From Hyphomicrobiaceae bacterium (GTDB lineage Bacteria > Pseudomonadota > Alphaproteobacteria > Rhizobiales > Hyphomicrobiaceae): a stretch of DNA of 64,000 nucleotides. The notes beneath the pieces were generated by a model, which saw nothing but the letters and a program-made list of their open reading frames with translations, had not been told where the DNA came from and made no database searches. The stretch covers positions 469,070 through 533,069 of the forward strand of contig JAEUMD010000011.1 in the NCBI GenBank assembly GCA_016793635.1, read 5' to 3'. Of this stretch, positions 1 to 64,000 are shown one piece after another; the stretch's first letter is position 1, and the number at the start of each line of letters is the position of its first letter. The position numbers and the translations under genes are program-made.

Positions 1-249
1 CAGGACGTTCTGCAGATCGGACGGCACCTCGATCAGCATCGACTTGTCGAGTCCGACCGTGACCTTGCGGGTGACCGGGAAATCCGAGCCCGGCGCGATC
101 CTCATGATCGAGCGGTGCTGCGTGTCGATCAGATCGCCGCTCCGGCTTCCCGCGGCCGCGACCGCCGCCGCCGCGGCTAGAAACATCGACGTGAGTGCTA
201 GGGCCCTGAGGCCCCGCCCCACCACCGATCCTGTAGTCCTGATGCGCAT
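1..249 (-). CDS. cpaC: CpaC-like secretin of a Tad/Flp pilus, N-terminal part (runs off the left edge)
   Basis: Only the first 83 codons are in the window; the gene continues past base 1. The ATG at 249-247 is followed by a basic n-region (MRIRTTG), an Ala-rich hydrophobic stretch at about residues 15-34 and then a mature start, so a Sec signal peptide is likely. Residues 50-83 contain a conserved-looking block (VTVGLDKSMLIEVPSDLQNV). It resembles the short beta domain that precedes the secretin ring in CpaC/RcpA proteins, which form the outer-membrane channel for Flp pili. Downstream cpa genes would lie to the left of the window. The TadG-like gene next to it on the same strand agrees with a Tad locus. 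The secretin ring itself is not visible, so the family call rests on the N-terminus and context. Confidence 0.62.
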   Translation of the reverse strand, partial: MRIRTTGSVVGRGLRALALTSMFLAAAAAVAAAGSRSGDLIDTQHRSIMRIAPGSDFPVTRKVTVGLDKSMLIEVPSDLQNVL

Positions 250-636
250 GATACCTGCCCCCACTGAACGCTCGGCGCCGCACGCGCCCCCCATGAGGGC
301 GGCGGCGGCAGGGACGTCTCATGCGTCCCCGATCCGAGATGTGCGCAGTGTGGTGGTTTCCGCGCCCGTCTCCACCGCCGAGCGGGCGGGCATGTGGCAT
401 GCCGACTGTGGCTCAACAGATTGTCCACATGTTGCGGAACCTTGCCCACCCAGCAGGCGGCATCGCAAGTCGCCGGAACATATCGACATTCCGCCCACGC
501 GCGGCAGGAGTGGCATCGGCCGTCGCGAAAATTGGGATGAGCGGTCCGCGCAGCGCTGTCTCGGGTGCCCTTCGCGACGCCGAGCCAGGCGCGATCGCGA
601 TACGGAGCTCGCGAATCGATTCGTGGCTCGCCTCGC
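250..636. other. Intergenic region between the TadG-like gene and cpaC
   Basis: These 387 bases contain no convincing gene. Open frames on both strands here translate to Cys/Trp/Arg-rich low-quality sequence. The region presumably holds the promoter for the minus-strand cpaC gene. No clear -35/-10 pair, hairpin terminator or repeat was recognised. Confidence 0.4.
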
Positions 637-2364
637 TCAGCCCGAAACTCGTAGCTCGCTGATCTCGCGGCCGATACGCTCGAACACCTGCAGCAGCTCA
701 TCGCCCTTGGTGACATCGAAGTTCATGCTCGGGTGTGACGCGCAGTATTGGAGCATCGAGCGGGTATGCGCGTCGGAGACGCCGAAGCCAATGGTGTAGA
801 GCTTGACGCCTGCATCGGTGACCAGCCGGCATGCCTCACGCGATTTGCTGTTCATGGCATTGGTGAGGGCGGAATCCGTGTGTGACTGCGGGTTGAGCCG
901 ATCCGCTGCACCGAACCCCCAGGTCGAATAGATCGAATGATTGGGGATGGCGTCGCGGAACGCCGCGATGAAGTTCGCGCCGCGCGCGAGGAGCACCATG
1001 AACTTGCGCGTCTGCTTGTCCTCGAAGGAGGCTCCCTCCATGAACGGCGAACCGGGCGAAAGCACGCGGTGCCCCCACATGATGCCTTCCGAGATGTTGG
1101 CGCCGCCCATGGCGGCCATATCGTAGAGCTTGGCCTCGACCGCTTCACGGCTGTTCGTGAGGGGTAGCAGCGGCACCGCCTCGCAACCGAAGTTCGGCCC
1201 TTTTTGCATTGTCGGTCCGCCCTGCTTGAACGTGAAGGTCGGCGTCGCAGGACTTTGCACGCCATCGTACTTGCAGAGCTGCCGTTGGGCCTGTGCCGGA
1301 GGCAGTGGAGTCGTGGTGGACTTGGTACAGTTGCCTCGCTTGCTGGTCTGTGTGCACACCACCTCCTGCGCCGGACAGCTCGGCGTCGGATTGTCGTCGA
1401 TGTAGTTGTTGTAGAAGAAGCCGTCGGCGTTACCGTTCTGAGCGTCGGGGTTGTTGGCGTCGTCCGGCTCGTCGGGCGCGAACATCGGCACGAACAGCGT
1501 CGCGGGGTTCTCGGCGTCCGCAAGCGTGTCGCTCAGCTCGTAATCTCCCGGGCGTGCCTCGACACACCCGCCCCACGACGTGCCGAGCCGCTCGAACAAG
1601 TCGAAGCGCGTAAGCGACGAGGCACCGCTCCCCGAATAATTCTGGTAGTTCTCTCGGTGCAGGGGTGACAGCCCCTTGCTGTCGATCCAGTCCTGGCTCT
1701 TGTTGTTCGGACCGACATTCACCGAACTTGCGAACGGCACCACGCCGACCTTCACCGAGCGGTCCGAATTTCCGTTTCCGACGAACAGTGTCTCCGTCAG
1801 CTTCTGTGCGGCGGTCTGCAACTCGTAGAGTGGCGTTCCCAGCATCGACGACGAGTTGTCGAGAACCATCACGACCTCCGCCGATTTGCCGCGTTCGACG
1901 GATGCACCCGAACCGAGCTGCACCTTGTCGTGGCCAAGCGCCTTCAGCAGCGTTGCGCTCCAGTCGAACCGTGTAGTTCCGACGATCGTTCCGGTGCTGT
2001 CGTCGATCGTGACCTTGTCGAGATCGCGCGCGCTGCCATCCGACCGGTTGGCGAGATAGAACGCTTCGGCGCGCGCGCGCGCCGCTTCCTCCTGATCGGG
2101 CTGGCCCATCGTGTGCGATGCGGCGAGAAGCGCCGCATCGAGGGCATAACGATCCTGCATCCATTCGCTCGTGAAGCGGGTGTCGTCGATGGCGAGCGCC
2201 GCCATGAACAGGATGACCGTGAAGAGGATGCCGAGAACGACGGCGGCGACGCCGCTCTCGTCGCGACCGAAGCGCTGCATGAGACCGAGAGCGGCCGACC
2301 GGCGGCGGCTCGCCTCCCAGCGTCGCTTCGTTTCGCGCCAGACGTCCGGTCCAAAACCGTTCAT
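637..2364 (-). CDS. TadG-like membrane-anchored von Willebrand factor A protein
   Basis: A 575-residue protein with a TadE/TadG-type N-terminus. A cytoplasmic basic region is followed by an acidic/Gly motif (DESGVAAVV) and one membrane segment at about residues 38-60, then a long periplasmic part. A vWA fold begins near residue 163 with the metal-binding DxSxS motif as DNSSS (169-173). In Tad loci such pseudopilin-like vWA proteins are thought to sit in the envelope and help pilus assembly. The ATG at 2364 is preferred over an upstream frame extension because AAAGGAGG lies just before it, with 6 bases of spacing. A second protein of the same architecture is at 36944-38740. The exact partner is unknown. 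Confidence 0.8.
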   Translation of the reverse strand: MNGFGPDVWRETKRRWEASRRRSAALGLMQRFGRDESGVAAVVLGILFTVILFMAALAIDDTRFTSEWMQDRYALDAALLAASHTMGQPDQEEAARARAEAFYLANRSDGSARDLDKVTIDDSTGTIVGTTRFDWSATLLKALGHDKVQLGSGASVERGKSAEVVMVLDNSSSMLGTPLYELQTAAQKLTETLFVGNGNSDRSVKVGVVPFASSVNVGPNNKSQDWIDSKGLSPLHRENYQNYSGSGASSLTRFDLFERLGTSWGGCVEARPGDYELSDTLADAENPATLFVPMFAPDEPDDANNPDAQNGNADGFFYNNYIDDNPTPSCPAQEVVCTQTSKRGNCTKSTTTPLPPAQAQRQLCKYDGVQSPATPTFTFKQGGPTMQKGPNFGCEAVPLLPLTNSREAVEAKLYDMAAMGGANISEGIMWGHRVLSPGSPFMEGASFEDKQTRKFMVLLARGANFIAAFRDAIPNHSIYSTWGFGAADRLNPQSHTDSALTNAMNSKSREACRLVTDAGVKLYTIGFGVSDAHTRSMLQYCASHPSMNFDVTKGDELLQVFERIGREISELRVSG

Positions 2365-2495
2365 CGCGACCTCCTTTAACGAACTCTTTCCGCAGGCTAG
2401 GCAATTCGTGCTGATTTCTGGTGAACACGGTGCCTCGACTTTTATGCAAATCGGCACCAATCGGCCGACCTTGAGCAGGAGAGGTCAGGAGACCA

Positions 2496-4187
2496 TTGCA
2501 GTCCGCGGCGCCCGCGCCCATTCTCGCGCCACCGCCCGCCTTGTATCTCCCCATCACCGACAAGCCCGCACCGAGCCTCGAGCCCAGCATGACCGACAGC
2601 AAACGACCGGCCTTCGACCCGCGGCGCGCCCACACCACCGTATTCGGTGCCTTACTCGACGCCGCCGCCCGCCACGGCGCGACGAAGGAGATCGTTGTCG
2701 ACGCGGACCGCCAGGCGCTCTCCTACCGCCGGCTGATCCAGGGCGCGATGGTGCTCGGCCGCAAGCTCACCCGGATGACGCCCCCGGGCTCGCCCGTCGG
2801 TGTCATGTTGCCGAACGCGGCCGGCGCGCTCGTCACGCTGATGGCACTCAACGCCCACGGCCGTTCGATCGCGATGCTCAACTTCACCGCCGGCGCGCGC
2901 AATCTGGCGTCGGCGATCCGCACGGCACCGGTGCGCGTGCTGCTGACATCGCGGCGCTTCATCGAAACGGCCAAGCTCGAGGACGTGATCGACCATCTCT
3001 CGCGGGTCGAGCCGGTGCCCGGCAAGCGGCTGGAAATCATCTACCTCGACGACCTGCGTGCCGAGATCGGTACGCTCGACAAGGTGGTGGGCGCCGTGAA
3101 AGCGTTGTTCGCCCGCACCGTCCACCGCCGCCACAAGGTCACGCCCGATCAGCCCGCCGTCATCCTGTTCACGTCCGGGACGGAGGGGGCGCCCAAGGGC
3201 GTCGTCCTCACCAACGCCAATCTTGTTTCCAATGCGTTCCAGATCCTGGCGCACGCGGGTGACATGCTGACGCCCGCCGACGTCGTGCTGAACCCCCTGC
3301 CGATGTTCCACTCGTTCGGGTTGACGGCCGCCGCCCTGATGCCGTTGCTCGGCGGCATGAAGGTTTCGCTCTATCCGAGCCCACTGCATTACAAGCAGGT
3401 GACGAAATCGATCCGGCAGACGGGCGCCACCATACTGTTCGCCACCGATACGTTCCTGCAAGGCTATGCCCGTGCCGCCGAGCCGGGTGACCTGTCGTCG
3501 ATCCGCTACGTGATTGCCGGCGCCGAGCGGGTGAAAGAGCAGACGCGCGCCATGTGGGACCGCGTCGGCGCACTGATCCTCGAAGGCTACGGAGCGACCG
3601 AGTGTTCGCCCGTCATCGCCTGCAACCTCCCCCAGACCAACCGGCAGGGCAGCGTCGGTTCGATCCTTCCCGGAATCGAGGCACGGCTTTCCCCTGTCGA
3701 GGGCATCCACGAAGGCGGCAGGCTGAGCGTATCGGGGCCGAACGTCATGGCGGGCTACATGCTGGCCGACATGCCAGGCGTCGTGCAGCCGCCGGAAGGA
3801 GGCTGGCACGATACCGGCGACATCGTCACCATCGACGACCAGGGCCTCGTCACGATCCGTGGACGCGCCAAGCGGTTCGCCAAAATCGGCGGTGAGATGG
3901 TGTCGCTCGCCGCCGTCGAGGCGCTGGCAGCGACGCTCTGGCCCGACGCGCAGCACGTGGTCGTCGCACTTCCCGACGACCGCAAGGGCGAGCAACTCAT
4001 TCTCGTCACCGACAAGCCCGACGCCGACAAGGCCGCGCTTCTGGCGTTTGCCAAGTCACAGGGGATGCCGGAACTCTGGGTTCCGCGCGCGGTGCTCGTC
4101 GTCGGCTCGATACCGGTGCTCGGCTCGGGCAAGGTGGATCTGTCGGCAACGGTCGATCTCGTGCGCCAAACCCGGCCGCTGCTCTAA
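2496..4187 (+). CDS. AMP-binding acyl-CoA/acyl-ACP synthetase, Aas C-terminal-domain type, without acyltransferase domain
   Basis: A 563-residue adenylate-forming enzyme. The P-loop-like motif is LFTSGTEGAPKG, followed by PMFHSFGL, the EGYGATE motif and the adenylation hinge region with WHDTGD. The order and wording best match the AMP-ligase half of Aas (2-acyl-glycerophosphoethanolamine acyltransferase/acyl-ACP synthetase), which charges fatty acids for lysophospholipid repair. The usual PlsC acyltransferase and MFS halves are absent from this reading frame; a separate transporter gene follows 204 bases downstream. The TTG at 2496 has a purine-rich AGGAG 4 bases upstream; an internal ATG at 2589 (MTDSKRP) starts nearer the conserved domain and is a real alternative. 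Substrate is inferred from the family only. Confidence 0.78.
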   Translation: MQSAAPAPILAPPPALYLPITDKPAPSLEPSMTDSKRPAFDPRRAHTTVFGALLDAAARHGATKEIVVDADRQALSYRRLIQGAMVLGRKLTRMTPPGSPVGVMLPNAAGALVTLMALNAHGRSIAMLNFTAGARNLASAIRTAPVRVLLTSRRFIETAKLEDVIDHLSRVEPVPGKRLEIIYLDDLRAEIGTLDKVVGAVKALFARTVHRRHKVTPDQPAVILFTSGTEGAPKGVVLTNANLVSNAFQILAHAGDMLTPADVVLNPLPMFHSFGLTAAALMPLLGGMKVSLYPSPLHYKQVTKSIRQTGATILFATDTFLQGYARAAEPGDLSSIRYVIAGAERVKEQTRAMWDRVGALILEGYGATECSPVIACNLPQTNRQGSVGSILPGIEARLSPVEGIHEGGRLSVSGPNVMAGYMLADMPGVVQPPEGGWHDTGDIVTIDDQGLVTIRGRAKRFAKIGGEMVSLAAVEALAATLWPDAQHVVVALPDDRKGEQLILVTDKPDADKAALLAFAKSQGMPELWVPRAVLVVGSIPVLGSGKVDLSATVDLVRQTRPLL

Positions 4188-4391
4188 ATTGCCATCCCAC
4201 TTTGATCGAATCGCATTCCTGATCCATCACCGCCGTCGATAGCACGCTCATCGATGTGCTTAGGCTACGATTCGCGCGCACGATGCGAACAACGGTCGTG
4301 AAAACGCTCGTGAAATTGGCGAGAACCGGCATCGCGCTGCGCACTCACCTTCAACCGTTGACCCACGCCGACGCCTGGAGATGCTCTGACC

Positions 4392-5912
4392 ATGGCCCGC
4401 CCAGACGCACGCGAGACAGACGCGCACGACACGAGTGCCCCGGCGACCGCCCGCATCGCCGAGCGGCTGCGACGCGCCGTGCTGGCACCGCTCGCCGCGC
4501 TGAGACGCGAATACATTCCGCTGCTGATGATCTATTTCGCCTATGGCGCGCTCGGTATCGTCGCCGTGGCCGACAGCTTCTGGCTGAAGAAGACACTCAG
4601 TCTCTCCGCTGTCGAAATAGCTCAGCTCGGTGTCTGGCTGACATTGCCGTGGGCCATCAAGATGGTCTTCGGCGAACTGGTCGATACCGTGCCGATCCTC
4701 GGCTCGCAGCGCCGCGCCTACGTCTTCATCGGTGCCGGTTTGATCGCGCTCTCGCTGCTCATGCTCGCCGGGGCCGCAGGCGGATGGCTGACGTTTGCTT
4801 CCCCCGATCGCATCTACATCGCCGCCTCGCTGCTGTCCGTCACGGGCGTCGTGCTCCAGGACGTCGTCGCCGACGCCATGAGCACGGAGGTGGTGCCGCG
4901 GACCAGGGCCGATGGCACACCGCGCCCGCAGGAGGACATCGACCATGACCTCGGCATGGTGCAGGTGCTCGGCCGCCTTGCGCTGTCGATCGGCATCTTC
5001 GCGACCGCTGGTCTCGCCGGCGCGCTCGCCCAGGCACTGCCCTATGATGCTGTATTCCTGATCGGACTCGTCGTGCCCGTCATCTCGATGAGCGGCGCTC
5101 TGCTGGTGAAGCTCGAGACGCGCGAAACGCGGCCGACCGACTGGCGGCTGCTCGGCGCTGGCCTCGCGTTCGGCACTCTGGTCACGGCGCTTCTCGCAGC
5201 CGATATCCCCTACGCGCAGGAAATCGTACTGGTCATCTCGCTGGCCGTCATCGTCTCGATGCTCGCCCACGTCACGGCCGACATGGCCGCCGAAACGCGG
5301 CGGCGCATCGTCTATGCCGCCCTCATCATCTTCGCGTTCCGCGCGGTCCCCGGTCCCGGCGAAGGCTACCACTGGTTCACCATCGACAAACTCGGCTTCG
5401 ACGAGGCGTTCTTCGGCGTGCTGGGGCAGATCGGCGCGGGACTTTCGCTCGCCGCCATGTGGCTTCTCTCCGACAGCATCACAAACCAGCCGATCGCACG
5501 CGTGCTGCTGGTGCTCACCCTCGCGGGCGCCGCGCTCTCACTCCCTGACGTCTCTCTGGTTTTTGGGCTGCACGAGTGGACCGAGCGGACCTTCGGCTTC
5601 GGCGCCCGCACCATCGCGCTCGTCGATACGGTGGCGCAATCGCCCCTCGACCAGTTGAGCATGATCCCGCTGCTGACACTCATCGCCATCTACGCGCCTG
5701 CGGCGAAGCGCGCGATCTGGTTCGCGTTGATGGCATCGTTCATGAACCTCGCGCTGGTCACCGGCCAGATCATGACGCGCTACCTGAATGAACTCTATGT
5801 TGTCGACCGTGGCGTCTACGACGCCCTGCCAGCTCTCTATCTCACCATGCTGGCACTGAAGCTCGCGATCCCCCTCGCTGCGATCGCCGCATTCGGCCGA
5901 AGGGTTCGCTGA
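4392..5912 (+). CDS. MFS transporter of the BT1 (folate/biopterin transporter-like) family
   Basis: A 506-residue protein with about 12 hydrophobic segments starting near residue 42. The early motif IKMVFGELVDTVPILGSQRR is close to the BT1/FBT signature (conserved lysine in TM2-3 loop, D-x-x-P-I-x-G-x-R-R), which separates this branch from ordinary sugar-type MFS carriers. BT1 members move folates or biopterins in protists, plants and cyanobacteria. Many bacterial members are untested, so the substrate is open. The gene follows the Aas-like ligase on the same strand, but the gap of about 200 bases does not prove co-transcription. Start ATG 4392 has a GGAG about 12 bases upstream. Confidence 0.72.
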   Translation: MARPDARETDAHDTSAPATARIAERLRRAVLAPLAALRREYIPLLMIYFAYGALGIVAVADSFWLKKTLSLSAVEIAQLGVWLTLPWAIKMVFGELVDTVPILGSQRRAYVFIGAGLIALSLLMLAGAAGGWLTFASPDRIYIAASLLSVTGVVLQDVVADAMSTEVVPRTRADGTPRPQEDIDHDLGMVQVLGRLALSIGIFATAGLAGALAQALPYDAVFLIGLVVPVISMSGALLVKLETRETRPTDWRLLGAGLAFGTLVTALLAADIPYAQEIVLVISLAVIVSMLAHVTADMAAETRRRIVYAALIIFAFRAVPGPGEGYHWFTIDKLGFDEAFFGVLGQIGAGLSLAAMWLLSDSITNQPIARVLLVLTLAGAALSLPDVSLVFGLHEWTERTFGFGARTIALVDTVAQSPLDQLSMIPLLTLIAIYAPAAKRAIWFALMASFMNLALVTGQIMTRYLNELYVVDRGVYDALPALYLTMLALKLAIPLAAIAAFGRRVR

Positions 5913-6204
5913 AGAACTCACGTTGCATGCGCGACGCAACTTTTCCCACTGAAAGGCATTTCACCTCGAATTCGCCCGAAAGCTGGTCGAAGTCTCGGCC
6001 CCGACGGACGATCGTGGCTTCGAGAACACGTCAACGAAGGGGAATGGCGCGCACCGCAGGTGCCGCCTTGACCCTCCGGCGAGGCTCCTGCACATACGCT
6101 TTGGCCTGCTTCGGCGCGGGTGGGCCCAGGCGTTGGCGTAGTTGATCGCAGCCTTTGAATTGCATCCGGCTTCAACGGATTTCGGGAGAGGCCGAGGGGA
6201 TTTC

Positions 6205-6429
6205 ATGAGCACCATCGACGAGAGCGCAATCAAGACCAATGCAGCCGCGGGCCAGAACTTCGGCTTGGCTTGGGCCGTTAAACGGGCTCTGCTCGGGCTT
6301 ACCATCCTCGTCGTTATGTTCGGTGGCGGCGCTTGGCTGCTCTACGCCACCATCGACCCGGACCGAGCCGACGCCAGCGAAACGGCGGCGCAGATCTCGG
6401 CTCCGCCGGCTCTCCTCAGCAGCCGGTAA
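6205..6429 (+). CDS. Small single-pass membrane protein, unknown function
   Basis: A 74-residue protein beginning MSTIDESAIKT, with one clear hydrophobic segment at about residues 29-50 (LLGLTILVVMFGGGAWLLYA) and a short Ala/Ser-rich tail. The start at 6205 is chosen because AGGGGA lies 5-10 bases upstream; an in-frame extension to 6142 lacks a ribosome site. It lies 76 bases upstream of the first PelA-hydrolase-like gene on the same strand and could be co-transcribed with it. No family was recognised. Confidence 0.55.
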   Translation: MSTIDESAIKTNAAAGQNFGLAWAVKRALLGLTILVVMFGGGAWLLYATIDPDRADASETAAQISAPPALLSSR

Positions 6430-6505
6430 CTCGAACACACGTGCGTCATAGTTCTGCTCGGCACTGCGTAGAAACTCGTGCAGTTGCTCAACAGAGCCCC
6501 GAACC

Positions 6506-7687
6506 ATGCCGCGCCCGTTCCGACATATCACCAGCCCCGGCAGAAGCGCTCTCGCGATACCCGTCGCTGTGCTGCTGACGGCCGTGCTTGCTCTGGTCAC
6601 TGTTAGCGTGGCACTCGCCGCGACGGGCGAATCGACCAGCGATGGGGCGGGTGCGGCCATCGCCGAGCTCGAACCGCCGGTGCCTCGGCCAGTTCCGGCG
6701 CGGCGTCCTTCGCCTGAGCCGCTCGCACCGTCGGCACCGGCCGCGGGCCAACTCACAACGCCGAAAGTCCTGCTGCGATCCGCGACGGACATCGGCGCTG
6801 CGGCCAAGCGCCGGCAGACGTCCATCAATGCCGTCACCTCCTGGGGCTACCAGCTCGCGGGGCTCGATGTCGCGACCGCCGCCGCCTCACCTTACGACCT
6901 CCTGGTGGTCGACGGCACGACGGGCCTCGGCGACGGCGATGCAATGACGCCGGACGACGTCGCCCGGCTGAAGCGAAAACCCGATGGCACGCGGCGCCTC
7001 GTCGTCAGCTATCTCTCCATCGGCGAAGCTGAGGACTACCGACCCGACTACTTTGATAAGGAGTACCTGGCCGAGGACGCGCCCGATTGGCTGATGCAGG
7101 AGAACCCGGAGTGGAAGGGCAATCGCATCATCCGCTTCTGCGAGGAGGGATGGCAGCAGACCATTCTCGGCGACGACGAGGGCCGCAGCGTCTACAATAG
7201 CATCGACCCTTCGCCTCTTTACCGGCTGATCGAGCTCGGTCTCGATGGCGTCTACCTCGATCGCGTCGACGTCTACGCCGAGGTGACGAAGCTCTGCCCG
7301 GACGCAGCCGCGCGCATGGTCCGCTTCGTCAAGCGGCTTGCCGAGCATGCCCGGAAGCGCAACCCAGATTTCATCGTCATCCTGCAAAACGCCGAGGAGC
7401 TGCTCGTCCACGCCGATATGATCGCCAGCATCGACGCTATCGCCAAGGAGGACCTGTACTACGGCGTCGATCACAGCGAGAAGTCGAACGACGCCGAGAT
7501 GGTGCGCTCGACCGTCGCGCACTTGAGGCGGGCGCGGGCCGCGGGGCGCCCCGTTTTCTTTGTCGACTATGTGGCAAGCAAAGCCAAAAGCGCCGATGCG
7601 GCGCGGCGCGGGCGCACCGAAGGTTTCATCCCCTATTTCGCGCCGCGCGATCTCGGGCGGCTGTGGCTACCCGGCCGGCAGTTCTGA
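6506..7687 (+). CDS. GH114/PelA-hydrolase-like glycosidase, copy 1 (membrane-anchored or secreted)
   Basis: A 393-residue protein of the MJ1477/TM1410 (GH114-like) barrel family, the same fold as the N-terminal hydrolase domain of PelA, which cleaves GalNAc-rich Pel polymer. A strong hydrophobic segment at residues 16-40 is a signal peptide or anchor, and a Pro/Ala-rich linker (about 50-85) follows. The catalytic barrel starts near 108 (SWGYQLAG). Barrel motifs are LSIGEAE (170-176), DGVYLDRVD (247-255) and ILQNAEE (292-298). The acids in the last two motifs match the places of the catalytic residues in PelA-type hydrolases by family analogy. The gene overlaps the next paralogue by one base (TGATG), so they are translationally coupled. 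It converges on the pel operon, whose PelA lacks this domain. Confidence 0.83.
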   Translation: MPRPFRHITSPGRSALAIPVAVLLTAVLALVTVSVALAATGESTSDGAGAAIAELEPPVPRPVPARRPSPEPLAPSAPAAGQLTTPKVLLRSATDIGAAAKRRQTSINAVTSWGYQLAGLDVATAAASPYDLLVVDGTTGLGDGDAMTPDDVARLKRKPDGTRRLVVSYLSIGEAEDYRPDYFDKEYLAEDAPDWLMQENPEWKGNRIIRFCEEGWQQTILGDDEGRSVYNSIDPSPLYRLIELGLDGVYLDRVDVYAEVTKLCPDAAARMVRFVKRLAEHARKRNPDFIVILQNAEELLVHADMIASIDAIAKEDLYYGVDHSEKSNDAEMVRSTVAHLRRARAAGRPVFFVDYVASKAKSADAARRGRTEGFIPYFAPRDLGRLWLPGRQF

Positions 7688-8685
7688 TGCGGCGCGGCCC
7701 GGGGCTCGCCATCGCCGTTCTCGTGGCCGCCATATCGGCGCTGCCACTGCATGCTGCCGAGCGGCGCGCCATGCGGCACGCGGGCGCCGACACGAACCCG
7801 ATGGGCACAACCAACGCCACGCTCGAGCGCCGCCGGATGCTCGCAGGCGTGCAAAGCTGGCGTTACCAATTGCGCCGCATCGAGATCGACGAGGTCGCGC
7901 GCAGCAGGGCCGATCTCGTCGTCATCGACTACGCCCCCGACCGCGTCTACGGCGTCGAACTTCCGTTCTCAGCCGCCGATGTCCGACGGATGCAGACGAA
8001 GCCCGATGGATCGCGCCGTCTCGTCGTCGCCTATCTCTCCATCGGCGAGGCGGAACGCTATCGCACCTACTGGAACAACGCCTGGTACGACGAGCCGACC
8101 CGGCCGGCCTGGCTCCTGCCGCCCAATCCCCGCTGGGACGGCAACTTTCCAGTACGTTTCTGGAATCCCGACTGGCAGGCGATCATCCTCGGCTCGCCCG
8201 CAGCCTATCTCGATCGCATTGTCGCGGCCGGCTTCGACGGCGTCTATCTCGACCGTGCCGATGTGTTCCAGGAGCTCGACAAGGAGAACCCGCGCGCCGA
8301 ATCCGATATGGCGCGGTTCATCGTCCAGCTCGCACACCATGCCCGCACGCTCGATCCGAATGCTCTCGTCATCCTCCAGAACGCCGAGGAGCTGATGCGG
8401 CGCGCCGAGGTCCGCGAGGCCATCGACGCCATCGCCAAGGAGGATCTGCTGCACGGCGTCGAACATGACGCGCGGCCTAACCCCGCCGACATGGTCCACG
8501 CCGCCCTTGCCGATCTGCGTCGCGCACGCAACCACGGCCTCAAGGTGCTCGTGGTCGAATATCTCGACGATGCCAAGGCGGTGGCACGAGCCGACCGGCG
8601 CATTCGCGCGGAGGGGTTCCTGCCACTGTTCGCCGAACGGAGCCTCGGCACGCTCGATCACCACGGCGCACTGCTGCCCGAGTAG
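7687..8685 (+). CDS. GH114/PelA-hydrolase-like glycosidase, copy 2 (exported)
   Basis: A 332-residue paralogue of the upstream gene. The ATG at 7687 shares its A with the stop codon of copy 1. A Sec-type signal peptide is visible at residues 1-23 (cut probably after LPLHAA). The barrel has SWRYQLR at 57-63, AYLSIGEAE at 115-123, FDGVYLDRAD at 183-192 and ILQNAEE at 229-235, so all acidic motif positions are kept. Unlike copy 1 there is no long Pro-rich linker, so the mature enzyme would be free in the periplasm or outside. Predicted role: cleavage of Pel or a related galactosaminogalactan-like polymer. Specificity is inferred from the fold and locus only. Confidence 0.83.
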   Translation: MRRGPGLAIAVLVAAISALPLHAAERRAMRHAGADTNPMGTTNATLERRRMLAGVQSWRYQLRRIEIDEVARSRADLVVIDYAPDRVYGVELPFSAADVRRMQTKPDGSRRLVVAYLSIGEAERYRTYWNNAWYDEPTRPAWLLPPNPRWDGNFPVRFWNPDWQAIILGSPAAYLDRIVAAGFDGVYLDRADVFQELDKENPRAESDMARFIVQLAHHARTLDPNALVILQNAEELMRRAEVREAIDAIAKEDLLHGVEHDARPNPADMVHAALADLRRARNHGLKVLVVEYLDDAKAVARADRRIRAEGFLPLFAERSLGTLDHHGALLPE

Positions 8686-8783
8686 TGAACAGGTCCTTCG
8701 GCCGCCCCACTCGCCCTGCGCCCGTGGGCGTGGCAGTGTCGCGCCGCATTCGTCCTTGAACGTGACCGAGGGATCAGCCCGCA

Positions 8784-9689
8784 ATGTCCAACCAGCGCGT
8801 CACCCCGACCGCCGCCTCTCCGGCCGGCCGTCTCGCCGAAGTCCGCTCGTGGGGCTACCAGCTCCAGGACCTCGACATCGACGACGCCAGCGCCGCGCCG
8901 CTCGATCTCCTGGTGATCGATTACGCGCTCGACGGCAGCGAGGAAACCGCCCTTTCGCCTGCCGACCTTGAGCGCCTCAAACAACGCCGCGACGGCGGCG
9001 AGCGCCTCGTCTACGCGTACATCTCCGTCGGCGAAGCCGAGACGTATCGCTACTACTGGCGCGAGGAATGGAAGGATGCACCGCCATCCTGGCTGCTCTC
9101 CGAGAACCCGGACTGGCCCGGCAATCACATGGTCGCGTACTGGGACGAGGACTGGCAGGCGATCCTGTTCGGCGGCGCCGGTTGTTACATCGACCGAATC
9201 GCGGCGGCAGGCTTCGACGGCCTCTACCTCGACCGCTGCGACGTGCACGACGACATCGCCGCGCGCGAGAAGCGCGTCGCCAAGGCACGCGGCGACCTCG
9301 AAGGCGACATGACCGCGTTCATCACCCGCCTCAGCGCCTACGTCCGCCGCAACCACCCACGTCTCGGCATCATCATGCAGAACGCCGAACACCTGCTCGA
9401 GCATGCCGAGGTTCGCCACGCCATCGACGGCATCGCGAAGGAGGAACTGCTCTACGGCGAGTCGGGCGGCGCGCGACGCAATGCCAAGGCGACCATCGAG
9501 GAGAACCGCCGCAACCTCGACCGCATGAAGCGCGACGGCAAGGCGGTTCTGGCGGTCGAATACATCGATGATCCGACCAAGAGGCAACAGGCGATCGACG
9601 AGATCCAGGCCCTCGGCTACGTCGCCTACGTGTCGCGCCAGAACCGCGATCTCGCGACGCTGGAGACCGGCGCCGCGCCGATGGCCTGA
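8784..9689 (+). CDS. GH114/PelA-hydrolase-like glycosidase, copy 3 (no signal peptide)
   Basis: A 301-residue third paralogue starting MSNQRVTPTA. It keeps the barrel motifs SWGYQLQ (22-28), YISVGEAE (79-86), FDGLYLDRCD (144-153) and IMQNAEH (197-203). It has no hydrophobic N-terminal segment, so on sequence grounds it would stay in the cytoplasm unless exported by another route. It lies 98 bases after copy 2 and ends 13 bases before the convergent pelG stop codon. A 10-base-pair hairpin sits at the junction. A cytosolic member beside two exported ones is odd for an exopolysaccharide hydrolase. It might act on intracellular material or have lost its leader. Confidence 0.8.
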   Translation: MSNQRVTPTAASPAGRLAEVRSWGYQLQDLDIDDASAAPLDLLVIDYALDGSEETALSPADLERLKQRRDGGERLVYAYISVGEAETYRYYWREEWKDAPPSWLLSENPDWPGNHMVAYWDEDWQAILFGGAGCYIDRIAAAGFDGLYLDRCDVHDDIAAREKRVAKARGDLEGDMTAFITRLSAYVRRNHPRLGIIMQNAEHLLEHAEVRHAIDGIAKEELLYGESGGARRNAKATIEENRRNLDRMKRDGKAVLAVEYIDDPTKRQQAIDEIQALGYVAYVSRQNRDLATLETGAAPMA

Positions 9690-9694
9690 GGAGC

Positions 9695-9720
9695 CGGCGC
9701 CGTCACCGGCGACGGCGCCG
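9695..9720. terminator. Inverted repeat between convergent hydrolase copy 3 and pelG
   Basis: CGGCGCCGTC at 9695-9704 pairs perfectly with GACGGCGCCG at 9711-9720 around a 6-base loop. It sits between two convergent genes and reaches into the last codons of pelG, where it encodes an Arg run. No T-tract follows on either strand, so it is at best a weak or factor-assisted bidirectional terminator. Confidence 0.4.
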
Positions 9721-11124
9721 CCCGCTCTCGGCCGCGCGCACCGACGGGTTGTTGCCGAGGAAGGTGAGAAAATTCAGCCGTTCGAAGGTGCTGTCGGCGG
9801 CGATGTAGGCGGCAAGGCTCGCCAGCAGACAGGCGGCGAAATAGCCGACACCGAAGTACGTTTCGCCGAGCACGACGGTTGCCGCGGTGAAGCCGGCATT
9901 CATGGCGAAAAACGCGACCTGCAATGCGAGGTACAGGCGGCGGCGATCGAAGAACAACAGCATCGAGGTGGCGGCGATGAAGATGAACTGGAACACCGCG
10001 CCGAGCGCTCCATAGCGCAGGATCGCGATCTGCTGGTATTGCAGATTGAGACCATCGACGATCGCCGGCGCCGACAGGACCAGCACCGCGCAGACACCGA
10101 CCTGCATGACGGTGATGAGAACGAGTTGGTCGAGCGTATGGGCCGCGAGGCGCTCGCGGGAGCGCTCGATCTGCTGCAAGGTACCGTGCCCGTCGATGGT
10201 GCTGAAGTAGTGCTGGTAGCGCTCGAAGAAGGTCGTCTCGAGCTGCACCACGAACACCGCCAGAGCGGGAATGATGACGAGAGAGGCGATGAACATCGCA
10301 CTGTCGTAGAGCGGAGCATGGACGAGCCCGGCATCGACGCGCTCGCCCACGCTCGAGAACCAGAAGATCCACTTGTCGATCCAAACGCCAGCGGTGCCGG
10401 CGATCGCACCCAGCGCCAAGTGCGCATAGGACCTGAACCCCGAACGCAGGGCGCGAAGTCCTTCCAACGGGGCGCTGATCGGCCCTGGAAACGTCAGCAG
10501 AACACGTGATGTCAGCCCGACGAGCGTCAGCGCGAGGCCGCTGACGAAGCCCGCCACCATTCCCGCCGCTCCGAGATCCAGCACTGCGGCGGCAATCGCC
10601 GCCGCTACAGATCCCACGAGACCGATCAGAAACGAAAGCGTGACGCCGCGATAGTCGCGCACCGCGCCGCAGAAGCTGAGTGCCACCCAGATCAACGCGA
10701 CGGTGGTCGCCGCCGCCAGTAGCGCCGCGGCGACATCGAGCGGCAGCGCGAAATAAAGCGATAGCCCGATCGTTCCGACCGCGACGGCGACAAGCGCCAC
10801 CGCGAAGGCGGCGAACAGAATGCCGCGCACGCGCTCCGGCTTCTTGAGCCACAGCGCGTCCGCGACGAGGCGAGTCGCGACGATGGTGACGGGGGCGGTA
10901 AGGACGAGCGAAATCGCGAACGCATAGATGATCGCGGCGCGGAAGGTGGCGAGCATGGCGAGCCCCGCCACTTGCCCCGCGACCAGCGTTATGGCGGCCA
11001 GGCTGACGATGGTGAAGAGCCACGGACCAGCGGCGACAACCGCAGCGTGACCGAACGCGCCGACAATGCCGGTCAGGCTCTGTTGCGAGCTCATACGGCG
11101 GAGCTCGAAACCTATCCCAGCCAT
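9703..11124 (-). CDS. pelG: PelG, inner-membrane Pel polysaccharide exporter
   Basis: A 473-residue polytopic protein (about 12 membrane segments) starting MAGIGFELRRM, the typical PelG opening. PelG belongs to the polysaccharide transporter/MVF-like superfamily. It works with PelD, PelE and the glycosyltransferase PelF to move the nascent Pel chain across the inner membrane. Segments such as DKWIFWF near the middle and FFERYQHYFSTIDG in a cytoplasmic loop are typical of the family. The C-terminus ends in a run of Arg. The ATG at 11124 overlaps the end of pelF by 13 bases, which fixes it as the last gene of the operon. A longer upstream in-frame extension would run through pelF and is not credible. 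Confidence 0.93.
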   Translation of the reverse strand: MAGIGFELRRMSSQQSLTGIVGAFGHAAVVAAGPWLFTIVSLAAITLVAGQVAGLAMLATFRAAIIYAFAISLVLTAPVTIVATRLVADALWLKKPERVRGILFAAFAVALVAVAVGTIGLSLYFALPLDVAAALLAAATTVALIWVALSFCGAVRDYRGVTLSFLIGLVGSVAAAIAAAVLDLGAAGMVAGFVSGLALTLVGLTSRVLLTFPGPISAPLEGLRALRSGFRSYAHLALGAIAGTAGVWIDKWIFWFSSVGERVDAGLVHAPLYDSAMFIASLVIIPALAVFVVQLETTFFERYQHYFSTIDGHGTLQQIERSRERLAAHTLDQLVLITVMQVGVCAVLVLSAPAIVDGLNLQYQQIAILRYGALGAVFQFIFIAATSMLLFFDRRRLYLALQVAFFAMNAGFTAATVVLGETYFGVGYFAACLLASLAAYIAADSTFERLNFLTFLGNNPSVRAAESGRRRRR

Positions 11125-12683
11125 CGCCAGCCTCTCTTGCGCCCGGTGGGAACTTGCCGCCCGGGGCGAGCGATCAGGTCGGCGTAGAGCTCTGCGTAGG
11201 CGCCCGCGGCTTTCGCCGACGTGTAATGTGCCTCGACGCGCGCCTTGAGCGCCTCGCCCATCGCCTTGCGGCGCGGGGGATTCGTCAGCAGCGCGCCGAC
11301 AGCGGCCGCCACCTCGTGCGGCGCGACGAGCCCGGTGACCAAGCCGCCCGCACCGAGCCGTGGCATCTCGCCGTCGCGCCCTTCGATAATCTCTCGGCAC
11401 GAGCCGACGTTGGTCGCGACGAATGGCACGCCCGCGGCACCTGCCTCGAGCAATACGAGGGGTTGCGACTCGCTGAGGCTCGTAAGCACGGCGACGTGGA
11501 TTCGCGGGAAGTACTGCGCGACATCGACCGAACCGACGAATTCGACCGTCCCTTCGAGATCGAGGTTGCGGACCAGGTCGCGGCACTCGTTCGCATACGC
11601 TTCGTCCTCGTCGAGCGGGCCGAGCACCAGTGCACTGATGTCGGGGATGCGCTCCTTGAGCAGCTTCGCCGCGACGATATAGGTCTTCACGTCCTTGATC
11701 GGCACCACGCGGCCGATCAGCGCCATCGTCGGGCGTGCGTTGTCGCTCGCGCGCTCGAGACCGGCGAAGCGCCGCGTGTCGATGCCGTTGGCGATCACCC
11801 GGAGGCGAGCCGGATCGGCACCGAGCGCGCGCTCTGCGCGCTGGTTGTCTTCATACAGCGTGACGATGGTATCAGAAGCCTCGTAGCAGGTTCGCGCATA
11901 GGCTTCGAATGCACGCACCCACATGTCGCGCAGATCGACGCGATCGTCGTTCAGGTCGTGCCCCTTGTCGATGTTGTCGGCCACCCAGTCGGCCATCAGC
12001 AGCTCGATGCGCCGCTCGTTCGTGTAGATGCCGTGCTCCGTCAACACCGCCGGCCGGCCAGTCTCCAGCGCGGCACGCGCCGCGAGCAGTCCAGCGTAAC
12101 CCGTCGAGATGGTGTGATAGGCGCGCGCCTTCGGCAGCGGCGCCTCGGCCACTGCGAACAGGCCACCGAGCAACGCCCTCCAGGCCCAGAAATAGTGAAG
12201 GAACGACGATTGAGGCATGTCCGACGCGTACATGCGCTGGACAATCTCCCAGGCGACCGGCGAGTTGAACAATACCGACAGCGGCGCGGAGCGTGCCATT
12301 TCGGCCGCCTTGCGGCTGAACGCGCGCCACGGCTCGACACCGCCCTCGCTGGTAAGGCTGCTCAGCGTCGCGGCGAGCTCGTCGAGGCCGCGCGGCGCAG
12401 CGAGACGCAAACGCGGGCGCGCTCCGAAATCCTGCAGGTAGAGCGTCGAGAACGACTGCACGTTGGCCGGCAGCGCATAGCGCGGCTTGATGTCTGAGGG
12501 ACGCGGCCACAGCGAGACGACATGGAACGAGACGTGCGGCACGGACCGCATGAGCCAGTCGATCCAGCCCGAAACGCCACCCTGCACATACGGATAGCAG
12601 CCTTCGACGACGAGGCAGACATCGGCCTCGCCGGAGGGTGTGCTGCCCGTTGTCATGCGGTTGCTCGGAAAGGGGCGTGTCAT
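11112..12683 (-). CDS. pelF: PelF, GT4-family glycosyltransferase of Pel polymer synthesis
   Basis: A 523-residue cytosolic glycosyltransferase, close to the usual PelF length. The PelF N-terminal signature VVEGCYPYVQGGVSGW is at residues 25-40. The C-terminal GT4 half has GRVVPIKDVKTY (324-335) and the EX7E motif with E405 and E413, the positions known to be essential in Pseudomonas PelF (recalled, not checked). PelF is thought to use UDP-GalNAc/GlcNAc to build the chain and to dock on the PelDEG membrane complex. Its ATG overlaps the pelE stop as ATGA, and pelG starts inside its 3' end, so translation is coupled. Confidence 0.95.
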   Translation of the reverse strand: MTRPFPSNRMTTGSTPSGEADVCLVVEGCYPYVQGGVSGWIDWLMRSVPHVSFHVVSLWPRPSDIKPRYALPANVQSFSTLYLQDFGARPRLRLAAPRGLDELAATLSSLTSEGGVEPWRAFSRKAAEMARSAPLSVLFNSPVAWEIVQRMYASDMPQSSFLHYFWAWRALLGGLFAVAEAPLPKARAYHTISTGYAGLLAARAALETGRPAVLTEHGIYTNERRIELLMADWVADNIDKGHDLNDDRVDLRDMWVRAFEAYARTCYEASDTIVTLYEDNQRAERALGADPARLRVIANGIDTRRFAGLERASDNARPTMALIGRVVPIKDVKTYIVAAKLLKERIPDISALVLGPLDEDEAYANECRDLVRNLDLEGTVEFVGSVDVAQYFPRIHVAVLTSLSESQPLVLLEAGAAGVPFVATNVGSCREIIEGRDGEMPRLGAGGLVTGLVAPHEVAAAVGALLTNPPRRKAMGEALKARVEAHYTSAKAAGAYAELYADLIARPGRQVPTGRKRGWRWLG

Positions 12684-13717
12684 CGCGCGCCAACCTCCGC
12701 GTACGAGACAGGCGGCCCAACTTGGTGCAACCGGCGACGGCGAAGTCGCCCGAGCCCGTTGAGCGCCAGCCGGCGACGCAACCGCAACGCCCGGAGCCGC
12801 GACATCATGCGATGCTCGGCGAGCATGCGTTCATAAGTATCGATCGCCGTCGATGCGTCCACGGCCACGGGTATCGCGAACAGGTCTATCTCGCCGATCG
12901 CGCGTGTCACCGCGCGGCTGGCCCTGTCCTCGATCTCCTTGTCCAAGAGTCCGGAACGCGCCAACCGGTCGAGATCGCTTGCGGCTTCGAGCCGTTGTGC
13001 AACGTCGGGCGTCGCCTGCGCGAGCGCGATCAGTCGATCGGCTTCCGGCGCGAGCCGCGGCCTGACGTGTGCGGCGACGGCGGCGGCCTGCACCCGCACC
13101 ACCGGCTCCTCGCTCGCCAACGCTGCGACCAGCGTCGGCAAGTATCCCGGGTGGAACGAGCGCGCGACAAGGCCGAGCGCACGCTGGCGCGCGTCGAGAG
13201 GGCCGCCCTCCATCACCCCGACGAAAGACGACGGCGCGCCATGCGTGGTATCGATGACGCGGCCCGCGGCGACGCGCTCGGCAAGCCGTGTCTCCTCGTC
13301 CGTTCTCGTCGAGAGCGAGATGCGAGTGTACCAGTCTGCGAGCAGCGCGGATGGCAGTGACGGCCGCCGCAACCAGGTCATTGCCAATGCCGAGATCACA
13401 GCACCGACAGGACCGCTGGTCGCGACCGCCATCAACATGAGCAGCGGCGCGGTCCAGTCGCGCCGGCGGTGCCGGGTGACGTAGACGAGCGCGACGATGA
13501 CCGCGAGCACGATGACGTGGCCGATCAACACCGGCCAGAGCGGATGACCCCGCCAGACATACAGAAGCAATCCGGCTTCCGCTGCCGCAACGATGACGGC
13601 GAGAAGAACGTCCAAACCCGAGACAATGGCGGTGGGCGGGCGCGAGGCCCGATCAGGCACACCACACTCCGCGGTGAGTGCGGCATCGTCTCCCGTCAGG
13701 CGGACGGCGGCATGCAT
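12680..13717 (-). CDS. pelE: PelE-like inner-membrane protein
   Basis: A 345-residue protein between pelD and pelF, the normal pelE position. Three hydrophobic segments lie at about residues 32-55, 60-80 and 91-115. A cytoplasmic alpha-helical part follows with repeated Ala/Leu-rich helices (about 170-270) of HEAT or TPR character, matching the known PelE plan of membrane helices plus TPR-like tail. PelE bridges PelD and PelF/PelG in the synthase complex. The gene starts one base after the pelD stop and its stop overlaps pelF. Sequence similarity in this family is weak, so the call leans on order and topology. Confidence 0.78.
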   Translation of the reverse strand: MHAAVRLTGDDAALTAECGVPDRASRPPTAIVSGLDVLLAVIVAAAEAGLLLYVWRGHPLWPVLIGHVIVLAVIVALVYVTRHRRRDWTAPLLMLMAVATSGPVGAVISALAMTWLRRPSLPSALLADWYTRISLSTRTDEETRLAERVAAGRVIDTTHGAPSSFVGVMEGGPLDARQRALGLVARSFHPGYLPTLVAALASEEPVVRVQAAAVAAHVRPRLAPEADRLIALAQATPDVAQRLEAASDLDRLARSGLLDKEIEDRASRAVTRAIGEIDLFAIPVAVDASTAIDTYERMLAEHRMMSRLRALRLRRRLALNGLGRLRRRRLHQVGPPVSYAEVGAR

Positions 13718-13718
13718 C

Positions 13719-14870
13719 TCAACTCTCCGCCGTCTGCGGCACCGCTGCCGGGGCCAACACGCAAGCCAGTACAGGGCCGGCAGTGCGCTGCTCCGAGGAA
13801 CCTGTACTCGCAGCCTGGCCGAGAGCCGAACCGATCACCTCCGCGACCACCGAAAGCGCGTCGATGCCGCTCTTCGACAGCGCGGCCGGTGATGCGCCGT
13901 CGAGCGTGAGCAATCCGACGATCGCACCGGAAACGTCGCGCACCGGCACCGCAGCGAGCGCGACGCCGATCAGCATCCGCTCGCCATCGCGGTCGAGCGC
14001 CATCGCACGCTCGCCGCGGCCAACGACCGCGCGAACCAGCGGATGCGCAGCAGGAAGCGTTACCGTCGCAGCCAAATCGCCCTGCGCCGGATACGTGGCG
14101 ACACGCGACACACCGCCTGCAGTGGCGGCGAGGAACACCTCGGCACGAGCGCCGGGGAACACCGCCGGTATGAGTATGGCAAGCACCTCCGACAGCGACG
14201 GTGACGCGCCGCCGGCCGTCATCCGTGCATGAGCCACAGCCACCGCTGCTAGGCCGCGGAACGGTTCAGTGTCGCGCCGCGTCGCCAGTTCACGGTCGAG
14301 GATTTCGCAGCGTTGGCGCAACCCCGCGCAATGCGCCGCGAGATCCGCACGCTGGCTCGAAAGCGCCTCGTTGAGGCGATGCAGCTCTTGCTTCGCCGCA
14401 ATCTGGCGCATGCGGAACTGGCCGACCAGCAGCGCCATGGCGATCCACAGGATGGGTTCGCCCCAGACACGAAGGAAGTAGGCGAAGTGGTTTTCGCCGA
14501 TGCCTGGTTCGGGCAAACCCGCGAGCATCGTCGCCGCAATCGCCGCTCCGGCAGCGACGAGGCCGCTGACCGTGCCGTACTGGAGGCTCAAGAGGAGCAG
14601 GGGAATCCAGAAGGGATGCGGCTCGAAATCCAGGATGGCAAGTTGCGGCGCCAGCCAGTCGACGCCGTAGATGAACAGGAAAGCGGCGACCAGCTCGCCG
14701 ATGGCGGCAAGCGATGGCACGACCGGCAAGCCATCTTTGTCCCGCGGCTTGTCGCTGCGCGCCTCCGACTGGACAGGCTCCCGATCACTCACGACTACCG
14801 ACCCCAAATCCGCACAACGACGTACCCACGAGCCGCCTACAGGCTCATCCTCGCTTCTCGACTGCCGCAA
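13719..14870 (-). CDS. pelD: PelD-like GAF protein lacking the C-terminal GGDEF (c-di-GMP) domain
   Basis: A 383-residue protein with a PelD-like N-terminus of about four membrane segments (residues 47-155), a coiled helix (about 160-200) and a GAF domain (about 210-355). In Pseudomonas, PelD is about 455 residues and ends in a degenerate GGDEF domain whose RxxD site binds c-di-GMP and switches on Pel synthesis. Here only about 30 low-complexity residues follow the GAF domain, so that receptor part is missing. The most upstream start is a TTG at 14870, which overlaps pelB by 26 bases. A GTG at 14792 with GGGG 8 bases upstream is a good alternative. The assignment to PelD is supported by order and topology. 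Confidence 0.8.
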   Translation of the reverse strand: MRQSRSEDEPVGGSWVRRCADLGSVVVSDREPVQSEARSDKPRDKDGLPVVPSLAAIGELVAAFLFIYGVDWLAPQLAILDFEPHPFWIPLLLLSLQYGTVSGLVAAGAAIAATMLAGLPEPGIGENHFAYFLRVWGEPILWIAMALLVGQFRMRQIAAKQELHRLNEALSSQRADLAAHCAGLRQRCEILDRELATRRDTEPFRGLAAVAVAHARMTAGGASPSLSEVLAILIPAVFPGARAEVFLAATAGGVSRVATYPAQGDLAATVTLPAAHPLVRAVVGRGERAMALDRDGERMLIGVALAAVPVRDVSGAIVGLLTLDGASPAALSKSGIDALSVVAEVIGSALGQAASTGSSEQRTAGPVLACVLAPAAVPQTAES

Positions 14871-16365
14871 GCGGCCGCGCTACCGGCGCAGGGCGCGACG
14901 CCGCGCCACCCGACCGGTAAGCCGAATTCTTGACGTTGGCGGCCTTGCCACGCTTGCCTTGCGTCAGCTTTACGGCGTGGCTGCGCTTTGCTCCACCCGC
15001 AAGGCGCAACGATATGCGCCGCGTCCGCCGCTGTAGAATGCGCGGTTTGTCGTCGGGCAGCGACGCGGTGACGACGCCGAGCGAGCGCAACTTCGTATCC
15101 GCAGCCTGTGCTTCGCCACTGTCGCGCATAAGGCGTGCCCACAACGCCAGACGCCAGCGGCCGAGCGCATCGGCGGAGACGGTGTCGAGAAGCTCGCGGC
15201 TGCTCGACGTCGCGCCCCGATTGAATTCGATCATCGCCCCGAGCAGCGGATGGGCGGTGATCGTCTCGGATGCAATCTCGAGGCGCACGGTATCGAACTC
15301 GGCCCGTTTACCGGTGGCGGCCAGCGCTTCGGCAAGAGCCACGAGCTGCGGCTGGTGGAAGCGTGAGAGGCCCGTGCGCGTCGCCATTTCGAAGGCCAAT
15401 GACGGGTCTTCAGCGTCGAGCGCGAGGCGAATGGCCTTTTCCGCCAGCGCCCGGTCGCCATGATCGGCTTGCTCGAGCCAGCCGCGAAGATAGGCGCGTG
15501 CGGCGTTTGTCTGGTCCTGGTCGAGCAGCAGGTGCGCGACGCCGAGCGAGATGGCGTCGCCTGGCTTTCCGGCCTTGCGCGCGATCTCCATCGCCGGCGT
15601 GAAGGCCTGGCGGCGGCCGAGCAGATCTAGCGCCAGGAGCGCAAAACGGTCGTCCACGTGGCCGCCACTGGCCGGCGCAATCCAATGAAGCACGCGCTCG
15701 ACGATCTCGCGCGGCTCGCCGCCCTCGCTCAGCAGCGCCAGGAGCGTGAGCCGCTCGCGATCACCCTCGAGATGACCGACCTCGTCGACTTTGCGCAGGA
15801 GCGTTGTTGCCTGACGCAGATTGCCGTTGGCGGCCTCGAGCTCGGCTAAGCGTACGATGTCCTCGATGCGCCGGTAGCCCTTGTGGCGGCAACGCTCGAT
15901 CGCGTCGCGTTCACGCGCGAAATGGCCGATGAGCCGCAGTCCAGATACGAGCTCGCGGCAAACGGGCTCTGAGTAACGCCGTGTGAGCAGGCGGCTCAAC
16001 GACGACAGATAGGCCTCGGTGTCCTGGGTCTCCCGGTAGAACGTCACCAGACGGCGCTGCAAAACAAGATCGCCCGGTCGCGCGGCGGCGAGGCGCTCGA
16101 GCATCGTGCGTGCCTTGGGAAGCTGGCCGAAGTGCGCGTAGAGCTGCTCGAGCTGATAGAGCGTGCGCTGCGAACGGTCACCGGCGGCGAACCGCTGCTC
16201 GAGTAGCTTCAGAGCGCGCTCGTTGCTGCCGTCCCGCTCGAGCATCGCGACGCGTTCGGCATCGCCCGGCAGCAGCAGGACGCCGGCCACCGCGGCGCCG
16301 ATGAACAGCACCAGCATGACCAGCAGTTGCGGCTTCCAGCGTTGTCTGCGGCGGGGCTCAATCAC
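14845..16365 (-). CDS. PelB-like TPR protein, membrane-anchored, without outer-membrane barrel
   Basis: A 506-residue protein with one N-terminal membrane anchor (about residues 13-30) and then tandem tetratricopeptide-like helices over most of its length (about 45-430). A basic tail (about 450-506, many Lys/Arg) follows. In Pseudomonas, PelB is about 1,200 residues: periplasmic TPRs that bind PelA, followed by a 16-stranded outer-membrane barrel. The gene has the position of pelB, directly after pelA with an 8-base overlap, but only the TPR half is present. The GTG start at 16365 overlaps the pelA stop. It probably recruits the PelA deacetylase or guides polymer; the export pore must be elsewhere or different. 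Confidence 0.7.
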   Translation of the reverse strand: MIEPRRRQRWKPQLLVMLVLFIGAAVAGVLLLPGDAERVAMLERDGSNERALKLLEQRFAAGDRSQRTLYQLEQLYAHFGQLPKARTMLERLAAARPGDLVLQRRLVTFYRETQDTEAYLSSLSRLLTRRYSEPVCRELVSGLRLIGHFARERDAIERCRHKGYRRIEDIVRLAELEAANGNLRQATTLLRKVDEVGHLEGDRERLTLLALLSEGGEPREIVERVLHWIAPASGGHVDDRFALLALDLLGRRQAFTPAMEIARKAGKPGDAISLGVAHLLLDQDQTNAARAYLRGWLEQADHGDRALAEKAIRLALDAEDPSLAFEMATRTGLSRFHQPQLVALAEALAATGKRAEFDTVRLEIASETITAHPLLGAMIEFNRGATSSSRELLDTVSADALGRWRLALWARLMRDSGEAQAADTKLRSLGVVTASLPDDKPRILQRRTRRISLRLAGGAKRSHAVKLTQGKRGKAANVKNSAYRSGGAASRPAPVARPLAAVEKRG

Positions 16366-18706
16366 GGCACACGAGCCTCACCTGGACGGGATCGATGGCA
16401 TTCGCGGCAAGCGCCAGTCGCAGAACGCCGCTATCGTCGGCAACCGCCGACAGGCTCGTCAGCATGTCGTCGCCGCGCATCACGGTGACGTCGTAGCGGC
16501 GTCCCGGCATGGTATCGAATCGCATGTCGCCAGGACCGTAGCCCGTCGCCGCGAGTTTCAAATTGCACGCACTGCCCTGGAGATCGGACAGCCGCCAACG
16601 GCTGTCGCGCAGCGAAGGGCGACGAACGCCGCTCCGGTTGGCCGCCTCGGTCTCGGTGCGGGCGGCGAGCGTGACGAGTGCGCGCGGACGGGCACGGTCG
16701 AGCGTGACATAAAGGCCCCCGTTCACCCGTGTCGCGCCGAGAACCCCCTCGCTGCGCGCAAGGTCGAGGCCCAGCGCATCCGCATCGTCGAAGCGCACCG
16801 TTTCGAGGTCGGTATGCCCGGTGATCGCCCACGACAGCTCGTCAATACGCTCGATCGCGATGTCGAAGAAGTTGTCGGCGATTGCGGCATAGTCCGACGC
16901 GGTTACCGGCGCGACTTCGGAGGTCCGCGCCAGCTCGAGGAAATGACGCACGGCGGCGAGTGCGGCAGGCTTCTCGCCGGAGTACATGTGATAGTAGAGG
17001 TTGAACGGCTTCAACCGGCGCGGCCTCTCGGTATTGCGCAGCGTCTCTTCGAGCATGAAGAAGCCGTAGTAAGGTCCCGTCCAGTCGTTGGTGTAGGTAT
17101 TCTCGTTGCTGTTCGCCGCATAGATCTGCCGCTCGCTGCCGACCGCGCGCGCCAGCGGCGGAACGTAAGCGACGGAGGGGAACTCGCCGTCGAGACGGCT
17201 GTCGCCGCCGTTGATGTTGCGCACGCCGGCGGCGCGCGTCGCCTTGATCGCCGCCTCGAACGGCGTCGTGTCGCCGCTCCACTGATAGAGACGGGCGCGT
17301 TTGCCGGCTGGAGCAAAGTTCTCCGCGGTGCGAAGACCGCCCGCCACCTCGCCGCCGAGATCGAACGGGTTCTTGAGGTACGTGCGCGGCAGGTCGTCGG
17401 TGCCGGCGATGTACTTGTTGGCGCCGGTCACCGGCACCGGCTTGCCCGCCATCAGGTGCACCTTCTCGCTCAGCCGCTGGCGCAGGCTGAGTTCCGGGCG
17501 CTGATAAGCCTCGATCTTGGCGATCTCGCTCGCGCGGTCGTAGTCCTCGAAGAAACTCCAGTTGTAGGGGTGCGTGTGGGTGTGGCTCGCAACTTCGACC
17601 TGCGCCAGCGCATAAAGCGCCCGGGCGATGGCGGCCGAGCCGTCATCGGCGCCATACTGGGGATCGACATCACAGCCGATCAGCCCGATCGAGACCGGCA
17701 GGTCAGGAAACGGCCTGATCGCCTCGCGCAACACCACTTCGGAGGAGCGCAGCCCCTCGGTCTTGTAGCTTTCAACCTCGGTCAGGTTGTTCCAGCCGTC
17801 GCCGTCGATATGGCTGAAGTAGATCCGCCGTCCGCCGACCGTGGTCGCGTCGGGCACGGGATACATGCCGCCGACTATCGCCTTCGCGAAAAAGCGGAAC
17901 GGATCGATGGTCCATGCGAGGCGGTCGGCGTTCGGCTCGAAGTAGATCGTGAAAGCTTCTGCAGCGTAGCCACCGCCGGGGCCTGTCACCACCACTGCGG
18001 ACACTTCACTCGACGCCCCGGGGCGGACCTGGAGACCGAGGTGGACACGGGTTCTTTCACCGACCGCCCGCAGCACGGGATAGGACGGCAGGACCTTATC
18101 GAGCGGACGTTCGAAGCCGATCATCGCCGCATCGATCTCCGCGACACTCGAGCCGATCGTGACCTCGACCTGGTCATCGCCATCGGCAAGACCGAGCTTC
18201 GCGTAGAGCCGGTCCGTGACGGGGGCGAGTTCCTCGCCCGCCTCGGGTAGCAACTCGCCGAGAACGACATAACGCAGACGCGTTGCCGCGGTCGCGCGCA
18301 TCAACCAGTCGCCGACCGCGCGCGGATCCGAGAGGGGTTCGAGAAACCAGGTCAGAACCGCGGCGTACGAGGACAGCGTGTCGGCGTCCGGAAACCCCTT
18401 GTTGACGTCGCGGTACACGAGCACGAAGCCGAGGTAGTTGAGCGGCATTTCAGCGAAGCGATGGATGCGCGTGTCGGTCGGCGTCGGCTCGGCCTTGCCG
18501 TCGTAGAGCGCAAGCACTTGTCGCTGGACAGGGTTCGCGTTGTATGTGATTTCGACGCCATGCGCGAATGGCGCGGCGACGATCCAGATCCAGCCAGCGA
18601 GCAACAACGCGATCACGGGCACACGATCCGGCGGGCGGCCAGTCCGGGCAATGAACCCGGCCAGGCCAGACCGGGTCCGCCCCCACTCGCGCAACGCCAC
18701 CACCAT
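16358..18706 (-). CDS. pelA: PelA-type polysaccharide deacetylase, lacking the N-terminal hydrolase domain
   Basis: A 782-residue exported protein; a hydrophobic segment at 30-46 ends in AHG, probably a signal peptide. Residues 50-290 resemble the PelA reductase-like and linker region (LGFVLVYRDVN near 92). The deacetylase core has HIDGDGW (299-305) and SHTHTHPYNW (374-383). D301, D303, H375 and H379 match the spacing of the metal and catalytic residues known in Pseudomonas PelA (D528, D530, H600, H604, recalled). A beta-rich C-terminal part follows. Deacetylation of GalNAc/GlcNAc makes Pel cationic. The usual N-terminal GH domain is absent; three separate genes of that fold lie convergent at 6506-9689. 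It is the first gene of the pel operon. Confidence 0.88.
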   Translation of the reverse strand: MVVALREWGRTRSGLAGFIARTGRPPDRVPVIALLLAGWIWIVAAPFAHGVEITYNANPVQRQVLALYDGKAEPTPTDTRIHRFAEMPLNYLGFVLVYRDVNKGFPDADTLSSYAAVLTWFLEPLSDPRAVGDWLMRATAATRLRYVVLGELLPEAGEELAPVTDRLYAKLGLADGDDQVEVTIGSSVAEIDAAMIGFERPLDKVLPSYPVLRAVGERTRVHLGLQVRPGASSEVSAVVVTGPGGGYAAEAFTIYFEPNADRLAWTIDPFRFFAKAIVGGMYPVPDATTVGGRRIYFSHIDGDGWNNLTEVESYKTEGLRSSEVVLREAIRPFPDLPVSIGLIGCDVDPQYGADDGSAAIARALYALAQVEVASHTHTHPYNWSFFEDYDRASEIAKIEAYQRPELSLRQRLSEKVHLMAGKPVPVTGANKYIAGTDDLPRTYLKNPFDLGGEVAGGLRTAENFAPAGKRARLYQWSGDTTPFEAAIKATRAAGVRNINGGDSRLDGEFPSVAYVPPLARAVGSERQIYAANSNENTYTNDWTGPYYGFFMLEETLRNTERPRRLKPFNLYYHMYSGEKPAALAAVRHFLELARTSEVAPVTASDYAAIADNFFDIAIERIDELSWAITGHTDLETVRFDDADALGLDLARSEGVLGATRVNGGLYVTLDRARPRALVTLAARTETEAANRSGVRRPSLRDSRWRLSDLQGSACNLKLAATGYGPGDMRFDTMPGRRYDVTVMRGDDMLTSLSAVADDSGVLRLALAANAIDPVQVRLVCRD

Positions 18707-18983
18707 GTCCAGAAACGGTCCCCCAAGTAACCAATCGTACGACGGGTGAGCTTGCCGCTCCAGTCCGCGCTCGCCACTTCGTTTATTCGATCGCTCGCCG
18801 CGGCGTACCGGCCACGCGGCAGGGTACCGGAGCCGAAGCGGCCGGGCCGGTTATATCGGGCAACATGTAAATTCGAACAACGCGAAACGGCGACCACGAA
18901 ACACTTCTTTGGCCGGAGCGGTAAATCCGCAATCCTCCCCGTCGGGCAACCGCCTCATGCCTCCGGGCCGGGCGCTCGAGCGC

Positions 18984-19334
18984 CTATCCGGCATCCCCGC
19001 CGCCCCGTCGCACCGTCCCTTGCGTGATCCACGCCAGGAACTCCGCCGAGCCGCCCGTGATCGGAACGACGAGGATTGCCGGATTGGTGAACGGATGGCG
19101 CGCCTTGACGAAAGCGACCACCTCTTCGGCACGATCCGCGACCGTCTTGACGATGGCGGCAACCTCCGCCTCCTCGTGGCGCGCGCCTTCCCAGACATAG
19201 ACAGAGGTGATCTCACCGAGCACGTTGACGCAGGCTGCCAACCCCTCGTCGACCAGCGCGCCGGCGATTGCCAAGGCCGTGGCCCGTTCGGGAAATGTAC
19301 AGTAGACGACGACCGGCTTGCCGTTTGCGGTCAC
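18984..19334 (-). CDS. cutA: CutA divalent-cation tolerance protein
   Basis: A 116-residue protein with the CutA plan: [13 protein letters not shown] at the start, the [16 protein letters not shown] block (34-49), a conserved E-E-A-E-V patch and the [13 protein letters not shown] segment near 80-92. CutA forms a stable trimer with a ferredoxin-like fold; it has been linked to copper tolerance and signalling, though its precise role is unsettled. The start is a GTG (19334). It is separate from the pel operon, whose first gene starts on the far side at 18706, and is divergent from nadK. Confidence 0.92.
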
Positions 19335-19387
19335 TTGAGCGAGCCTCCCCTGCCGACTTCAGCGCGCATGCATCAAGAAACGAGAAA

Positions 19388-20170
19388 ATGTCCAGACCCA
19401 ACAGGTCGTTCGACCGCATCGCCTTCATCGCGAGTGACGTCGCCGAGGCGCAGGCGGCCCTGCAACGCCTCTCCCATCGCTATGGCAACGTCAAGCCGGG
19501 TGAGGCAGACGCCATCGTCGCGCTCGGCGGCGATGGACTGATGCTGCAGACGCTGCACCGCTACATGAAGGACCGCATCCCGATCTACGGCATGAACCGC
19601 GGCTCGATCGGATTCCTCATGAACGAATATCGCGAGGAAGACCTCCCGGCCCGCCTCGCCGCCGCCGAGACCAGCCGCATCCACCCGCTCTCGATGATCG
19701 CCACCGACAAGGCCGGACGCGAGCACGTCGGACTCGGCATCAACGAGGTATCGGTGTTCCGCGAGCGATTCCAGGCGGCCAAGCTGCAGATCTCGGTCGA
19801 TGGAAAGGTGCGCCTGCACGAGCTGATCTGCGATGGCGTGCTGGTGGCGACGCCGGCCGGTTCCACCGCCTACAATCTTTCTGCGGACGGGCCGATCCTG
19901 CCGATCTCCTCGCCGCTCCTGGCCCTGACGCCAATCAGCCCGTTCCGGCCGCGGCGCTGGCGCGGCGCGCTCCTCACCAACAAGGCGCGCATCACGATGT
20001 CGGTGATCGAGCCGGACAAGCGGCCGGTAAGCGCCGTGGCCGACCAGTTCGAAATCCGCGACGTCGTCCGGGTCGAAATAGAGCAGGCCCACGAGATCGA
20101 GCTCTACATGATGTTCGATCCCGGTCACGACCTCGATGAGCGCATCATCGCCGAGCAGTTCAGTATCTGA
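19388..20170 (+). CDS. nadK: NAD kinase
   Basis: A 260-residue cytosolic enzyme that phosphorylates NAD to NADP. The hallmark GGDG motif is at residues 47-50, followed by [11 protein letters not shown] and the NE-S (INEVSVFRE) and [16 protein letters not shown] blocks that bind NAD. Length fits the compact alphaproteobacterial form. The ATG at 19388 is chosen because it sits directly before the conserved IAFIAS strand; the longer frame would read into low-quality sequence overlapping cutA on the other strand. It converges on the nitroreductase gene. Confidence 0.95.
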
Positions 20171-20212
20171 AGCGGGCCACGCCGAGCTAAGTTGCCTGCG
20201 CAGCGCTGGGCC

Positions 20213-20788
20213 TCAACCCTGCCAGCGTGAAACGATGCTCGATAGCTCGGGCCTGGGGCGCTCGTCGGGGCGCTGTGTCGGCGTTCCGATGTAGATGAAC
20301 CCCGCCACACGCTCTTGCTCGTCCAGGCCCAGCGCCGCCTTGATCCGCGGGCTGTAGGCAAGCCACTCCGTCAGCCAGCAGACGCCATACCCCATCGCGT
20401 TGGCGGCAATCGACAAGTTCATGCCGGCGGCACCCGCCGAAAGGATCTGCTCCCACTCCGGGGCTGGAGCCTTCGGCGTCGCACGCGAAATGAGAGCGAT
20501 GACGACGGGCGCCCGCATGAAGCGAGCCCGTTCGGCCGCAAGCCTGACTTCCGAGGGTTCGACCTTGTCCTCGGCGCGGCAGGCGTCAGCGATCTGCTCG
20601 CCGAACTTGGCGCGCATGTCGCCCTGGAAGACGATGAATCGCCAGGGCACCAGCTTCTTGTGGTCCGGGACGCGCGAGGCGATCGTCAGCAGCTCGTCAA
20701 GCTCGGCAGGCGACGGCCCCGGCTCGGCCAGCATGTCCGGCTTCACCGAACGCCGCCTCTTGAGCAGCTCCAGCACGGCGTTGGTCAT
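20213..20788 (-). CDS. Nitroreductase family protein (YdjA-like FMN enzyme)
   Basis: A 191-residue flavin oxidoreductase of the single-domain nitroreductase family. The FMN-binding RRSVK motif is at residues 12-16, followed by SRVPDHKKLVPWRFIVF (38-54) and the late GAAGMNLSIAANAMGYGVCWLTEW region (118-141), which ends next to the flavin. The spelling is closest to the short YdjA group, which reduces nitro compounds or quinone-like substrates with NAD(P)H; natural substrates are unknown. A GAGG ribosome site precedes the ATG at 20788. Nothing in the neighbourhood suggests a pathway. Confidence 0.88.
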   Translation of the reverse strand: MTNAVLELLKRRRSVKPDMLAEPGPSPAELDELLTIASRVPDHKKLVPWRFIVFQGDMRAKFGEQIADACRAEDKVEPSEVRLAAERARFMRAPVVIALISRATPKAPAPEWEQILSAGAAGMNLSIAANAMGYGVCWLTEWLAYSPRIKAALGLDEQERVAGFIYIGTPTQRPDERPRPELSSIVSRWQG

Positions 20789-20932
20789 CGTCCCTCGTCT
20801 CCCGCAGGTCGGAGGCGGCAGACATCACACTATGGCCGCCCTTCCGTCATGGCGCCCCTCGCTATCGCAATTCAGGGTCTGTTACAATCGTGCCTGCACA
20901 GCCCCGTATCCGAGGCCCTGGAGCGATAAAGC

Positions 20933-22939
20933 ATGCAACTCCGCCGTTCCGCCCGACGCTCTCTTGCAGCCTTCCCTCGGAGCGGAGCGGCGTTCGCGGG
21001 CGGCCTGTTGCTCCTGCCGACGTTCATTGCCGGTGGCGCGGCGGCCGAAACACCTCCGCCAGCTCCGAGTCAGGTCGTCGTCGTACTCGACGGCTCAGGC
21101 TCCATGTGGGGGGGGCTCGGTGATGGCGCCAGCAAGCTCGCCACCGTGCGCGCGTCGCTCGAAAAGGGCTTACCCCAGCTCGCCGGCCGGTTTCCGATCG
21201 GCCTCGCAACCTTTGGGCCGGGCTGCCGATCGAGCGAAATGATCGTGCCCCCGGGCCATGGCAGCGCCGACCGCATCCTGCTGCCGCTGCAACGGTTCAA
21301 TCCGCGCGGCAAAGGCCCCCTCGTCGCCGGCCTCGAAACCGCGGCTCAATCGTTCGCCGCAGGCACCAAGGGCCACATCATCCTGTTCCACGACGGATTG
21401 GACAACTGCGGCCAGAATGCCTGCGCCGCCGCAGAGGCGCTCAAAAAGAGCCATCCGGGTGTCGCGGTGCATACTGTTTCGCTGGCGCTCGAAGCCGCCG
21501 AGCAACAGGCCATCGCCTGCCTTGCGCGTGCCACCGGCGGGCGTGCCGTCGCCGTCGCCGACACGGCACGCCTCGAGGCCGCGGTCACAGAGCTTGCCGC
21601 GCTGATCGCCGGCAAGGGTGTCGATCCGATCGCGGCGCCTGCTCCCGTGGCGCCGACACCCGCACCAGCCCCCAATCCTCAAGGCCCGCCGCGCCTCGCC
21701 GCCAGCGCCCGCCTGGCCGCCGGAACGCCACCGGTGACGATGCCGCTCGCTTGGCGCGTCGTCGATGTCGAATCGGGCACGGTGGTGAGCGAAACCGTTG
21801 CCGCGTCGCTTTCGGTGCCGGCAAAGCCCGGTCGCGTCCGCGTGGAAGCGGTGGCTGGCAAGATCGCCGTACAGCAGGAGGTCGAAATTGCGGCCACCGG
21901 AACGACCACGGCGAGCCTCGTACTGGGAGCGGGCCTCGCACGGTTCGAGACCGGCGCTAGGAAGCTCGCCAACGAGGCCGACGAGCCACTGATCCGGCTC
22001 GACCGGCTGGCCGAAGGGCGACGCGGGGGCGAGCGTCAGGGCATCGCAACCCCGCTCTGGATCGCGCGCGGCACGGCCGCCGAGGCTTTGCTCCCACCCG
22101 GGAGCTACCGCGCCGTCGCCGAGTTCGGTCTCGCCCGCGCGGAAACCGACATCACCGTCACGGCCGGCAGCGAAACGAGCGTCGCCCTGCCGCTCGAAGC
22201 CGGGCGGCTGGAGCTTTCGACCAGCGGCTGGCCCACCGACCAAGTTGTCTATACGCTCGCGGTCAACGATCCCTCCCGACCGAGCGGACAGCGCGTGATC
22301 GCGCGGACTGCTCACCCCAATCCCGCGTTCGTGCTCTCGACGGGCAGCTATCTGGTGACCGCAAGCATCGGTGGCGCCGAGCTGCGCCGTGTCCTCGCTG
22401 TGCGCCAGGGCGAGGTGACGCGGGAAGGCTTTGCGAGCGAGCTCGGCCGCCTCACCATCTCGACCACCGTCAATACGCGCAAGCCCGACGGCGACCACCC
22501 CGTTATGCTCTCGCTGAAACCTGTCGGTGGCGCGCCTGGCTTCCAGGGCGATCCCTACGGGCGGACCGTGCCTCCCGGCCGGACCATCGCGGTCGAGCCG
22601 GGCCGATACCGTCTTACCGCGCGGCTCGGACCAGCGGGACCGGCGGCGGAGCGCGACATCGAGGTTGCCGCCGGCCAGGAAGCCTCGTTCCTGATCGACA
22701 TCCCGGCCGCCGAATTGCAGATCACCGGAGCGCCGATGAGCGGCGACGTTTCCGCAGCGCTCTGTGAGCTGCGCAACGCCGCCAACGTGCGTGTCTGGCG
22801 CGGCATCGAGACGACGGCGCGGGTGGCTGTCTCGCCCGGCCGGTATACGCTGCGCTGCGGATCCGGCGTGCTACGGCGCGAGGCCGCGGTCGCGTTGGCT
22901 GCGGGCGAACGAAAGACGGTTTCGCCCACGGCACCCTAA
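20933..22939 (+). CDS. Secreted von Willebrand factor A protein with beta-sandwich repeats
   Basis: A 668-residue exported protein. A twin-Arg-containing n-region and hydrophobic core (about 20-38) form a signal peptide ending near AAAE. A vWA domain follows at once with a perfect MIDAS motif DGSGS (D53-S57). The rest (about 230-668) is made of repeated beta-rich units of roughly 80-100 residues, each with a pattern like PGxYxVxAxxG, as in carboxypeptidase-regulatory or Ig-like folds. The protein at 23286-24326 carries the same kind of units without vWA. Such vWA proteins are typically periplasmic or surface-bound adhesion or chaperone-like factors; the real function is unknown. Confidence 0.75.
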   Translation: MQLRRSARRSLAAFPRSGAAFAGGLLLLPTFIAGGAAAETPPPAPSQVVVVLDGSGSMWGGLGDGASKLATVRASLEKGLPQLAGRFPIGLATFGPGCRSSEMIVPPGHGSADRILLPLQRFNPRGKGPLVAGLETAAQSFAAGTKGHIILFHDGLDNCGQNACAAAEALKKSHPGVAVHTVSLALEAAEQQAIACLARATGGRAVAVADTARLEAAVTELAALIAGKGVDPIAAPAPVAPTPAPAPNPQGPPRLAASARLAAGTPPVTMPLAWRVVDVESGTVVSETVAASLSVPAKPGRVRVEAVAGKIAVQQEVEIAATGTTTASLVLGAGLARFETGARKLANEADEPLIRLDRLAEGRRGGERQGIATPLWIARGTAAEALLPPGSYRAVAEFGLARAETDITVTAGSETSVALPLEAGRLELSTSGWPTDQVVYTLAVNDPSRPSGQRVIARTAHPNPAFVLSTGSYLVTASIGGAELRRVLAVRQGEVTREGFASELGRLTISTTVNTRKPDGDHPVMLSLKPVGGAPGFQGDPYGRTVPPGRTIAVEPGRYRLTARLGPAGPAAERDIEVAAGQEASFLIDIPAAELQITGAPMSGDVSAALCELRNAANVRVWRGIETTARVAVSPGRYTLRCGSGVLRREAAVALAAGERKTVSPTAP

Positions 22940-23285
22940 GATCTTGTTTGAGAATGCTTTGGACGACTTTGATGAAGCGCGAATGCCATGCGATCAAGGT
23001 CAATGGCACCCTTGAGTTTTGGCAGGGCGGGCATCGGATCACAGGCAGCGTGGGCCATCCCTGCGTCGATGACGAATTCGGGTAGGGACGACAGACTCCC
23101 GGGCGGACAAGACTGGCCGCTGCCAGCCATCATCACGTTCTCGCCCGATTTGCCGGGTTGGCGTAGACATGGCGCGGTGGGAGACGCCGTCGCGGACGTC
23201 AGCGATGCCTGAAGGGCGGCGCGATGGCACGGGCGCGGTTTTGACGAACGGGACACACCACGATCGTGCCGCAGGAGCCTATACG
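22940..23285. other. Intergenic region between the two beta-repeat proteins
   Basis: These 346 bases hold no supported plus-strand gene. On the minus strand an open frame ends at 22936 with a protein-like tail (ending near residues AIDLDRMAFALHQ), but no plausible start or known family was recognised; it may be a decayed gene. A ribosome site (AGGAG) for the next gene lies at about 23272. Confidence 0.35.
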
Positions 23286-24326
23286 ATGAGCCACGCTGCC
23301 AACCTGCCGTACACACCTTTGCGCCTCCGCCCCACCGCACACCTGCGGCATCGGGCCTTCGCTCACGCTTGGCAGGTGTGTGCTGCGCTCGTTCTCGTCA
23401 CCGCCCAAGCCAAGGCCCCGCGTGCGGAAGAGCCCCACGGCAAGCCACCTGCCGGGTGGGAGTCCAACCTCAACCTGCTCGAGTCGATCGCACCCGCCGA
23501 CAGCACGACGACCGTGACCAAGCAGAAGCCGACAGAGCCGCGCGACGCGATGGGAATGGCCGCCGACGGGCGCTCGCAGATCCGCCTCGTCGCACTCCTC
23601 ACCGCCGATGGCCAGCGGATCGACAAGGACATCGTTTGGCGGGTGTTCGAGCCAAGCACCAACCCTGGCACGCCCGGCAAGCTCGTGAACACCTTGCGCG
23701 AGGGCTCGCCGACGGTGCGGCTCGCACCCGGAGCCTATGTGGTCAATGCCGCCTTCGGGCGCGCCCACATCACCCGCAAGATCACGGTCGGCACCGGCGT
23801 CGAAACGACCGAACCGTTCGTGCTCAACGCCGGGGGCTTGCGCGTTCAAGTCGGAGGGTCGACCAAGCTCGACGCGAGCAAGGTGCACTACGATATCTTG
23901 TCGGACGAGCGCGACCAGTCGGGCAGCCGTTCGAGCGTGATGTCACGCGCGCGGCCAGGCGTCGTCGTCCGGCTCAACTCGGGCATCTACCGCATCGTCT
24001 CTACCTATGGTGACGCCAACGCCACCGTCGAGTCCGATATCACCGTCGAGGCCGGCAAGTTGACCGAGGTGACGGTGACGCACCGCCCTGCCCGCGTCAC
24101 GCTGAAACTGGTGACGCGCCAGGGTGGCGAAGCCTTGCCCGACACCAACTGGACGCTGCTGACCATGGACGGCCGGACGGTGAAGGAGAGTGTCGGCGCG
24201 CTGCCGACCCACTTCATCGCGCCGGGCTCCTATCTGGCAGTCGCCAAATCGCAGGGCAACGTCTTCCGGCGCGAGTTCGCCGTGCGCGCCGACGAAGTCA
24301 CAGAGGTCGAAGTCGTGCGCCAGTGA
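23286..24326 (+). CDS. Exported beta-repeat protein, companion of the vWA protein
   Basis: A 346-residue protein starting MSHAANLPYTP, with a hydrophobic segment at about 31-43 ending AKAPRAEE that looks like a signal peptide. The remainder is beta-rich with repeating phrases such as LAPGAYVVNAAFGRAHITRKI and SGIYRIVSTYGDANATVESDI, the same PGxYxVxAxxG pattern seen in the upstream vWA protein. That suggests duplication of one module and joint action in the periplasm. ATG 23286 has AGGAG 9 bases before it; a longer frame starting at 23169 lacks one. No enzymatic motif is visible. Confidence 0.65.
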   Translation: MSHAANLPYTPLRLRPTAHLRHRAFAHAWQVCAALVLVTAQAKAPRAEEPHGKPPAGWESNLNLLESIAPADSTTTVTKQKPTEPRDAMGMAADGRSQIRLVALLTADGQRIDKDIVWRVFEPSTNPGTPGKLVNTLREGSPTVRLAPGAYVVNAAFGRAHITRKITVGTGVETTEPFVLNAGGLRVQVGGSTKLDASKVHYDILSDERDQSGSRSSVMSRARPGVVVRLNSGIYRIVSTYGDANATVESDITVEAGKLTEVTVTHRPARVTLKLVTRQGGEALPDTNWTLLTMDGRTVKESVGALPTHFIAPGSYLAVAKSQGNVFRREFAVRADEVTEVEVVRQ

Positions 24327-24349
24327 AGCGCGAACACGGCGCCTTCGGC

Positions 24350-25084
24350 TCAGAAATCGTTCAGCACCCAGTCCGTCGGGCAGCCAGCCGCAATCATCCG
24401 CTTGTCCGCCTCGTCGAGGTCAGCCTTGCGGCTCTCGTCCCAATAGATCTGGCGAGCAATCTGCCAGTGCTCGCAGGCTGTGGTCATGTCACCCCGCGAC
24501 GCGACACGATCGCCGAGTTCGAGCCGGGCGGAAGCATGGATCGCCGTATCACCGAACTGGCTCGCCGCCACGATGGCGCGACGGAGCTGGCGCTCGATGT
24601 CGTCTCCCGACGAGTTCTCCTCGATCATACGGCGGGCGAGATCGAGTGAGATACGGGCGATGGCGGCGTTGTCGAATGCCGCCTCGGCGGCATTAAGCTG
24701 GGAGCGGAGCTGCGGTATCGATAGTCGTGGCCGCGTTTCGACAACGGCCGGCTTTGGCGCGGCGGGCGTAGGTGCGTGTGTTGGCGAAGCGGCCGGCGCC
24801 GCGGCCGCCGTCGCGGGTGGCGGCTCGGCGCGCGCGGGCCGCGGAGGCGCTGGCGGCACTGCCGGTTCGGGAGTCCGCGGTGTTGAGGATTGCACCGGCG
24901 ATGGCACCGTTCCGCCCGATGCCTCGGCCGATGCACGATCGCTGACGTGATCCGACCGCGGCGACGCCTTGCGCGCCGGGTCGCGCAACGCGAACACGAC
25001 GGCGATGAACAATAGCAGGAACGGCGCGAGGATCGCGCTCCAGCCGGCCGCTCCCTGCAGATCGATCAGCGTCGTCAATGGCAT
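24350..25084 (-). CDS. Membrane-anchored protein with Pro/Ala linker and TPR-like tail, unknown
   Basis: A 244-residue protein. A hydrophobic segment at about residues 15-33 is followed by a low-complexity Pro/Ala-rich stretch (about 55-120) and a helical C-terminal part (about 125-240) that could form TPR-like repeats, with a final Cys near the end (AAGCPTDW). It converges on the beta-repeat gene and may be followed by the binding-protein gene region upstream. The linker suggests the helical domain spans some of the periplasm or cytoplasm. No family was recognised. Confidence 0.55.
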   Translation of the reverse strand: MPLTTLIDLQGAAGWSAILAPFLLLFIAVVFALRDPARKASPRSDHVSDRASAEASGGTVPSPVQSSTPRTPEPAVPPAPPRPARAEPPPATAAAAPAASPTHAPTPAAPKPAVVETRPRLSIPQLRSQLNAAEAAFDNAAIARISLDLARRMIEENSSGDDIERQLRRAIVAASQFGDTAIHASARLELGDRVASRGDMTTACEHWQIARQIYWDESRKADLDEADKRMIAAGCPTDWVLNDF

Positions 25085-25153
25085 GGTCGCCCCCGTGGCC
25101 GTCCGTTTTCGCCGTCTCGGCCGCAGCGGCCCCCCGACGCGTCCGTCAAACGG

Positions 25154-26188
25154 CTAGCGCATCGGAACCGCGTACATCAATCCACCTTGCGACCAAATTC
25201 GATTCTGCCCCCGCGGCATGGCGAGTGCAGACCCCAAGCCGAGCGTGCGCTCGTAGACCTCGCCGTAGCTTCCCACCTGCCGCACGACGCGATAGGCCCA
25301 TCCCTCATCGAGCCCGAGCGCGGCACCCAGGTTCGAGCCAATGCCGAGGAAACGGCGCACGTCCTCGTGCTGTGTCTGACGGCGGGCGTCGACATTGTCG
25401 CTGGTGATCTGCAATTCCTCGGCTTCGATCAGCGCCGAGATCACCCACCGCACCACGGCGAACCAGCGGTCGTCGCCGACCCGCACGACGGGACCTCTCG
25501 GCTCCTTGCTGATGATCTCCGGCAGCAGCATATGGTCGCCCGGCGTGTCGAGAGCCGCGCGCACAGCCGCCAACGCCGATAGGTCCGCCGAGATCGCGGT
25601 GCAGCCTCCAGCGGCATACGTTGCGACCATATCGCTCCAGCGCTCCGACGTGACCAGCTGATGGCGCATGCGCTGGCGCGCGAAGAATGCCTCCGCGGCC
25701 TCGACCGCGCGCGTGCCGGATGCAACGCAGATCGAGGCACCGCTGAGCTCGAGTGCACTCGCCAATCCATGATGACGGGTCACCATGAAACCCTGACCAT
25801 CGAACAGCAAGGCATCGACGAAGCGGACCTGCAGCTCCGTGTCCCGGCTGAGCGTCCAAGACGCCGTCGCCGAAAGGAGGTCGATTTCGCCGGCTGCGAG
25901 CGCCCGCAACCCTTCCGCGCTGCCGAGGGGCCGCAGAACGACGAGGCTTGCATCCCCGAGCACCGCCGCAGCAACGGCGCGGCAGAACTCGACGTCGAGA
26001 CCGGCCCAAACCTCCGGCTTCTTCTGCATCGCGAAGCCCGGCACCTCGTCGCTGATGCCACAGATCAGTTGATTGCGCGCCTTGACGCTTTCGAGCGTCG
26101 CCGACATCGCCGGCCCCATGACGCCCAGCGCGCCAAAGGCGAAAGACAGGACGAGCACCAGGACATGAGGCAACACCAACCGGCCCAT
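25154..26188 (-). CDS. Amino-acid ABC transporter substrate-binding protein (AapJ/BztA type), orphan
   Basis: A 344-residue periplasmic binding protein of family 3. A signal peptide (about 1-29, ending GPAMSA) is followed by the typical VKARNQLICGISDEVPGFA opening. The family signature GLDVEFCRAVAAAVLG (63-78) lies just after the WAGLDVE motif. Length and wording match general L-amino-acid binding proteins of rhizobia (AapJ, BztA), which deliver to AapQMP-type permeases. No permease or ATPase gene is within reach here. The ATG at 26188 opens directly into the signal peptide; upstream in-frame sequence is not protein-like. Substrate is inferred from the family only. Confidence 0.82.
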   Translation of the reverse strand: MGRLVLPHVLVLVLSFAFGALGVMGPAMSATLESVKARNQLICGISDEVPGFAMQKKPEVWAGLDVEFCRAVAAAVLGDASLVVLRPLGSAEGLRALAAGEIDLLSATASWTLSRDTELQVRFVDALLFDGQGFMVTRHHGLASALELSGASICVASGTRAVEAAEAFFARQRMRHQLVTSERWSDMVATYAAGGCTAISADLSALAAVRAALDTPGDHMLLPEIISKEPRGPVVRVGDDRWFAVVRWVISALIEAEELQITSDNVDARRQTQHEDVRRFLGIGSNLGAALGLDEGWAYRVVRQVGSYGEVYERTLGLGSALAMPRGQNRIWSQGGLMYAVPMR

Positions 26189-26337
26189 CGAAACTGCGAG
26201 AACTGAAGATCGCGCGCCCTGGTTCCTGGCTGGGATGTATGGAGCCGATGAACCCGACGCTGTCAAAGTTGGTGGCACTGTCAAATTCTCGTCGAACGAG
26301 CGGCGTGGTACGTCGGGCGCAAAGGCCCCTACGTCGT

Positions 26338-26356
26338 CGGACAGTGTTGCTGTCCG
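26338..26356. promoter_or_regulatory. Perfect inverted repeat upstream of cystathionine beta-lyase
   Basis: CGGACAG (26338-26344) and CTGTCCG (26350-26356) form a 7-base-pair perfect arm pair around a TGTTG loop, about 150 bases before the metC-like start. It could be an operator or a leader hairpin. No T-tract follows, so it is not a standard terminator. No SAM riboswitch consensus was recognised around it. Confidence 0.3.
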
Positions 26357-26504
26357 CAATCGTGCTAATGAGGGCTGACGATGGCCGGTTGTCTCGCGCG
26401 CAGACTTGGCCGGTCCGGAAGCGGCGGTCAAGCCCTTGACCCCGGCGCGGATATGCGTCACAGGCGCCCTTCCACGGCATCGGCGAACAGCCCCCGAGGA
26501 CCAG

Positions 26505-27677
26505 ATGACGACGAAAAGCAAATTCGACGATGCGACGGGCGCCGTGCATCTCGGACGCGATCCACACGCCAATTCCGGGTTCGTCAACCCGCCCGTCTTC
26601 CGCGGATCGACGGTGCTGTTCCCGACACTCGCCGCCCTCAAGGCACGCTCGCAGCCCTTTACCTACGGACGACGGGCGACCCCGACGACCGTCGCGCTGA
26701 CCGACGCCCTCGCCGCACTCGATGGAGCGGCCGCGAGCGTGCTCACTTGCTCGGGCCTCCAGGCGGTGACGGCGGCCCTGCTCGCGTTCGTTCGCGCGGG
26801 CGACAGCATTCTGATGGTCGATACCGTCTATCAGCCGACGCGCAAATTCTGCGACACCACGCTGAAGACCATGGGCGTCGAGACGATCTACTACGACCCG
26901 CTGATCGGCGCCGGCATCGCCGGCCTGATCCGTCCCGACACGCGGCTGGTATTCACCGAGAGCCCCGGATCGCAGACGTTCGAGATGCAGGACATCCCAG
27001 CGATCGCCGCGGTGACGCGCGAAAAGGGCATCTGGCTCCTGATGGACAATACCTGGGCGAGCCCGCTTCTCTTCAAGCCGCTCGCGCACGGCGTCGATGT
27101 CTCGATCCAGGCGGCGACGAAATACATCGTCGGCCATGCCGACGCGATGCTGGGTGTCATCTCGGGCAACGAGCGCGCGGCACCCCACCTCGATCGCGTA
27201 AAGGAGGCGTTCGGCCTCTGCCCAGGATCGGAGGAAACCTACCTCGGCCTGCGCGGCTTAAGAACGCTCGACGTTCGCCTTCGCCGTCACCACACCTCCG
27301 GCATCGAGATCGCTGAGTGGCTCGCCCAACGCCCAGAGGTCGCGCGCGTCATCCATCCGGCGCTGCCGAGCCATCCGGGTCACGCGGTCTGGAAACGTGA
27401 CTTCAATGGCGCATCGGGGCTGTTTGCGTTCACGTTGAATCCCGTGCCGGAGGCTGCGCTCGCCGCGTTCGTCGATCACCTCGAACTGTTCGGGATGGGC
27501 TTTTCCTGGGGCGGCTATGAGAGCCTCATCCTGCCGTTCGATCCGCGCAGCTACCGCTCCGCGACGACGTGGAGTGAGCCCGGGCCGGCGCTGCGCATCC
27601 ACATCGGTCTCGAAACAGTGGAGGATCTGAAGCGCGACCTCGCCGCCGGTTTCGACCGGCTCAACGCGGCGCGCTGA
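26505..27677 (+). CDS. metC: Cystathionine beta-lyase
   Basis: A 390-residue PLP enzyme of the Cys/Met metabolism family that splits cystathionine to homocysteine, pyruvate and ammonia. The phosphate-binding Y-G-R block is at 54-56 (FTYGRRATPTT). The TCSGLQAVTAALLAF region (81-95) and DNTWASP (181-187) are present. The Schiff-base lysine is K206 in SIQAATKYIVGHAD. The C-terminal SWGGYESLILP motif favours the MetC group over gamma-synthases. The ATG at 26505 has GAGG 7 bases upstream. No other methionine gene is adjacent. Confidence 0.92.
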   Translation: MTTKSKFDDATGAVHLGRDPHANSGFVNPPVFRGSTVLFPTLAALKARSQPFTYGRRATPTTVALTDALAALDGAAASVLTCSGLQAVTAALLAFVRAGDSILMVDTVYQPTRKFCDTTLKTMGVETIYYDPLIGAGIAGLIRPDTRLVFTESPGSQTFEMQDIPAIAAVTREKGIWLLMDNTWASPLLFKPLAHGVDVSIQAATKYIVGHADAMLGVISGNERAAPHLDRVKEAFGLCPGSEETYLGLRGLRTLDVRLRRHHTSGIEIAEWLAQRPEVARVIHPALPSHPGHAVWKRDFNGASGLFAFTLNPVPEAALAAFVDHLELFGMGFSWGGYESLILPFDPRSYRSATTWSEPGPALRIHIGLETVEDLKRDLAAGFDRLNAAR

Positions 27678-27708
27678 TACGTGAGATGAGCCGCCCCGCG
27701 CGCCGCGC

Positions 27709-28473
27709 TCATCCCGCGCCGGTGAGCAGCCTGTTGAACTCTGCCACTGCAATCTCGACGGCATTGGCGATGAGCCCAGCGACCTCGGGCATCGCACCGA
27801 TGGCACCGGTATAGGCGACAGGGCCTACCGCCGCCGCCATGGCGTCAGGCACGTCTTCGCCTGCATGCAATCCGTCGCCGTTGAAGAAGCCGACGATCAC
27901 CGTCGGCGTCGAGTCCGCGGGGATGACGTCGTCCAGGAACGGTGCCTCTTCGAGATAAGCCGTGACCACGGTAGCAAATCGCGCCATTGCCCTAAGCTCC
28001 GCACCGACCGCCTCGGTTGCCTCAGCCGATGCACGAGACACCTTCGAGCCGTGACCAACGAGAAGCAGGCGGCAGGCCCCCGGTGCGTTACCGAGCTCGG
28101 CCTCGGCCACGGCAATCGCCTTGCGCATGACAAGCGCCGGCAATCCAGCGTCCGCCCCGAGTGGAGCGAGCACGCGGCAGCGTCCGGCATAGCCCGCGTC
28201 GGCGATGCGCTTGGGAATCTTGGTGCCGACGAAAAACCCAGCCGCCATGAAATACGGATAGACCAGGATGCGATGCGCGCCGCTGTTCGCGACCTGTGCG
28301 AGCGCCGCCTCGATGGTCGGCAGGCCGCTCAACACTCCGGCGGCAACAGGCGTCCCCGGCAGCGCGGCACCGACCGCCTTCGCGTGACCACGAAGGATGG
28401 CGTTGGAAAAATCGCGCCCGCGCTCGCCGTGTCCGACGACAATTACACCGACCTGTCTCGGCAACGTTGTCAT
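27709..28473 (-). CDS. CbiX/sirohydrochlorin chelatase family protein, two-domain
   Basis: A 254-residue protein with two tandem chelatase-like domains. The first opens with VIVVGHGERGRD (His near residue 15) and has YPYFMAAGFFVGTKIP. The second opens with LLLVGHGSKVSRA. CbiX proteins insert cobalt or nickel into sirohydrochlorin and relatives; the metal-binding His residues in each half are visible. Here it stands alone, with no other cobalamin or siroheme genes nearby, so the exact metal and tetrapyrrole are open. The ATG at 28473 follows AAGGA with good spacing. It converges on metC. Confidence 0.8.
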   Translation of the reverse strand: MTTLPRQVGVIVVGHGERGRDFSNAILRGHAKAVGAALPGTPVAAGVLSGLPTIEAALAQVANSGAHRILVYPYFMAAGFFVGTKIPKRIADAGYAGRCRVLAPLGADAGLPALVMRKAIAVAEAELGNAPGACRLLLVGHGSKVSRASAEATEAVGAELRAMARFATVVTAYLEEAPFLDDVIPADSTPTVIVGFFNGDGLHAGEDVPDAMAAAVGPVAYTGAIGAMPEVAGLIANAVEIAVAEFNRLLTGAG

Positions 28474-29115
28474 TGCGTCCTTCTCGACTTCCCCGCCTCG
28501 GCCATCCAGCGCTGAGCCCATAACGGTATTTCAACCCCGATGTCCGGGCCCTCAAGCGTTCGCCCATCTCGCAGCGGCATACTGGGCCCGGCTCGATCAA
28601 GTGTCTCTACGGCAGCGGCGGGGGCTGCGGATCCCTGGAGAATAGATGTCGGCACTCTGGGCGTAGTGTGCAACCGTCCGGCGTCGATTGAAACGCGGTG
28701 GATGCGACGTCCCCATGACAGGTCGGCGCAAAAACGAAAAACATGCCGTTTACGTCAACGTCAACTGGGTCTAGTGTCACGCCCGGTCGGGGAGTGGTGA
28801 CAGTTCTGGCCCATTGTGCTCCCCGCACGCTGTTGCGCCGTTCAATCGACAGCGTGATGTCCAGAAGCGGTGGCGAAATCGGAATTGGGGCGAGGTTGCG
28901 GACAGGTCCGGCGATCACGGCAGCGGCCATGGTTTGTTGAAGCCGCCCCCCCTGAAAGCACAATCGGCAAAGCCTAACATCGGTCATTCGACCGGGCCGG
29001 CCGCAGTCGGTTCTTGCGCGGCAGGCATTTCGCCGTGCAATGAATGGCAGTCATAAAAAAATCGACCCGGAGCACCGCTCGCGATGCATCCAGGGCTGAG
29101 GGAGGAAAGAGACCG
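28474..29115. other. Long intergenic region upstream of the thiolase gene
   Basis: About 640 bases without a supported gene. Short frames on both strands translate poorly. It contains the ACGT-type palindrome listed at 28749-28764, an A-run at 29055-29060 and a strong GGAGGA ribosome site for the thiolase. Confidence 0.45.
28749..28764. promoter_or_regulatory. ACGT-type operator candidate (LiuR/FadR-like)
   Basis: TTTACGTCAACGTCAA is a near-palindrome with two ACGT cores two bases apart. MerR-type regulators of branched-chain and fatty-acid breakdown (LiuR) recognise ACGT-rich palindromes of this shape. It lies about 350 bases upstream of a thiolase and fused hydratase/dehydrogenase pair, which fits such a regulon. 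The regulator is not in the window. Confidence 0.35.
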
Positions 29116-30324
<1,209 letters not shown>

Positions 30325-30390
30325 GCCGCTCGCGCGCCGACGTCCGCCGTTTCCAACACATCCGGAAGCACTCGCAAGGGTTCCTTCGCC

Positions 30391-32646
30391 ATGAAGAACG
30401 TCACTCTTTCCGTCGACGCCGACGGCATCGCGCTGCTCACCTGGGACATGCCCGGCCGGTCCATGAACGTGCTGTCTGAGGAGTCGATCCGCGACTACGG
30501 CGCGGCGGTCGACGAGGTGATCGCGTCGCCTGCGATCAAGGGATGCGTCGTCACCTCGGCCAAGCGCGATTTCATCGCCGGCGCCGACCTCGCCATGCTC
30601 GGCGGCTGGTCGGCAAAGGTCGCCGGGCTGCCACCGGTCGAAGCGGCGAAGCAGATCTTCGGCTGGACGATGTCGCTTCAGACCCTGCTCCGCCGCCTCG
30701 AGGCGTGCGGCAAGCCCGTCGCGTCGGCCATCCCGGGAACGGCCCTCGGCGGCGGCCTCGAGGTGGTGCTCGCCACGCACCATCGCGTAATGGCAGCGAA
30801 CGACAAAGCGCAGCTCGGTCTGCCCGAGGTCAAGCTCGGGCTCATGCCGGGAGCCGGCGGCACGCAGCGCGTGACGCGTATGGTCGGCGTCATGGCGGCG
30901 GCACCCTTACTGCTCGAAGGCCGCTCGCTCAGCCCGGCGGAAGCACTGAAGCTTGGCATCGTGCATCAGGTCGTGGCGCCCGGCGACATTGTCGAAACGG
31001 CGAAGACGTGGGTGCGCACCAACATCGCCGAAGCAGAACGGGTCGCGGCGGCGCGCGCGGCCGGTGACAAGAAGGCCGTGCCCGCGTTCGCGCCGGCCTG
31101 GGACCAGCCCAAGTACAAGCTGCCGGGCGGCGGACCGCAGACGCCGACGGGGTTCCCGGTCTTCATGGGCGGCGGCGCGCAGATCCGGAAGAATTCGTAT
31201 GCGCTCTACGAGGCGCCGAAGGCTATTCTCGCCGCGGTCTACGAGGGCGTGCAGGTGCCCTTCGATACCGCGCTGCGCATCGAGGCCGGCTACTTCACCA
31301 AGCTCGTCCTTGGACCGCAGTCGCGCAACATGATCCGCTCGCTGTTCGCGTCGAAGCAGGCCCTGGAGAAAGGCGCACACCGCCCGGCCGGCGTTACCGA
31401 CATGAGCGTCAAGAAGCTCGGCGTACTTGGCGGCGGCGGGTTCATGGGGGCCGGCATCGCCAACGTCGCGGCAGGTGCCGGCATCGAGGTCGTCGTGCTC
31501 GACCAGACCGAGGAGGCAGCCGCCAAGGCCAAGGCGCATGCCGAGAAGGAAGCCTTTGCCCGCGTCGCCAAGGGCCGGATGACGGAGGATGCCGCGAAGG
31601 CTCTGCTCGCGCGCATCACCACCACCGCCGATTACGCCCAGCTCGCCGGCGCCGATCTCGTCGTCGAGGCCGTGTTCGAGCACCCCGACGTCAAGCGTCA
31701 GGTGATCGAGGCCGCAGAACGCCACCTGCCCGTGTCGGCGGTATTCGCCTCCAACACCTCGACCATTCCGATTTCCGACCTCGCCGAGCGCTCGAAGCGT
31801 CCTGAGCGGTTCATCGGCATCCACTTCTTCTCGCCTGTCGAGAAGATGCCGCTCGTCGAGATCATCACCGGGCGCAAGACCGGTGATGAAGCGCTCGCCA
31901 AAGCGCTCGATTTCGTCCGCCAGATCCGCAAGACGCCGATCGTCGTGAAGGACGCGCGCTTCTTCTATGCCAACCGTTGCGTGCTCCGCTACATCGAGGA
32001 GGCGCACTACATGCTGAGCGAAGGCGTGAAGCCGGCGCTGATCGAGAACGCGGCGCGCATGATCGGCATGCCAGTCGGCCCGCTCGCCTTGAACGACGAG
32101 ACAGCGCTCGACCTGGGCGTCAAGATCGCGAAGACTACCAAGGCCGCACTCGGCGCCGCCTACAAGGAGCACCCGGCGGAAGCACGCATCGAGGACATGG
32201 TGACGCGACTTGGCCGCCTCGGGCGCAAGGCCTCGAAGGGATTCTACGACTATCCCGAGAAGGGCAAGGGCAAGAAGCGGCTGTGGCCGGGGCTCGCCGA
32301 GATCTTCCCGCTCGCCGCCGAGCAGCCGGATGTCGAGGAGCTGAAGCTGCGCTTCCTCACCGTTCAGGCGGTGGAGGCGGTGCGCGCACTCGCGGACGGC
32401 GTGATATCGGACGTGCGCGAAGCCGATGTCGGCGCGATTTTCGGCTGGGGTTTCGCGCCGTGGTCGGGCGGACCGATCTCCTACATCGATACGCTCGGAC
32501 CGGATCGGTTCCTGCGCCACTGCGACCGCCTCGAGGCCCGCTTCGGCGAGCGTTACACGCCGCCCGCTCTGCTGCGCGACGTCGCCGCCCGAGGCGAAAC
32601 ATTCTATGGGCGCCAGGTGGGACAGGCGGGCGGCAAGGCCGCGTGA
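30391..32646 (+). CDS. Fused enoyl-CoA hydratase/3-hydroxyacyl-CoA dehydrogenase (FadB/FadJ type)
   Basis: A 751-residue bifunctional beta-oxidation enzyme. The N-terminal crotonase domain (about 1-200) has the oxyanion-hole region FIAGADLAML (58-67) and GTALGGGLEVVLATHHRV. A linker follows, then the NAD-binding Rossmann domain starting near 345 (VLGGGGFMGAGIANVAA), with the catalytic block FIGIHFFSPVEKMPLVEII. The C-terminal 3HCDH domain is duplicated (ARFFYANR region; later FGWGFAPWSGGPISYID). Together with the thiolase just upstream it converts enoyl-CoA to acetyl-CoA in the cytosol. An ACGT-type palindrome upstream of the pair may control it. Confidence 0.93.
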   Translation: MKNVTLSVDADGIALLTWDMPGRSMNVLSEESIRDYGAAVDEVIASPAIKGCVVTSAKRDFIAGADLAMLGGWSAKVAGLPPVEAAKQIFGWTMSLQTLLRRLEACGKPVASAIPGTALGGGLEVVLATHHRVMAANDKAQLGLPEVKLGLMPGAGGTQRVTRMVGVMAAAPLLLEGRSLSPAEALKLGIVHQVVAPGDIVETAKTWVRTNIAEAERVAAARAAGDKKAVPAFAPAWDQPKYKLPGGGPQTPTGFPVFMGGGAQIRKNSYALYEAPKAILAAVYEGVQVPFDTALRIEAGYFTKLVLGPQSRNMIRSLFASKQALEKGAHRPAGVTDMSVKKLGVLGGGGFMGAGIANVAAGAGIEVVVLDQTEEAAAKAKAHAEKEAFARVAKGRMTEDAAKALLARITTTADYAQLAGADLVVEAVFEHPDVKRQVIEAAERHLPVSAVFASNTSTIPISDLAERSKRPERFIGIHFFSPVEKMPLVEIITGRKTGDEALAKALDFVRQIRKTPIVVKDARFFYANRCVLRYIEEAHYMLSEGVKPALIENAARMIGMPVGPLALNDETALDLGVKIAKTTKAALGAAYKEHPAEARIEDMVTRLGRLGRKASKGFYDYPEKGKGKKRLWPGLAEIFPLAAEQPDVEELKLRFLTVQAVEAVRALADGVISDVREADVGAIFGWGFAPWSGGPISYIDTLGPDRFLRHCDRLEARFGERYTPPALLRDVAARGETFYGRQVGQAGGKAA

Positions 32647-32794
32647 GGTCTGGCTCCCCCGCATTCGGGGGGTGATCCCAGTATGCGATCGGTGGGGAGT
32701 GCGTTTGGCGGCTTCGAAGAATTGCGAATGCGCGGTCTTCGAAGTCCGCAGCCTCGCCACCTCGGGTCGTGTCAGGCGGCGGCGACGAAGTCTC

Positions 32795-33688
32795 TCAGCC
32801 CCCGCAGCCGCAGGCGCCTTCGTCCGCGTAGCCGCCCCCTTGCCCGCTTCCCGCGGGCACGGGATTGCCGCAGCGGTGGCACAGCCTGTGCGTGCCCTGG
32901 CTCAGCGCGTGCCCGACTGAAACGCGCTCGTCGAACACATAGCACTCCCCGCGCCACAGGCTCTCGGACGGCGGCACATGCTCGAGATAGGAGAGAATGC
33001 CGCCCTTCAGGTGGTAGACCTCGTCGAAGCCGAGCTTGCGCACCAGCGCGGTCGCCTTCTCGCAGCGAATGCCGCCGGTGCAGAACATGGCGATGCGCTG
33101 CGGCCGCTCGCCGCGCGCCAGCCGCTCCACCATCCAACCCGGAAACTGCCGGAACGAACGTGTCGCGGGCTCGACGGCGCCGACGAACGTGCCGATTCCC
33201 ACCTCGTAGGCGTTGCGGGTGTCGATCACCAGCGTTCCCGGGTCGGAAATCAAAGCGTTCCAGTCTCGGGGCGCCACGTAACGGCCGACGCTCTCCAGCG
33301 GGTCGATACCCTCGACGCCCATGGTGACGATCTCGCGCTTCAACCGCACCTTCATGCGCCCGAACGGCATGGTGCGGGCGGTCGAGTACTTCACGTCGGC
33401 ATCGGCGAGAGCTGGAACAGCGCGGATGAAGCCGAGCACGCTTGCAATTCCCTCGGCGGTACCCGCGATGGTTCCGTTGATGCCCTCGTGCGCCAGCAAC
33501 AACGTGCCCTTGATGCCGGCTCGGAGCGCGCAATCAAGCAGCGGTTCGCGTAAGCGCTCGAACTCATCGAGTGGTGCAAAGCGATAGAGCGCGGCAACGA
33601 CGACCGGGACGGTCGCGCTCGCGGTGTCCTCACCGTGGCCGGTGCCCGCGACACTCATATCTCGGCTGCTTTCGGGTTGCTCGCTCAT
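32795..33688 (-). CDS. trhO: tRNA uridine(34) hydroxylase TrhO (rhodanese-related, YceA)
   Basis: A 297-residue protein of the YceA/TrhO family, which forms 5-hydroxyuridine at the wobble position of tRNAs. The N-terminal acylphosphatase-like part has [16 protein letters not shown] (61-76). The rhodanese domain carries the active cysteine C203 in [12 protein letters not shown]. The tail has a CHRCGNP cysteine pair typical of the family, though the extreme C-terminus here is Gly-rich with a final CGCGG. ATG 33688 is taken as start (MSEQPES); 33721 is a possible upstream start without a ribosome site. Confidence 0.92.
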
Positions 33689-33921
33689 CTCGATCCCATC
33701 GACGTCGCCTGCCCTGGCCATGGTTGTCGCCGCGTCACGCCACGTCGCTTAGCGCGCTGTTTGAAAAATGTCGCGTGGAGCAGCACTTTTCAACGCTCGA
33801 CATGTTGCGGCGATATCGCATTCACATTTATGCTTTGCATTGCCACTTGACCCACCTTTGCAGATCCATCGAATCACGAGATCGTTCGTTCTCGTGGCCA
33901 TTCATCAAGGAGAAGTCAGCC

Positions 33922-34014
33922 ATGGCAGCAGCGAAGAAGGCAGCGGCGAAGAAGCCCGCCGCGAAGAAGGCGCCAGCCAAGAAGCCCGCCGCGAAAGCAG
34001 CGAAGAAGAAGTAA
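33922..34014 (+). CDS. Tiny Lys/Ala/Pro-rich histone H1-like peptide (30 aa)
   Basis: A 30-residue peptide made almost only of Ala, Lys and Pro in repeats like KKPAAKKA and AKKPAAKAA, ending KKK. It resembles the DNA-binding tails of bacterial H1-like and AlgP-type proteins and would be strongly basic. The ATG at 33922 follows AAGGAG with 8 bases spacing, a near-ideal ribosome site, which argues for a real gene despite the length. The codons for Lys are AAG and for Ala/Pro GC-rich, as in the neighbours. A perfect hairpin (34096-34117) lies about 80 bases downstream. A role in nucleoid binding is an inference. Confidence 0.68.
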   Translation: MAAAKKAAAKKPAAKKAPAKKPAAKAAKKK

Positions 34015-34350
34015 GTCGGCGAGCGTTCTGATCCGTGGCTCCGGCCCTCCCGGCGCTGTGCGGAACGGACCCGGCATCTTACATCGACCATCCGGCGGGC
34101 GCTCCTCAGAGCGCCCGTTGTGCGTCAGGCGGAAGCGCCGTTGCCCGACCGTTCGGGCCGCTTCCCGGCCAGCGCTTTCCACCCGCCGACCTCGCGGCCC
34201 CCTCGCCCCACCGTTCAACCCACCCAATCGCATAGTTCGCGCCCGCTCGAGCGGGCTGCTACCACATCGCCGTGGCCCAGCCCCCTGCGATCTGCTATTG
34301 CGACCGCGATTTCCGGGCCGATCCGGGCGAGACAAGAGGAGACAACCCCC
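34015..34350. other. Intergenic region after the Lys-rich peptide gene
   Basis: These 336 bases hold no convincing gene. A perfect 9-base-pair hairpin is at 34096-34117, and a ribosome site AGAGGAG precedes the next gene at about 34335-34341. No other signal was recognised. Confidence 0.4.
34096..34120 (+). terminator. Putative terminator hairpin after the Lys-rich peptide gene
   Basis: CGGGCGCTC (34096-34104) pairs perfectly with GAGCGCCCG (34109-34117) around a CTCA loop, followed by TTG. The stem is strong but the T-tract is only two to three bases, so termination efficiency is uncertain. Confidence 0.45.
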
Positions 34351-34782
34351 ATGAGCACCACCCCGACGAACGGCCCGCGCGCCGCCACCCTGGCCCTGCT
34401 CACCCGCTATTACGATGCCTTCAACAAGGGCGATAGCGACGGCATGCTGGCCTGCCTGACGGACGACGTGATCCACGACGTGAACCAGGGCGAGCGCCGC
34501 ATCGGCCTCGACAAGTTCCGCGCGTTCAATGCACGCATGGATCACCACTACAAGGAGCGTCTCGAGGGCATCGTTCTGATGGCGAGCGAGGACGGCAGCC
34601 GGGCCGCCGCCGAGTTCAACGTCCACGGCACCTACCTCAACACCGACGCCGGACTGCCCGACGCCAACGGCCAGACGTATGTGCTGCCCGCCGGCACGTT
34701 CTTCGCAATCCGCGACGGTAAGATCGCCCGCGTCACCACCTACTACAATCTGACCGACTGGATCGCGCAGGTCGTCGGCTGA
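34351..34782 (+). CDS. Ketosteroid isomerase-related/SnoaL-like (NTF2-fold) protein
   Basis: A 143-residue protein of the NTF2-like superfamily. The opening LLTRYYDAFNKGDSDGMLACL (17-37) and the middle HDVNQGERRIGLDKFRAF block are typical of nuclear-transport-factor-2-like enzymes and of the ketosteroid isomerase-related group. The C-terminal beta strands end with a WIAQVVG tail. These proteins may be isomerases, hydrolases or small-molecule binders; nothing here fixes the substrate. A ribosome site AGAGGAG lies 9 bases upstream. It precedes panD by 70 bases on the same strand. Confidence 0.8.
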   Translation: MSTTPTNGPRAATLALLTRYYDAFNKGDSDGMLACLTDDVIHDVNQGERRIGLDKFRAFNARMDHHYKERLEGIVLMASEDGSRAAAEFNVHGTYLNTDAGLPDANGQTYVLPAGTFFAIRDGKIARVTTYYNLTDWIAQVVG

Positions 34783-34852
34783 GCCTCGACCCATCCGCGA
34801 TGCCCAACGTGCCATCGCCCTTGCCTCCGCCGACACCTGAGGGAGCCCGGCC

Positions 34853-35212
34853 ATGATGCTGACCATGCTCAAGTGCAAGCTGCACCGCGCCACCGTGACC
34901 GAGTGCGACCTTCATTACGAAGGCTCGATCTCGATCGATTCCAAGTTGATCGAGGCGTCGGGCTTGCTGATCAACGAGCGCGTCGAGATCTACAACATCG
35001 ACAACGGCGAGCGCTTCGCGACCTATGTCATCGAGGGCGAGCGGGGCTCGGGCGTGATCGGCCTCAACGGCGCGGCCGCACGCAAGGCTTGCGTCGGCGA
35101 CAAGCTCATCATCTGCGCCTACGCCAGCATGAGCGAGGACGAGGCGCGGAGCTACAAGCCGACCGTCGTCATCTGCGGCGCTAAGAACAAGGCGGGGAAG
35201 GCCAAGGGTTAG
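34853..35212 (+). CDS. panD: Aspartate 1-decarboxylase
   Basis: A 119-residue pro-enzyme that makes beta-alanine from aspartate for pantothenate and CoA. The self-cleavage site is Gly24-Ser25 in HYEGSISID; Ser25 becomes the pyruvoyl group. [20 protein letters not shown] and the [22 protein letters not shown] block (66-87) are the family's active-site wall and core. Length fits. The ribosome site GAGGGAG precedes the ATG. Other pantothenate genes are not nearby. Confidence 0.96.
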
Positions 35213-35387
35213 TGTTCCGGTCGTCACTGACGGGCGATCGGTGCCTGCCCGAAAAAGGGTGGCCGAGACGACCAAGCGGGCGAGCCCCCGGAGACGCGGC
35301 CGACGCCTCGCGCTCCGGCCTGGAGGTTGCCGATCCCGCCCGCGCGGCCGATATTCAGGCAACGAACGCCGCCGACGGGAGGAGCCC

Positions 35388-35978
35388 ATGACGCTCGCAA
35401 CGCAATCGCTCACTGGTGAAGCCCTGAAGGCCGTGCTGCCCGATCTCGCACGCCTGCGTATGAGCGTGTTCCGGGAATGGCCCTACCTCTACGACGGCTC
35501 GCTCGACTACGAGGAGCAGTATCTCGCAACGTTTGCCGCAGCGCCCGGCGCGGTCTGCATCGTCGCCCGCGACGGCGACCGGATCGTCGGCGCATCGACC
35601 GGCTCGCCCATGAAGGAAGCCGACGCCGAGTTCCAGGCACCGTTCATCGATGCCGGATACGACATCGGCGAGGTGTTCTACTGCGGGGAAAGCGTGCTGC
35701 TTCCCGAGTATCGCGGCAGCGGCGCCGGCCACGCCTTCTTCGACGGTCGAGAGGCGCATGCGCGCAAGCTCGGTGGCTTCAAGATCACCACGTTCTGCCG
35801 CGTGCTGCGCTCCGACTTCCATCCGCTGAAGCCCACCGACTACCGCCCACTCGACGGCTTCTGGAAAAAGCGCGGATACCGGCCGACTGAGCTCGAGGCA
35901 CGCTACGCCTGGAAGGACATCGACCAGAAGGGCGAAACCGTGAAGCATCTCCAATTCTGGATCAGGGAGCTCGAATGA
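35388..35978 (+). CDS. GNAT-family N-acetyltransferase, paired with a nitrilase-type gene
   Basis: A 196-residue GNAT protein. The acetyl-CoA-binding loop is visible as LLPEYRGSGAGHAFF (about 105-119), with the R-G-S-G-A-G variant of the Q/RxxGxG/A motif. The C-terminal half has aromatic and charged residues (KPTDYRPLDGFWKKRGY). The gene overlaps the downstream carbon-nitrogen hydrolase by four bases (ATGA). In some bacteria these two activities are fused in one GNAT/nitrilase protein, so they probably act on one substrate. The ATG at 35388 has GGGAGGAG upstream, an excellent site. Confidence 0.85.
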   Translation: MTLATQSLTGEALKAVLPDLARLRMSVFREWPYLYDGSLDYEEQYLATFAAAPGAVCIVARDGDRIVGASTGSPMKEADAEFQAPFIDAGYDIGEVFYCGESVLLPEYRGSGAGHAFFDGREAHARKLGGFKITTFCRVLRSDFHPLKPTDYRPLDGFWKKRGYRPTELEARYAWKDIDQKGETVKHLQFWIRELE

Positions 35979-36886
35979 CGGCGCGTGAGACGCTGAAGGT
36001 CGCGACGGCGCAATATCCGATCGACGCGCCCGTTACCCTCGCCGACTGGCAGGACAAGATCGCCCGCTGGGTCGCTGAGGGCGCCGCGACCGGTGCCGAG
36101 CTTCTCGTCTTCCCCGAGTACGCCGCAATCGAGCAGGCGCATGCGCTCGGCAGCGACGTCTATAGCGATCTGTCGGCGACGCTCTCGCGCACAGCCGAGC
36201 TTGCGGGCGAGCGCGTCGCCCTGCACGCCGAGCTCGCTCGTGAGCACGGTGTCCATATCCTCGTCGGCAGCGGTCCACTCGAGCGCCCGGACGGTCGGTA
36301 CGTCAACGCCGCCCAGCTCATCACGCCGCACGGCGGAGTCGGGGAGCAGCACAAGCTAATCCTGACGCCCTTCGAGCACGACTGGGGCATGGCGGCGGGC
36401 GAGGAAATCCGCGTGTTCGACACCGGGCTCGGACGCATCGGCATTACCATCTGCTACGACAGCGAGTTCCCGCTGCTGGCGCGCGCCATGGCGAAGGCGG
36501 GCGCCGAGATCCTGCTGGTACCACAATGCACGGAGCGCATCTCCGGTCACTACCGGGTGCGCACGGGCGCCATGTCGCGAGCGCTCGAAAACCAGATGGC
36601 GGCGATCACCAGTCCGACCGTCGGCGATGCGCTGTGGTCACCGGCCGTCGATCGCAATGCTGGCGCCGCCGGCATCTACGTACCCGCCGAGCACGGCGTC
36701 TCCGACAACGGCGCACTGGCCGAGGGCACCATCAACGAGCCCGGCTGGGTGACCGGCACCATCGATTTCGCGCGTCTGAGACGGCTTCGTTCCGGTGGCG
36801 AGATGCGCAATTTCGCCGATTGGCTGAACCAGCCCGGCGCGACCTCGGCGGAGAAGGATGTGACGGCGACCCTCGTCACGCTATGA
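35975..36886 (+). CDS. Carbon-nitrogen hydrolase (nitrilase superfamily)
   Basis: A 303-residue nitrilase-superfamily amidase. The Glu-Lys-Cys triad is visible: E48 in VFPEYAA, K127 in EQHKLILTPFE and C160 in ICYDSEFP. ERISGHYRVRTGAMSRALENQM lies after the triad. Members hydrolyse amides, nitriles or carbamoyl groups. The translational coupling to the GNAT gene suggests a two-step acylation/deamidation or a detoxifying role, but the substrate is unknown. A pairing with this order is known as a fused protein in other organisms. Confidence 0.9.
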   Translation: MTARETLKVATAQYPIDAPVTLADWQDKIARWVAEGAATGAELLVFPEYAAIEQAHALGSDVYSDLSATLSRTAELAGERVALHAELAREHGVHILVGSGPLERPDGRYVNAAQLITPHGGVGEQHKLILTPFEHDWGMAAGEEIRVFDTGLGRIGITICYDSEFPLLARAMAKAGAEILLVPQCTERISGHYRVRTGAMSRALENQMAAITSPTVGDALWSPAVDRNAGAAGIYVPAEHGVSDNGALAEGTINEPGWVTGTIDFARLRRLRSGGEMRNFADWLNQPGATSAEKDVTATLVTL

Positions 36887-36943
36887 GCCCATGCGGCTCC
36901 GCGCCCCGGCAAACTCCGGACCGACACCCCTCCTGCACCGGCG

Positions 36944-38740
36944 TCACTTCGTCAGGCGCAGCTCGGTCAGGCTCGTTCCGATCGAGCGGAAGGCATCGAC
37001 CAGTTCGCTCGTCGTCGATGCCGAGAAGGCGTAGGGCGGGCGCGTGGCGCAGTCGCGCAGCAAGTTCAGCGTCGCCTCGTCGGTCACGTTGAACGCAACG
37101 GTGTAAACCTGGATGTTCTGCGCCTTTGCTATCTCGCACGCTTTTTCCATGCGCGTGTCGGCATAAGCTTTGAAACCGCCAAACGAGGCCGGCTGGATAC
37201 GCCCGTTGGCGAGCGTGCCGTAGGTCGACATCTGCGAGATCAGCGCATCGTCGCCGACGGGATCGATGTTGTTCACACCATCGGTCATCACCACCATCAC
37301 CTTCTGCGTGGCCGGATCGCTCGAACCCTCGGTGAACGGCGCCCCCGGCGTCAGCACGCGCATACCCCAGGCGATACCCTCGGCAGTATTGGTGCCCGAT
37401 CCGTTCCAGTGCGAGAGGCTGTCGATCTTACCGTCGATCGCGGAGCGCACGCTCGTCAGCGGCAGGATCGGATCCGGGCACGCCTTGTTCGGCCCGAGCG
37501 TATCGGGACCGGTTTCGTCGATGGTCGCCGAGGTTCCGTTATACTTGACCCAGTTGTAGTGGCCCCAGCCGATCCAGGCGTCGGTGAACTTGGGGAACAT
37601 GCTGTTGCGCAGGTCCAGCCGGTCCGGAAGATAATTGTTCACGGTCTCGGTTCCGGGCGACCACATGTCGATCGCGGTCTGATCGAGTGAATCGGGCCAG
37701 AACCACGGCACGAACAGCGTGTCGGGCTCGCTCGGATCGGGCGCCTCGTCGCTGACGTCGCGATCGTTCCACTCGGTCCGCGCCATCACGCATCCCTTCC
37801 ACGTCGTGTTCGGGATCTTCGCGAAGGTATCGAACATGTTCATCTTCGCCGGATTTCCGATCCAGCAGTCGGGCCAGAACTGGTAGGGAGACGGCACGTC
37901 GGCGGCGCTCGCCGCGTGAGCACTCGAAATGCCGAGTGCGGAGCCGAGGACCGACGCGAACCTCGTCAACCCGTCGTCGAGCCAGCCATGAGTCCCGGTG
38001 CCCGGATCGAAGCTGCCGCCGCCGCCGCCGCTGCTATCGTATTTGCAGCCCGGCTCGTAGCCGAAGCTGTAGCCTTCGATCATGTGTCCGTGCCAGGAAT
38101 TGTCGGCGTTCTTGTCCATCCAAGACATCTGCTCGGCGCCGTTGCCGATGTTGACGGTCCCGACGTACGGCACCACCGCCATCTTGACCTTGGCCGATTT
38201 GGTGCTCGATCCGAAGATCGCGGCGACGAGATCCTTCGCACCGGTCTTGAGATCCGCCATCGAGCCTGCCATCGAACCCGTATTGTCGAGCACCATGGCA
38301 ATCTCGATCTCGCTCGAGGCACGCATCGCTTCGGCGATCGCGTGCACTTCCATCTCTTCGATACCGACCGCTTTCGAGATCGTCGTCGGCAGAATGGCCG
38401 TGAGCTCGACGCGCACGCCGGCCTCTGTCTGCACCACGACGGCGGGCTTCAGCTTTGCACCGTTGAGCTTCTCGGAGTTGGTTTTTGCGAAGGCATTCGC
38501 AACGGATCGGGCGCTCGCTTGGGCATCGTCGCTCGAGCCCCGCGCAGCAAGCACCGCCGCATCCGCCGCCGCCTGCAACTGGTACTTGACGCTCAAGCCG
38601 CGCGTATAATCGACAGCGAGCCCCCCCATGAACAGCAGTGGCACGAGGAAAAGCCCGAGCAGGATGGCAACGCCACCGGCTTCATCGGCGCGAAAATCGA
38701 CAACCCACGCGACCCGCCGCTCCTTGTTCGTACCAGACAT
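36944..38740 (-). CDS. TadG-like von Willebrand factor A protein, second copy
   Basis: A 598-residue protein with the same plan as the one at 637-2364: cytoplasmic start, DEAGGVAILLG followed by a membrane segment (about 21-45), a TadE/G-like helix (YQLQAAADAAVLAARG), then a vWA domain with MIDAS DNTGS (152-156). A long insertion (about 190-440) is rich in Trp, Asp and Gly. This gene is far from any pilus gene in the window, so its role may be separate from Tad pili. ATG 38740 opens MSGTNKERR. No ribosome site is striking. Confidence 0.8.
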   Translation of the reverse strand: MSGTNKERRVAWVVDFRADEAGGVAILLGLFLVPLLFMGGLAVDYTRGLSVKYQLQAAADAAVLAARGSSDDAQASARSVANAFAKTNSEKLNGAKLKPAVVVQTEAGVRVELTAILPTTISKAVGIEEMEVHAIAEAMRASSEIEIAMVLDNTGSMAGSMADLKTGAKDLVAAIFGSSTKSAKVKMAVVPYVGTVNIGNGAEQMSWMDKNADNSWHGHMIEGYSFGYEPGCKYDSSGGGGGSFDPGTGTHGWLDDGLTRFASVLGSALGISSAHAASAADVPSPYQFWPDCWIGNPAKMNMFDTFAKIPNTTWKGCVMARTEWNDRDVSDEAPDPSEPDTLFVPWFWPDSLDQTAIDMWSPGTETVNNYLPDRLDLRNSMFPKFTDAWIGWGHYNWVKYNGTSATIDETGPDTLGPNKACPDPILPLTSVRSAIDGKIDSLSHWNGSGTNTAEGIAWGMRVLTPGAPFTEGSSDPATQKVMVVMTDGVNNIDPVGDDALISQMSTYGTLANGRIQPASFGGFKAYADTRMEKACEIAKAQNIQVYTVAFNVTDEATLNLLRDCATRPPYAFSASTTSELVDAFRSIGTSLTELRLTK

Positions 38741-38861
38741 GTCAGCCCCTGATGCTCATCAGGAGCAATTATTCATATGTCGTCCTAATACCCCGGCAAC
38801 GATATTGGTTAACGCAAGGACCCGATATGTCGCGTGATGCGACATTCCCGCGGATCGGGTT

Positions 38862-39584
38862 CTACTTGAGCTCCCAAGACACCGTCACCTCGACCTCGAC
38901 GAGCTGCGAGCCCTGCTCGATGGGCACCGACGACGCCAGGGCGGCGCGGCCGCGCATCATGACGGGGGCCGGCATGCTCGGCGCACCTTCGGCAATGGTC
39001 AGCACCTCGCCAAGCCTGACGCCCGCCGCCTCCGCGTAGAGTGACGCTTGGCGCTGCGCCTCGGCGATCGCCGCCTTGCGTGCTTCGTCCCTGAGCTTCC
39101 CGGGCTTGGCGATGTCGAAGGAGAGGCCACCGATCTGGTTGGCGCCGAGCGTGACGAGCTTGTCGAGAATGTCTCCCAGCTTCTCGATGTCGCGAACGAC
39201 GACCGACAGGTCGTTATTCACCGAATAGCCGTCGATCTGCGGCGCGCGGCCATCCTTGTTCTGGGCGTAGCGCGGCGAGACGTTGATCGACGACGTCTGC
39301 AGGTCGGCCGCCGCGACGCCCGCCTGCTTCAACGCCTCGATCAGCTTCTGCATCGCCGCGTTGTTGCTCGACAGCGCTTCCTTCGCCGTCTTCGCCTCGC
39401 TCACGACACCTGACTGGATACGCGCGATATCCGGCTTCGCCGGAACGCTGCCCGACGCGGTGATGGTGATCATGCGCTGCATCCTGTCCTCCGAAGCCGC
39501 ATGCCCCGCCGTCGCTCCGGCGACCAACAGAAGCACGGCCGCCGACCCGAATACGCGGGCGAGAAAATTCTGTCGTGAAACCAT
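38862..39584 (-). CDS. SIMPL-domain (DUF541) periplasmic protein
   Basis: A 240-residue exported protein. A signal peptide (about 1-29, ending GHAAS) is followed by ITITASGSVPAKPDIARIQSGV, the start of the SIMPL/DUF541 domain. That domain has characteristic blocks LSSNNAAMQKLIEALKQAGV, LQTSSINVSPRY and FDIAKPGKLRDEARKAAIAEA. The family (YggE, BP26 of Brucella) is linked to oxidative stress defence and forms channel-like oligomers in BP26. The ATG at 39584 has AAGGAG with 9 bases spacing. BP26-type proteins are common in Hyphomicrobiales. Confidence 0.9.
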   Translation of the reverse strand: MVSRQNFLARVFGSAAVLLLVAGATAGHAASEDRMQRMITITASGSVPAKPDIARIQSGVVSEAKTAKEALSSNNAAMQKLIEALKQAGVAAADLQTSSINVSPRYAQNKDGRAPQIDGYSVNNDLSVVVRDIEKLGDILDKLVTLGANQIGGLSFDIAKPGKLRDEARKAAIAEAQRQASLYAEAAGVRLGEVLTIAEGAPSMPAPVMMRGRAALASSVPIEQGSQLVEVEVTVSWELK

Positions 39585-39741
39585 CGTTTCCGATCTCCTT
39601 GCATCTGCACGGGCGCCCGGCGTCCGGCCGGCGCGAACGCGATGGGGCCTATCTGGCGATATCGGACCATCTGGGTGTATTGAGGGCAATCTGGCCTATG
39701 GCCGCTCGGGCGAAGTCTGGTATAGAGGCCGTCTTCGGGCC

Positions 39742-39817
39742 GGGCCCGTAGCTCAATGGTTAGAGCTGGCGGCTCATAACCGTCTGGTTGCAGGTTCGAA
39801 TCCTGCCGGGCCCACCA
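39742..39817 (+). tRNA. tRNA with CAU anticodon (probably tRNA-Ile2, could be Met)
   Basis: A 76-base complete cloverleaf with encoded CCA. The acceptor is GGGCCCG/CGGGCCC, the D arm GCTC/GAGC, the anticodon loop CTCATAA and the T arm GCAGG TTCGAAT CCTGC. CAU is read as Met unless C34 is changed to lysidine by TilS. The acceptor pairs C4-G69 and C5-G68, which TilS favours, hint at tRNA-Ile2. It would usually be labelled Met by automatic tools. A putative -10 (TATAGA, 39721-39726) precedes it, without a good -35. Confidence 0.9.
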
Positions 39818-40009
39818 TCACCGCCGTCGCGCAGCCGTCATTCCCCCGACACTCGGGGTATGGGCCGGAATTCGCTGTTCTCACCGCCAGCTTCACGCCG
39901 AACTTGCGCCAGCGCCGTTCACCAGCGGCGTTCCAAGGCTTCGCACGCTGCCTGCTCCGGTGCTATGAATTGGCAGTTCAGCTGTGTCTCACGTCGACGG
40001 TGGGTTCGC

Positions 40010-41506
40010 ATGCAGCAGATTCTTCAACTCCTAACCGCAATTGCTACGCTTCTTTTCAGCGTCATCTCCGCAGCCGCCGGCGGCGCCATGCCGAGTGGCA
40101 TACCGTCAAATGACGGCATATCGGCCACCGTCGCGACCGAAGTCGGCTTGCCAAAATGCGAATGTAGAAATCTCGACGCCATTCTCTATCGCGTCAAAGA
40201 GGCCGCCCGTATGGAAGCGGCGTTTTTGCACGTCCATGACGTGATCGCGAGATGCCGCGTCCAAGGTGACTGTCGCCACGCCAGCCCTGGCAATCTCGAG
40301 GATTTCTATCAGACGTTTTATCTCAAGAACCTTGGTCAATTCGTCCTGCAGACACCGATCTCAAAGATGGGCATTCCGGCGTCGATCGATCCCTCCGCTC
40401 CCAATGCGGTCGCGGACTTGTTCTACGATCAGCGGTTGGCGAACTCCCCAACGCCGCCTGCCGCAACGGCCCAAGCTTCCGGCGGCACACCCACCCGCGC
40501 CAAGACTCAACTCGCGCTCACCTACGAGCCCTACGGCCTCCAGCTCGAAGCTCGATCGACCTGGGTGGTGGACGGCGCACCTCACGGCCACGTCCCAGAT
40601 GGCAGCATCCCCAACGACTACAAGAAGTCGGATCCCCAAGGCTACTTGCGCGACAGCGGCCTAGAGGGCGACGTCGCGCGCCGCGCAACCGCTTATCAAA
40701 GCTGGGAAGATCGTGCCAAACGCGAGAAGGGCCCCAGGCTTTGCGATTGGCGCGACGAGAAGCAGCGCCTGCTCAAACATGCGGCCGATCTCAAGCGCAA
40801 CGGCTTGTGCGAGGAATTTTTGGACCACCAGTATCGTCACGAACTCAAGCACAAGGGACAGTGCGAGCGGCGACTGTACTGGGGCTTCACGAATTCCATT
40901 GCCGAAGAACGCGCCCTGGACGAAGCCGAGTCCTACGGCGAGGAAGCCGAATTGATGCGTAAACTGGCCCTCGAAATTCTTGCCAACGAGGTCGAGTACT
41001 CCGTTCGCGGCTCCGCGATCCTCGACGCATCACCCTTCATGCAGAATCGGCATCGCTATGACCAGCCGCTCGTGAAATCGCAGAAGGTGGAATTGCGGAA
41101 GGAAGGCGAGAACTCGTTTGAACATCGGGTTGTAATCCCCTTCAAGTCGAAGCTCGATTTCACGGTCGAGCGCGTGCACAACTATGACGGCGGTGTGTGC
41201 ACGCCAGTCAATCCACCAAGCAAAGTCGATCATGCGGGCGAGTTTGCTTTGACCTTGGCCGGCGACGACGTCTTGCTCGGCGGGTTCATGGGCGGGGACA
41301 GGACGACGTATCAGGCGGCGTGCCGCCTTCCCCACGGGCTCTCACGGGAATTCACCGTCGAAATACCGAGCCCATTTCCATCTTTGAGTGAGAACCCACC
41401 CTTCAATGTCGAGGGCGTTCCAATTCCATTCGGGCAAGACCCGTCGTCATCCGGCTCTGGAGCGAGCTTCCTCTACGAACTGATAGCAAAGTGCAAAGCC
41501 CGCTAG
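40010..41506 (+). CDS. Secreted protein of unknown family with an HExxH motif
   Basis: A 498-residue protein starting MQQILQLL with a clear signal peptide (about 1-23, ending ISAAAGG). A Cys-rich part (C50, C52, C82, C88) is followed by low-complexity sequence near 145-165. Residues 277-281 read HELKH, a perfect HExxH zinc-protease motif, with EERALDEAESYGEE (299-312) about 20 residues later as a possible third-ligand helix. The C-terminal half is beta-rich. No known family was recognised, so the protease idea is a hypothesis. The gene directly follows a tRNA gene and looks less GC-biased than its neighbours. An in-frame ATG at 39965 is a weaker start because it shifts the hydrophobic core inward. 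Confidence 0.6.
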   Translation: MQQILQLLTAIATLLFSVISAAAGGAMPSGIPSNDGISATVATEVGLPKCECRNLDAILYRVKEAARMEAAFLHVHDVIARCRVQGDCRHASPGNLEDFYQTFYLKNLGQFVLQTPISKMGIPASIDPSAPNAVADLFYDQRLANSPTPPAATAQASGGTPTRAKTQLALTYEPYGLQLEARSTWVVDGAPHGHVPDGSIPNDYKKSDPQGYLRDSGLEGDVARRATAYQSWEDRAKREKGPRLCDWRDEKQRLLKHAADLKRNGLCEEFLDHQYRHELKHKGQCERRLYWGFTNSIAEERALDEAESYGEEAELMRKLALEILANEVEYSVRGSAILDASPFMQNRHRYDQPLVKSQKVELRKEGENSFEHRVVIPFKSKLDFTVERVHNYDGGVCTPVNPPSKVDHAGEFALTLAGDDVLLGGFMGGDRTTYQAACRLPHGLSREFTVEIPSPFPSLSENPPFNVEGVPIPFGQDPSSSGSGASFLYELIAKCKAR

Positions 41507-41574
41507 AGCTGCGAACGCAGGGGGCCGCGCCACCTCCCCGGTGGCGCCACCTGATGATCGTGGGAACATCTGTC

Positions 41575-41985
41575 TCATGACTCCGGCAGACAGCCTTCGA
41601 GCTCCGGCGTCATGACGATATCGTCCTGATCGCTGCCGGACGAGTGCACCACGATCCACGTGCACGGCGCGCCGCTGTCGTTCAACGGCGCATGCGGCAC
41701 GTCGCGCGGCATGAATACGTGCTCTCCCGCGACCGTATCGATGCGGTGTTCGAGACGGTCGCCGTAGTAGACGGCACAGCGCCCTTCGATCAGATAGGCG
41801 ATGGTGTCGATGCCCTTGTGATAGTGCGGCTTGGCTCTCGCGCCCGGCGGCATCGGCAATACATTCATGCAGACGGCGGTTTCGCCCACCGTCTCACGCG
41901 ATACGCCGGCCTGATACGTGAAGCCCTGCTGACCGACGTACGTCGCGCCCGGCTTGACCACCTTCACCCTGTCCGATGCACTCAT
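41575..41985 (-). CDS. Small cupin-domain protein
   Basis: A 136-residue single-domain cupin. The first motif has PPGARAKPHYHKGIDTIAYLIEG (histidines for metal binding) and the second GEHVFMPRDVPHAPLN. Cupins of this length are dioxygenases, isomerases or sugar-binding proteins; the substrate cannot be told. The ATG at 41985 is preceded by GGAGGG. It lies downstream of the matB-like gene on the same strand (280 bases between), so it may be part of the malonate cluster or simply a neighbour. Confidence 0.8.
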   Translation of the reverse strand: MSASDRVKVVKPGATYVGQQGFTYQAGVSRETVGETAVCMNVLPMPPGARAKPHYHKGIDTIAYLIEGRCAVYYGDRLEHRIDTVAGEHVFMPRDVPHAPLNDSGAPCTWIVVHSSGSDQDDIVMTPELEGCLPES

Positions 41986-42265
41986 GCCATCCCTCCGCTG
42001 ACGCCAGCTTCCAAGTCTGTCTGCACACGCAAACGACGCAAGCATCTTTTCAAACCATCGCCATGCGCAACAGGGAAGATGAGAGCAAGAATGCCTATTG
42101 GCTCGTCCGATGAAAGCACTCTGCGCATCCGTCGCGGGGGATCGCGCCCGACGGATTCATCGGAACCGAGCCGCGGGTGGCTCGCGACTCACTGCCGCGC
42201 GAAGGGCATCGATTACACGAACAGTGCGCAAGCGTGATGCCGACGCGGACGGCCGCGTCGAAACG

Positions 42266-43804
42266 TCAGAGATAGAGCCCCTGGAAAGTATCGCGCAGCA
42301 CGTTCTTCTGAATCTTCCCCATCGTGTTGCGTGGGAACTGATCGACGAAGACGACGCGCTTCGGCAGTTTGTAGCTGGCGAGCCGCCCCTTCAGCCGCGC
42401 GATGATCTGCGCTTCATCGAGACCGGCGTCAGCGCGCGCGACGACAACCGCCGTCACGCCCTCGCCGAAGTCCTTGTGCGGCACGCCGATGACGGCGCTC
42501 TCCGTTACGCCGGGGATGGCGTCGATCTCGCTCTCGACCTCCTTGGGATAGACGTTGTAGCCGCCCGAGATGACGAGGTCCTTGCCGCGCCCGACGATGT
42601 GGACGTAGCCCCTCGCGTCGATCTTGCCGAGATCGCCGGTGATGAAATAGCCGTCCGGCCTGAACTCGCTGGCGGTCTTTTCCGGCATACGCCAGTAGCC
42701 CTTGAACACGTTGGGCCCCTTTACCTCGATCATGCCGATTTCTTCCGTTGCGAGCGCTCGGCCCGTGTCGGGATCGCAGATCCGAATATCGACGTCCGGT
42801 AGCGGGAATCCGACGGCGCCGGGCACCCTGTCGCCGTCATAGGGGTTGGAAGTATTCATGCCCGTCTCGGTCATGCCGTAGCGTTCGAGAATGGCGTGGC
42901 CCGTGCGCTCGCTGAACGCGCGATGCGTTTCCGCCAGCAGCGGTGCCGACCCGGACACGAAGAGACGCATGTGCGAAGTCGCCTCCCGCGTCAGGCGTTG
43001 ATCGTCGAGCAATCGGGTGTAGAAGGTCGGCACGCCCATCAGCGCGGTTGCTTGCGGCATCGCCCGGAAGACCTCGTCGAGCTTGAACGCAGGTAGGAAG
43101 ACCATCGACGCGCCGACGCTCGCGACGACGTTGGTTGCGATGAAAAGCCCGTGAACGTGGAATAGCGGCAGCGCGTGGATGAGAACGTCGTCGGCCGTGA
43201 AGCGCCAGATCTCCGCAAGCGACCGCGCGTTCGATGCCAGATTGGTGTGCGTGAGCATCGCGCCCTTCGAGCGCCCGGTCGTACCGGACGTGTAAAGGAT
43301 CGCCGCAAGATCGTCCCCCGTGCGCGCGACATCGTCGAATGCAACGGACTGCTCCGCCAGCCCATCTAGAAGAGTTCCCGACGAAGCAACACCCGCGGCA
43401 TCGGCATCCATGGTCACCAGATGTGCGCCGGCGGCCTCAGCCAGCGGACGCAGCTCCGCTTCTCGGCGCGGATCGCAGACGAACACGCGCGGCTCTGCAT
43501 CGCCGATAAAGTAGCCGACCTCGGCCTCCGTGTAGGCCGTGTTGAGCGGCAGGAACACGGCTCCACAGCGTAGCGCACCGAAATAGAGAGCGATCGCCTG
43601 GACGCTCTTTTCCACCTGCACGGCGACGCGATCCCCCGGCTCGACGCCGAGCCTACGCAGCCGGCCTGCGAAACGCGCCGACATGTCGAACATGTCCTGA
43701 AATGTGTAGGCGCGTCCATCCGCGAGCCGCGCGAATGTTTTCGCGGGTTCGCGCCATGCCCTGCTCAGGATCGCGAAGAGATTGGCGTTGGTCGTAGCGG
43801 ACAT
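42266..43804 (-). CDS. matB: Malonyl-CoA synthetase-like acyl-CoA ligase (MatB type)
   Basis: A 512-residue ANL-superfamily ligase. The P-loop is ILYTSGTTGRSKGAMLTH, followed by PLFHVHGLF, the YGMTETGMN motif, GYFITGDLG and the hinge and C-terminal catalytic lysine region (NTMGKIQKN). The wording ERYGMTETGMNTSNPYDG and the end NTMGKIQKN are characteristic of malonyl-CoA/methylmalonyl-CoA synthetases of rhizobia. It makes malonyl-CoA from malonate, CoA and ATP. The ATG at 43804 follows GAGG. It is 147 bases after the TRAP permease gene on the same strand, divergent in effect from the GntR regulator further on. No malonyl-CoA decarboxylase (matA) is in the window. Confidence 0.88.
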   Translation of the reverse strand: MSATTNANLFAILSRAWREPAKTFARLADGRAYTFQDMFDMSARFAGRLRRLGVEPGDRVAVQVEKSVQAIALYFGALRCGAVFLPLNTAYTEAEVGYFIGDAEPRVFVCDPRREAELRPLAEAAGAHLVTMDADAAGVASSGTLLDGLAEQSVAFDDVARTGDDLAAILYTSGTTGRSKGAMLTHTNLASNARSLAEIWRFTADDVLIHALPLFHVHGLFIATNVVASVGASMVFLPAFKLDEVFRAMPQATALMGVPTFYTRLLDDQRLTREATSHMRLFVSGSAPLLAETHRAFSERTGHAILERYGMTETGMNTSNPYDGDRVPGAVGFPLPDVDIRICDPDTGRALATEEIGMIEVKGPNVFKGYWRMPEKTASEFRPDGYFITGDLGKIDARGYVHIVGRGKDLVISGGYNVYPKEVESEIDAIPGVTESAVIGVPHKDFGEGVTAVVVARADAGLDEAQIIARLKGRLASYKLPKRVVFVDQFPRNTMGKIQKNVLRDTFQGLYL

Positions 43805-43951
43805 CGAAACCTCGTGTGGACGTAATCGCGTGAGCCCGCGCGAAGAGTTCGCCCGATGCAAGTCCGGGCCCTGCAATTCCGGCTAGGGCAATCGTGCAGC
43901 CGGCTCAATAGACCGTTCGCATGATCGCGGCAGCGGCTCGGGGCAAGCCGG

Positions 43952-45268
43952 TCAACGGGCCGGCCCCATGATGTACTCGGGAAGCCATGTCGCGATCTCC
44001 GGGAATATGCAGAGAATGACGATGCCGAGAAGCATCACGAGCACATAGGGAAGCGCTCCCCAGAGGATCACCCGCGTCGGCACCTGCGGCGTGATGGCGT
44101 TGATGACGAACAGGTTGAGCCCGACCGGCGGCGTGATGAGGCCGATCTCCATGTTGATCGTCAGCACCACCGCGAACCAGTAGGGATCGAAGCCCGCCTG
44201 CGTGATGATCGGCATCAACAGCGGCGCCGCCATCACGATCACCGCGACGGGGGGAAGGAACATGCCGCAGACCAGCAGGAATACGTTGATGATGGCCATC
44301 AATACCCAGCGGTTCACCTCGAGACCGGCGATGGCACTCGCCACCGTCTGCGTGATGAACAGGGAGGAAAGCGCAAAGGCGAACAACTCCGCCGCTGCCA
44401 TGATCATCATGATCATCACGCTCTCGCGCATGGCGAGGCTGAAGATCTGACTGACGGCGGAAACGCGGAACAGGCGATAGACGAGCACGACGACGACCAC
44501 GGTCAGCAACGCGCCCGCGCCGGCAGCCTCTGACGGTGTCGCGACGCCGCCGTACAGCACGTACATGACGCCAGCGATGATGAAGAGAAGCGGCAACACG
44601 CGGGGCAACGCGGCGAGTTTGTCGCGCAGCGAGAAGGTGACCGCCGCTCCGGTCAGGTTGTAGCCCTGGCGGCGCGCATCGAACAGCGCCCACATCATGA
44701 ACATGACGGTGAGCATGATGCCGGGCAGCACGCCCGCGAGAAACAGCCGGCCAATCGATGTCTCGGTCGCGATACCGTAGACGATCATCGTCACCGAGGG
44801 CGGGATGAGGATACCGAGCGTGCCACCCGCCGCGATCGATCCGGTGGCGACAGAGGGCGGATAGCCTCGCTTCAGCATTTCCGGAATACCCATCCGGCCG
44901 ATCGCGGCGCAGGTTGCCGGGCTCGATCCGGTCATACCGGCGAAGATCGCGCAGGCGGAAATATTGGAGAGTACCAACCCGCCTGGAACGCGCCCCATCC
45001 AGCGATCCAGCGCCTCGTAGAGATCCTTGCCGGCGAGAGTGTTGGCGACGGCCGTGCCCATCAGCACGAACATCGGGATCGAGACATAGGCAAGGTTGGC
45101 GATACCGGCGAACATCGTCTCGGCGAGAATGTGGAACACACCCGGCCCCTGGCTCACGAGCAAGGCGCCGATCGCGGCGAGGCCGAGTGCGAACGCGATC
45201 GGCATGCCGGTCGCGAGCAGGATGAAGAGCGCGGCGATGATGAACAGGCCGCCGGTCGTCGGGCTCAT
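43952..45268 (-). CDS. TRAP transporter large permease (DctM type), probably for malonate
   Basis: A 438-residue membrane protein with about 12-13 hydrophobic segments, the TRAP DctM plan. GMTGSSPATCAAIGRMGIPEM (a conserved loop), ILIPPSVTMIVYGIATETSIGRLFLAGVLPG and the late TPPVGLNLFVINAI motif are all present. It uses the ion gradient to drive uptake of the ligand brought by the DctP protein. The ATG overlaps the small permease stop as ATGA. Malonate is inferred from the neighbouring matB and GntR genes. Confidence 0.93.
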   Translation of the reverse strand: MSPTTGGLFIIAALFILLATGMPIAFALGLAAIGALLVSQGPGVFHILAETMFAGIANLAYVSIPMFVLMGTAVANTLAGKDLYEALDRWMGRVPGGLVLSNISACAIFAGMTGSSPATCAAIGRMGIPEMLKRGYPPSVATGSIAAGGTLGILIPPSVTMIVYGIATETSIGRLFLAGVLPGIMLTVMFMMWALFDARRQGYNLTGAAVTFSLRDKLAALPRVLPLLFIIAGVMYVLYGGVATPSEAAGAGALLTVVVVVLVYRLFRVSAVSQIFSLAMRESVMIMMIMAAAELFAFALSSLFITQTVASAIAGLEVNRWVLMAIINVFLLVCGMFLPPVAVIVMAAPLLMPIITQAGFDPYWFAVVLTINMEIGLITPPVGLNLFVINAITPQVPTRVILWGALPYVLVMLLGIVILCIFPEIATWLPEYIMGPAR

Positions 45269-45747
45269 TCGGCCCTCCCCCATTTCATGATCTCGGCGAC
45301 GTATTGCAGGCAGAGCAGACCGAAACCGATCGGCATCGGCAGAGTGGGTACCCAGAGGGGTATCTTCCAGACGCCCGATGTCTCCCAGGAGTTGGAGTAC
45401 GCCTCGTAGAAGTAGAGCCAGCTCGCCCAGAACATGGCGCCGCAGAAAACGAGCCCGAGCACTGCCCCCGCGAGCTGCAGCAACTGGCGCGCGCGACCGG
45501 AGACCATCATCTCGAGCACGTCGACGCCGACATGCCCCTTGGTCATCAGCACATAGGGCGCGCCGAGGAAGATCGACGCCGTGGCGGAGAACACCGCAAA
45601 GTCCGTGTGCCAGATGGTCGGCGCACGAAACACGTAGCGGATGAAGATCATATGGCTGACGACCAGCATCGACGCCACCAGCATCGCGATGGCGACGCCT
45701 GCGCTCGCCTTCGACAGGCGCTCGACGATTGCGATGTAGACTTTCAC
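45265..45747 (-). CDS. TRAP transporter small permease (DctQ type)
   Basis: A 160-residue protein with four membrane segments (about 15-33, 45-65, 85-105 and 130-150), typical of DctQ. It pairs with the DctM gene, which it overlaps by four bases. The GTG at 45747 (giving MKVYIAIVERL) is preferred because GGGGAG lies 7 bases before it and it opens directly into the first helix. An upstream ATG at 45825 would add 26 odd residues (Gly/Pro/Ser-rich) and is possible. Confidence 0.88.
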   Translation of the reverse strand: MKVYIAIVERLSKASAGVAIAMLVASMLVVSHMIFIRYVFRAPTIWHTDFAVFSATASIFLGAPYVLMTKGHVGVDVLEMMVSGRARQLLQLAGAVLGLVFCGAMFWASWLYFYEAYSNSWETSGVWKIPLWVPTLPMPIGFGLLCLQYVAEIMKWGRAE

Positions 45748-45835
45748 CGGCAGGCTCCCCGCGGACGTGGATGGCGAGAGCACCGGCGCGAGCGGCACAT
45801 GCCCCCTCGCGCCGGGTCCCATCACATTACCGCCA

Positions 45836-46852
45836 TCACTTCACAGCGAGCGCCTGCTCGATGAGCTTGTCGCCATCCTTCACTTTCTCGGCGAAGTTCT
45901 TGTACGAGCTCTCCTTGGCGACCTTGAGCCAGGCATCGAAGTCGGCTTTCGACATCTCGATAACCTCGACGCCGGCCTTCTTGTAGGCGTCGATCATCTT
46001 CTGGTCGCCCTTGCGAATCTCGGCGTCCATGTACTCTTCGCTCTTCTTGCCGGCCGCAATGATCGCCGCCTGCTGCTCCTTGCTGAGCTTGTCGAAAACC
46101 TGCTTCGACATGATCACCGGCTCGTACATGAACCAGAGCGCGTTCTCTCCCGGTGCGGTCAGGCACTTCACCTGCTCATAGAGTCGGAAAGAGACGAAGC
46201 TCGCGGAGGAGGTGTTGGTGCCGTCGAGCACGCCGGTTTGGAGACCCGAGTAGATTTCGCTTGAAGGCATCGACGAAATCGAGGCGCCCGCCGACGTCAA
46301 CATCTGTTCGAACGCGGGTCCGGCCGCGCGGAAGACCTGCCCCTTCACGGTATCGGGCCCCTTGACGCACCCCTTCTTCGAGGCAAAGGCGCCCGAGAGC
46401 CAGGCGTCGGCGATGACGACGCCGCCGGCCTTCGTGATCTCGTCCTTGATCGCCTTCATGAAGGGGGAATCGTTGAGGCGCTTGGCGCGATCGAAATTGC
46501 CGACGAGGCCCGGCATCAGCGTCGCCGAGAAGATCGCGTGGCGACCCGACGCATAGTCGAGCGGGAAGGACGTCATGTCGAGCTGGCCGCGCGTCAGCGC
46601 ACCCCACTGCTCGTTCGGTTTGAACAGCGACGAACCGGGGAACACCTGGATCTCGAGCCCCACATTCGCGGCCTTCACCTCGCGCGCGATGATCTGCACC
46701 ATCTCGTCGCGCGGATCGCCTTTGCCGCCCGGAAATTGGTGCGACGCCTTGAGGATGGTCTGCGCGGACGCCGTGCCCCCGAGCACGGCGAGCAGCGCTG
46801 AAGCGGCCATGGCGAGACGCTTGGCGCCGGTCAAACTCCTACGATAGGGCAT
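45836..46852 (-). CDS. TRAP transporter substrate-binding protein (DctP type), probably malonate
   Basis: A 338-residue periplasmic binding protein. The signal peptide (about 1-30, ending GGTASA) is followed by QTILKASHQFPGGKGDPRD. The conserved ligand arginine in this family is most likely in VFRAAGPAFEQML. The downstream SSEIYSGLQTGVLDGTNTS motif is the family's hallmark. The ATG at 46852 follows GAGGAGGA, a strong site. It is first of the dctPQM-matB unit and shares the control region containing ATTGTATACAAT with the divergent GntR gene. Confidence 0.92.
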   Translation of the reverse strand: MPYRRSLTGAKRLAMAASALLAVLGGTASAQTILKASHQFPGGKGDPRDEMVQIIAREVKAANVGLEIQVFPGSSLFKPNEQWGALTRGQLDMTSFPLDYASGRHAIFSATLMPGLVGNFDRAKRLNDSPFMKAIKDEITKAGGVVIADAWLSGAFASKKGCVKGPDTVKGQVFRAAGPAFEQMLTSAGASISSMPSSEIYSGLQTGVLDGTNTSSASFVSFRLYEQVKCLTAPGENALWFMYEPVIMSKQVFDKLSKEQQAAIIAAGKKSEEYMDAEIRKGDQKMIDAYKKAGVEVIEMSKADFDAWLKVAKESSYKNFAEKVKDGDKLIEQALAVK

Positions 46853-46973
46853 GGTGTCCTCCTCGTTCGGCCCGGTCTCATCGCGGACCGTTGCTGGGCT
46901 TCCTCCGGCGCCTCTTTCTCAGCGAGAGACGCTCGGGGCGAGTGTGACCATGGCGCGGATGGAGAGTCAACTT

Positions 46974-46985
46974 ATTGTATACAAT
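46974..46985. promoter_or_regulatory. Perfect palindrome ATTGTATACAAT, likely GntR (MatR-type) operator
   Basis: A 12-base perfect palindrome between the divergent dctP and GntR genes, 121 bases before dctP and 82 before the regulator start. TTGTATACAA-type inverted repeats are recalled as the core of the MatR operator of Rhizobium malonate genes and are common for FCD-type GntR regulators. The position would let one site control both directions. Confidence 0.65.
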
Positions 46986-47067
46986 CTTGAGCATGACGCA
47001 TACATTTTGCGTGCCCCGTCGGTGCTCCGCTATGCTGCCGGGCCTATTCGCGCCCCGGAGTGGAGAA

Positions 47068-47736
47068 ATGGCGGGTTCGACGAGCAACAGACCCCTTCGC
47101 GACGCCCTCGAGGACGACATCGTCACCGGGCGACTGTCGCCGGGCGACCGTCTCGACGAGACGACGCTGGCGGCACGGTTCGGCGTTTCACGCACGCCCA
47201 TCCGCGAGGCGCTGCGGCAGCTCGCGGCGGCGGGGTTCGTCGACATACGCCCGCATCGCGGTGCCGTGGTCAGCGCGCCCGAGCCGCGGCGCATGATCGA
47301 AATGTTCGAGGTGATGGCAGGGCTCGAGGGTATGTGCGCTCGGCTGGCCGCGCGACGCCTGCTGCCGGAGGATGAGGCACGGGTCAAGGCAACCCTGATC
47401 GCCTGCCGCAAGGCGGCGCGCGCGGGCGATACCGACGCCTACTACTATGAAAACGAGCAGTTCCACCGGGCCATCTACGCGGCGAGCGCGAACGGCTTCC
47501 TCGCCGAGCAGGCCGTCGGACTGCACAAACGTCTGGCGCCGTTCCGGCGGCTGCAACTCCGCGTGCGCAACCGTATGCGCGCCTCTCAGCAGGAGCATGA
47601 AGCAATCGTCTCTGCCATCTTTGCCGGGGACGCCGACGATGCCGAGCGGCTCATCACTGCGCACGTCAGCGTGCAAGGCGAGCGGTTCAACGATCTCATG
47701 AGCTCGCTCACCAAGTCGCCGATGAAGGCCGGCTAG
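47068..47736 (+). CDS. GntR/FCD-family transcriptional regulator (MatR-like)
   Basis: A 222-residue regulator. The winged helix (about 5-70) contains RLDETTLAARFGVSRTPIREALRQL (27-51 region, the recognition helix). The C-terminal FCD ligand domain follows, with metal-binding-type residues (NEQFHRAIYAAS near 128-139 and a late EHEAIVSAI near 175). It probably responds to malonate or a related acid and controls the divergent TRAP/matB unit through the ATTGTATACAAT site upstream. The ATG at 47068 has GGAG at 47057-47060; a longer frame from 46975 would start inside the palindrome. Confidence 0.9.
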   Translation: MAGSTSNRPLRDALEDDIVTGRLSPGDRLDETTLAARFGVSRTPIREALRQLAAAGFVDIRPHRGAVVSAPEPRRMIEMFEVMAGLEGMCARLAARRLLPEDEARVKATLIACRKAARAGDTDAYYYENEQFHRAIYAASANGFLAEQAVGLHKRLAPFRRLQLRVRNRMRASQQEHEAIVSAIFAGDADDAERLITAHVSVQGERFNDLMSSLTKSPMKAG

Positions 47737-47865
47737 AGCACTATCCGAAGAGACGGAGCCGCAAGCGGCTCCCCAGAGCGGATGAAAGCTCTCGATCACC
47801 GGGATTCCAGAGCATCTTTATTCGACTTCTCATCGCCACCGCGATTCCGTCCGGTCGGATGATGC
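47735..47865. repeat. Two-hairpin intergenic repeat, degenerate copy A
   Basis: About 131 bases starting in the GntR stop codon. It is similar throughout to copy B (49998-50133): shared order AGAGC-CTATCCGA, an inner hairpin, GGATGAAAGC-CTC, AGAGCATCTTTAT-CGAC and GGTCGGATGATGC. The inner hairpin GGAGCCGC (47755-47762)/GCGGCTCC (47765-47772) is perfect and differs from copy B by one compensatory pair. It lies between the GntR gene and the ftsH terminator. Confidence 0.75.
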
Positions 47866-47950
47866 ACTGGTGTGCCGCCGGTTGAGATGGATGTGCGGAG
47901 TGTTCCCAACGTTGCTGGCAACCGCGCGCCATCATCGTTCGCGGCACCCA

Positions 47951-47991
47951 AACGAAGAAAGCCGCCCGCGCTGATGTCGCGCGGGCGGCTT
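47951..47991 (-). terminator. Rho-independent terminator of ftsH
   Basis: On the minus strand, AAGCCGCCCGCGC and GCGCGGGCGGCTT (47979-47991 and 47959-47971) form a 13-base-pair perfect stem with a 7-base loop, followed by TTTCTTCGTT. It lies about 29 bases after the ftsH stop codon. Confidence 0.85.
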
Positions 47992-48019
47992 CCATAACTC
48001 GAAACATCATGCTGAGCGT

Positions 48020-49957
<1,938 letters not shown>

Positions 49958-49997
49958 CCAGTTGTCCTATCCGTCCCGGGAGATCGTCCGGGGCCTC

Positions 49998-50133
49998 TAG
50001 AGCGCTATCCGATCAGACCAAACCGCGAGCGGTTCCCCTGATCGGATGAAAGCGCTCTATCCTTCAGATTCTAGAGCATCTTTATCCGACCGCTCATCGC
50101 TAACGCGATTCTGTGCGGTCGGATGATGCTCTA
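49998..50133. repeat. Two-hairpin intergenic repeat, well-kept copy B
   Basis: A 136-base element with two successive long palindromes. Palindrome 1 has outer arms TAGAGCGCT (49998-50006)/AGCGCTCTA (50051-50059), middle arms ATCCGATCAG/CTGATCGGAT and inner arms AACCGC/GCGGTT. Palindrome 2 has TAGAGCATC (50072-50080)/GATGCTCTA (50125-50133), ATCCGACCGC/GCGGTCGGAT and ATCGC/GCGAT. Such mosaic palindromes resemble intergenic repeats (RIME/ABC-like) of rhizobia. It lies 41 bases upstream of the ftsH start. Confidence 0.85.
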
Positions 50134-50390
50134 GCCGTGCTGCCGCCGCTGCGTCGCGGCCCTAAGATGCGGGGGAATGCTTGGGCGTTCCAAACGCGGG
50201 TAATGTCACTGCCGCCGCTCTTCACGCAAGCCTTGCCGCTCATGCCGCTTAACATAGGAGCCCCCTTAACCTTTGCCAAGCTGATGGCGGATTGGGGGCA
50301 CGCTACGGAAACTGCGGGCTGGAGGGGGCTCGACACTGTGTCCATGGTCACAAACGGCTCAAAGTTGCACGCGAGCATGCCATGGAGGGG

Positions 50391-51983
50391 TTACCGAGGC
50401 GTGTTGCCCGGCTCGCAGCGCCCGGCCATCTCGCGTGACCCCGCAAAAACCGCAGAAAATCCCTTTTCCAGCCCGCCCGCGTAGGCGCGCCATCCGCCGA
50501 CACCGGCCTCGTCCAGCCCCTCACCGTCGCCGATAGCCAGGTCGAGCGCCGGGCTCGCGACCGTAATACCTTCGCGGATGACAACGGGAAGCGTGGCGAT
50601 GGCCGCCGCCGGCAGCCGGAGCCGGGCGAGCGCGGGAATCGCGCGCTTCAGGTTGGCCCAGCCTTGCATACTCAACGCCTGGACCGTGGCGCCGGCTTGG
50701 GCCGACGGAGCCGCGGTGAGCCTGAAACGACCTCCGTCCCAATCGACCGACTGTCCGGGCACAAGTGGGGCAACCGGCAGTTCCTCGCCAGCGCCCTCCC
50801 TGAAGACGCGCATGAAGCGGCCATGCTCCCCGTGAACCTCGATCTTGCATCCGCCGAGCGTCAGCTTGCCGATGCCGGCACGCGACTGAGGTCGCTGCGT
50901 CAGGCTGGCGAGGGCCTCGAGCTGGGAATAGTCGGCCGGTTTGGCTTCACCTCCGTAGAGGCGCAGCAGTCGCTTCAGGAACCGCGTCGCCGTATAGCGG
51001 GATGCAAAGTCGCTCGCGAACATATCGAGCTCGGCGAAGGCCGCGCCGATACGATGAGGCGAGCCCACCCCGGGCGCGCGCCCGTCCAACAAACGCACGA
51101 AGCCAATTTCCGCATCGCGTAGACGGCGTGCACTGAGCGCGATCTTCTCGGCCGTCAGCCCGAGCCCTTCGAGCGTGCCGAGTGCCTTGCGGATGCGCAC
51201 GCGCTCGAAACGATCGTCCTCGTTGCTGCGGTCCTCGATCCAGCTCGTGCCGGCGGCACGCAACGTCGCGACCAGCCGCGCCTTCGGCACTTCAAGGAGT
51301 GGCCTCAGCAAGCCAACCTCGAACGACACCGGATCGGCGGCCGTTGGTGGCCGACTGACGGTATCGTGCGGCCGCATGCCGCCCAGTCCTTCGAGGCCGC
51401 TGCCACGCCCCAGCCGCATCAGAAACGTTTCAGCCTGATCCTCCTGCTGGTGCGCCATCACCAACGTCCGCTGCCGTGGCGGCATGCCGTCGAGCCCAGT
51501 CCGGGCGGCGAGCCAGTTGCTCTCGCGACGCACCTCGTCGGCGAGCAAGTTTCGCCGAGCCTCGCGCGCCGCGGCCTGAACGCCGCTGGCAGGCTTGTTG
51601 CCCGCCCAGCCGAGGACGCTGCACACCAACCCGAGGCTCCCAGCGCTATGCGCGACGAACGCAGCTTCCGCCGCCGCCTCGGACCGCAATCCATGATCGA
51701 CCGTCAGCACCACCACGTGCCGCCGACGGCGTTCGCCCAGCGCATGATCGGTCGATTCGACCCACGACGGAGTAGCGGCGACCAAGCCCCCCCCCTGATC
51801 GACCGCGGCACTCGTGCTCGCCAACCATGCGGACCGCACGCTCGGAAGGGCGGCCCAGCGCGCCGCCAACAGCATCAACGCCATCGAGTCGGAGCCGCCC
51901 GAGACGCACAACGCCAGCGGCGTGCGCTCGAGGCCGGCGAACAACGCCGGCAGCTCATCGTCGATGATGGGCGCTGCGGTCAT
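50391..51983 (-). CDS. tilS: tRNA(Ile)-lysidine synthase
   Basis: A 530-residue N-type ATP pyrophosphatase that turns C34 of tRNA-Ile(CAU) into lysidine. The PP-loop SGGSDSMAL is at 28-36, followed by VLTVDHGLRSEA and the AHQQEDQAETFLMRL region that positions the tRNA. The C-terminal part (about 300-530) carries less conserved TilS substrate-binding domains. The protein is longer than the E. coli enzyme, with an Ala/Ser-rich insertion near 50-75. It sits between cpoB and ftsH as usual. A CAU tRNA gene, a possible substrate, lies at 39742. Confidence 0.93.
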   Translation of the reverse strand: MTAAPIIDDELPALFAGLERTPLALCVSGGSDSMALMLLAARWAALPSVRSAWLASTSAAVDQGGGLVAATPSWVESTDHALGERRRRHVVVLTVDHGLRSEAAAEAAFVAHSAGSLGLVCSVLGWAGNKPASGVQAAAREARRNLLADEVRRESNWLAARTGLDGMPPRQRTLVMAHQQEDQAETFLMRLGRGSGLEGLGGMRPHDTVSRPPTAADPVSFEVGLLRPLLEVPKARLVATLRAAGTSWIEDRSNEDDRFERVRIRKALGTLEGLGLTAEKIALSARRLRDAEIGFVRLLDGRAPGVGSPHRIGAAFAELDMFASDFASRYTATRFLKRLLRLYGGEAKPADYSQLEALASLTQRPQSRAGIGKLTLGGCKIEVHGEHGRFMRVFREGAGEELPVAPLVPGQSVDWDGGRFRLTAAPSAQAGATVQALSMQGWANLKRAIPALARLRLPAAAIATLPVVIREGITVASPALDLAIGDGEGLDEAGVGGWRAYAGGLEKGFSAVFAGSREMAGRCEPGNTPR

Positions 51984-52089
51984 AGCCGTTGGCTACGCCA
52001 GGGACCACCCCGAGGGCAAGCGTGTGCCGCGCACGCGCCATTCGGCCTCGTGCTCTGTCAGGCGATCCTGGGCGGCAAAGTGCTCAGGA

Positions 52090-53190
52090 TTACGAGCAGC
52101 CGAGCCGCTTCATCTCGGTATCGGCGCGGCCCTTGACGTGCACGGGGGCGCTCGGGAACTTCACGGTCAGCTCGCGGAACGACGAGCAGGCGGCGTCCTT
52201 CTGCCCGAGCCTGTCGAGCGACATGGCAAGTTTCAGCAGGCTGTCGGGTGCCTTGTTGCCTTTGGCGAAGTTCTGGTAGCCCTTGAGGAACGCCGCCGCC
52301 GCCGGCTTGTAGCTGCCGCGGACGAAGTGCGTCTCGCCGAGCCAATATTGGGCGTTCCCCGCCAGCGGATCGGTCGGGTAGCGCTGGAGGAAGTCCTCGA
52401 ACGCCGCTTCCGCCGCGCCGTAGTCCTGCTTCAGCAGATAGCCGTAGGCCGTCTCGTAGTCCTGCTTCGGCGAGCCGCCACCGGCAGCCGGAAGCGCTGC
52501 AACCTCGGTCTCGCGGCCGGAGTAGCCGGGAGCCGGCGCGCCGGCGGACGGAGCGCCCTGCAACAGGGTGCCGATCGGGTCACCTTCCGCGCCGCGCACC
52601 GTCGTCGAGCCGAATCCGGTTGATGCGATCGTCTCGTTGATCCGCGGCGCCGTTCGCGAGGCGTCACTGTCGGCGGCAAGGCGGCGATCGCCGCCGCCAG
52701 CGTCACCACGGTCCATCTCGCGCCCGGTGCCGGGCGATCCGCCGAGCTGACGCACCTGATTGGTGAGGCGCTGGACCTCGGCAGAGAGGGCGCGCAACTG
52801 CGTCTCCATGCCCTCGATACGCGCGGCGTCGCTGGCCGAGCCCGAGAATCCGCCGCCGTTGCCACCGCGTCCGGCGCCACCACCGCCGCCGCCTGAACGC
52901 GCGATGCTCTCGAGCGTGCCGATGGTCACCTGAAGGTCGACGAGCTGCTCCTCGAGCTGCTCGACGCGGCGCGACAGGCCAGCTGCATCTTGTGACGTTT
53001 CAGCCGCGCGCGGCTTTGCCTTGGCGCCACCTGATGCCGACGGCGGCGGCGTCGCCTGCGCCAGCTGCAGCGGATCGGCATGTGCCGCGGGGATCGCGGC
53101 CGCGACCAGCGCGCCAAGTCCCGCAATAAACGCGCCGCAACGGAGGGAGCGCGCCGCTGACCACCCGTCGCTTCTGCTTGCCATCGCCAT
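52090..53190 (-). CDS. cpoB: Tol-Pal system protein CpoB (YbgF)
   Basis: A 366-residue periplasmic protein. The signal peptide (about 1-38) is followed by a coiled-coil (about 68-95 and 118-145, with EQLEEQLVDLQV and EVQRLTNQVRQL), Gly- and Ser-rich linkers, and a C-terminal TPR domain from about 240. There DYETAYGYLLKQDYGAAEAAF and the typical NAQYWLGETHFVRGSY repeat occur. CpoB links outer-membrane constriction with peptidoglycan synthesis by binding TolA and PBP1B. The start at 53190 opens MAMASRSDG and follows GGAG. A longer frame begins in low-quality sequence. Confidence 0.92.
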   Translation of the reverse strand: MAMASRSDGWSAARSLRCGAFIAGLGALVAAAIPAAHADPLQLAQATPPPSASGGAKAKPRAAETSQDAAGLSRRVEQLEEQLVDLQVTIGTLESIARSGGGGGGAGRGGNGGGFSGSASDAARIEGMETQLRALSAEVQRLTNQVRQLGGSPGTGREMDRGDAGGGDRRLAADSDASRTAPRINETIASTGFGSTTVRGAEGDPIGTLLQGAPSAGAPAPGYSGRETEVAALPAAGGGSPKQDYETAYGYLLKQDYGAAEAAFEDFLQRYPTDPLAGNAQYWLGETHFVRGSYKPAAAAFLKGYQNFAKGNKAPDSLLKLAMSLDRLGQKDAACSSFRELTVKFPSAPVHVKGRADTEMKRLGCS

Positions 53191-53356
53191 CACCTGCTCC
53201 CGTCGTCTCTCTCGCGGGCATCGAACAGCGTCGATACCCCGCCCACCGCGTCGCGTCTTGCAGCGCGCGGCAGTCGCGCCCTTATAAACCATGATTCATC
53301 CCGGTGCGGCGGCGCAACTGCCACGGCGGACCAACACTCGTCCGCCGCGATACTGC

Positions 53357-54517
53357 TCAGCGGTCGCCGCGCGGCCCTGACGCGAATGGCGGCGTGCCCG
53401 TGGCGAGCCGCGACGGCTGTGCCGCTTCCCCCTCCGCGCTGCCGGTGCGTTCCCCGCGGCCCGGCGGCAGAACCACCATCAAGCGCGTCAGCACGCGACG
53501 GTTTTGAGCCTGGCACTGGGAGCTGGCGCAGTCGGCAAGGCGGTCCTGCCGCCCGCGCGGGTCGATGTCGATGCGTTCGGCGGGAATGCCCGCGGAGATC
53601 AGCATCTGGCGCGCCTTATCGGCTCGGACGAGAGAGAGTGCGCGGTTGGCGGCATCGTCACCCGGATCGTCCGCGTGGCCCTCGACGACCACATAGAGTT
53701 CGGGAAACCGTGATATCCACCGCGCCTGACGCTCGAGCACGACGCGGGCACGGCTGCCGACATCGGCGCTCGACAGGCTGAAGAAGATGCGGTCGCCGAC
53801 ATCGGCGCTCATCATGCCCTCGAAACGGTGCGAACGGCGGGCCCGCTCGCGCCAGGGAGCTGGCTGATCGTTGATCTCGGCCGTCACGGCAGGCGGCGGG
53901 CCGCCGGCAGCTTCTGTTTCCGCTGGCGGGGCGATGGGCACGGCGGGGGCGTTGGATGCGACAGCGTGAGGGGCATCGTTGTAGCGGGAGGAATAGATTT
54001 GGGACAGACGGCGGCGCGCCTCGTCGGCCAAGGCGGACGCTGGAGACCGGGCGACGAGCTGCTCGAGCAGGCGCTGTCCTTGATCGGCCTGGCCCGCATC
54101 GATTGCGCCGATGGCCCGCTCGAACAGGCTGGCGTCGTCGATGGCAGAGATGTCTGCCTGAGACGATGTACCGGCCAATGGCGGGCCAGCTTCGCCCGAA
54201 CCGTGCGTGCGTAAAGCTTCTTCTGACTTTTCCCGCGCCTCGACATCGCGAGCGTCGATGCGCGCAGCCCACCCCTCCCCTTCCGAGGGAGCTCCGCCCG
54301 GACGGACCACGGGTTCGAGAGGCATCGCCAGTACGCCAGCGGATGGTCTCACTTCCGGCTGTTGACCCAGAACTGGGGCCGAGGTCGGCGCCGAAGCGGC
54401 GAGCAAGATCAGCGTGACGGCAGAGATCCGCCTTACCGCGCTAGCGGAACGGCTGCCACAGCGAAGCCCCACGCCACGGTAAAACCGCCTCGTCGCTGCC
54501 CGCCGCCAAGCCTGCAT
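53357..54517 (-). CDS. OmpA-family peptidoglycan-binding protein inserted in the Tol-Pal region
   Basis: A 386-residue exported protein. A hydrophobic segment at about 32-50 is the signal peptide. A helical part (about 120-170, DDASLFERAIGAIDAGQADQ) may form TPR-like turns. The C-terminal OmpA domain (about 230-350) begins with GDRIFFSLSSADVGSRARVVLERQARWI and has VVVEGHADDPGDDAANRALSLVRADKAR, in which the diaminopimelate-binding Asp and Arg are visible. A Cys pair (CASSQCQ) follows. It lies between pal and cpoB, where an extra gene is not usual, and is a distant relative of Pal without a lipobox. It probably anchors the envelope to the wall. Confidence 0.82.
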   Translation of the reverse strand: MQAWRRAATRRFYRGVGLRCGSRSASAVRRISAVTLILLAASAPTSAPVLGQQPEVRPSAGVLAMPLEPVVRPGGAPSEGEGWAARIDARDVEAREKSEEALRTHGSGEAGPPLAGTSSQADISAIDDASLFERAIGAIDAGQADQGQRLLEQLVARSPASALADEARRRLSQIYSSRYNDAPHAVASNAPAVPIAPPAETEAAGGPPPAVTAEINDQPAPWRERARRSHRFEGMMSADVGDRIFFSLSSADVGSRARVVLERQARWISRFPELYVVVEGHADDPGDDAANRALSLVRADKARQMLISAGIPAERIDIDPRGRQDRLADCASSQCQAQNRRVLTRLMVVLPPGRGERTGSAEGEAAQPSRLATGTPPFASGPRGDR

Positions 54518-54745
54518 GGATCGTCCGCCTTCGGGGTTCGCCACATCGCCCGCGAAACGAGGGCGCGCGTGTTCAGGGTGCGACGCCAATGTGACCAAAC
54601 TAGGAGCCCAACAACGACCTACCCCGACGACTAGGCCGCCCAACGCCGGACACACCGGAATCCGCACGGCGGGAGCTACAGCGCCCACGGGGCCAATTCC
54701 GACCTATCTCCCGCCGACGCCTCTGACGTGGCCGGTATCGGTGGC

Positions 54746-55282
54746 TCAGTTCGTGCTGCCGACGCGGCTGTTCAGCACAGTCTGGGCGCGGCGATTCTGC
54801 GACCAGCACGAGATGTCGTCGCAAACGGCGACCGGCCTCTCCTTGCCGTACGAGATGGTGCGGATGCGAGACGCGTTGATTCCGTTCTGCGCGAGGAAGC
54901 TGCGAACGGTGGTGGCGCGCTTCTGGCCGAGAGCGATGTTGTACTCGCGGGTGCCGCGCTCGTCGGCGTGGCCCTCGATGGTGATGGTGAACTGCGGGTA
55001 CTGACGCAGCCACTGCGACTGCTTCTGCAGCGTCTGCTGCGCATCGGGAGTCAGGTCCGTGCTGTCGGTCGAGAAGTAGACGATATCGCCGACGTTGACC
55101 GCGAAATCGCGCTGCGTACCGGGAACCGGCGCACCCGCGCCGCCCCGTCCGCCCGGTCCGAGCTCCGCTTCCGGCCCGTTCTCCTTGTTCGCGCAAGCTT
55201 GAAGCGCGAGCGGCAAGGCGAGGACCATGGCGGCGCGAAAGGCGAAGGACACCCACGCGGAGGCCGGCTTTGTCATCGACAT
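54746..55282 (-). CDS. pal: Peptidoglycan-associated lipoprotein Pal
   Basis: A 178-residue outer-membrane lipoprotein. A lipobox LQAC lies at about residues 28-31, after a hydrophobic core. The OmpA-like domain spans about 60-175. It contains VYFSTDSTDLTPDAQQTLQKQ and the peptidoglycan-binding TIEGHADERGTREYNIALGQKRA block, with the essential Asp and Arg. Pal bridges the outer membrane to the wall and binds TolB. Two predicted lipoprotein genes and a terminator lie between it and tolB, so pal probably has its own promoter in the 55283-55763 region. Confidence 0.97.
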   Translation of the reverse strand: MSMTKPASAWVSFAFRAAMVLALPLALQACANKENGPEAELGPGGRGGAGAPVPGTQRDFAVNVGDIVYFSTDSTDLTPDAQQTLQKQSQWLRQYPQFTITIEGHADERGTREYNIALGQKRATTVRSFLAQNGINASRIRTISYGKERPVAVCDDISCWSQNRRAQTVLNSRVGSTN

Positions 55283-55555
55283 CGTGCAATCCTTTGGATC
55301 GGCGGACGCCCCTGCACAGGGCAGACGTGCGCGTCACATGCCTTCGTCGTCATCCGGCCTAACGCACGCGCAGTACAAAAATAAGGCCGTCTTTCATACA
55401 AGTGCGAACCACGGCAAGCCACATCGTGACAAGGACCAAACGGTCACACCTGCCTTGAGCCCACAGAAATGCTCGCCGCGCGCGGCGTTCTGTTACCGGG
55501 GCTCGGCGCTCTCGCAACATCCTCAACAGGGCGCGGGGCTCGTGGCAGCAGGTGA

Positions 55556-55582
55556 GGGGGGCTGGTGAGCGGGTGGGAGGGG
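55556..55582 (+). other. G-rich tract, possible G-quadruplex
   Basis: Four G-runs of three or more bases are separated by loops of nine, one and one bases on the plus strand. The template of pal-region transcripts would carry it in the non-coding strand. Effect unknown; it could be a chance result of high GC. Confidence 0.3.
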
Positions 55583-55763
55583 ATGGCGCCAGTATCCCAT
55601 TCGCCCGGCGCGAGTTCCGAACCATGAGCGGGGGAACTCAGCAGCGGGGAATTCAACACCAGTCCCCGGCCTGCATCGTAAACTGATTTGCCGCACGTCT
55701 CGGGACCACGTTGCCCGTTCCCATCCCACGCAGGCCGCCGCGCCGAGAACCGATGAGAGCGCT

Positions 55764-55810
55764 CCAAAACGACAAAACCGAGCCGCGGCGGGGAAGCCGA
55801 CAGCTCGGTT
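55764..55810 (-). terminator. Rho-independent terminator after the tandem lipoprotein genes
   Basis: On the minus strand, AACCGAGC (55810-55803) pairs with GCTCGGTT (55783-55776) around an inner stem CGGC/GCCG, followed by TTGTCGTTTT (55774-55765). It lies about 54 bases after the stop of the 55864-55992 lipoprotein gene and would separate it from pal. Confidence 0.75.
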
Positions 55811-55863
55811 CTGTATCGACAGGCAGGCCGCAGAAAGCTACGGACTGCCGCAACCGGTTCGCT

Positions 55864-55992
55864 TAGCGAGCCGACTGGGTCGCGGCCGGAACGTCCGCGC
55901 CGAGCTTCATGGGCTCATGCGGAACTTCCTTGCGGCACGCGCCAAGAGCGACAGCAGCGACGACGGTGGCGAGAATGATAGCGCCCTTCATG
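55864..55992 (-). CDS. Tiny lipoprotein (42 aa), second of a tandem pair
   Basis: A 42-residue predicted lipoprotein starting MKGAIILATV. A hydrophobic core and lipobox LGAC end at C19. A short mature part reads RKEVPHEPMKLGADV and ends TQSAR. The ATG at 55992 has AGGAG with 9 bases spacing. The upstream gene at 56034-56165 encodes a very similar protein with the shared string EVPHEPMKLGADV, so they arose by tandem duplication. A terminator follows. It is near tolB and pal, which suggests an envelope role. No known family was recognised; it may be an entericidin-like or Lpp-like small lipoprotein. Confidence 0.8.
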
Positions 55993-56033
55993 GGTAGTCT
56001 CCTGAAAAAGGTTAATTCCGAGGACGCGGTACT

Positions 56034-56165
56034 TAGCGAGCCTGCTGGACCGCAACATCCGCACCGAGCTTCATCGGCTCATGCGGAACCTCACGACGGC
56101 AAGCGCCAAGCGCAACAGCCGCGATGACAGCCGAAAGAACGATCAGCCCCTTAACACCCTGCATG
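56034..56165 (-). CDS. Tiny lipoprotein (43 aa), first of a tandem pair
   Basis: A 43-residue predicted lipoprotein starting MQGVKGLIVL. The lipobox is LGAC (C22), and the mature peptide RREVPHEPMKLGADV ends QQAR. The AGGAG ribosome site lies 9 bases before the ATG at 56165. It is a paralogue of the 55864-55992 gene, sharing the same mature core. Mature peptides of about 22 residues with two basic residues right after the lipid cysteine are unusual for Lpp. The strong conservation between copies argues for selection. A role in linking or charge-modifying the outer membrane is speculation. Confidence 0.8.
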
Positions 56166-56435
56166 GTTCATCTCCTGATGCTTTGATCGGCACTAGCCAG
56201 TTATTGGGGTACCTGGGGTGGACTGTTCGATCAAGAACGGACGCTGTCTGAGCCCGCTTTTCCAACCCTCTTGATGCGAAAATGCCACTTGATCAATTGG
56301 CGCCGACGCGACGACGCAACAGCAACGGGATTCCAGCCGAACCAACTGTTAACACAGCGTAAATTTTAGCTCCGACAAGGCACAAAAACAGCCTTAGCAG
56401 GCGCAGCAAGCGCGCCGCGGCAAGCAATCCGCCAC

Positions 56436-57788
56436 TCAGTTGAGAAGAGGCGACCACGCCGGATCGGAGGCAAACGACGGCGTCGTCACGACCTGTTCGT
56501 TGTATCCGGTGATATCGACCGAGTAGATTCGCGGGCCGGAGTTACCGCCACGGGATTCGCGGAAGAACATCAGTACGCGGCCGTTGGGCGCCCAGGTCGG
56601 CCCCTCGTTGTGGAACCCCTCGGACAGGATGCGTTCGCCAGAGCCATCCGGGCGCATCACTCCGATCAAGAATCGACCGGAGATCTGCTTGGTAAACGCG
56701 ATATAGTCGCCGCGCGGCGACCACACCGGCGTCGAGTAACGACCGTCGCCGAAGCTGATGCGGCGGGTGCCGGAACCGTCCGACCCCATCACATAGAGTT
56801 GCTGAGTGCCCTCGCGGTCGGATTCGAACACCACCTGGCGGCCGTCCGGCGAATAGCTCGGGCCAGTGTCCAGCGACCCGCTATCGGTCAGTTTCCGCGA
56901 CTGGCGCGACCGCAGATCCATCTCGAAGATACTGGAGCTGCCTTCCGATTGCAGGCTCATGATGATGCGCTGCCCGTCGGGCGAGAACCGCGGCGCGAAC
57001 GTCATACCGGGAAACTCGCCGACGACCTGCCTCTGCCCGGTCTCGAGGTTCATCAGGAATACACGCGGCTTCTCGCCCGCGTAGGACATGAACGTGATTT
57101 CCTGATTGTTGGGGCTGAAGCGCGGCGTCAGCACAAGCTCCTTGCCCTGGCTCAGCAGACGAACGTTGGCGCCGTCCTGGTCCATGATGGCGAGGCGCTT
57201 GACGCGGCGATCCTTGGGCCCCGTCTCGTCGATGAATACGACGCGCGTATCGAAGTAGCCCTTCTCACCCGTCAGCCGCTCGTAGACCTGATCGGCGATG
57301 ATGTGGCCGACGCGGCGCCAGTTCACTTCGCCCGTCGAGAACCGCTGGCCGGCGAGCTGCCGCCCGGTAGCGACGTCCCAAAGCCGGTATTCCGCAGTCA
57401 GCCGGCCGTCGCCCGCGTTGGTCACACGGCCGACGACGAGGGCCTGGGCACGGATCGAGCGCCAGTCGGGAAAGCGCGGCGCGCTGTTGATGTCGGTGAT
57501 TCGCTCGAGAAACGAGGCGCGGTCGAGCGCGTCGAACAGACCTGACCGGCCGAGATCGCCCGAGATGATGTTGGAAATGTCGCCCGCGAGCTTCGGGTCG
57601 CCGCCGAGAAACTCCGATACGGCGATCGGAATGGGCGCGATCGTGCCTTCGCGCTGCGTGCCCTTCAGTTGCGCAGAGGCAGGCGCGAGACAGCCGAGAA
57701 GGCCTGAGACGAGCGCCGCGACCAAGAGGGCGGCACGAACGGCGAGGAGCCGCGCGGCGGTCCGTGAATGCTCAGTGCGGGAGCTCAT
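56436..57788 (-). CDS. tolB: Tol-Pal periplasmic beta-propeller TolB
   Basis: A 450-residue protein. The signal peptide (about 1-40, ending ASA) is followed by an N-terminal alpha/beta domain ([20 protein letters not shown]), then six WD-like propeller blades (for example [23 protein letters not shown] and [11 protein letters not shown]) to the end. TolB binds Pal and TolA and receives colicins in other species. ATG 57788 (MSSRTEHS) is preferred over the upstream ATG at 57845, as GAGG lies 10 bases before it. Two tandem lipoprotein genes lie downstream before pal. Confidence 0.96.
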
Positions 57789-58127
57789 CGAGCGAGGGCC
57801 TCGTATCGAGTTGTAGTTCGGAGTTTCGCCAAGTGCAGATTTCATGATTCGCGCCTGGGCTCAAACCGGGCCGTCGGCTGGCCGCCGCACGCCCGGTGCG
57901 CAACTCTTTCGATGGAAGATGCCGCAGGATTATGGCGGCAGCGAACCAATCCGAGGCATGCGGCCGACGAAATACTTGATCTGGACCGCGACCAGCCCCA
58001 CCGGTGTAGCGTTGAACTGCTCGGGTGGGTGTCCCTGTCTAATTTTCAGAGCGCGCAACGAAACGAGCAAATTCAACCTCACCCCGGCGGGCCCGATGAC
58101 GGGCCCGATCGCGCGCCGAATATGAAC
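57789..58127. other. Intergenic region between tolA and tolB
   Basis: These 339 bases have no supported gene. Frames on the plus strand here are shadows. The gap is larger than usual for tolA-tolB, so a promoter for tolB is likely within it, though none is clear by eye. Confidence 0.4.
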
Positions 58128-59207
58128 TCAGAGCATGTTGCTCGGATCGAAGGCGCGCTCGATAACTTTCCAGACGTCGTACTTGTCGGGCGGCAGGCTG
58201 TAGGGCTGGCACTGGATTACCGCGCGTACCGCCGTATCGATTGCCACCTGTGACAGCGGGCCGCTGCCGCCGTTGAGCACCTGCGGCTGGCCGTCGAGCG
58301 TGCCGTCGGGCTTCAGCCGCCAGCGTAGCTCGACGATCGGAATGGACGCGCCGCCGCCGGCACCCGGCAAGGAGTAGCAGCGGCGGAGCTGCGCGCCGAG
58401 CATGCCGTTCAGCGCATCGATTTCGCGAGCGGAGAGAACCGTATCGCTACCCGTCGGGTTGCCTGCGGTCGGCCCACGATAGTTGGTGTTCTGCGACGGC
58501 GAGTTGGAGCGCTGCGGCGCACCCCGCTTCTCGGGCGTCTTGTCGAGGAGAGCCGCGATCCGGTCCGGATCGAACTGCTTCTTCTTTTCCTCGTCCTTGC
58601 GCTTCTGCTCCGCGAGCTTCTTCTTCAGTTCGTCCGCCTTCCGCTTCTCCTCGGCCTTCTTCTTTTCCTCGGCCTTCTTTTTCTCTTCCGCTTTCTTCTG
58701 CTCTTCAGCCTTCTTCTTTTCCTCGGCCTTCTTCTGCTCTTCCGCCTTCTGCTCCTCGATCTTCTTCAGCTCGTCAGGAGTCGGCCCGGGCGCGGGTTCG
58801 GGAGGCGGTGGAAGGGCCGCGATCTTGTCGGCGATGGGATCGGGCGCCGGCTCAGCCTTTGGGGGCTCGGGCTTCGGTGGCTCTGGCGGAGGCGGCTCGG
58901 GCTTCGCTGTCTCCGGTTTCGGGGGCTCGGGCGGAGGCGCCGGCGGCTCGGGCGCAGTTACAGGCTTCGGCTTCGGCGCTTCGCGCTTCGAGATCTCCTT
59001 CTCGGGTTCCTTCTCCGCCTTGGCGACCTGCTCGGTCGTGTTGGGATCGCCTTGCTTCAGGCGCGTCAGCTCGGACGCCGTGACGACGGCAACCTCGAGC
59101 GGCGGCGTCTCGACGAGGTCGCGGTGCTGCGTCGTGTGGACAGCGAACAACGCCCACGCGAGAAGGCTGACGTGCAGCAACACCGATATGACGAGCCCGA
59201 GTTGCAC
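58128..59207 (-). CDS. tolA: TolA, envelope-spanning protein of the Tol-Pal system
   Basis: A 359-residue protein. One N-terminal membrane helix (about 1-23) is followed by a Pro/Glu/Lys-rich part (about 65-140, EPPKPEPP units), a long Ala/Glu/Lys helix (about 150-210, repeated EEKKKAEEQKKA units) and a C-terminal domain (about 265-359) with the TolA/TonB-like fold ending PYSLPPDKYDVWKVIERAFDPSNML. The protein links TolQR in the inner membrane to TolB and Pal. The start is GTG at 59207, directly before the membrane helix. DNA repeats encode the helical part. Confidence 0.93.
   Translation of the reverse strand: MQLGLVISVLLHVSLLAWALFAVHTTQHRDLVETPPLEVAVVTASELTRLKQGDPNTTEQVAKAEKEPEKEISKREAPKPKPVTAPEPPAPPPEPPKPETAKPEPPPPEPPKPEPPKAEPAPDPIADKIAALPPPPEPAPGPTPDELKKIEEQKAEEQKKAEEKKKAEEQKKAEEKKKAEEKKKAEEKRKADELKKKLAEQKRKDEEKKKQFDPDRIAALLDKTPEKRGAPQRSNSPSQNTNYRGPTAGNPTGSDTVLSAREIDALNGMLGAQLRRCYSLPGAGGGASIPIVELRWRLKPDGTLDGQPQVLNGGSGPLSQVAIDTAVRAVIQCQPYSLPPDKYDVWKVIERAFDPSNML
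58608..58757 (-). repeat. Coding repeats for the TolA Ala/Glu/Lys helix
   Basis: Near-tandem 18-21-base units on the minus strand encode repeats of EEKKKA and EEQKKA (TolA residues about 151-200). Such repeats may change in number by slippage and alter helix length. They are inside tolA and are not a CRISPR array. Confidence 0.8.
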
Positions 59208-59416
59208 TCCGAGTATTCCGTCTCCGTGAACTGCGGCCCGCTCCAGGCCACATCATTGCCGATTCGCTTGGCGATCCGGGAAACCCCGGCGGCAGAACTC
59301 TCGGCCGGCCGCTGCCCCCACCTCCGGTGCGAGGCGCCGTGACGGCGCGGCCTTACCCCTAGCACTTCCCCCGGGTCACCGAAGGCGTTCCGCCACCCCG
59401 ATCCCGCACGGCCCGA

Positions 59417-59872
59417 TCAGCCGTTCTCGAGATCGCTGACGAACGATACCTTGGTGAACCCGCCTTCGACGATGCGTCCCATCACCTTGAGCACAGCGCC
59501 GTAGTTGGTGCCCTTGTCGCCGCGCACGAAAATCGTGTCGTCGTAACCGTTCTTGGCGATGCCCTTGAGCTTCGCGGGCACCTCGTCGAGCGGCACTTTC
59601 GTCTCGCCGATGTAAACGTCGCCGGACGCCTGGACCGTAATGATCAGCGGGTCTTGCTTCTTGGCCGCGAGTTGCTTGCCCTTGGATTCGGGCAGCTCGA
59701 CCGGCACGCCCACCTGCAGCAGCGGCGCGGCGACCATGAAGATGATGAGCAGCACCAGCATCACGTCGACCATCGGCGTGACGTTGATCTCGCTCATGGC
59801 CGCGTGGCGGCGGCCACGCCTGCCACGTCGCCGACCACCTCCGCCTTGCTGCGTCTTGACGCTCGCGCCCAT
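59417..59872 (-). CDS. tolR: TolR/ExbD-type inner-membrane protein
   Basis: A 151-residue protein. An Arg-rich Gly-containing N-terminus (GGGGRRRGRRGRR) is followed by the TolR signature MSEINVTPMVDVMLVLLIIF (26-45), where the Asp of the membrane helix carries protons (D36). A periplasmic ExbD domain follows (about 60-150). TolR works with TolQ and TolA as an ion-driven motor. It starts 8 bases after tolQ ends. The basic N-terminal extension is longer than in E. coli. Confidence 0.95.
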   Translation of the reverse strand: MGASVKTQQGGGGRRRGRRGRRHAAMSEINVTPMVDVMLVLLIIFMVAAPLLQVGVPVELPESKGKQLAAKKQDPLIITVQASGDVYIGETKVPLDEVPAKLKGIAKNGYDDTIFVRGDKGTNYGAVLKVMGRIVEGGFTKVSFVSDLENG

Positions 59873-59879
59873 GGCCCCC

Positions 59880-60596
59880 TCACGTCCTCACGTCGATCTG
59901 ACGTGACACGATCGCCGCGAACTCGTCGGCGAAGGTCTCTAGACGCTGGCTGATCTGCGCCGCGTCCGCCGAGAACTTGTTGTAGAAAATCACGGCCGGA
60001 ATAGCGGCCATGAGGCCGAGCGCCGTGGCGAACAGCGCTTCAGCAATACCGGGCGCGACCACCGCGAGCGACGTGTTCTTCGATACCGCGATCGCCTGGA
60101 AGCTCGCCATGATACCCCAGACGGTGCCGAACAGGCCGACGAAGGGTGCGGTCGAACCGACCGTCGCGAGGAACAGCAGGCGCCGCTCCAACCGCTCCAT
60201 CTCGCGGCTGATGGTGACGTCCATCACCTTTTCGACGCGAAGCTGGATGCCGCCGAGTGCGCGGATATTGCCCTCCACCGAGCGCTTCCACTCGCGCATA
60301 GCAGCAACGAACAGCGCCGCCATGGTGATCGGGTTGCCGCGCGAGATCGCCGAATAGAGTTCCTCGAGCGACTGACCCGACCAGAACTGCTGCTCGAAGT
60401 GCTCCGACTCTCGCTTCGCCCGGCGGAAGGAGATCAGCTTTTCGACGATGATGGCCCACGACCAGACCGACGACAGCAAGAGCCCGAGCATCACCACCTT
60501 GACCACGATGTGGGCTTGCAGGAACAGCTCGACGAACGAGAAGCCACCGGCGGCTGCCGGCTCCATCGTGGTTTTCAGCAGATCTGCCGGAGTCAT
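59880..60596 (-). CDS. tolQ: TolQ, inner-membrane motor protein
   Basis: A 238-residue MotA/TolQ/ExbB-family proton channel. Three membrane segments lie near 26-50, 140-165 and 180-205. Signature motifs include GTVWGIMASFQAIAVSKNTSLAVVAPGIAEALFATALGLMAAIPAV. TolQ forms a pentamer around TolR and powers TolA. ATG 60596 has GGGAA about 6 bases before it and is preferred over a GTG at 60611. The tolQ-tolR-tolA order is standard. Confidence 0.95.
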   Translation of the reverse strand: MTPADLLKTTMEPAAAGGFSFVELFLQAHIVVKVVMLGLLLSSVWSWAIIVEKLISFRRAKRESEHFEQQFWSGQSLEELYSAISRGNPITMAALFVAAMREWKRSVEGNIRALGGIQLRVEKVMDVTISREMERLERRLLFLATVGSTAPFVGLFGTVWGIMASFQAIAVSKNTSLAVVAPGIAEALFATALGLMAAIPAVIFYNKFSADAAQISQRLETFADEFAAIVSRQIDVRT

Positions 60597-61064
60597 CGGT
60601 ATTCCCGTCACGAATTGACAGTTGGTCGACCGCCGTCATCATCGCCCGCGCGGTGAGCGAAAGAAGGGCAGCCGCAGGATTGAATTACGGTGGTGGCGCG
60701 AAACGAGCGCCGCTCCGAATTCGACGTCCACTCGTATCGCGCCCACCCGTATCGCGGCTCCTCGTGCAACCGCCGTCCCCGGCTCGACGAGGACCGTCGC
60801 GGCCAGTGGCCCGCGCGTGGGTGGCGCGCAACTGACCGAGCATTCGAGTGACATCCTAGAAACCGCAACACAGAGCGATGGAGCGCGCCCGGATGGACCG
60901 TGCGCGCCTGTAGGTTCGTGGAAAATTTCCGCCGTCCCTAACCCCGTGTTTCGCGCTGCAATATGACCAAAGCGAGGCCCGCTGACCGTGTTCGCTTGCC
61001 CTTTATCCCCTGAAATCCTCGTTTCGAGCCATTCTCGTCCAGGCAAGCTGGTCCGGGCAGGAGG
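60597..61064. other. Intergenic region between the carbonic anhydrase gene and tolQ
   Basis: About 470 bases with no supported gene. Arg-rich frames on both strands are not convincing. The region should contain the tolQ promoter; no hairpin terminator with a T-tract was seen. Confidence 0.4.
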
Positions 61065-61733
61065 TCAGGAGCCGAGGGACAACAGGTCGCGCCACTGGCC
61101 ATCGTCGGGATCGTAGGCGAGAAGGCGGCCTTCGCGCATGTCGTAGAGCCAGCCGTGCACGCCGATGCTCCCCCGCTCCACGCCCTCGCGGACGATGCCG
61201 TAGGTCATCAGGTTGTCGATCTGGAATTGGACGTGAGCCTTCGCCGTCTCGTCGAGCCTGGCCGGACCGGTGACGCCAGCGGCCTTGATGAGGGCGTGGG
61301 CCGGGCGCGTCAGATCGATCCAGCGCGAAAGGTGGCTCGTCTCGCCGACGCTGTCACCTTCGACGAGCGCCGCGACGCCGCCACAGCCCGTGTGCCCGCA
61401 GACGACGATGTCGTCGACGCCGAGGTGGAGCACCGCGTACTCGATGGCCGCGCCGACGCTGTCGTCGAACGAGTTCGCTGGCGGCACCGAGTTGGCGATG
61501 TTGCGGATCTCGAACAACTCGCCGGGATCGGCGCCGGTAATCTGCGCCGGCACGACGCGGCTGTCCGAGCAGCCGATCCAGAGCAGGCGCGGCTTCTGCT
61601 TGGCGGTCGCGAGCGCCTCGAAGAAGGCGCGGTCGCGGAGGAAGTCCTCCCGGAACCGCTTGTGGCCCTCGATCGCATCGGCAATGTCGGCGTCGATTTC
61701 GACGGGCGCGCCGCCCGTGCCGTCGTCACCCAT
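61065..61733 (-). CDS. Beta-class carbonic anhydrase
   Basis: A 222-residue zinc enzyme for CO2/bicarbonate exchange. The zinc and catalytic residues are visible: C55-S-D57-S-R59 in GCSDSRV and H114-T-G-C117 in VCGHTGCGG. FEIRNIANSVPP and AIEYAVLHLGV lie between. Length is normal for the plant-like clade. ATG 61733 (MGDDGTGG) has GGGGGA 6 bases before it; an upstream ATG at 61769 lacks a site. It lies between ybgC and tolQ on the same strand, a place not usual for the Tol-Pal region, but its promoter is probably separate. Confidence 0.95.
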   Translation of the reverse strand: MGDDGTGGAPVEIDADIADAIEGHKRFREDFLRDRAFFEALATAKQKPRLLWIGCSDSRVVPAQITGADPGELFEIRNIANSVPPANSFDDSVGAAIEYAVLHLGVDDIVVCGHTGCGGVAALVEGDSVGETSHLSRWIDLTRPAHALIKAAGVTGPARLDETAKAHVQFQIDNLMTYGIVREGVERGSIGVHGWLYDMREGRLLAYDPDDGQWRDLLSLGS

Positions 61734-61839
61734 GGCAATCCCCCGCTGCCAACTTCCTGCGTCGTTCAATCTCGCATAACCGCCCGTGGTCTGAAAGGCG
61801 GCGCGGACGCACAGAACATGCTCTGGAGCAGCGGAGTCC

Positions 61840-62340
61840 CTAGCCGGCGTCAGCGCGCGTGCCGGCTGCGAACGCGCGCCTCAACGTTTCCGTCAGGCGC
61901 AGCGGTTTGCCCGAGACCGCGACCAGAACCACCGTCACCTCCGCCTCGAAGATCTCCCGACCGCCGAGAGAAATCGACTGCAAGAGTGTGACGCTGGCGC
62001 CGCCGAGCTCCTTCACGCGGGTGGTGACTTCGAGCACGTCGTCCATGCGCGCGGGCCGGCGGAAGTCGCAGCTCATCCGCCGTACCACGAAGGCGGCCGG
62101 CTCATGGCTCCCCTCGCTGCCCTCGGACCGGCCATCGATCATGCGGCGCGCGTCGGTACCGAGAAGGCGCAGAAAATCCGAGCGGCCACGCTCGCACCAG
62201 CGCACAAAGCTTGCGTGGTAGGCGACGCCGCCCGCATCGGTATCCTCGAAATAGACGCGGACGGGCAGAACGTGTGCGCGGCCTGTCCCATCTTCGAGCA
62301 GGCGGCCGGCGAGATCGGGCCACTGGCGGGCGGTGCTCAT
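61840..62340 (-). CDS. ybgC: YbgC/FadM-type acyl-CoA thioesterase of the Tol-Pal region
   Basis: A 166-residue hotdog-fold thioesterase. The motif VYFEDTDAGGVAYHASFVRWCERGRSD contains the catalytic Asp (DTDAGGVAYH), typical of the YbgC group. RMSCDFRRPARMDDVLEV and the late ESISL-like strand follow. YbgC starts Tol-Pal operons in many Gram-negatives and hydrolyses short acyl-CoA or acyl-ACP. The ATG overlaps the stop of the phosphoesterase gene as ATGA, so both are co-translated. Separation from tolQ by the carbonic anhydrase gene is unusual. Confidence 0.93.
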   Translation of the reverse strand: MSTARQWPDLAGRLLEDGTGRAHVLPVRVYFEDTDAGGVAYHASFVRWCERGRSDFLRLLGTDARRMIDGRSEGSEGSHEPAAFVVRRMSCDFRRPARMDDVLEVTTRVKELGGASVTLLQSISLGGREIFEAEVTVVLVAVSGKPLRLTETLRRAFAAGTRADAG

Positions 62341-63272
62341 GTCGCGTCGTATCCAAGCTCGGCAAGAACGATCTCGGGCGGCGAGCCGAAGCGGATCGGC
62401 ACTCCGGAGCAGCCGAGACCGGCGGAAACGAGGAGATTGCGTCCATCCTCGACGATGTGGCCATAGGCGTAGCGGCTGCCATAGCGCGACGGCACCACGG
62501 GTGTATAGCCGAATATCCGCACCTGCCCGCCGTGGGTATGCCCCGAGAGCGTGAGCGATACGCGGTGGGGAACCCGCGGGAAGACGTCCGGCTCGTGCGC
62601 CATGAGGACGACGGGTGCGTCGTCGGTGATCTTGGCGAGCGTCCCTTCGAGGTCCGCCACGCCGGTGTAATCGATTTTTCCACGAGTCTTGAAATTCGCG
62701 TACTCCTCGCGGCGCGGCCAGAACGCCCATTGATCGCCAAGACCAGCGAGCCAAAACGCCCCACCGCGCGTTTCGAGACGTACCGCGTCGTTTTCGTAGA
62801 CGCGGATACCCGCGCGCACCAGCGCCTCGCCCGCCGGCGTCGGGCCGGCCCGGCGGCGTTGCACCTCGTAATCCTCCCACCAATCGTGGTTGCCGAGCAC
62901 GGCATGGACACCGAGCGGCGCGTCGAGATGCGCCAATGCGGACGCCCATTCGTCGTGCGCCACCGGCCAGGAAAGTTTGGAGATGCGCATGCTCGCGACA
63001 TAGTCGCCGAGCAGCAGGATGGCGTCGGCGCCGAGGGCATTTGTGCGCTCGACGATGCGCAGGATGCGCTCGCGCGTCATCCACGGATCGCAGGCATGCA
63101 GATCGGCGATCACTGCCAGCCGCAAGCGCAGACCCGCAGGCCATCCCGGTGGCGTTAACCTGTACCGTGTGACGCATAGCCGGAACGGCTCGGCGAGCGC
63201 ATAGCTGCCGAGGCCGAAGCCACTGAATGCGGCGGCGGCGAGCCCTGTCAGAACGTGACGGCGCGAGATCAA
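62337..63272 (-). CDS. Calcineurin-like metallophosphoesterase with Tat signal (YaeI/YkuE type)
   Basis: A 311-residue exported phosphoesterase. The start is TTG 63272, with GGAG 7 bases before it, giving MISRRHVLTGLAAAAF, a twin-arginine signal. Metal-binding motifs are IADLHACD (55-62), LLLGDYVAS, VLGNHDWWED, LMAHEPDVF and SGHTHGGQVRIF. These match the YaeI/YkuE group of periplasmic or membrane phosphodiesterases, some of which cut lipid A-type or UDP-diacylglucosamine substrates. No ATG in frame is available near the signal, so a TTG start is likely. It overlaps ybgC. Confidence 0.85.
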   Translation of the reverse strand: MISRRHVLTGLAAAAFSGFGLGSYALAEPFRLCVTRYRLTPPGWPAGLRLRLAVIADLHACDPWMTRERILRIVERTNALGADAILLLGDYVASMRISKLSWPVAHDEWASALAHLDAPLGVHAVLGNHDWWEDYEVQRRRAGPTPAGEALVRAGIRVYENDAVRLETRGGAFWLAGLGDQWAFWPRREEYANFKTRGKIDYTGVADLEGTLAKITDDAPVVLMAHEPDVFPRVPHRVSLTLSGHTHGGQVRIFGYTPVVPSRYGSRYAYGHIVEDGRNLLVSAGLGCSGVPIRFGSPPEIVLAELGYDAT

Positions 63273-63382
63273 GGCACGGCTCCGGGTTGAAACTGGCGGA
63301 CCGGTTGATAGCACGGCCCGAGGACTGCCGCGGCGAGGGCACGACCATCGATCGACTGGACAATGGATTGATGAAGCAAGTG

Positions 63383-64000
63383 TTACGCGGCCCGTTGCTG
63401 GCGGAGAACCTCGCCGCGATAACTGAGGGCCTCGGCGACATGAAGGCGGCCGACGCCGACCGCGCCATCGAGATCGGCGATGGTACGCGCGACACGCAGC
63501 GTGCGATGGAACCCCCGTGCGGAGAGCCCGAGGCGTTCCGACGCCTGATGCAGCAAGGCCACTCCTTCCGCATCGGGCATCGATGTTTCCTCGAGCAGCC
63601 GGCCTGAGCATTCCGCATTGGTCGACACGCCCTTGGCTCCAAGACCCTTGAAGCGGTCGCGTTGGCGCTGGCGGGCGGCAGCCACCCGCGCCGCGACCTC
63701 GGCGCTGCCTTCGCTCGGCGGCGGAAGCACGAGATCGGCGGCCGAGACGGCAGGCATCTCGATCTGCAAGTCGATGCGATCGAGCAGCGGGCCGGAGATG
63801 CGTGCCCGGTAATCCTCGCCGCAGCGCGGGCCGCGCTTGCAGGCCTGCCCCGGATTGCCACCGCCGCACCGGCACGGGTTCATCGCCGCGACGAGCTGAA
63901 TGCGGGACGGATAGGAAATGCGGTGATTGGCCCGGGCGATGACCGTTTCGCCCGCCTCCAGCGGCTGGCGAAGCCCATCGAGCACCTGCGGCGAGAACTC
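63383..64000 (-). CDS. comM: Mg-chelatase-like AAA protein ComM/YifB, C-terminal part (runs off the right edge)
   Basis: The last 205 codons lie in the window. NPCRCGGGNPGQACKRGP (a Cys-rich zinc-binding knuckle), ISGPLLDRIDLQIEMPAV (a sensor-type motif of the AAA fold) and the helical lid with LSARGFHRTLRVARTIADLDG identify the YifB/ComM family. ComM is a branch-migration helicase that helps natural transformation and recombination in other Gram-negatives. The gene continues to the right (upstream) of the window. The Walker A and B motifs are outside, so its full activity cannot be judged. Confidence 0.93.
   Translation of the reverse strand, partial: EFSPQVLDGLRQPLEAGETVIARANHRISYPSRIQLVAAMNPCRCGGGNPGQACKRGPRCGEDYRARISGPLLDRIDLQIEMPAVSAADLVLPPPSEGSAEVAARVAAARQRQRDRFKGLGAKGVSTNAECSGRLLEETSMPDAEGVALLHQASERLGLSARGFHRTLRVARTIADLDGAVGVGRLHVAEALSYRGEVLRQQRAA

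Follow-up and report, generated by a model that had tools for sequence, protein, structure and literature searches.

Gene organization of the locus

The window analysed here, a 64,000-nucleotide stretch of a Hyphomicrobiaceae genome, contains a minus-strand operon with the order pelA-TPR-pelD-pelE-pelF-pelG (9703-18706), which faces three plus-strand GH191 genes, termed h1, h2 and h3, at 6506-9689. Both Pel locus markers were found far over their cut-offs in profile searches: PelF (11112-12683, minus strand), a GT4 glycosyltransferase, scored 431 bits with NF038011 (cut-off 100 bits), and PelG (9703-11124, minus strand), the inner-membrane exporter, scored 356 bits with PF16933 (cut-off 29 bits). 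PelD (13719-14870, minus strand; a transmembrane and GAF region) and PelE (12680-13717, minus strand) gave no Pfam matches over cut-off and were assigned from their position and from similarity to the genes in the PelD and PelE positions of relatives, for PelE those of Hyphomicrobiaceae pel loci; PelD was also recognised by alignment and by a profile match to the solved PelD. A TPR protein gene occupies the pelB position (14845-16365, minus strand), and pelA (16358-18706, minus strand) encodes a deacetylase-only protein of 782 residues, PelA-DA, which matches the solved PelA 9cgy (phmmer, E 6.6e-57).

The first gene of the convergent unit is h1 (6506-7687, plus strand), followed on the same strand by h2 (7663-8685) and h3 (8784-9689). 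The likelier start of h2 is the ATG at 7687, which overlaps the h1 stop codon as TGATG and gives a signal-peptide-like N-terminus. The stops of h3 (9687-9689) and pelG (9703-9705) converge across a gap of 13 bp, and a terminator scan of 9400-10000 returned one site, at 9917-9938, and none between h3 and pelG. The initial annotation had described a minus-strand pelA operon whose PelA is devoid of the N-terminal GH domain and three standalone genes converging on it, and the reading frames, alignments, strands and stop positions agree with both statements; it had also included pelB in the operon, which holds for the position of the TPR gene and fails for the beta-barrel.

The convergent genes encode predicted GH191 hydrolases

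The products of h1, h2 and h3 scored 87 (86.7), 82 and 78 bits with PF03537 (cut-off 27 bits) and 188.9, 205 and 237.7 bits with TIGR01370, all above its cut-off of 181.25 bits; h2 was also aligned to TM1410. With comparison profiles built in this analysis, the three proteins reached 389-419 bits for GH191 and 48-55 bits for GH166, a difference that rules out their being duplicates of the hydrolase domain of Pseudomonas PelA and indicates that a cousin family occupies the hydrolase place beside pel.

A structural model of h3 (pLDDT 91.5) was compared with the PDB using Foldseek, and for this protein, the only one modelled among the three, the top 11 matches were GH191/TM1410 chains, including 9eux (1.8e-28) and 9ep5 (6.8e-24), followed by the PelA hydrolase structure 5tcb (E 1.3e-13, TM 0.66); a further PelA hydrolase structure, 5tsy, was likewise found after the solved GH191 structures. 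The catalytic residues D150 and E220 of h3 match D156 and E225 of TmGH191 and have equivalents in h1 and h2. This Asp/Glu pair is kept in 24/24 rows of the h1/h2/h3 alignment, and across a GH191 alignment the Asp is present in 140/140 rows and the Glu in 138/140, the other two having a gap. Judged from the profiles and the model, h1-h3 are predicted hydrolases of GH191 (TM1410/TIGR01370), related to the PelA hydrolase and of the same fold without being GH166 itself. The proposal that the fold missing from PelA recurs three times is thus borne out for the fold, since the h3 model and 5tcb/5tsy have the same barrel and no unrelated placement was obtained, and has to be corrected for the family.

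An N-terminal hydrophobic stretch is present in 48 of the 53 GH191 proteins of the Hyphomicrobiaceae set. In h1 it is followed by a Pro-rich linker. At the N-terminus of h3 of the source strain, neither an export signal nor an anchor was found, whereas the h3 orthologues examined carry a transmembrane helix and a linker; a longer anchored h3 in the same frame is excluded by an in-frame TGA (8763-8765) and by the distance of only 98 bp after h2.

The source genome encodes seven GH191 proteins; besides h1-h3 these are four copies unlinked to pel, whose neighbours resemble housekeeping genes as judged by eye. The seven PF03537 genes of the genome make up this GH191 set, and an eighth was not found. 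An apparent TGA inside the copy on contig C23 was discarded as a disruption, as the span ends at the reading frame's own stop and the PF03537 match is stop-free. In a quick tree with SH-aLRT support only, the h1, h2 and h3 orthologue groups received 100, 92 and 99, respectively, and each of the three genes clusters with its counterparts from other genera, which rejects a recent tandem duplication in the source strain. The pel-linked GH191 proteins do not form a single clade in this tree: the Devosiaceae genes, a group of G271, Pseudovibrio, Methylobacterium and L084, and h1-h3 lie separately among orphans.

PelA is a deacetylase-only protein

In phmmer searches, PelA-DA matched two stretches of the 900-residue chain of 9cgy, residues 256-562 and 607-819, and no alignment to its N-terminal part was obtained; in a multiple alignment, the N-terminal part of fused PelAs is likewise missing. 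The protein contains HIDGDG at 299 and SHTHTHP at 374, which we take to be the conserved His/Asp deacetylase motifs of PelA, and H299, D301, D303, H375 and H379 are invariant across 11 aligned PelAs. Its identity to two aligned fused PelAs is 29-30%.

A split PelA is already known from Gram-positives and from further Gram-negatives in which a GH166-like gene stands apart. Deacetylase-only PelA was also found in 10 other proteobacterial pel loci surveyed, and fused PelA in 13 of 31 pel loci of the phylum. The earlier wording that the two activities "have been separated" presumes a direction from the fused to the split state; it is unsupported as worded, because deacetylase-only PelA occurs elsewhere, being also the Gram-positive state in the portions available of PMC7112168, and because the PelA tree is unrooted and divides fused from split forms, nothing further.

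PelB barrel, PelC and PelD GGDEF domain

The canonical Gram-negative pelABCDEFG locus features a PelB barrel, PelC and a PelD GGDEF domain, none of which was found at the source locus. The protein in the pelB position (506 aa) has a transmembrane helix at 12-30, helical repeats and a low-confidence tail at 434-506. Its AlphaFold2 model (pLDDT 80.5) has no beta-barrel, the best 50 Foldseek matches listed are generic TPR proteins, and a profile of the TPR protein gave no match to PelB structures. A PelB-barrel profile found nothing at E<=1 in the whole source genome or in any of the eight genomes of this pel type, and matched 3/3 controls, including G566, which is absent from the profile. PelC was found in none of the same eight genomes, the source genome included, with a profile that matched the controls G566 and G391 and can miss, because it did not match G704, a PelG-positive genome of the same class.

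PelD ends before the GGDEF domain in the alignment, a profile of Hyphomicrobiaceae PelDs covers no more of the solved PelD (297 residues) than chain residues 63-155, and the domain search gave weak GAF matches only. A Pfam scan alone cannot decide on the GGDEF domain, because PF16963 matches the PelD of L113 and misses those of L126 and L141.

GH191 genes recur beside pel

Among 103 Hyphomicrobiaceae genomes, GH191 was present in 15/15 PelG-positive and in 8/88 PelG-negative genomes (Fisher p 1.2e-12, uncorrected for kinship). The ordered h1-h2-h3 triple lies beside PelG in 5 of 13 other Hyphomicrobiaceae pel loci examined and a pair in 1 of them, the triple adjoining pelG in several genera. 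PelG exceeded the cut-off in three of 297 genomes sampled from the order, with GH191 adjoining in all three, and GH191 genes also stand beside pel in Devosia, Pelagibacterium, Pseudovibrio and Methylobacterium. The recurring gene order and the co-occurrence rule out chance neighbours: the GH191-pel link is not due to chance, and a pel locus of this type is found in several families of the Hyphomicrobiales. Because the PelA hydrolase fold is shared and the genes recur near pel in relatives, the association initially read into the locus is contradicted neither by structure nor by gene neighbourhood.

The association is not uniform. Within about 9.5 kb downstream of pelG, no GH191 gene was found at L085 (G359) and L087 (G381). 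In a contig scan, 67 of 79 GH191 loci had neither PelG nor PelA on the available sequence, many contigs being short. GH191 exceeded the cut-off in 5 of 398 genomes of the phylum sample; in G391 and G398 it is a long way from pelG or not on the same contig, and in G657 it is present and PelG absent. In genome G271, a GH191 gene lies between pelG and pelA on the same strand, unlike the convergent units on which the idea of separate control of cutting and synthesis is based.

Proposed role of the GH191 enzymes

Our results, read from sequence, make it probable that separate, mostly envelope-located GH191 enzymes cut a Pel-like polymer made by PelF/D/E/G and partly deacetylated by PelA-DA. PelF, PelD, PelE and PelG would synthesize a Pel-like polymer of alpha-1,4-linked (N-acetyl)galactosamine and carry it across the inner membrane, PelA-DA would partially deacetylate it, and GH191 endo-alpha-galactosaminidases, three from the convergent unit with its h1-h2 overlap and four encoded elsewhere in the genome, would replace the role that the fused GH166 domain has in Pseudomonas. 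Given the convergent units, it is plausible that cutting is controlled separately from synthesis. We infer the identity of the polymer as Pel, its cutting by GH191, the location of the enzymes and their regulation apart from synthesis. Against this role stand the missing export signal of h3, the wide spread of GH191 without pel in view, the pel loci and the four gene copies where the link is lacking, the several separate groups of pel-linked GH191, the inactivity of TM1410 on fungal GAG oligomers and the Streptococcus intermedius deletion described below.

It is unlikely that the operon makes a polymer other than Pel, for example a holdfast-associated, hypha-associated or periplasmic glycan, for which the GH191 enzymes would be specific. 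Such a product would fit the PelB barrel and PelC that were not found, the PelD that stops before GGDEF and the distance of PelA-DA from the two fused PelAs, but the PelF and PelG scores, the intact deacetylase motifs and the cleavage of Pel by one GH191 member, described in the available part of PMC12054363, argue for Pel. We give similarly little credence to GH191 being needed for release or export, so that the polymer, with no PelB pore, is cut short to leave or is periplasmic and remodelled; the null PelB and PelC searches in all eight genomes and the frequent hydrophobic N-termini are consistent with it, whereas the outer membrane may contain a channel that is unrelated or strongly diverged, and the PelC profile failed on G704. 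Somewhat less likely again is that GH191 serves, outside Pel synthesis, as a general toolkit for degrading matrix or scavenging nutrients from neighbours' galactosaminoglycans: the four dispersed copies and the many GH191 genes without pel in view would suit it, but the multi-copy set tracks PelG presence, the ordered triple adjoins pelG in several genera, the G271 copy sits within its pel locus, and PelA-DA and GH191 of the second G359 pel locus group alike.

Beyond the preferred reading of separate GH191 enzymes cutting a Pel-like polymer, a bolder and rather doubtful one is that Hyphomicrobiales produce Pel without PelB, PelC or the c-di-GMP domain of PelD, with about seven co-inherited envelope GH191 enzymes in the Hyphomicrobiaceae, and that cutting is both the export or release step and the regulated step. 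Short chains would then exit by another route, or the polymer would stay in the envelope and be remodelled.

Comparison with known systems

In Pseudomonas aeruginosa, a GH166 hydrolase is fused to PelA, and a PelB barrel, PelC and a PelD GGDEF domain are present, as described in the accessible parts of PMC7112168 and PMC12345266. The source locus shares with it the deacetylase part of PelA, PelF, PelG, parts of PelD and PelE and an associated hydrolase of the same fold, but the hydrolase is a separate GH191 protein and the other three features were not found. Bacillus cereus ATCC 10987, in the sections available of PMC7112168, has pelDEA(DA)FG and a separate PelAH resembling the P. aeruginosa PelA hydrolase domain. 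A deacetylase-only PelA and a separately transcribed hydrolase adjoining the operon are common to both, whereas B. cereus is a monoderm with one hydrolase and a PelD with GGDEF, and the source is a diderm with three GH191 genes plus orphans and no GGDEF. Streptococcus intermedius, in the portions available of PMC12345266, likewise has a PelD without GGDEF, a deacetylase-only PelA and a separate hydrolase (SIR_1591, active in that species), and differs in being a monoderm and in its extra genes SIR_1591-1594; deletion of its pel-linked hydrolase gave no phenotype in the same portions. The deacetylase-only PelA, the separate hydrolase and the failure to find outer-membrane parts are Gram-positive-type features, but the diderm envelope, gene order and hydrolase family differ.

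Nine split proteobacterial loci (L126-L130, L134, L137, L139 and L140) also combine a deacetylase-only PelA and a separate hydrolase in a diderm, but their hydrolase is GH166-like (L139 only 33 bits), on the same strand and upstream of pelA, and unlike at the source locus a PelB barrel was found beside pelA in each of the eight loci checked, all of the nine but L134. Split PelA was known before; what differs here from the B. cereus type is the GH191 family, the three genes plus orphans, the diderm and the PelD without GGDEF. The hydrolase place beside pel is taken by different families in different lineages, and the locus prompts two questions: how Pel gets out of a diderm in which neither PelB nor PelC is recognisable, and what takes the place of c-di-GMP control at PelD.

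TM1410 (9eux) and Env-GH191 (9ep5) share sequence family, fold and catalytic Asp/Glu with h1-h3. In the available text of PMC12054363, galactosaminidase activity on Pel is demonstrated for one GH191 member, TM1410 neither cleaved nor bound fungal GAG oligomers, so GH191 need not mean Pel, and no operon link is reported, unlike for the pel-adjoining genes here. That paper was the sole one on the family in title and abstract searches, which had subscription papers outside their scope and returned no on-point paper for pel in Hyphomicrobium, Alphaproteobacteria, Rhizobiales or Methylobacterium. No substrate has been demonstrated for TM1410, the structural founder of this newly defined family; the present association links the family to a locus for polymer synthesis in genera that include cultured members (Devosia, Pseudovibrio, Methylobacterium), and any new enzymes that cut Pel could prove useful against biofilms made with it. 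In the PelA-DA tree (98) as in the GH191 tree (99), the second pel locus of G359 groups with Methylobacterium, and the control genome of Thermotoga maritima gave matches for both PelG and TIGR01370.

Gene layout and identity of the hydrolases

The window spans positions 469070-533069 of contig C12 in a 26-contig assembly of 3.82 Mb, whose host probably belongs to the Hyphomicrobiaceae (Hyphomicrobiales). The genes named in the initial annotation, a deacetylase-only PelA, its operon and three plus-strand hydrolase-type ORFs, were all present in the window. Within the minus-strand operon pelA-TPR-pelD-pelE-pelF-pelG (9703-18706), pelA (16358-18706, 782 aa) encodes a protein that aligns with the solved PelA 9cgy from residue 256 on only. 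PelG and PelF scored above curated cut-offs, and PelD and PelE were assigned by position and by similar genes in relatives. The three convergent genes, h1 (6506-7687), h2 (7663-8685) and h3 (8784-9689), match PF03537 and also, above cut-off, TIGR01370 (MJ1477/TM1410), here called GH191. The TGATG overlap between h1 and h2 makes ATG 7687 the probable start of h2. The ends of h3 and pelG lie 13 bp apart, and in four relatives (L077, L080, L081, L082) the 3' ends of the two ORFs overlap by 26 bp.

With profiles built here, h1-h3 scored 389-419 bits against GH191 versus 48-55 against GH166, the PelA hydrolase domain. Their alignment with TM1410 and the solved GH191 9ep5 covers the catalytic Asp and Glu of both; in h3, D150 is invariant (140/140 GH191 rows) and E220 is present in 138 of these rows, with a gap in the remaining two. 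For h3, the AlphaFold2 model (pLDDT 91.5) first matched the GH191 structures 9eux (1.8e-28) and 9ep5 (6.8e-24), followed by the PelA hydrolase domain 5tcb (1.3e-13, TM 0.66), which bears out, for h3 alone, the suggested PelA-hydrolase fold.

The seven PF03537 genes of the window genome constitute its GH191 set: three in the window and one each on contigs C5, C10, C16 and C23. The latter four sit among what we take, from N-termini judged by eye, to be housekeeping genes. At 9118-11088 of L072, on C10, the orphan GH191 gene converges on a neighbouring response-regulator gene that resembles ctrA.

GH191 genes recur beside pel operons

Of 103 same-family genomes, 15 have PelG and 23 have TIGR01370 (E<=1e-3). 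Every one of the 15 PelG-positive genomes also carries TIGR01370, with 5-10 matches each, where a single gene may register as two matches (Fisher p = 1.2e-12, relatedness uncorrected). GH191 without PelG was found in 8 genomes: G373 (7 matches, 73% complete), G377 (3 matches, 54% complete), and G152, G220, G257, G305, G310 and G323 (1-2 matches each).

Of the family's 18 PelG places, 13 besides the window were fetched; the remaining four are fragments, two in G357 and one each in G358 and G364. The initial annotation had called for a search of other Hyphomicrobiales for the same layout, and the convergent triple stands beside pel in 5 of these 13 loci (L075, L077, L080, L081, L082). L083 has a GH191 pair, L084 one GH191 on the operon strand, and L076 a GH166-like gene in place of GH191. 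L085 and L087 (the latter from G381) contain no GH191 within about 9.5 kb downstream of pelG, the triple of G381 is located elsewhere, at a contig end (L088), and L086, L089 and L090 offer less than 3 kb on that side. The arrangement is real and recurring, a further variation on pel systems already known; main-text searches of an open-licence library found no report of GH191 linked to pel.

In the GH191 tree, made by a quick method with SH-aLRT support, orthologue groups were recovered for h1 (100), h3 (99) and, more weakly, h2 (92), so that the triple is older than several genera. Orphan copies form separate groups of their own, and the pel-linked GH191s are not one clade.

Two Hyphomicrobiaceae genomes possess a second, diverged pel locus: G362 (L076, C23:178000-195000) and G359 (L084, C129:13000-32900), the latter with a Methylobacterium-like PelA and a matching GH191. 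In L080 (G375, contig C7, 12775-13930), pelD presents as two overlapping ORFs in different frames, possibly a frameshift or an assembly error.

Distribution outside the family

PelG was above cut-off in 3 of 297 genomes of the order, all three also with GH191 above cut-off; GH191 itself was above cut-off in 6 and at E<=1e-3 in 12. A fourth, sub-threshold PelG match (G077) occurs without GH191. In G271, of another family in the order, the genes run on a single strand as pelD-E-F-G-GH191-pelA-TPR. When named genomes were scanned with the GH191 alignment, the best 80 of 560 confirmed matches yielded 79 loci, and 12 of the 79 had PelG or PelA in the available DNA; being picked by GH191, they are evidence of linkage, not of its frequency. 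All 12 are Hyphomicrobiales (Hyphomicrobium, 3; Hyphomicrobiaceae D5_Bin_14, 1; two each from Pelagibacterium, Devosia, Pseudovibrio and Methylobacterium), and 8 are additional to the family set, which already included the Hyphomicrobium and D5_Bin_14 loci.

The second locus of G359 clusters with Methylobacterium both in the tree of deacetylase-only PelA (98) and in the GH191 tree (99), suggesting that its PelA and GH191 genes moved as a pair. Congruence of the trees is only partial: G271 pairs with Pseudovibrio in the PelA tree (95), and the GH191 tree places both, without resolving them, in a six-row group (97) that also contains Methylobacterium and L084.

Across the phylum sample, 5 of 398 genomes have GH191 above cut-off. 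The window aside, G406 is the sole case in which it shares a contig with pelG and lies near pelA; G391 and G398 carry it at a distance from pelG or on a different contig, and G657 lacks PelG. The G406 locus (L128, contig C58, 1959-6249), from outside the window's class, has one deacetylase-only pelA flanked by GH191 on one side and by a GH166-like gene on the other. The Thermotoga maritima control genome matches both the PelG and TIGR01370 profiles.

Split and fused forms of PelA

PelG was above cut-off in 30 of the 398 phylum genomes, at 32 places, and the 31 besides the window were fetched and classed by PelA type. A fused GH166-PelA (898-1001 aa) occurs in 13. In 9, PelA is deacetylase-only and a GH166-like gene stands apart from it, upstream and in the same orientation (in L139 this gene scores only 33 bits). 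One (L141) has a deacetylase-only PelA in a region without a hydrolase, and 8 were not classable owing to contig ends or no PelA match. In a 38-row tree, fused and split PelA part with support of 100, and the Hyphomicrobiales type forms one group (94). Split PelA is described in Gram-positives too (PMC7112168); the split form is not unique to the window's lineage. Given that form, the survey and the tree, the earlier statement that the two activities "have been separated" presumes a direction of change that these data do not give. Separately, L129 (G395, contig C18, 13996-18010) contains a GH166-like gene next to tandem PelA deacetylase-like ORFs of 816 and 512 aa.

Differences in PelB, PelC and PelD

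The model of the product in the pelB position (overall pLDDT 80.5) comprises a TM helix, helical TPR repeats and a low-confidence tail. A profile built from the C-terminal parts of ten PelBs found no PelB barrel at E<=1 in any of 8 genomes with window-like pel, and matched 3/3 controls, including G566, which is absent from the profile. The PelC profile likewise matched none of the 8; it matches controls G566 and G391 but misses G704, so the PelC absence is weaker evidence than that of PelB. No report of a diderm pel locus without PelB and PelC was found in the same library searches; some alphaproteobacterial cellulose operons are reported to have lost the outer-membrane pore gene (PMC7112194).

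PelD of the window type stops after the GAF region and, as judged by alignment, is without a GGDEF domain: the profile of family PelDs covers no more of solved PelD than residues 63-155 of 297 (E 6e-5), whereas the profile made from PelDs of the split GH166 group aligns with GGDEF structures along its C-terminal part. Alignment was relied on because PF16963 (PelD_GGDEF), which matches the PelD of L113, also misses L126 and L141. Loss of this domain is known in streptococci (PMC7112168, PMC12345266).

Localization and possible function

By a simple hydropathy score, with start codons uncertain, 48 of 53 family-set GH191 proteins have an N-terminal hydrophobic stretch; those under the threshold are window h3, L094, L095, L102 and one of L107. 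The h3 orthologues read carry a TM helix and mostly a Pro-rich linker. These features fit action of most family GH191s in the envelope.

Most likely, the operon would make a Pel-like, partly deacetylated polymer, which GH191 enzymes anchored in the envelope or exported to it would cut, standing in for the PelA hydrolase domain. We consider it fairly probable that the polymer of the window's pel operon is a substrate of the GH191 enzymes. In B. cereus, loss of PelAH raised biofilm (PMC7112168), and by that analogy cutting would restrict the matrix or set it free; in S. intermedius, however, loss of the linked hydrolase gave no phenotype (PMC12345266). The convergent gene units make it plausible that cutting is regulated on its own. 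Less probably, cutting contributes to export where PelB and PelC provide no route.

Window h3 (8784-9689) differs from its orthologues elsewhere in lacking their N-terminal TM helix and the Pro-rich linker that most of them carry.
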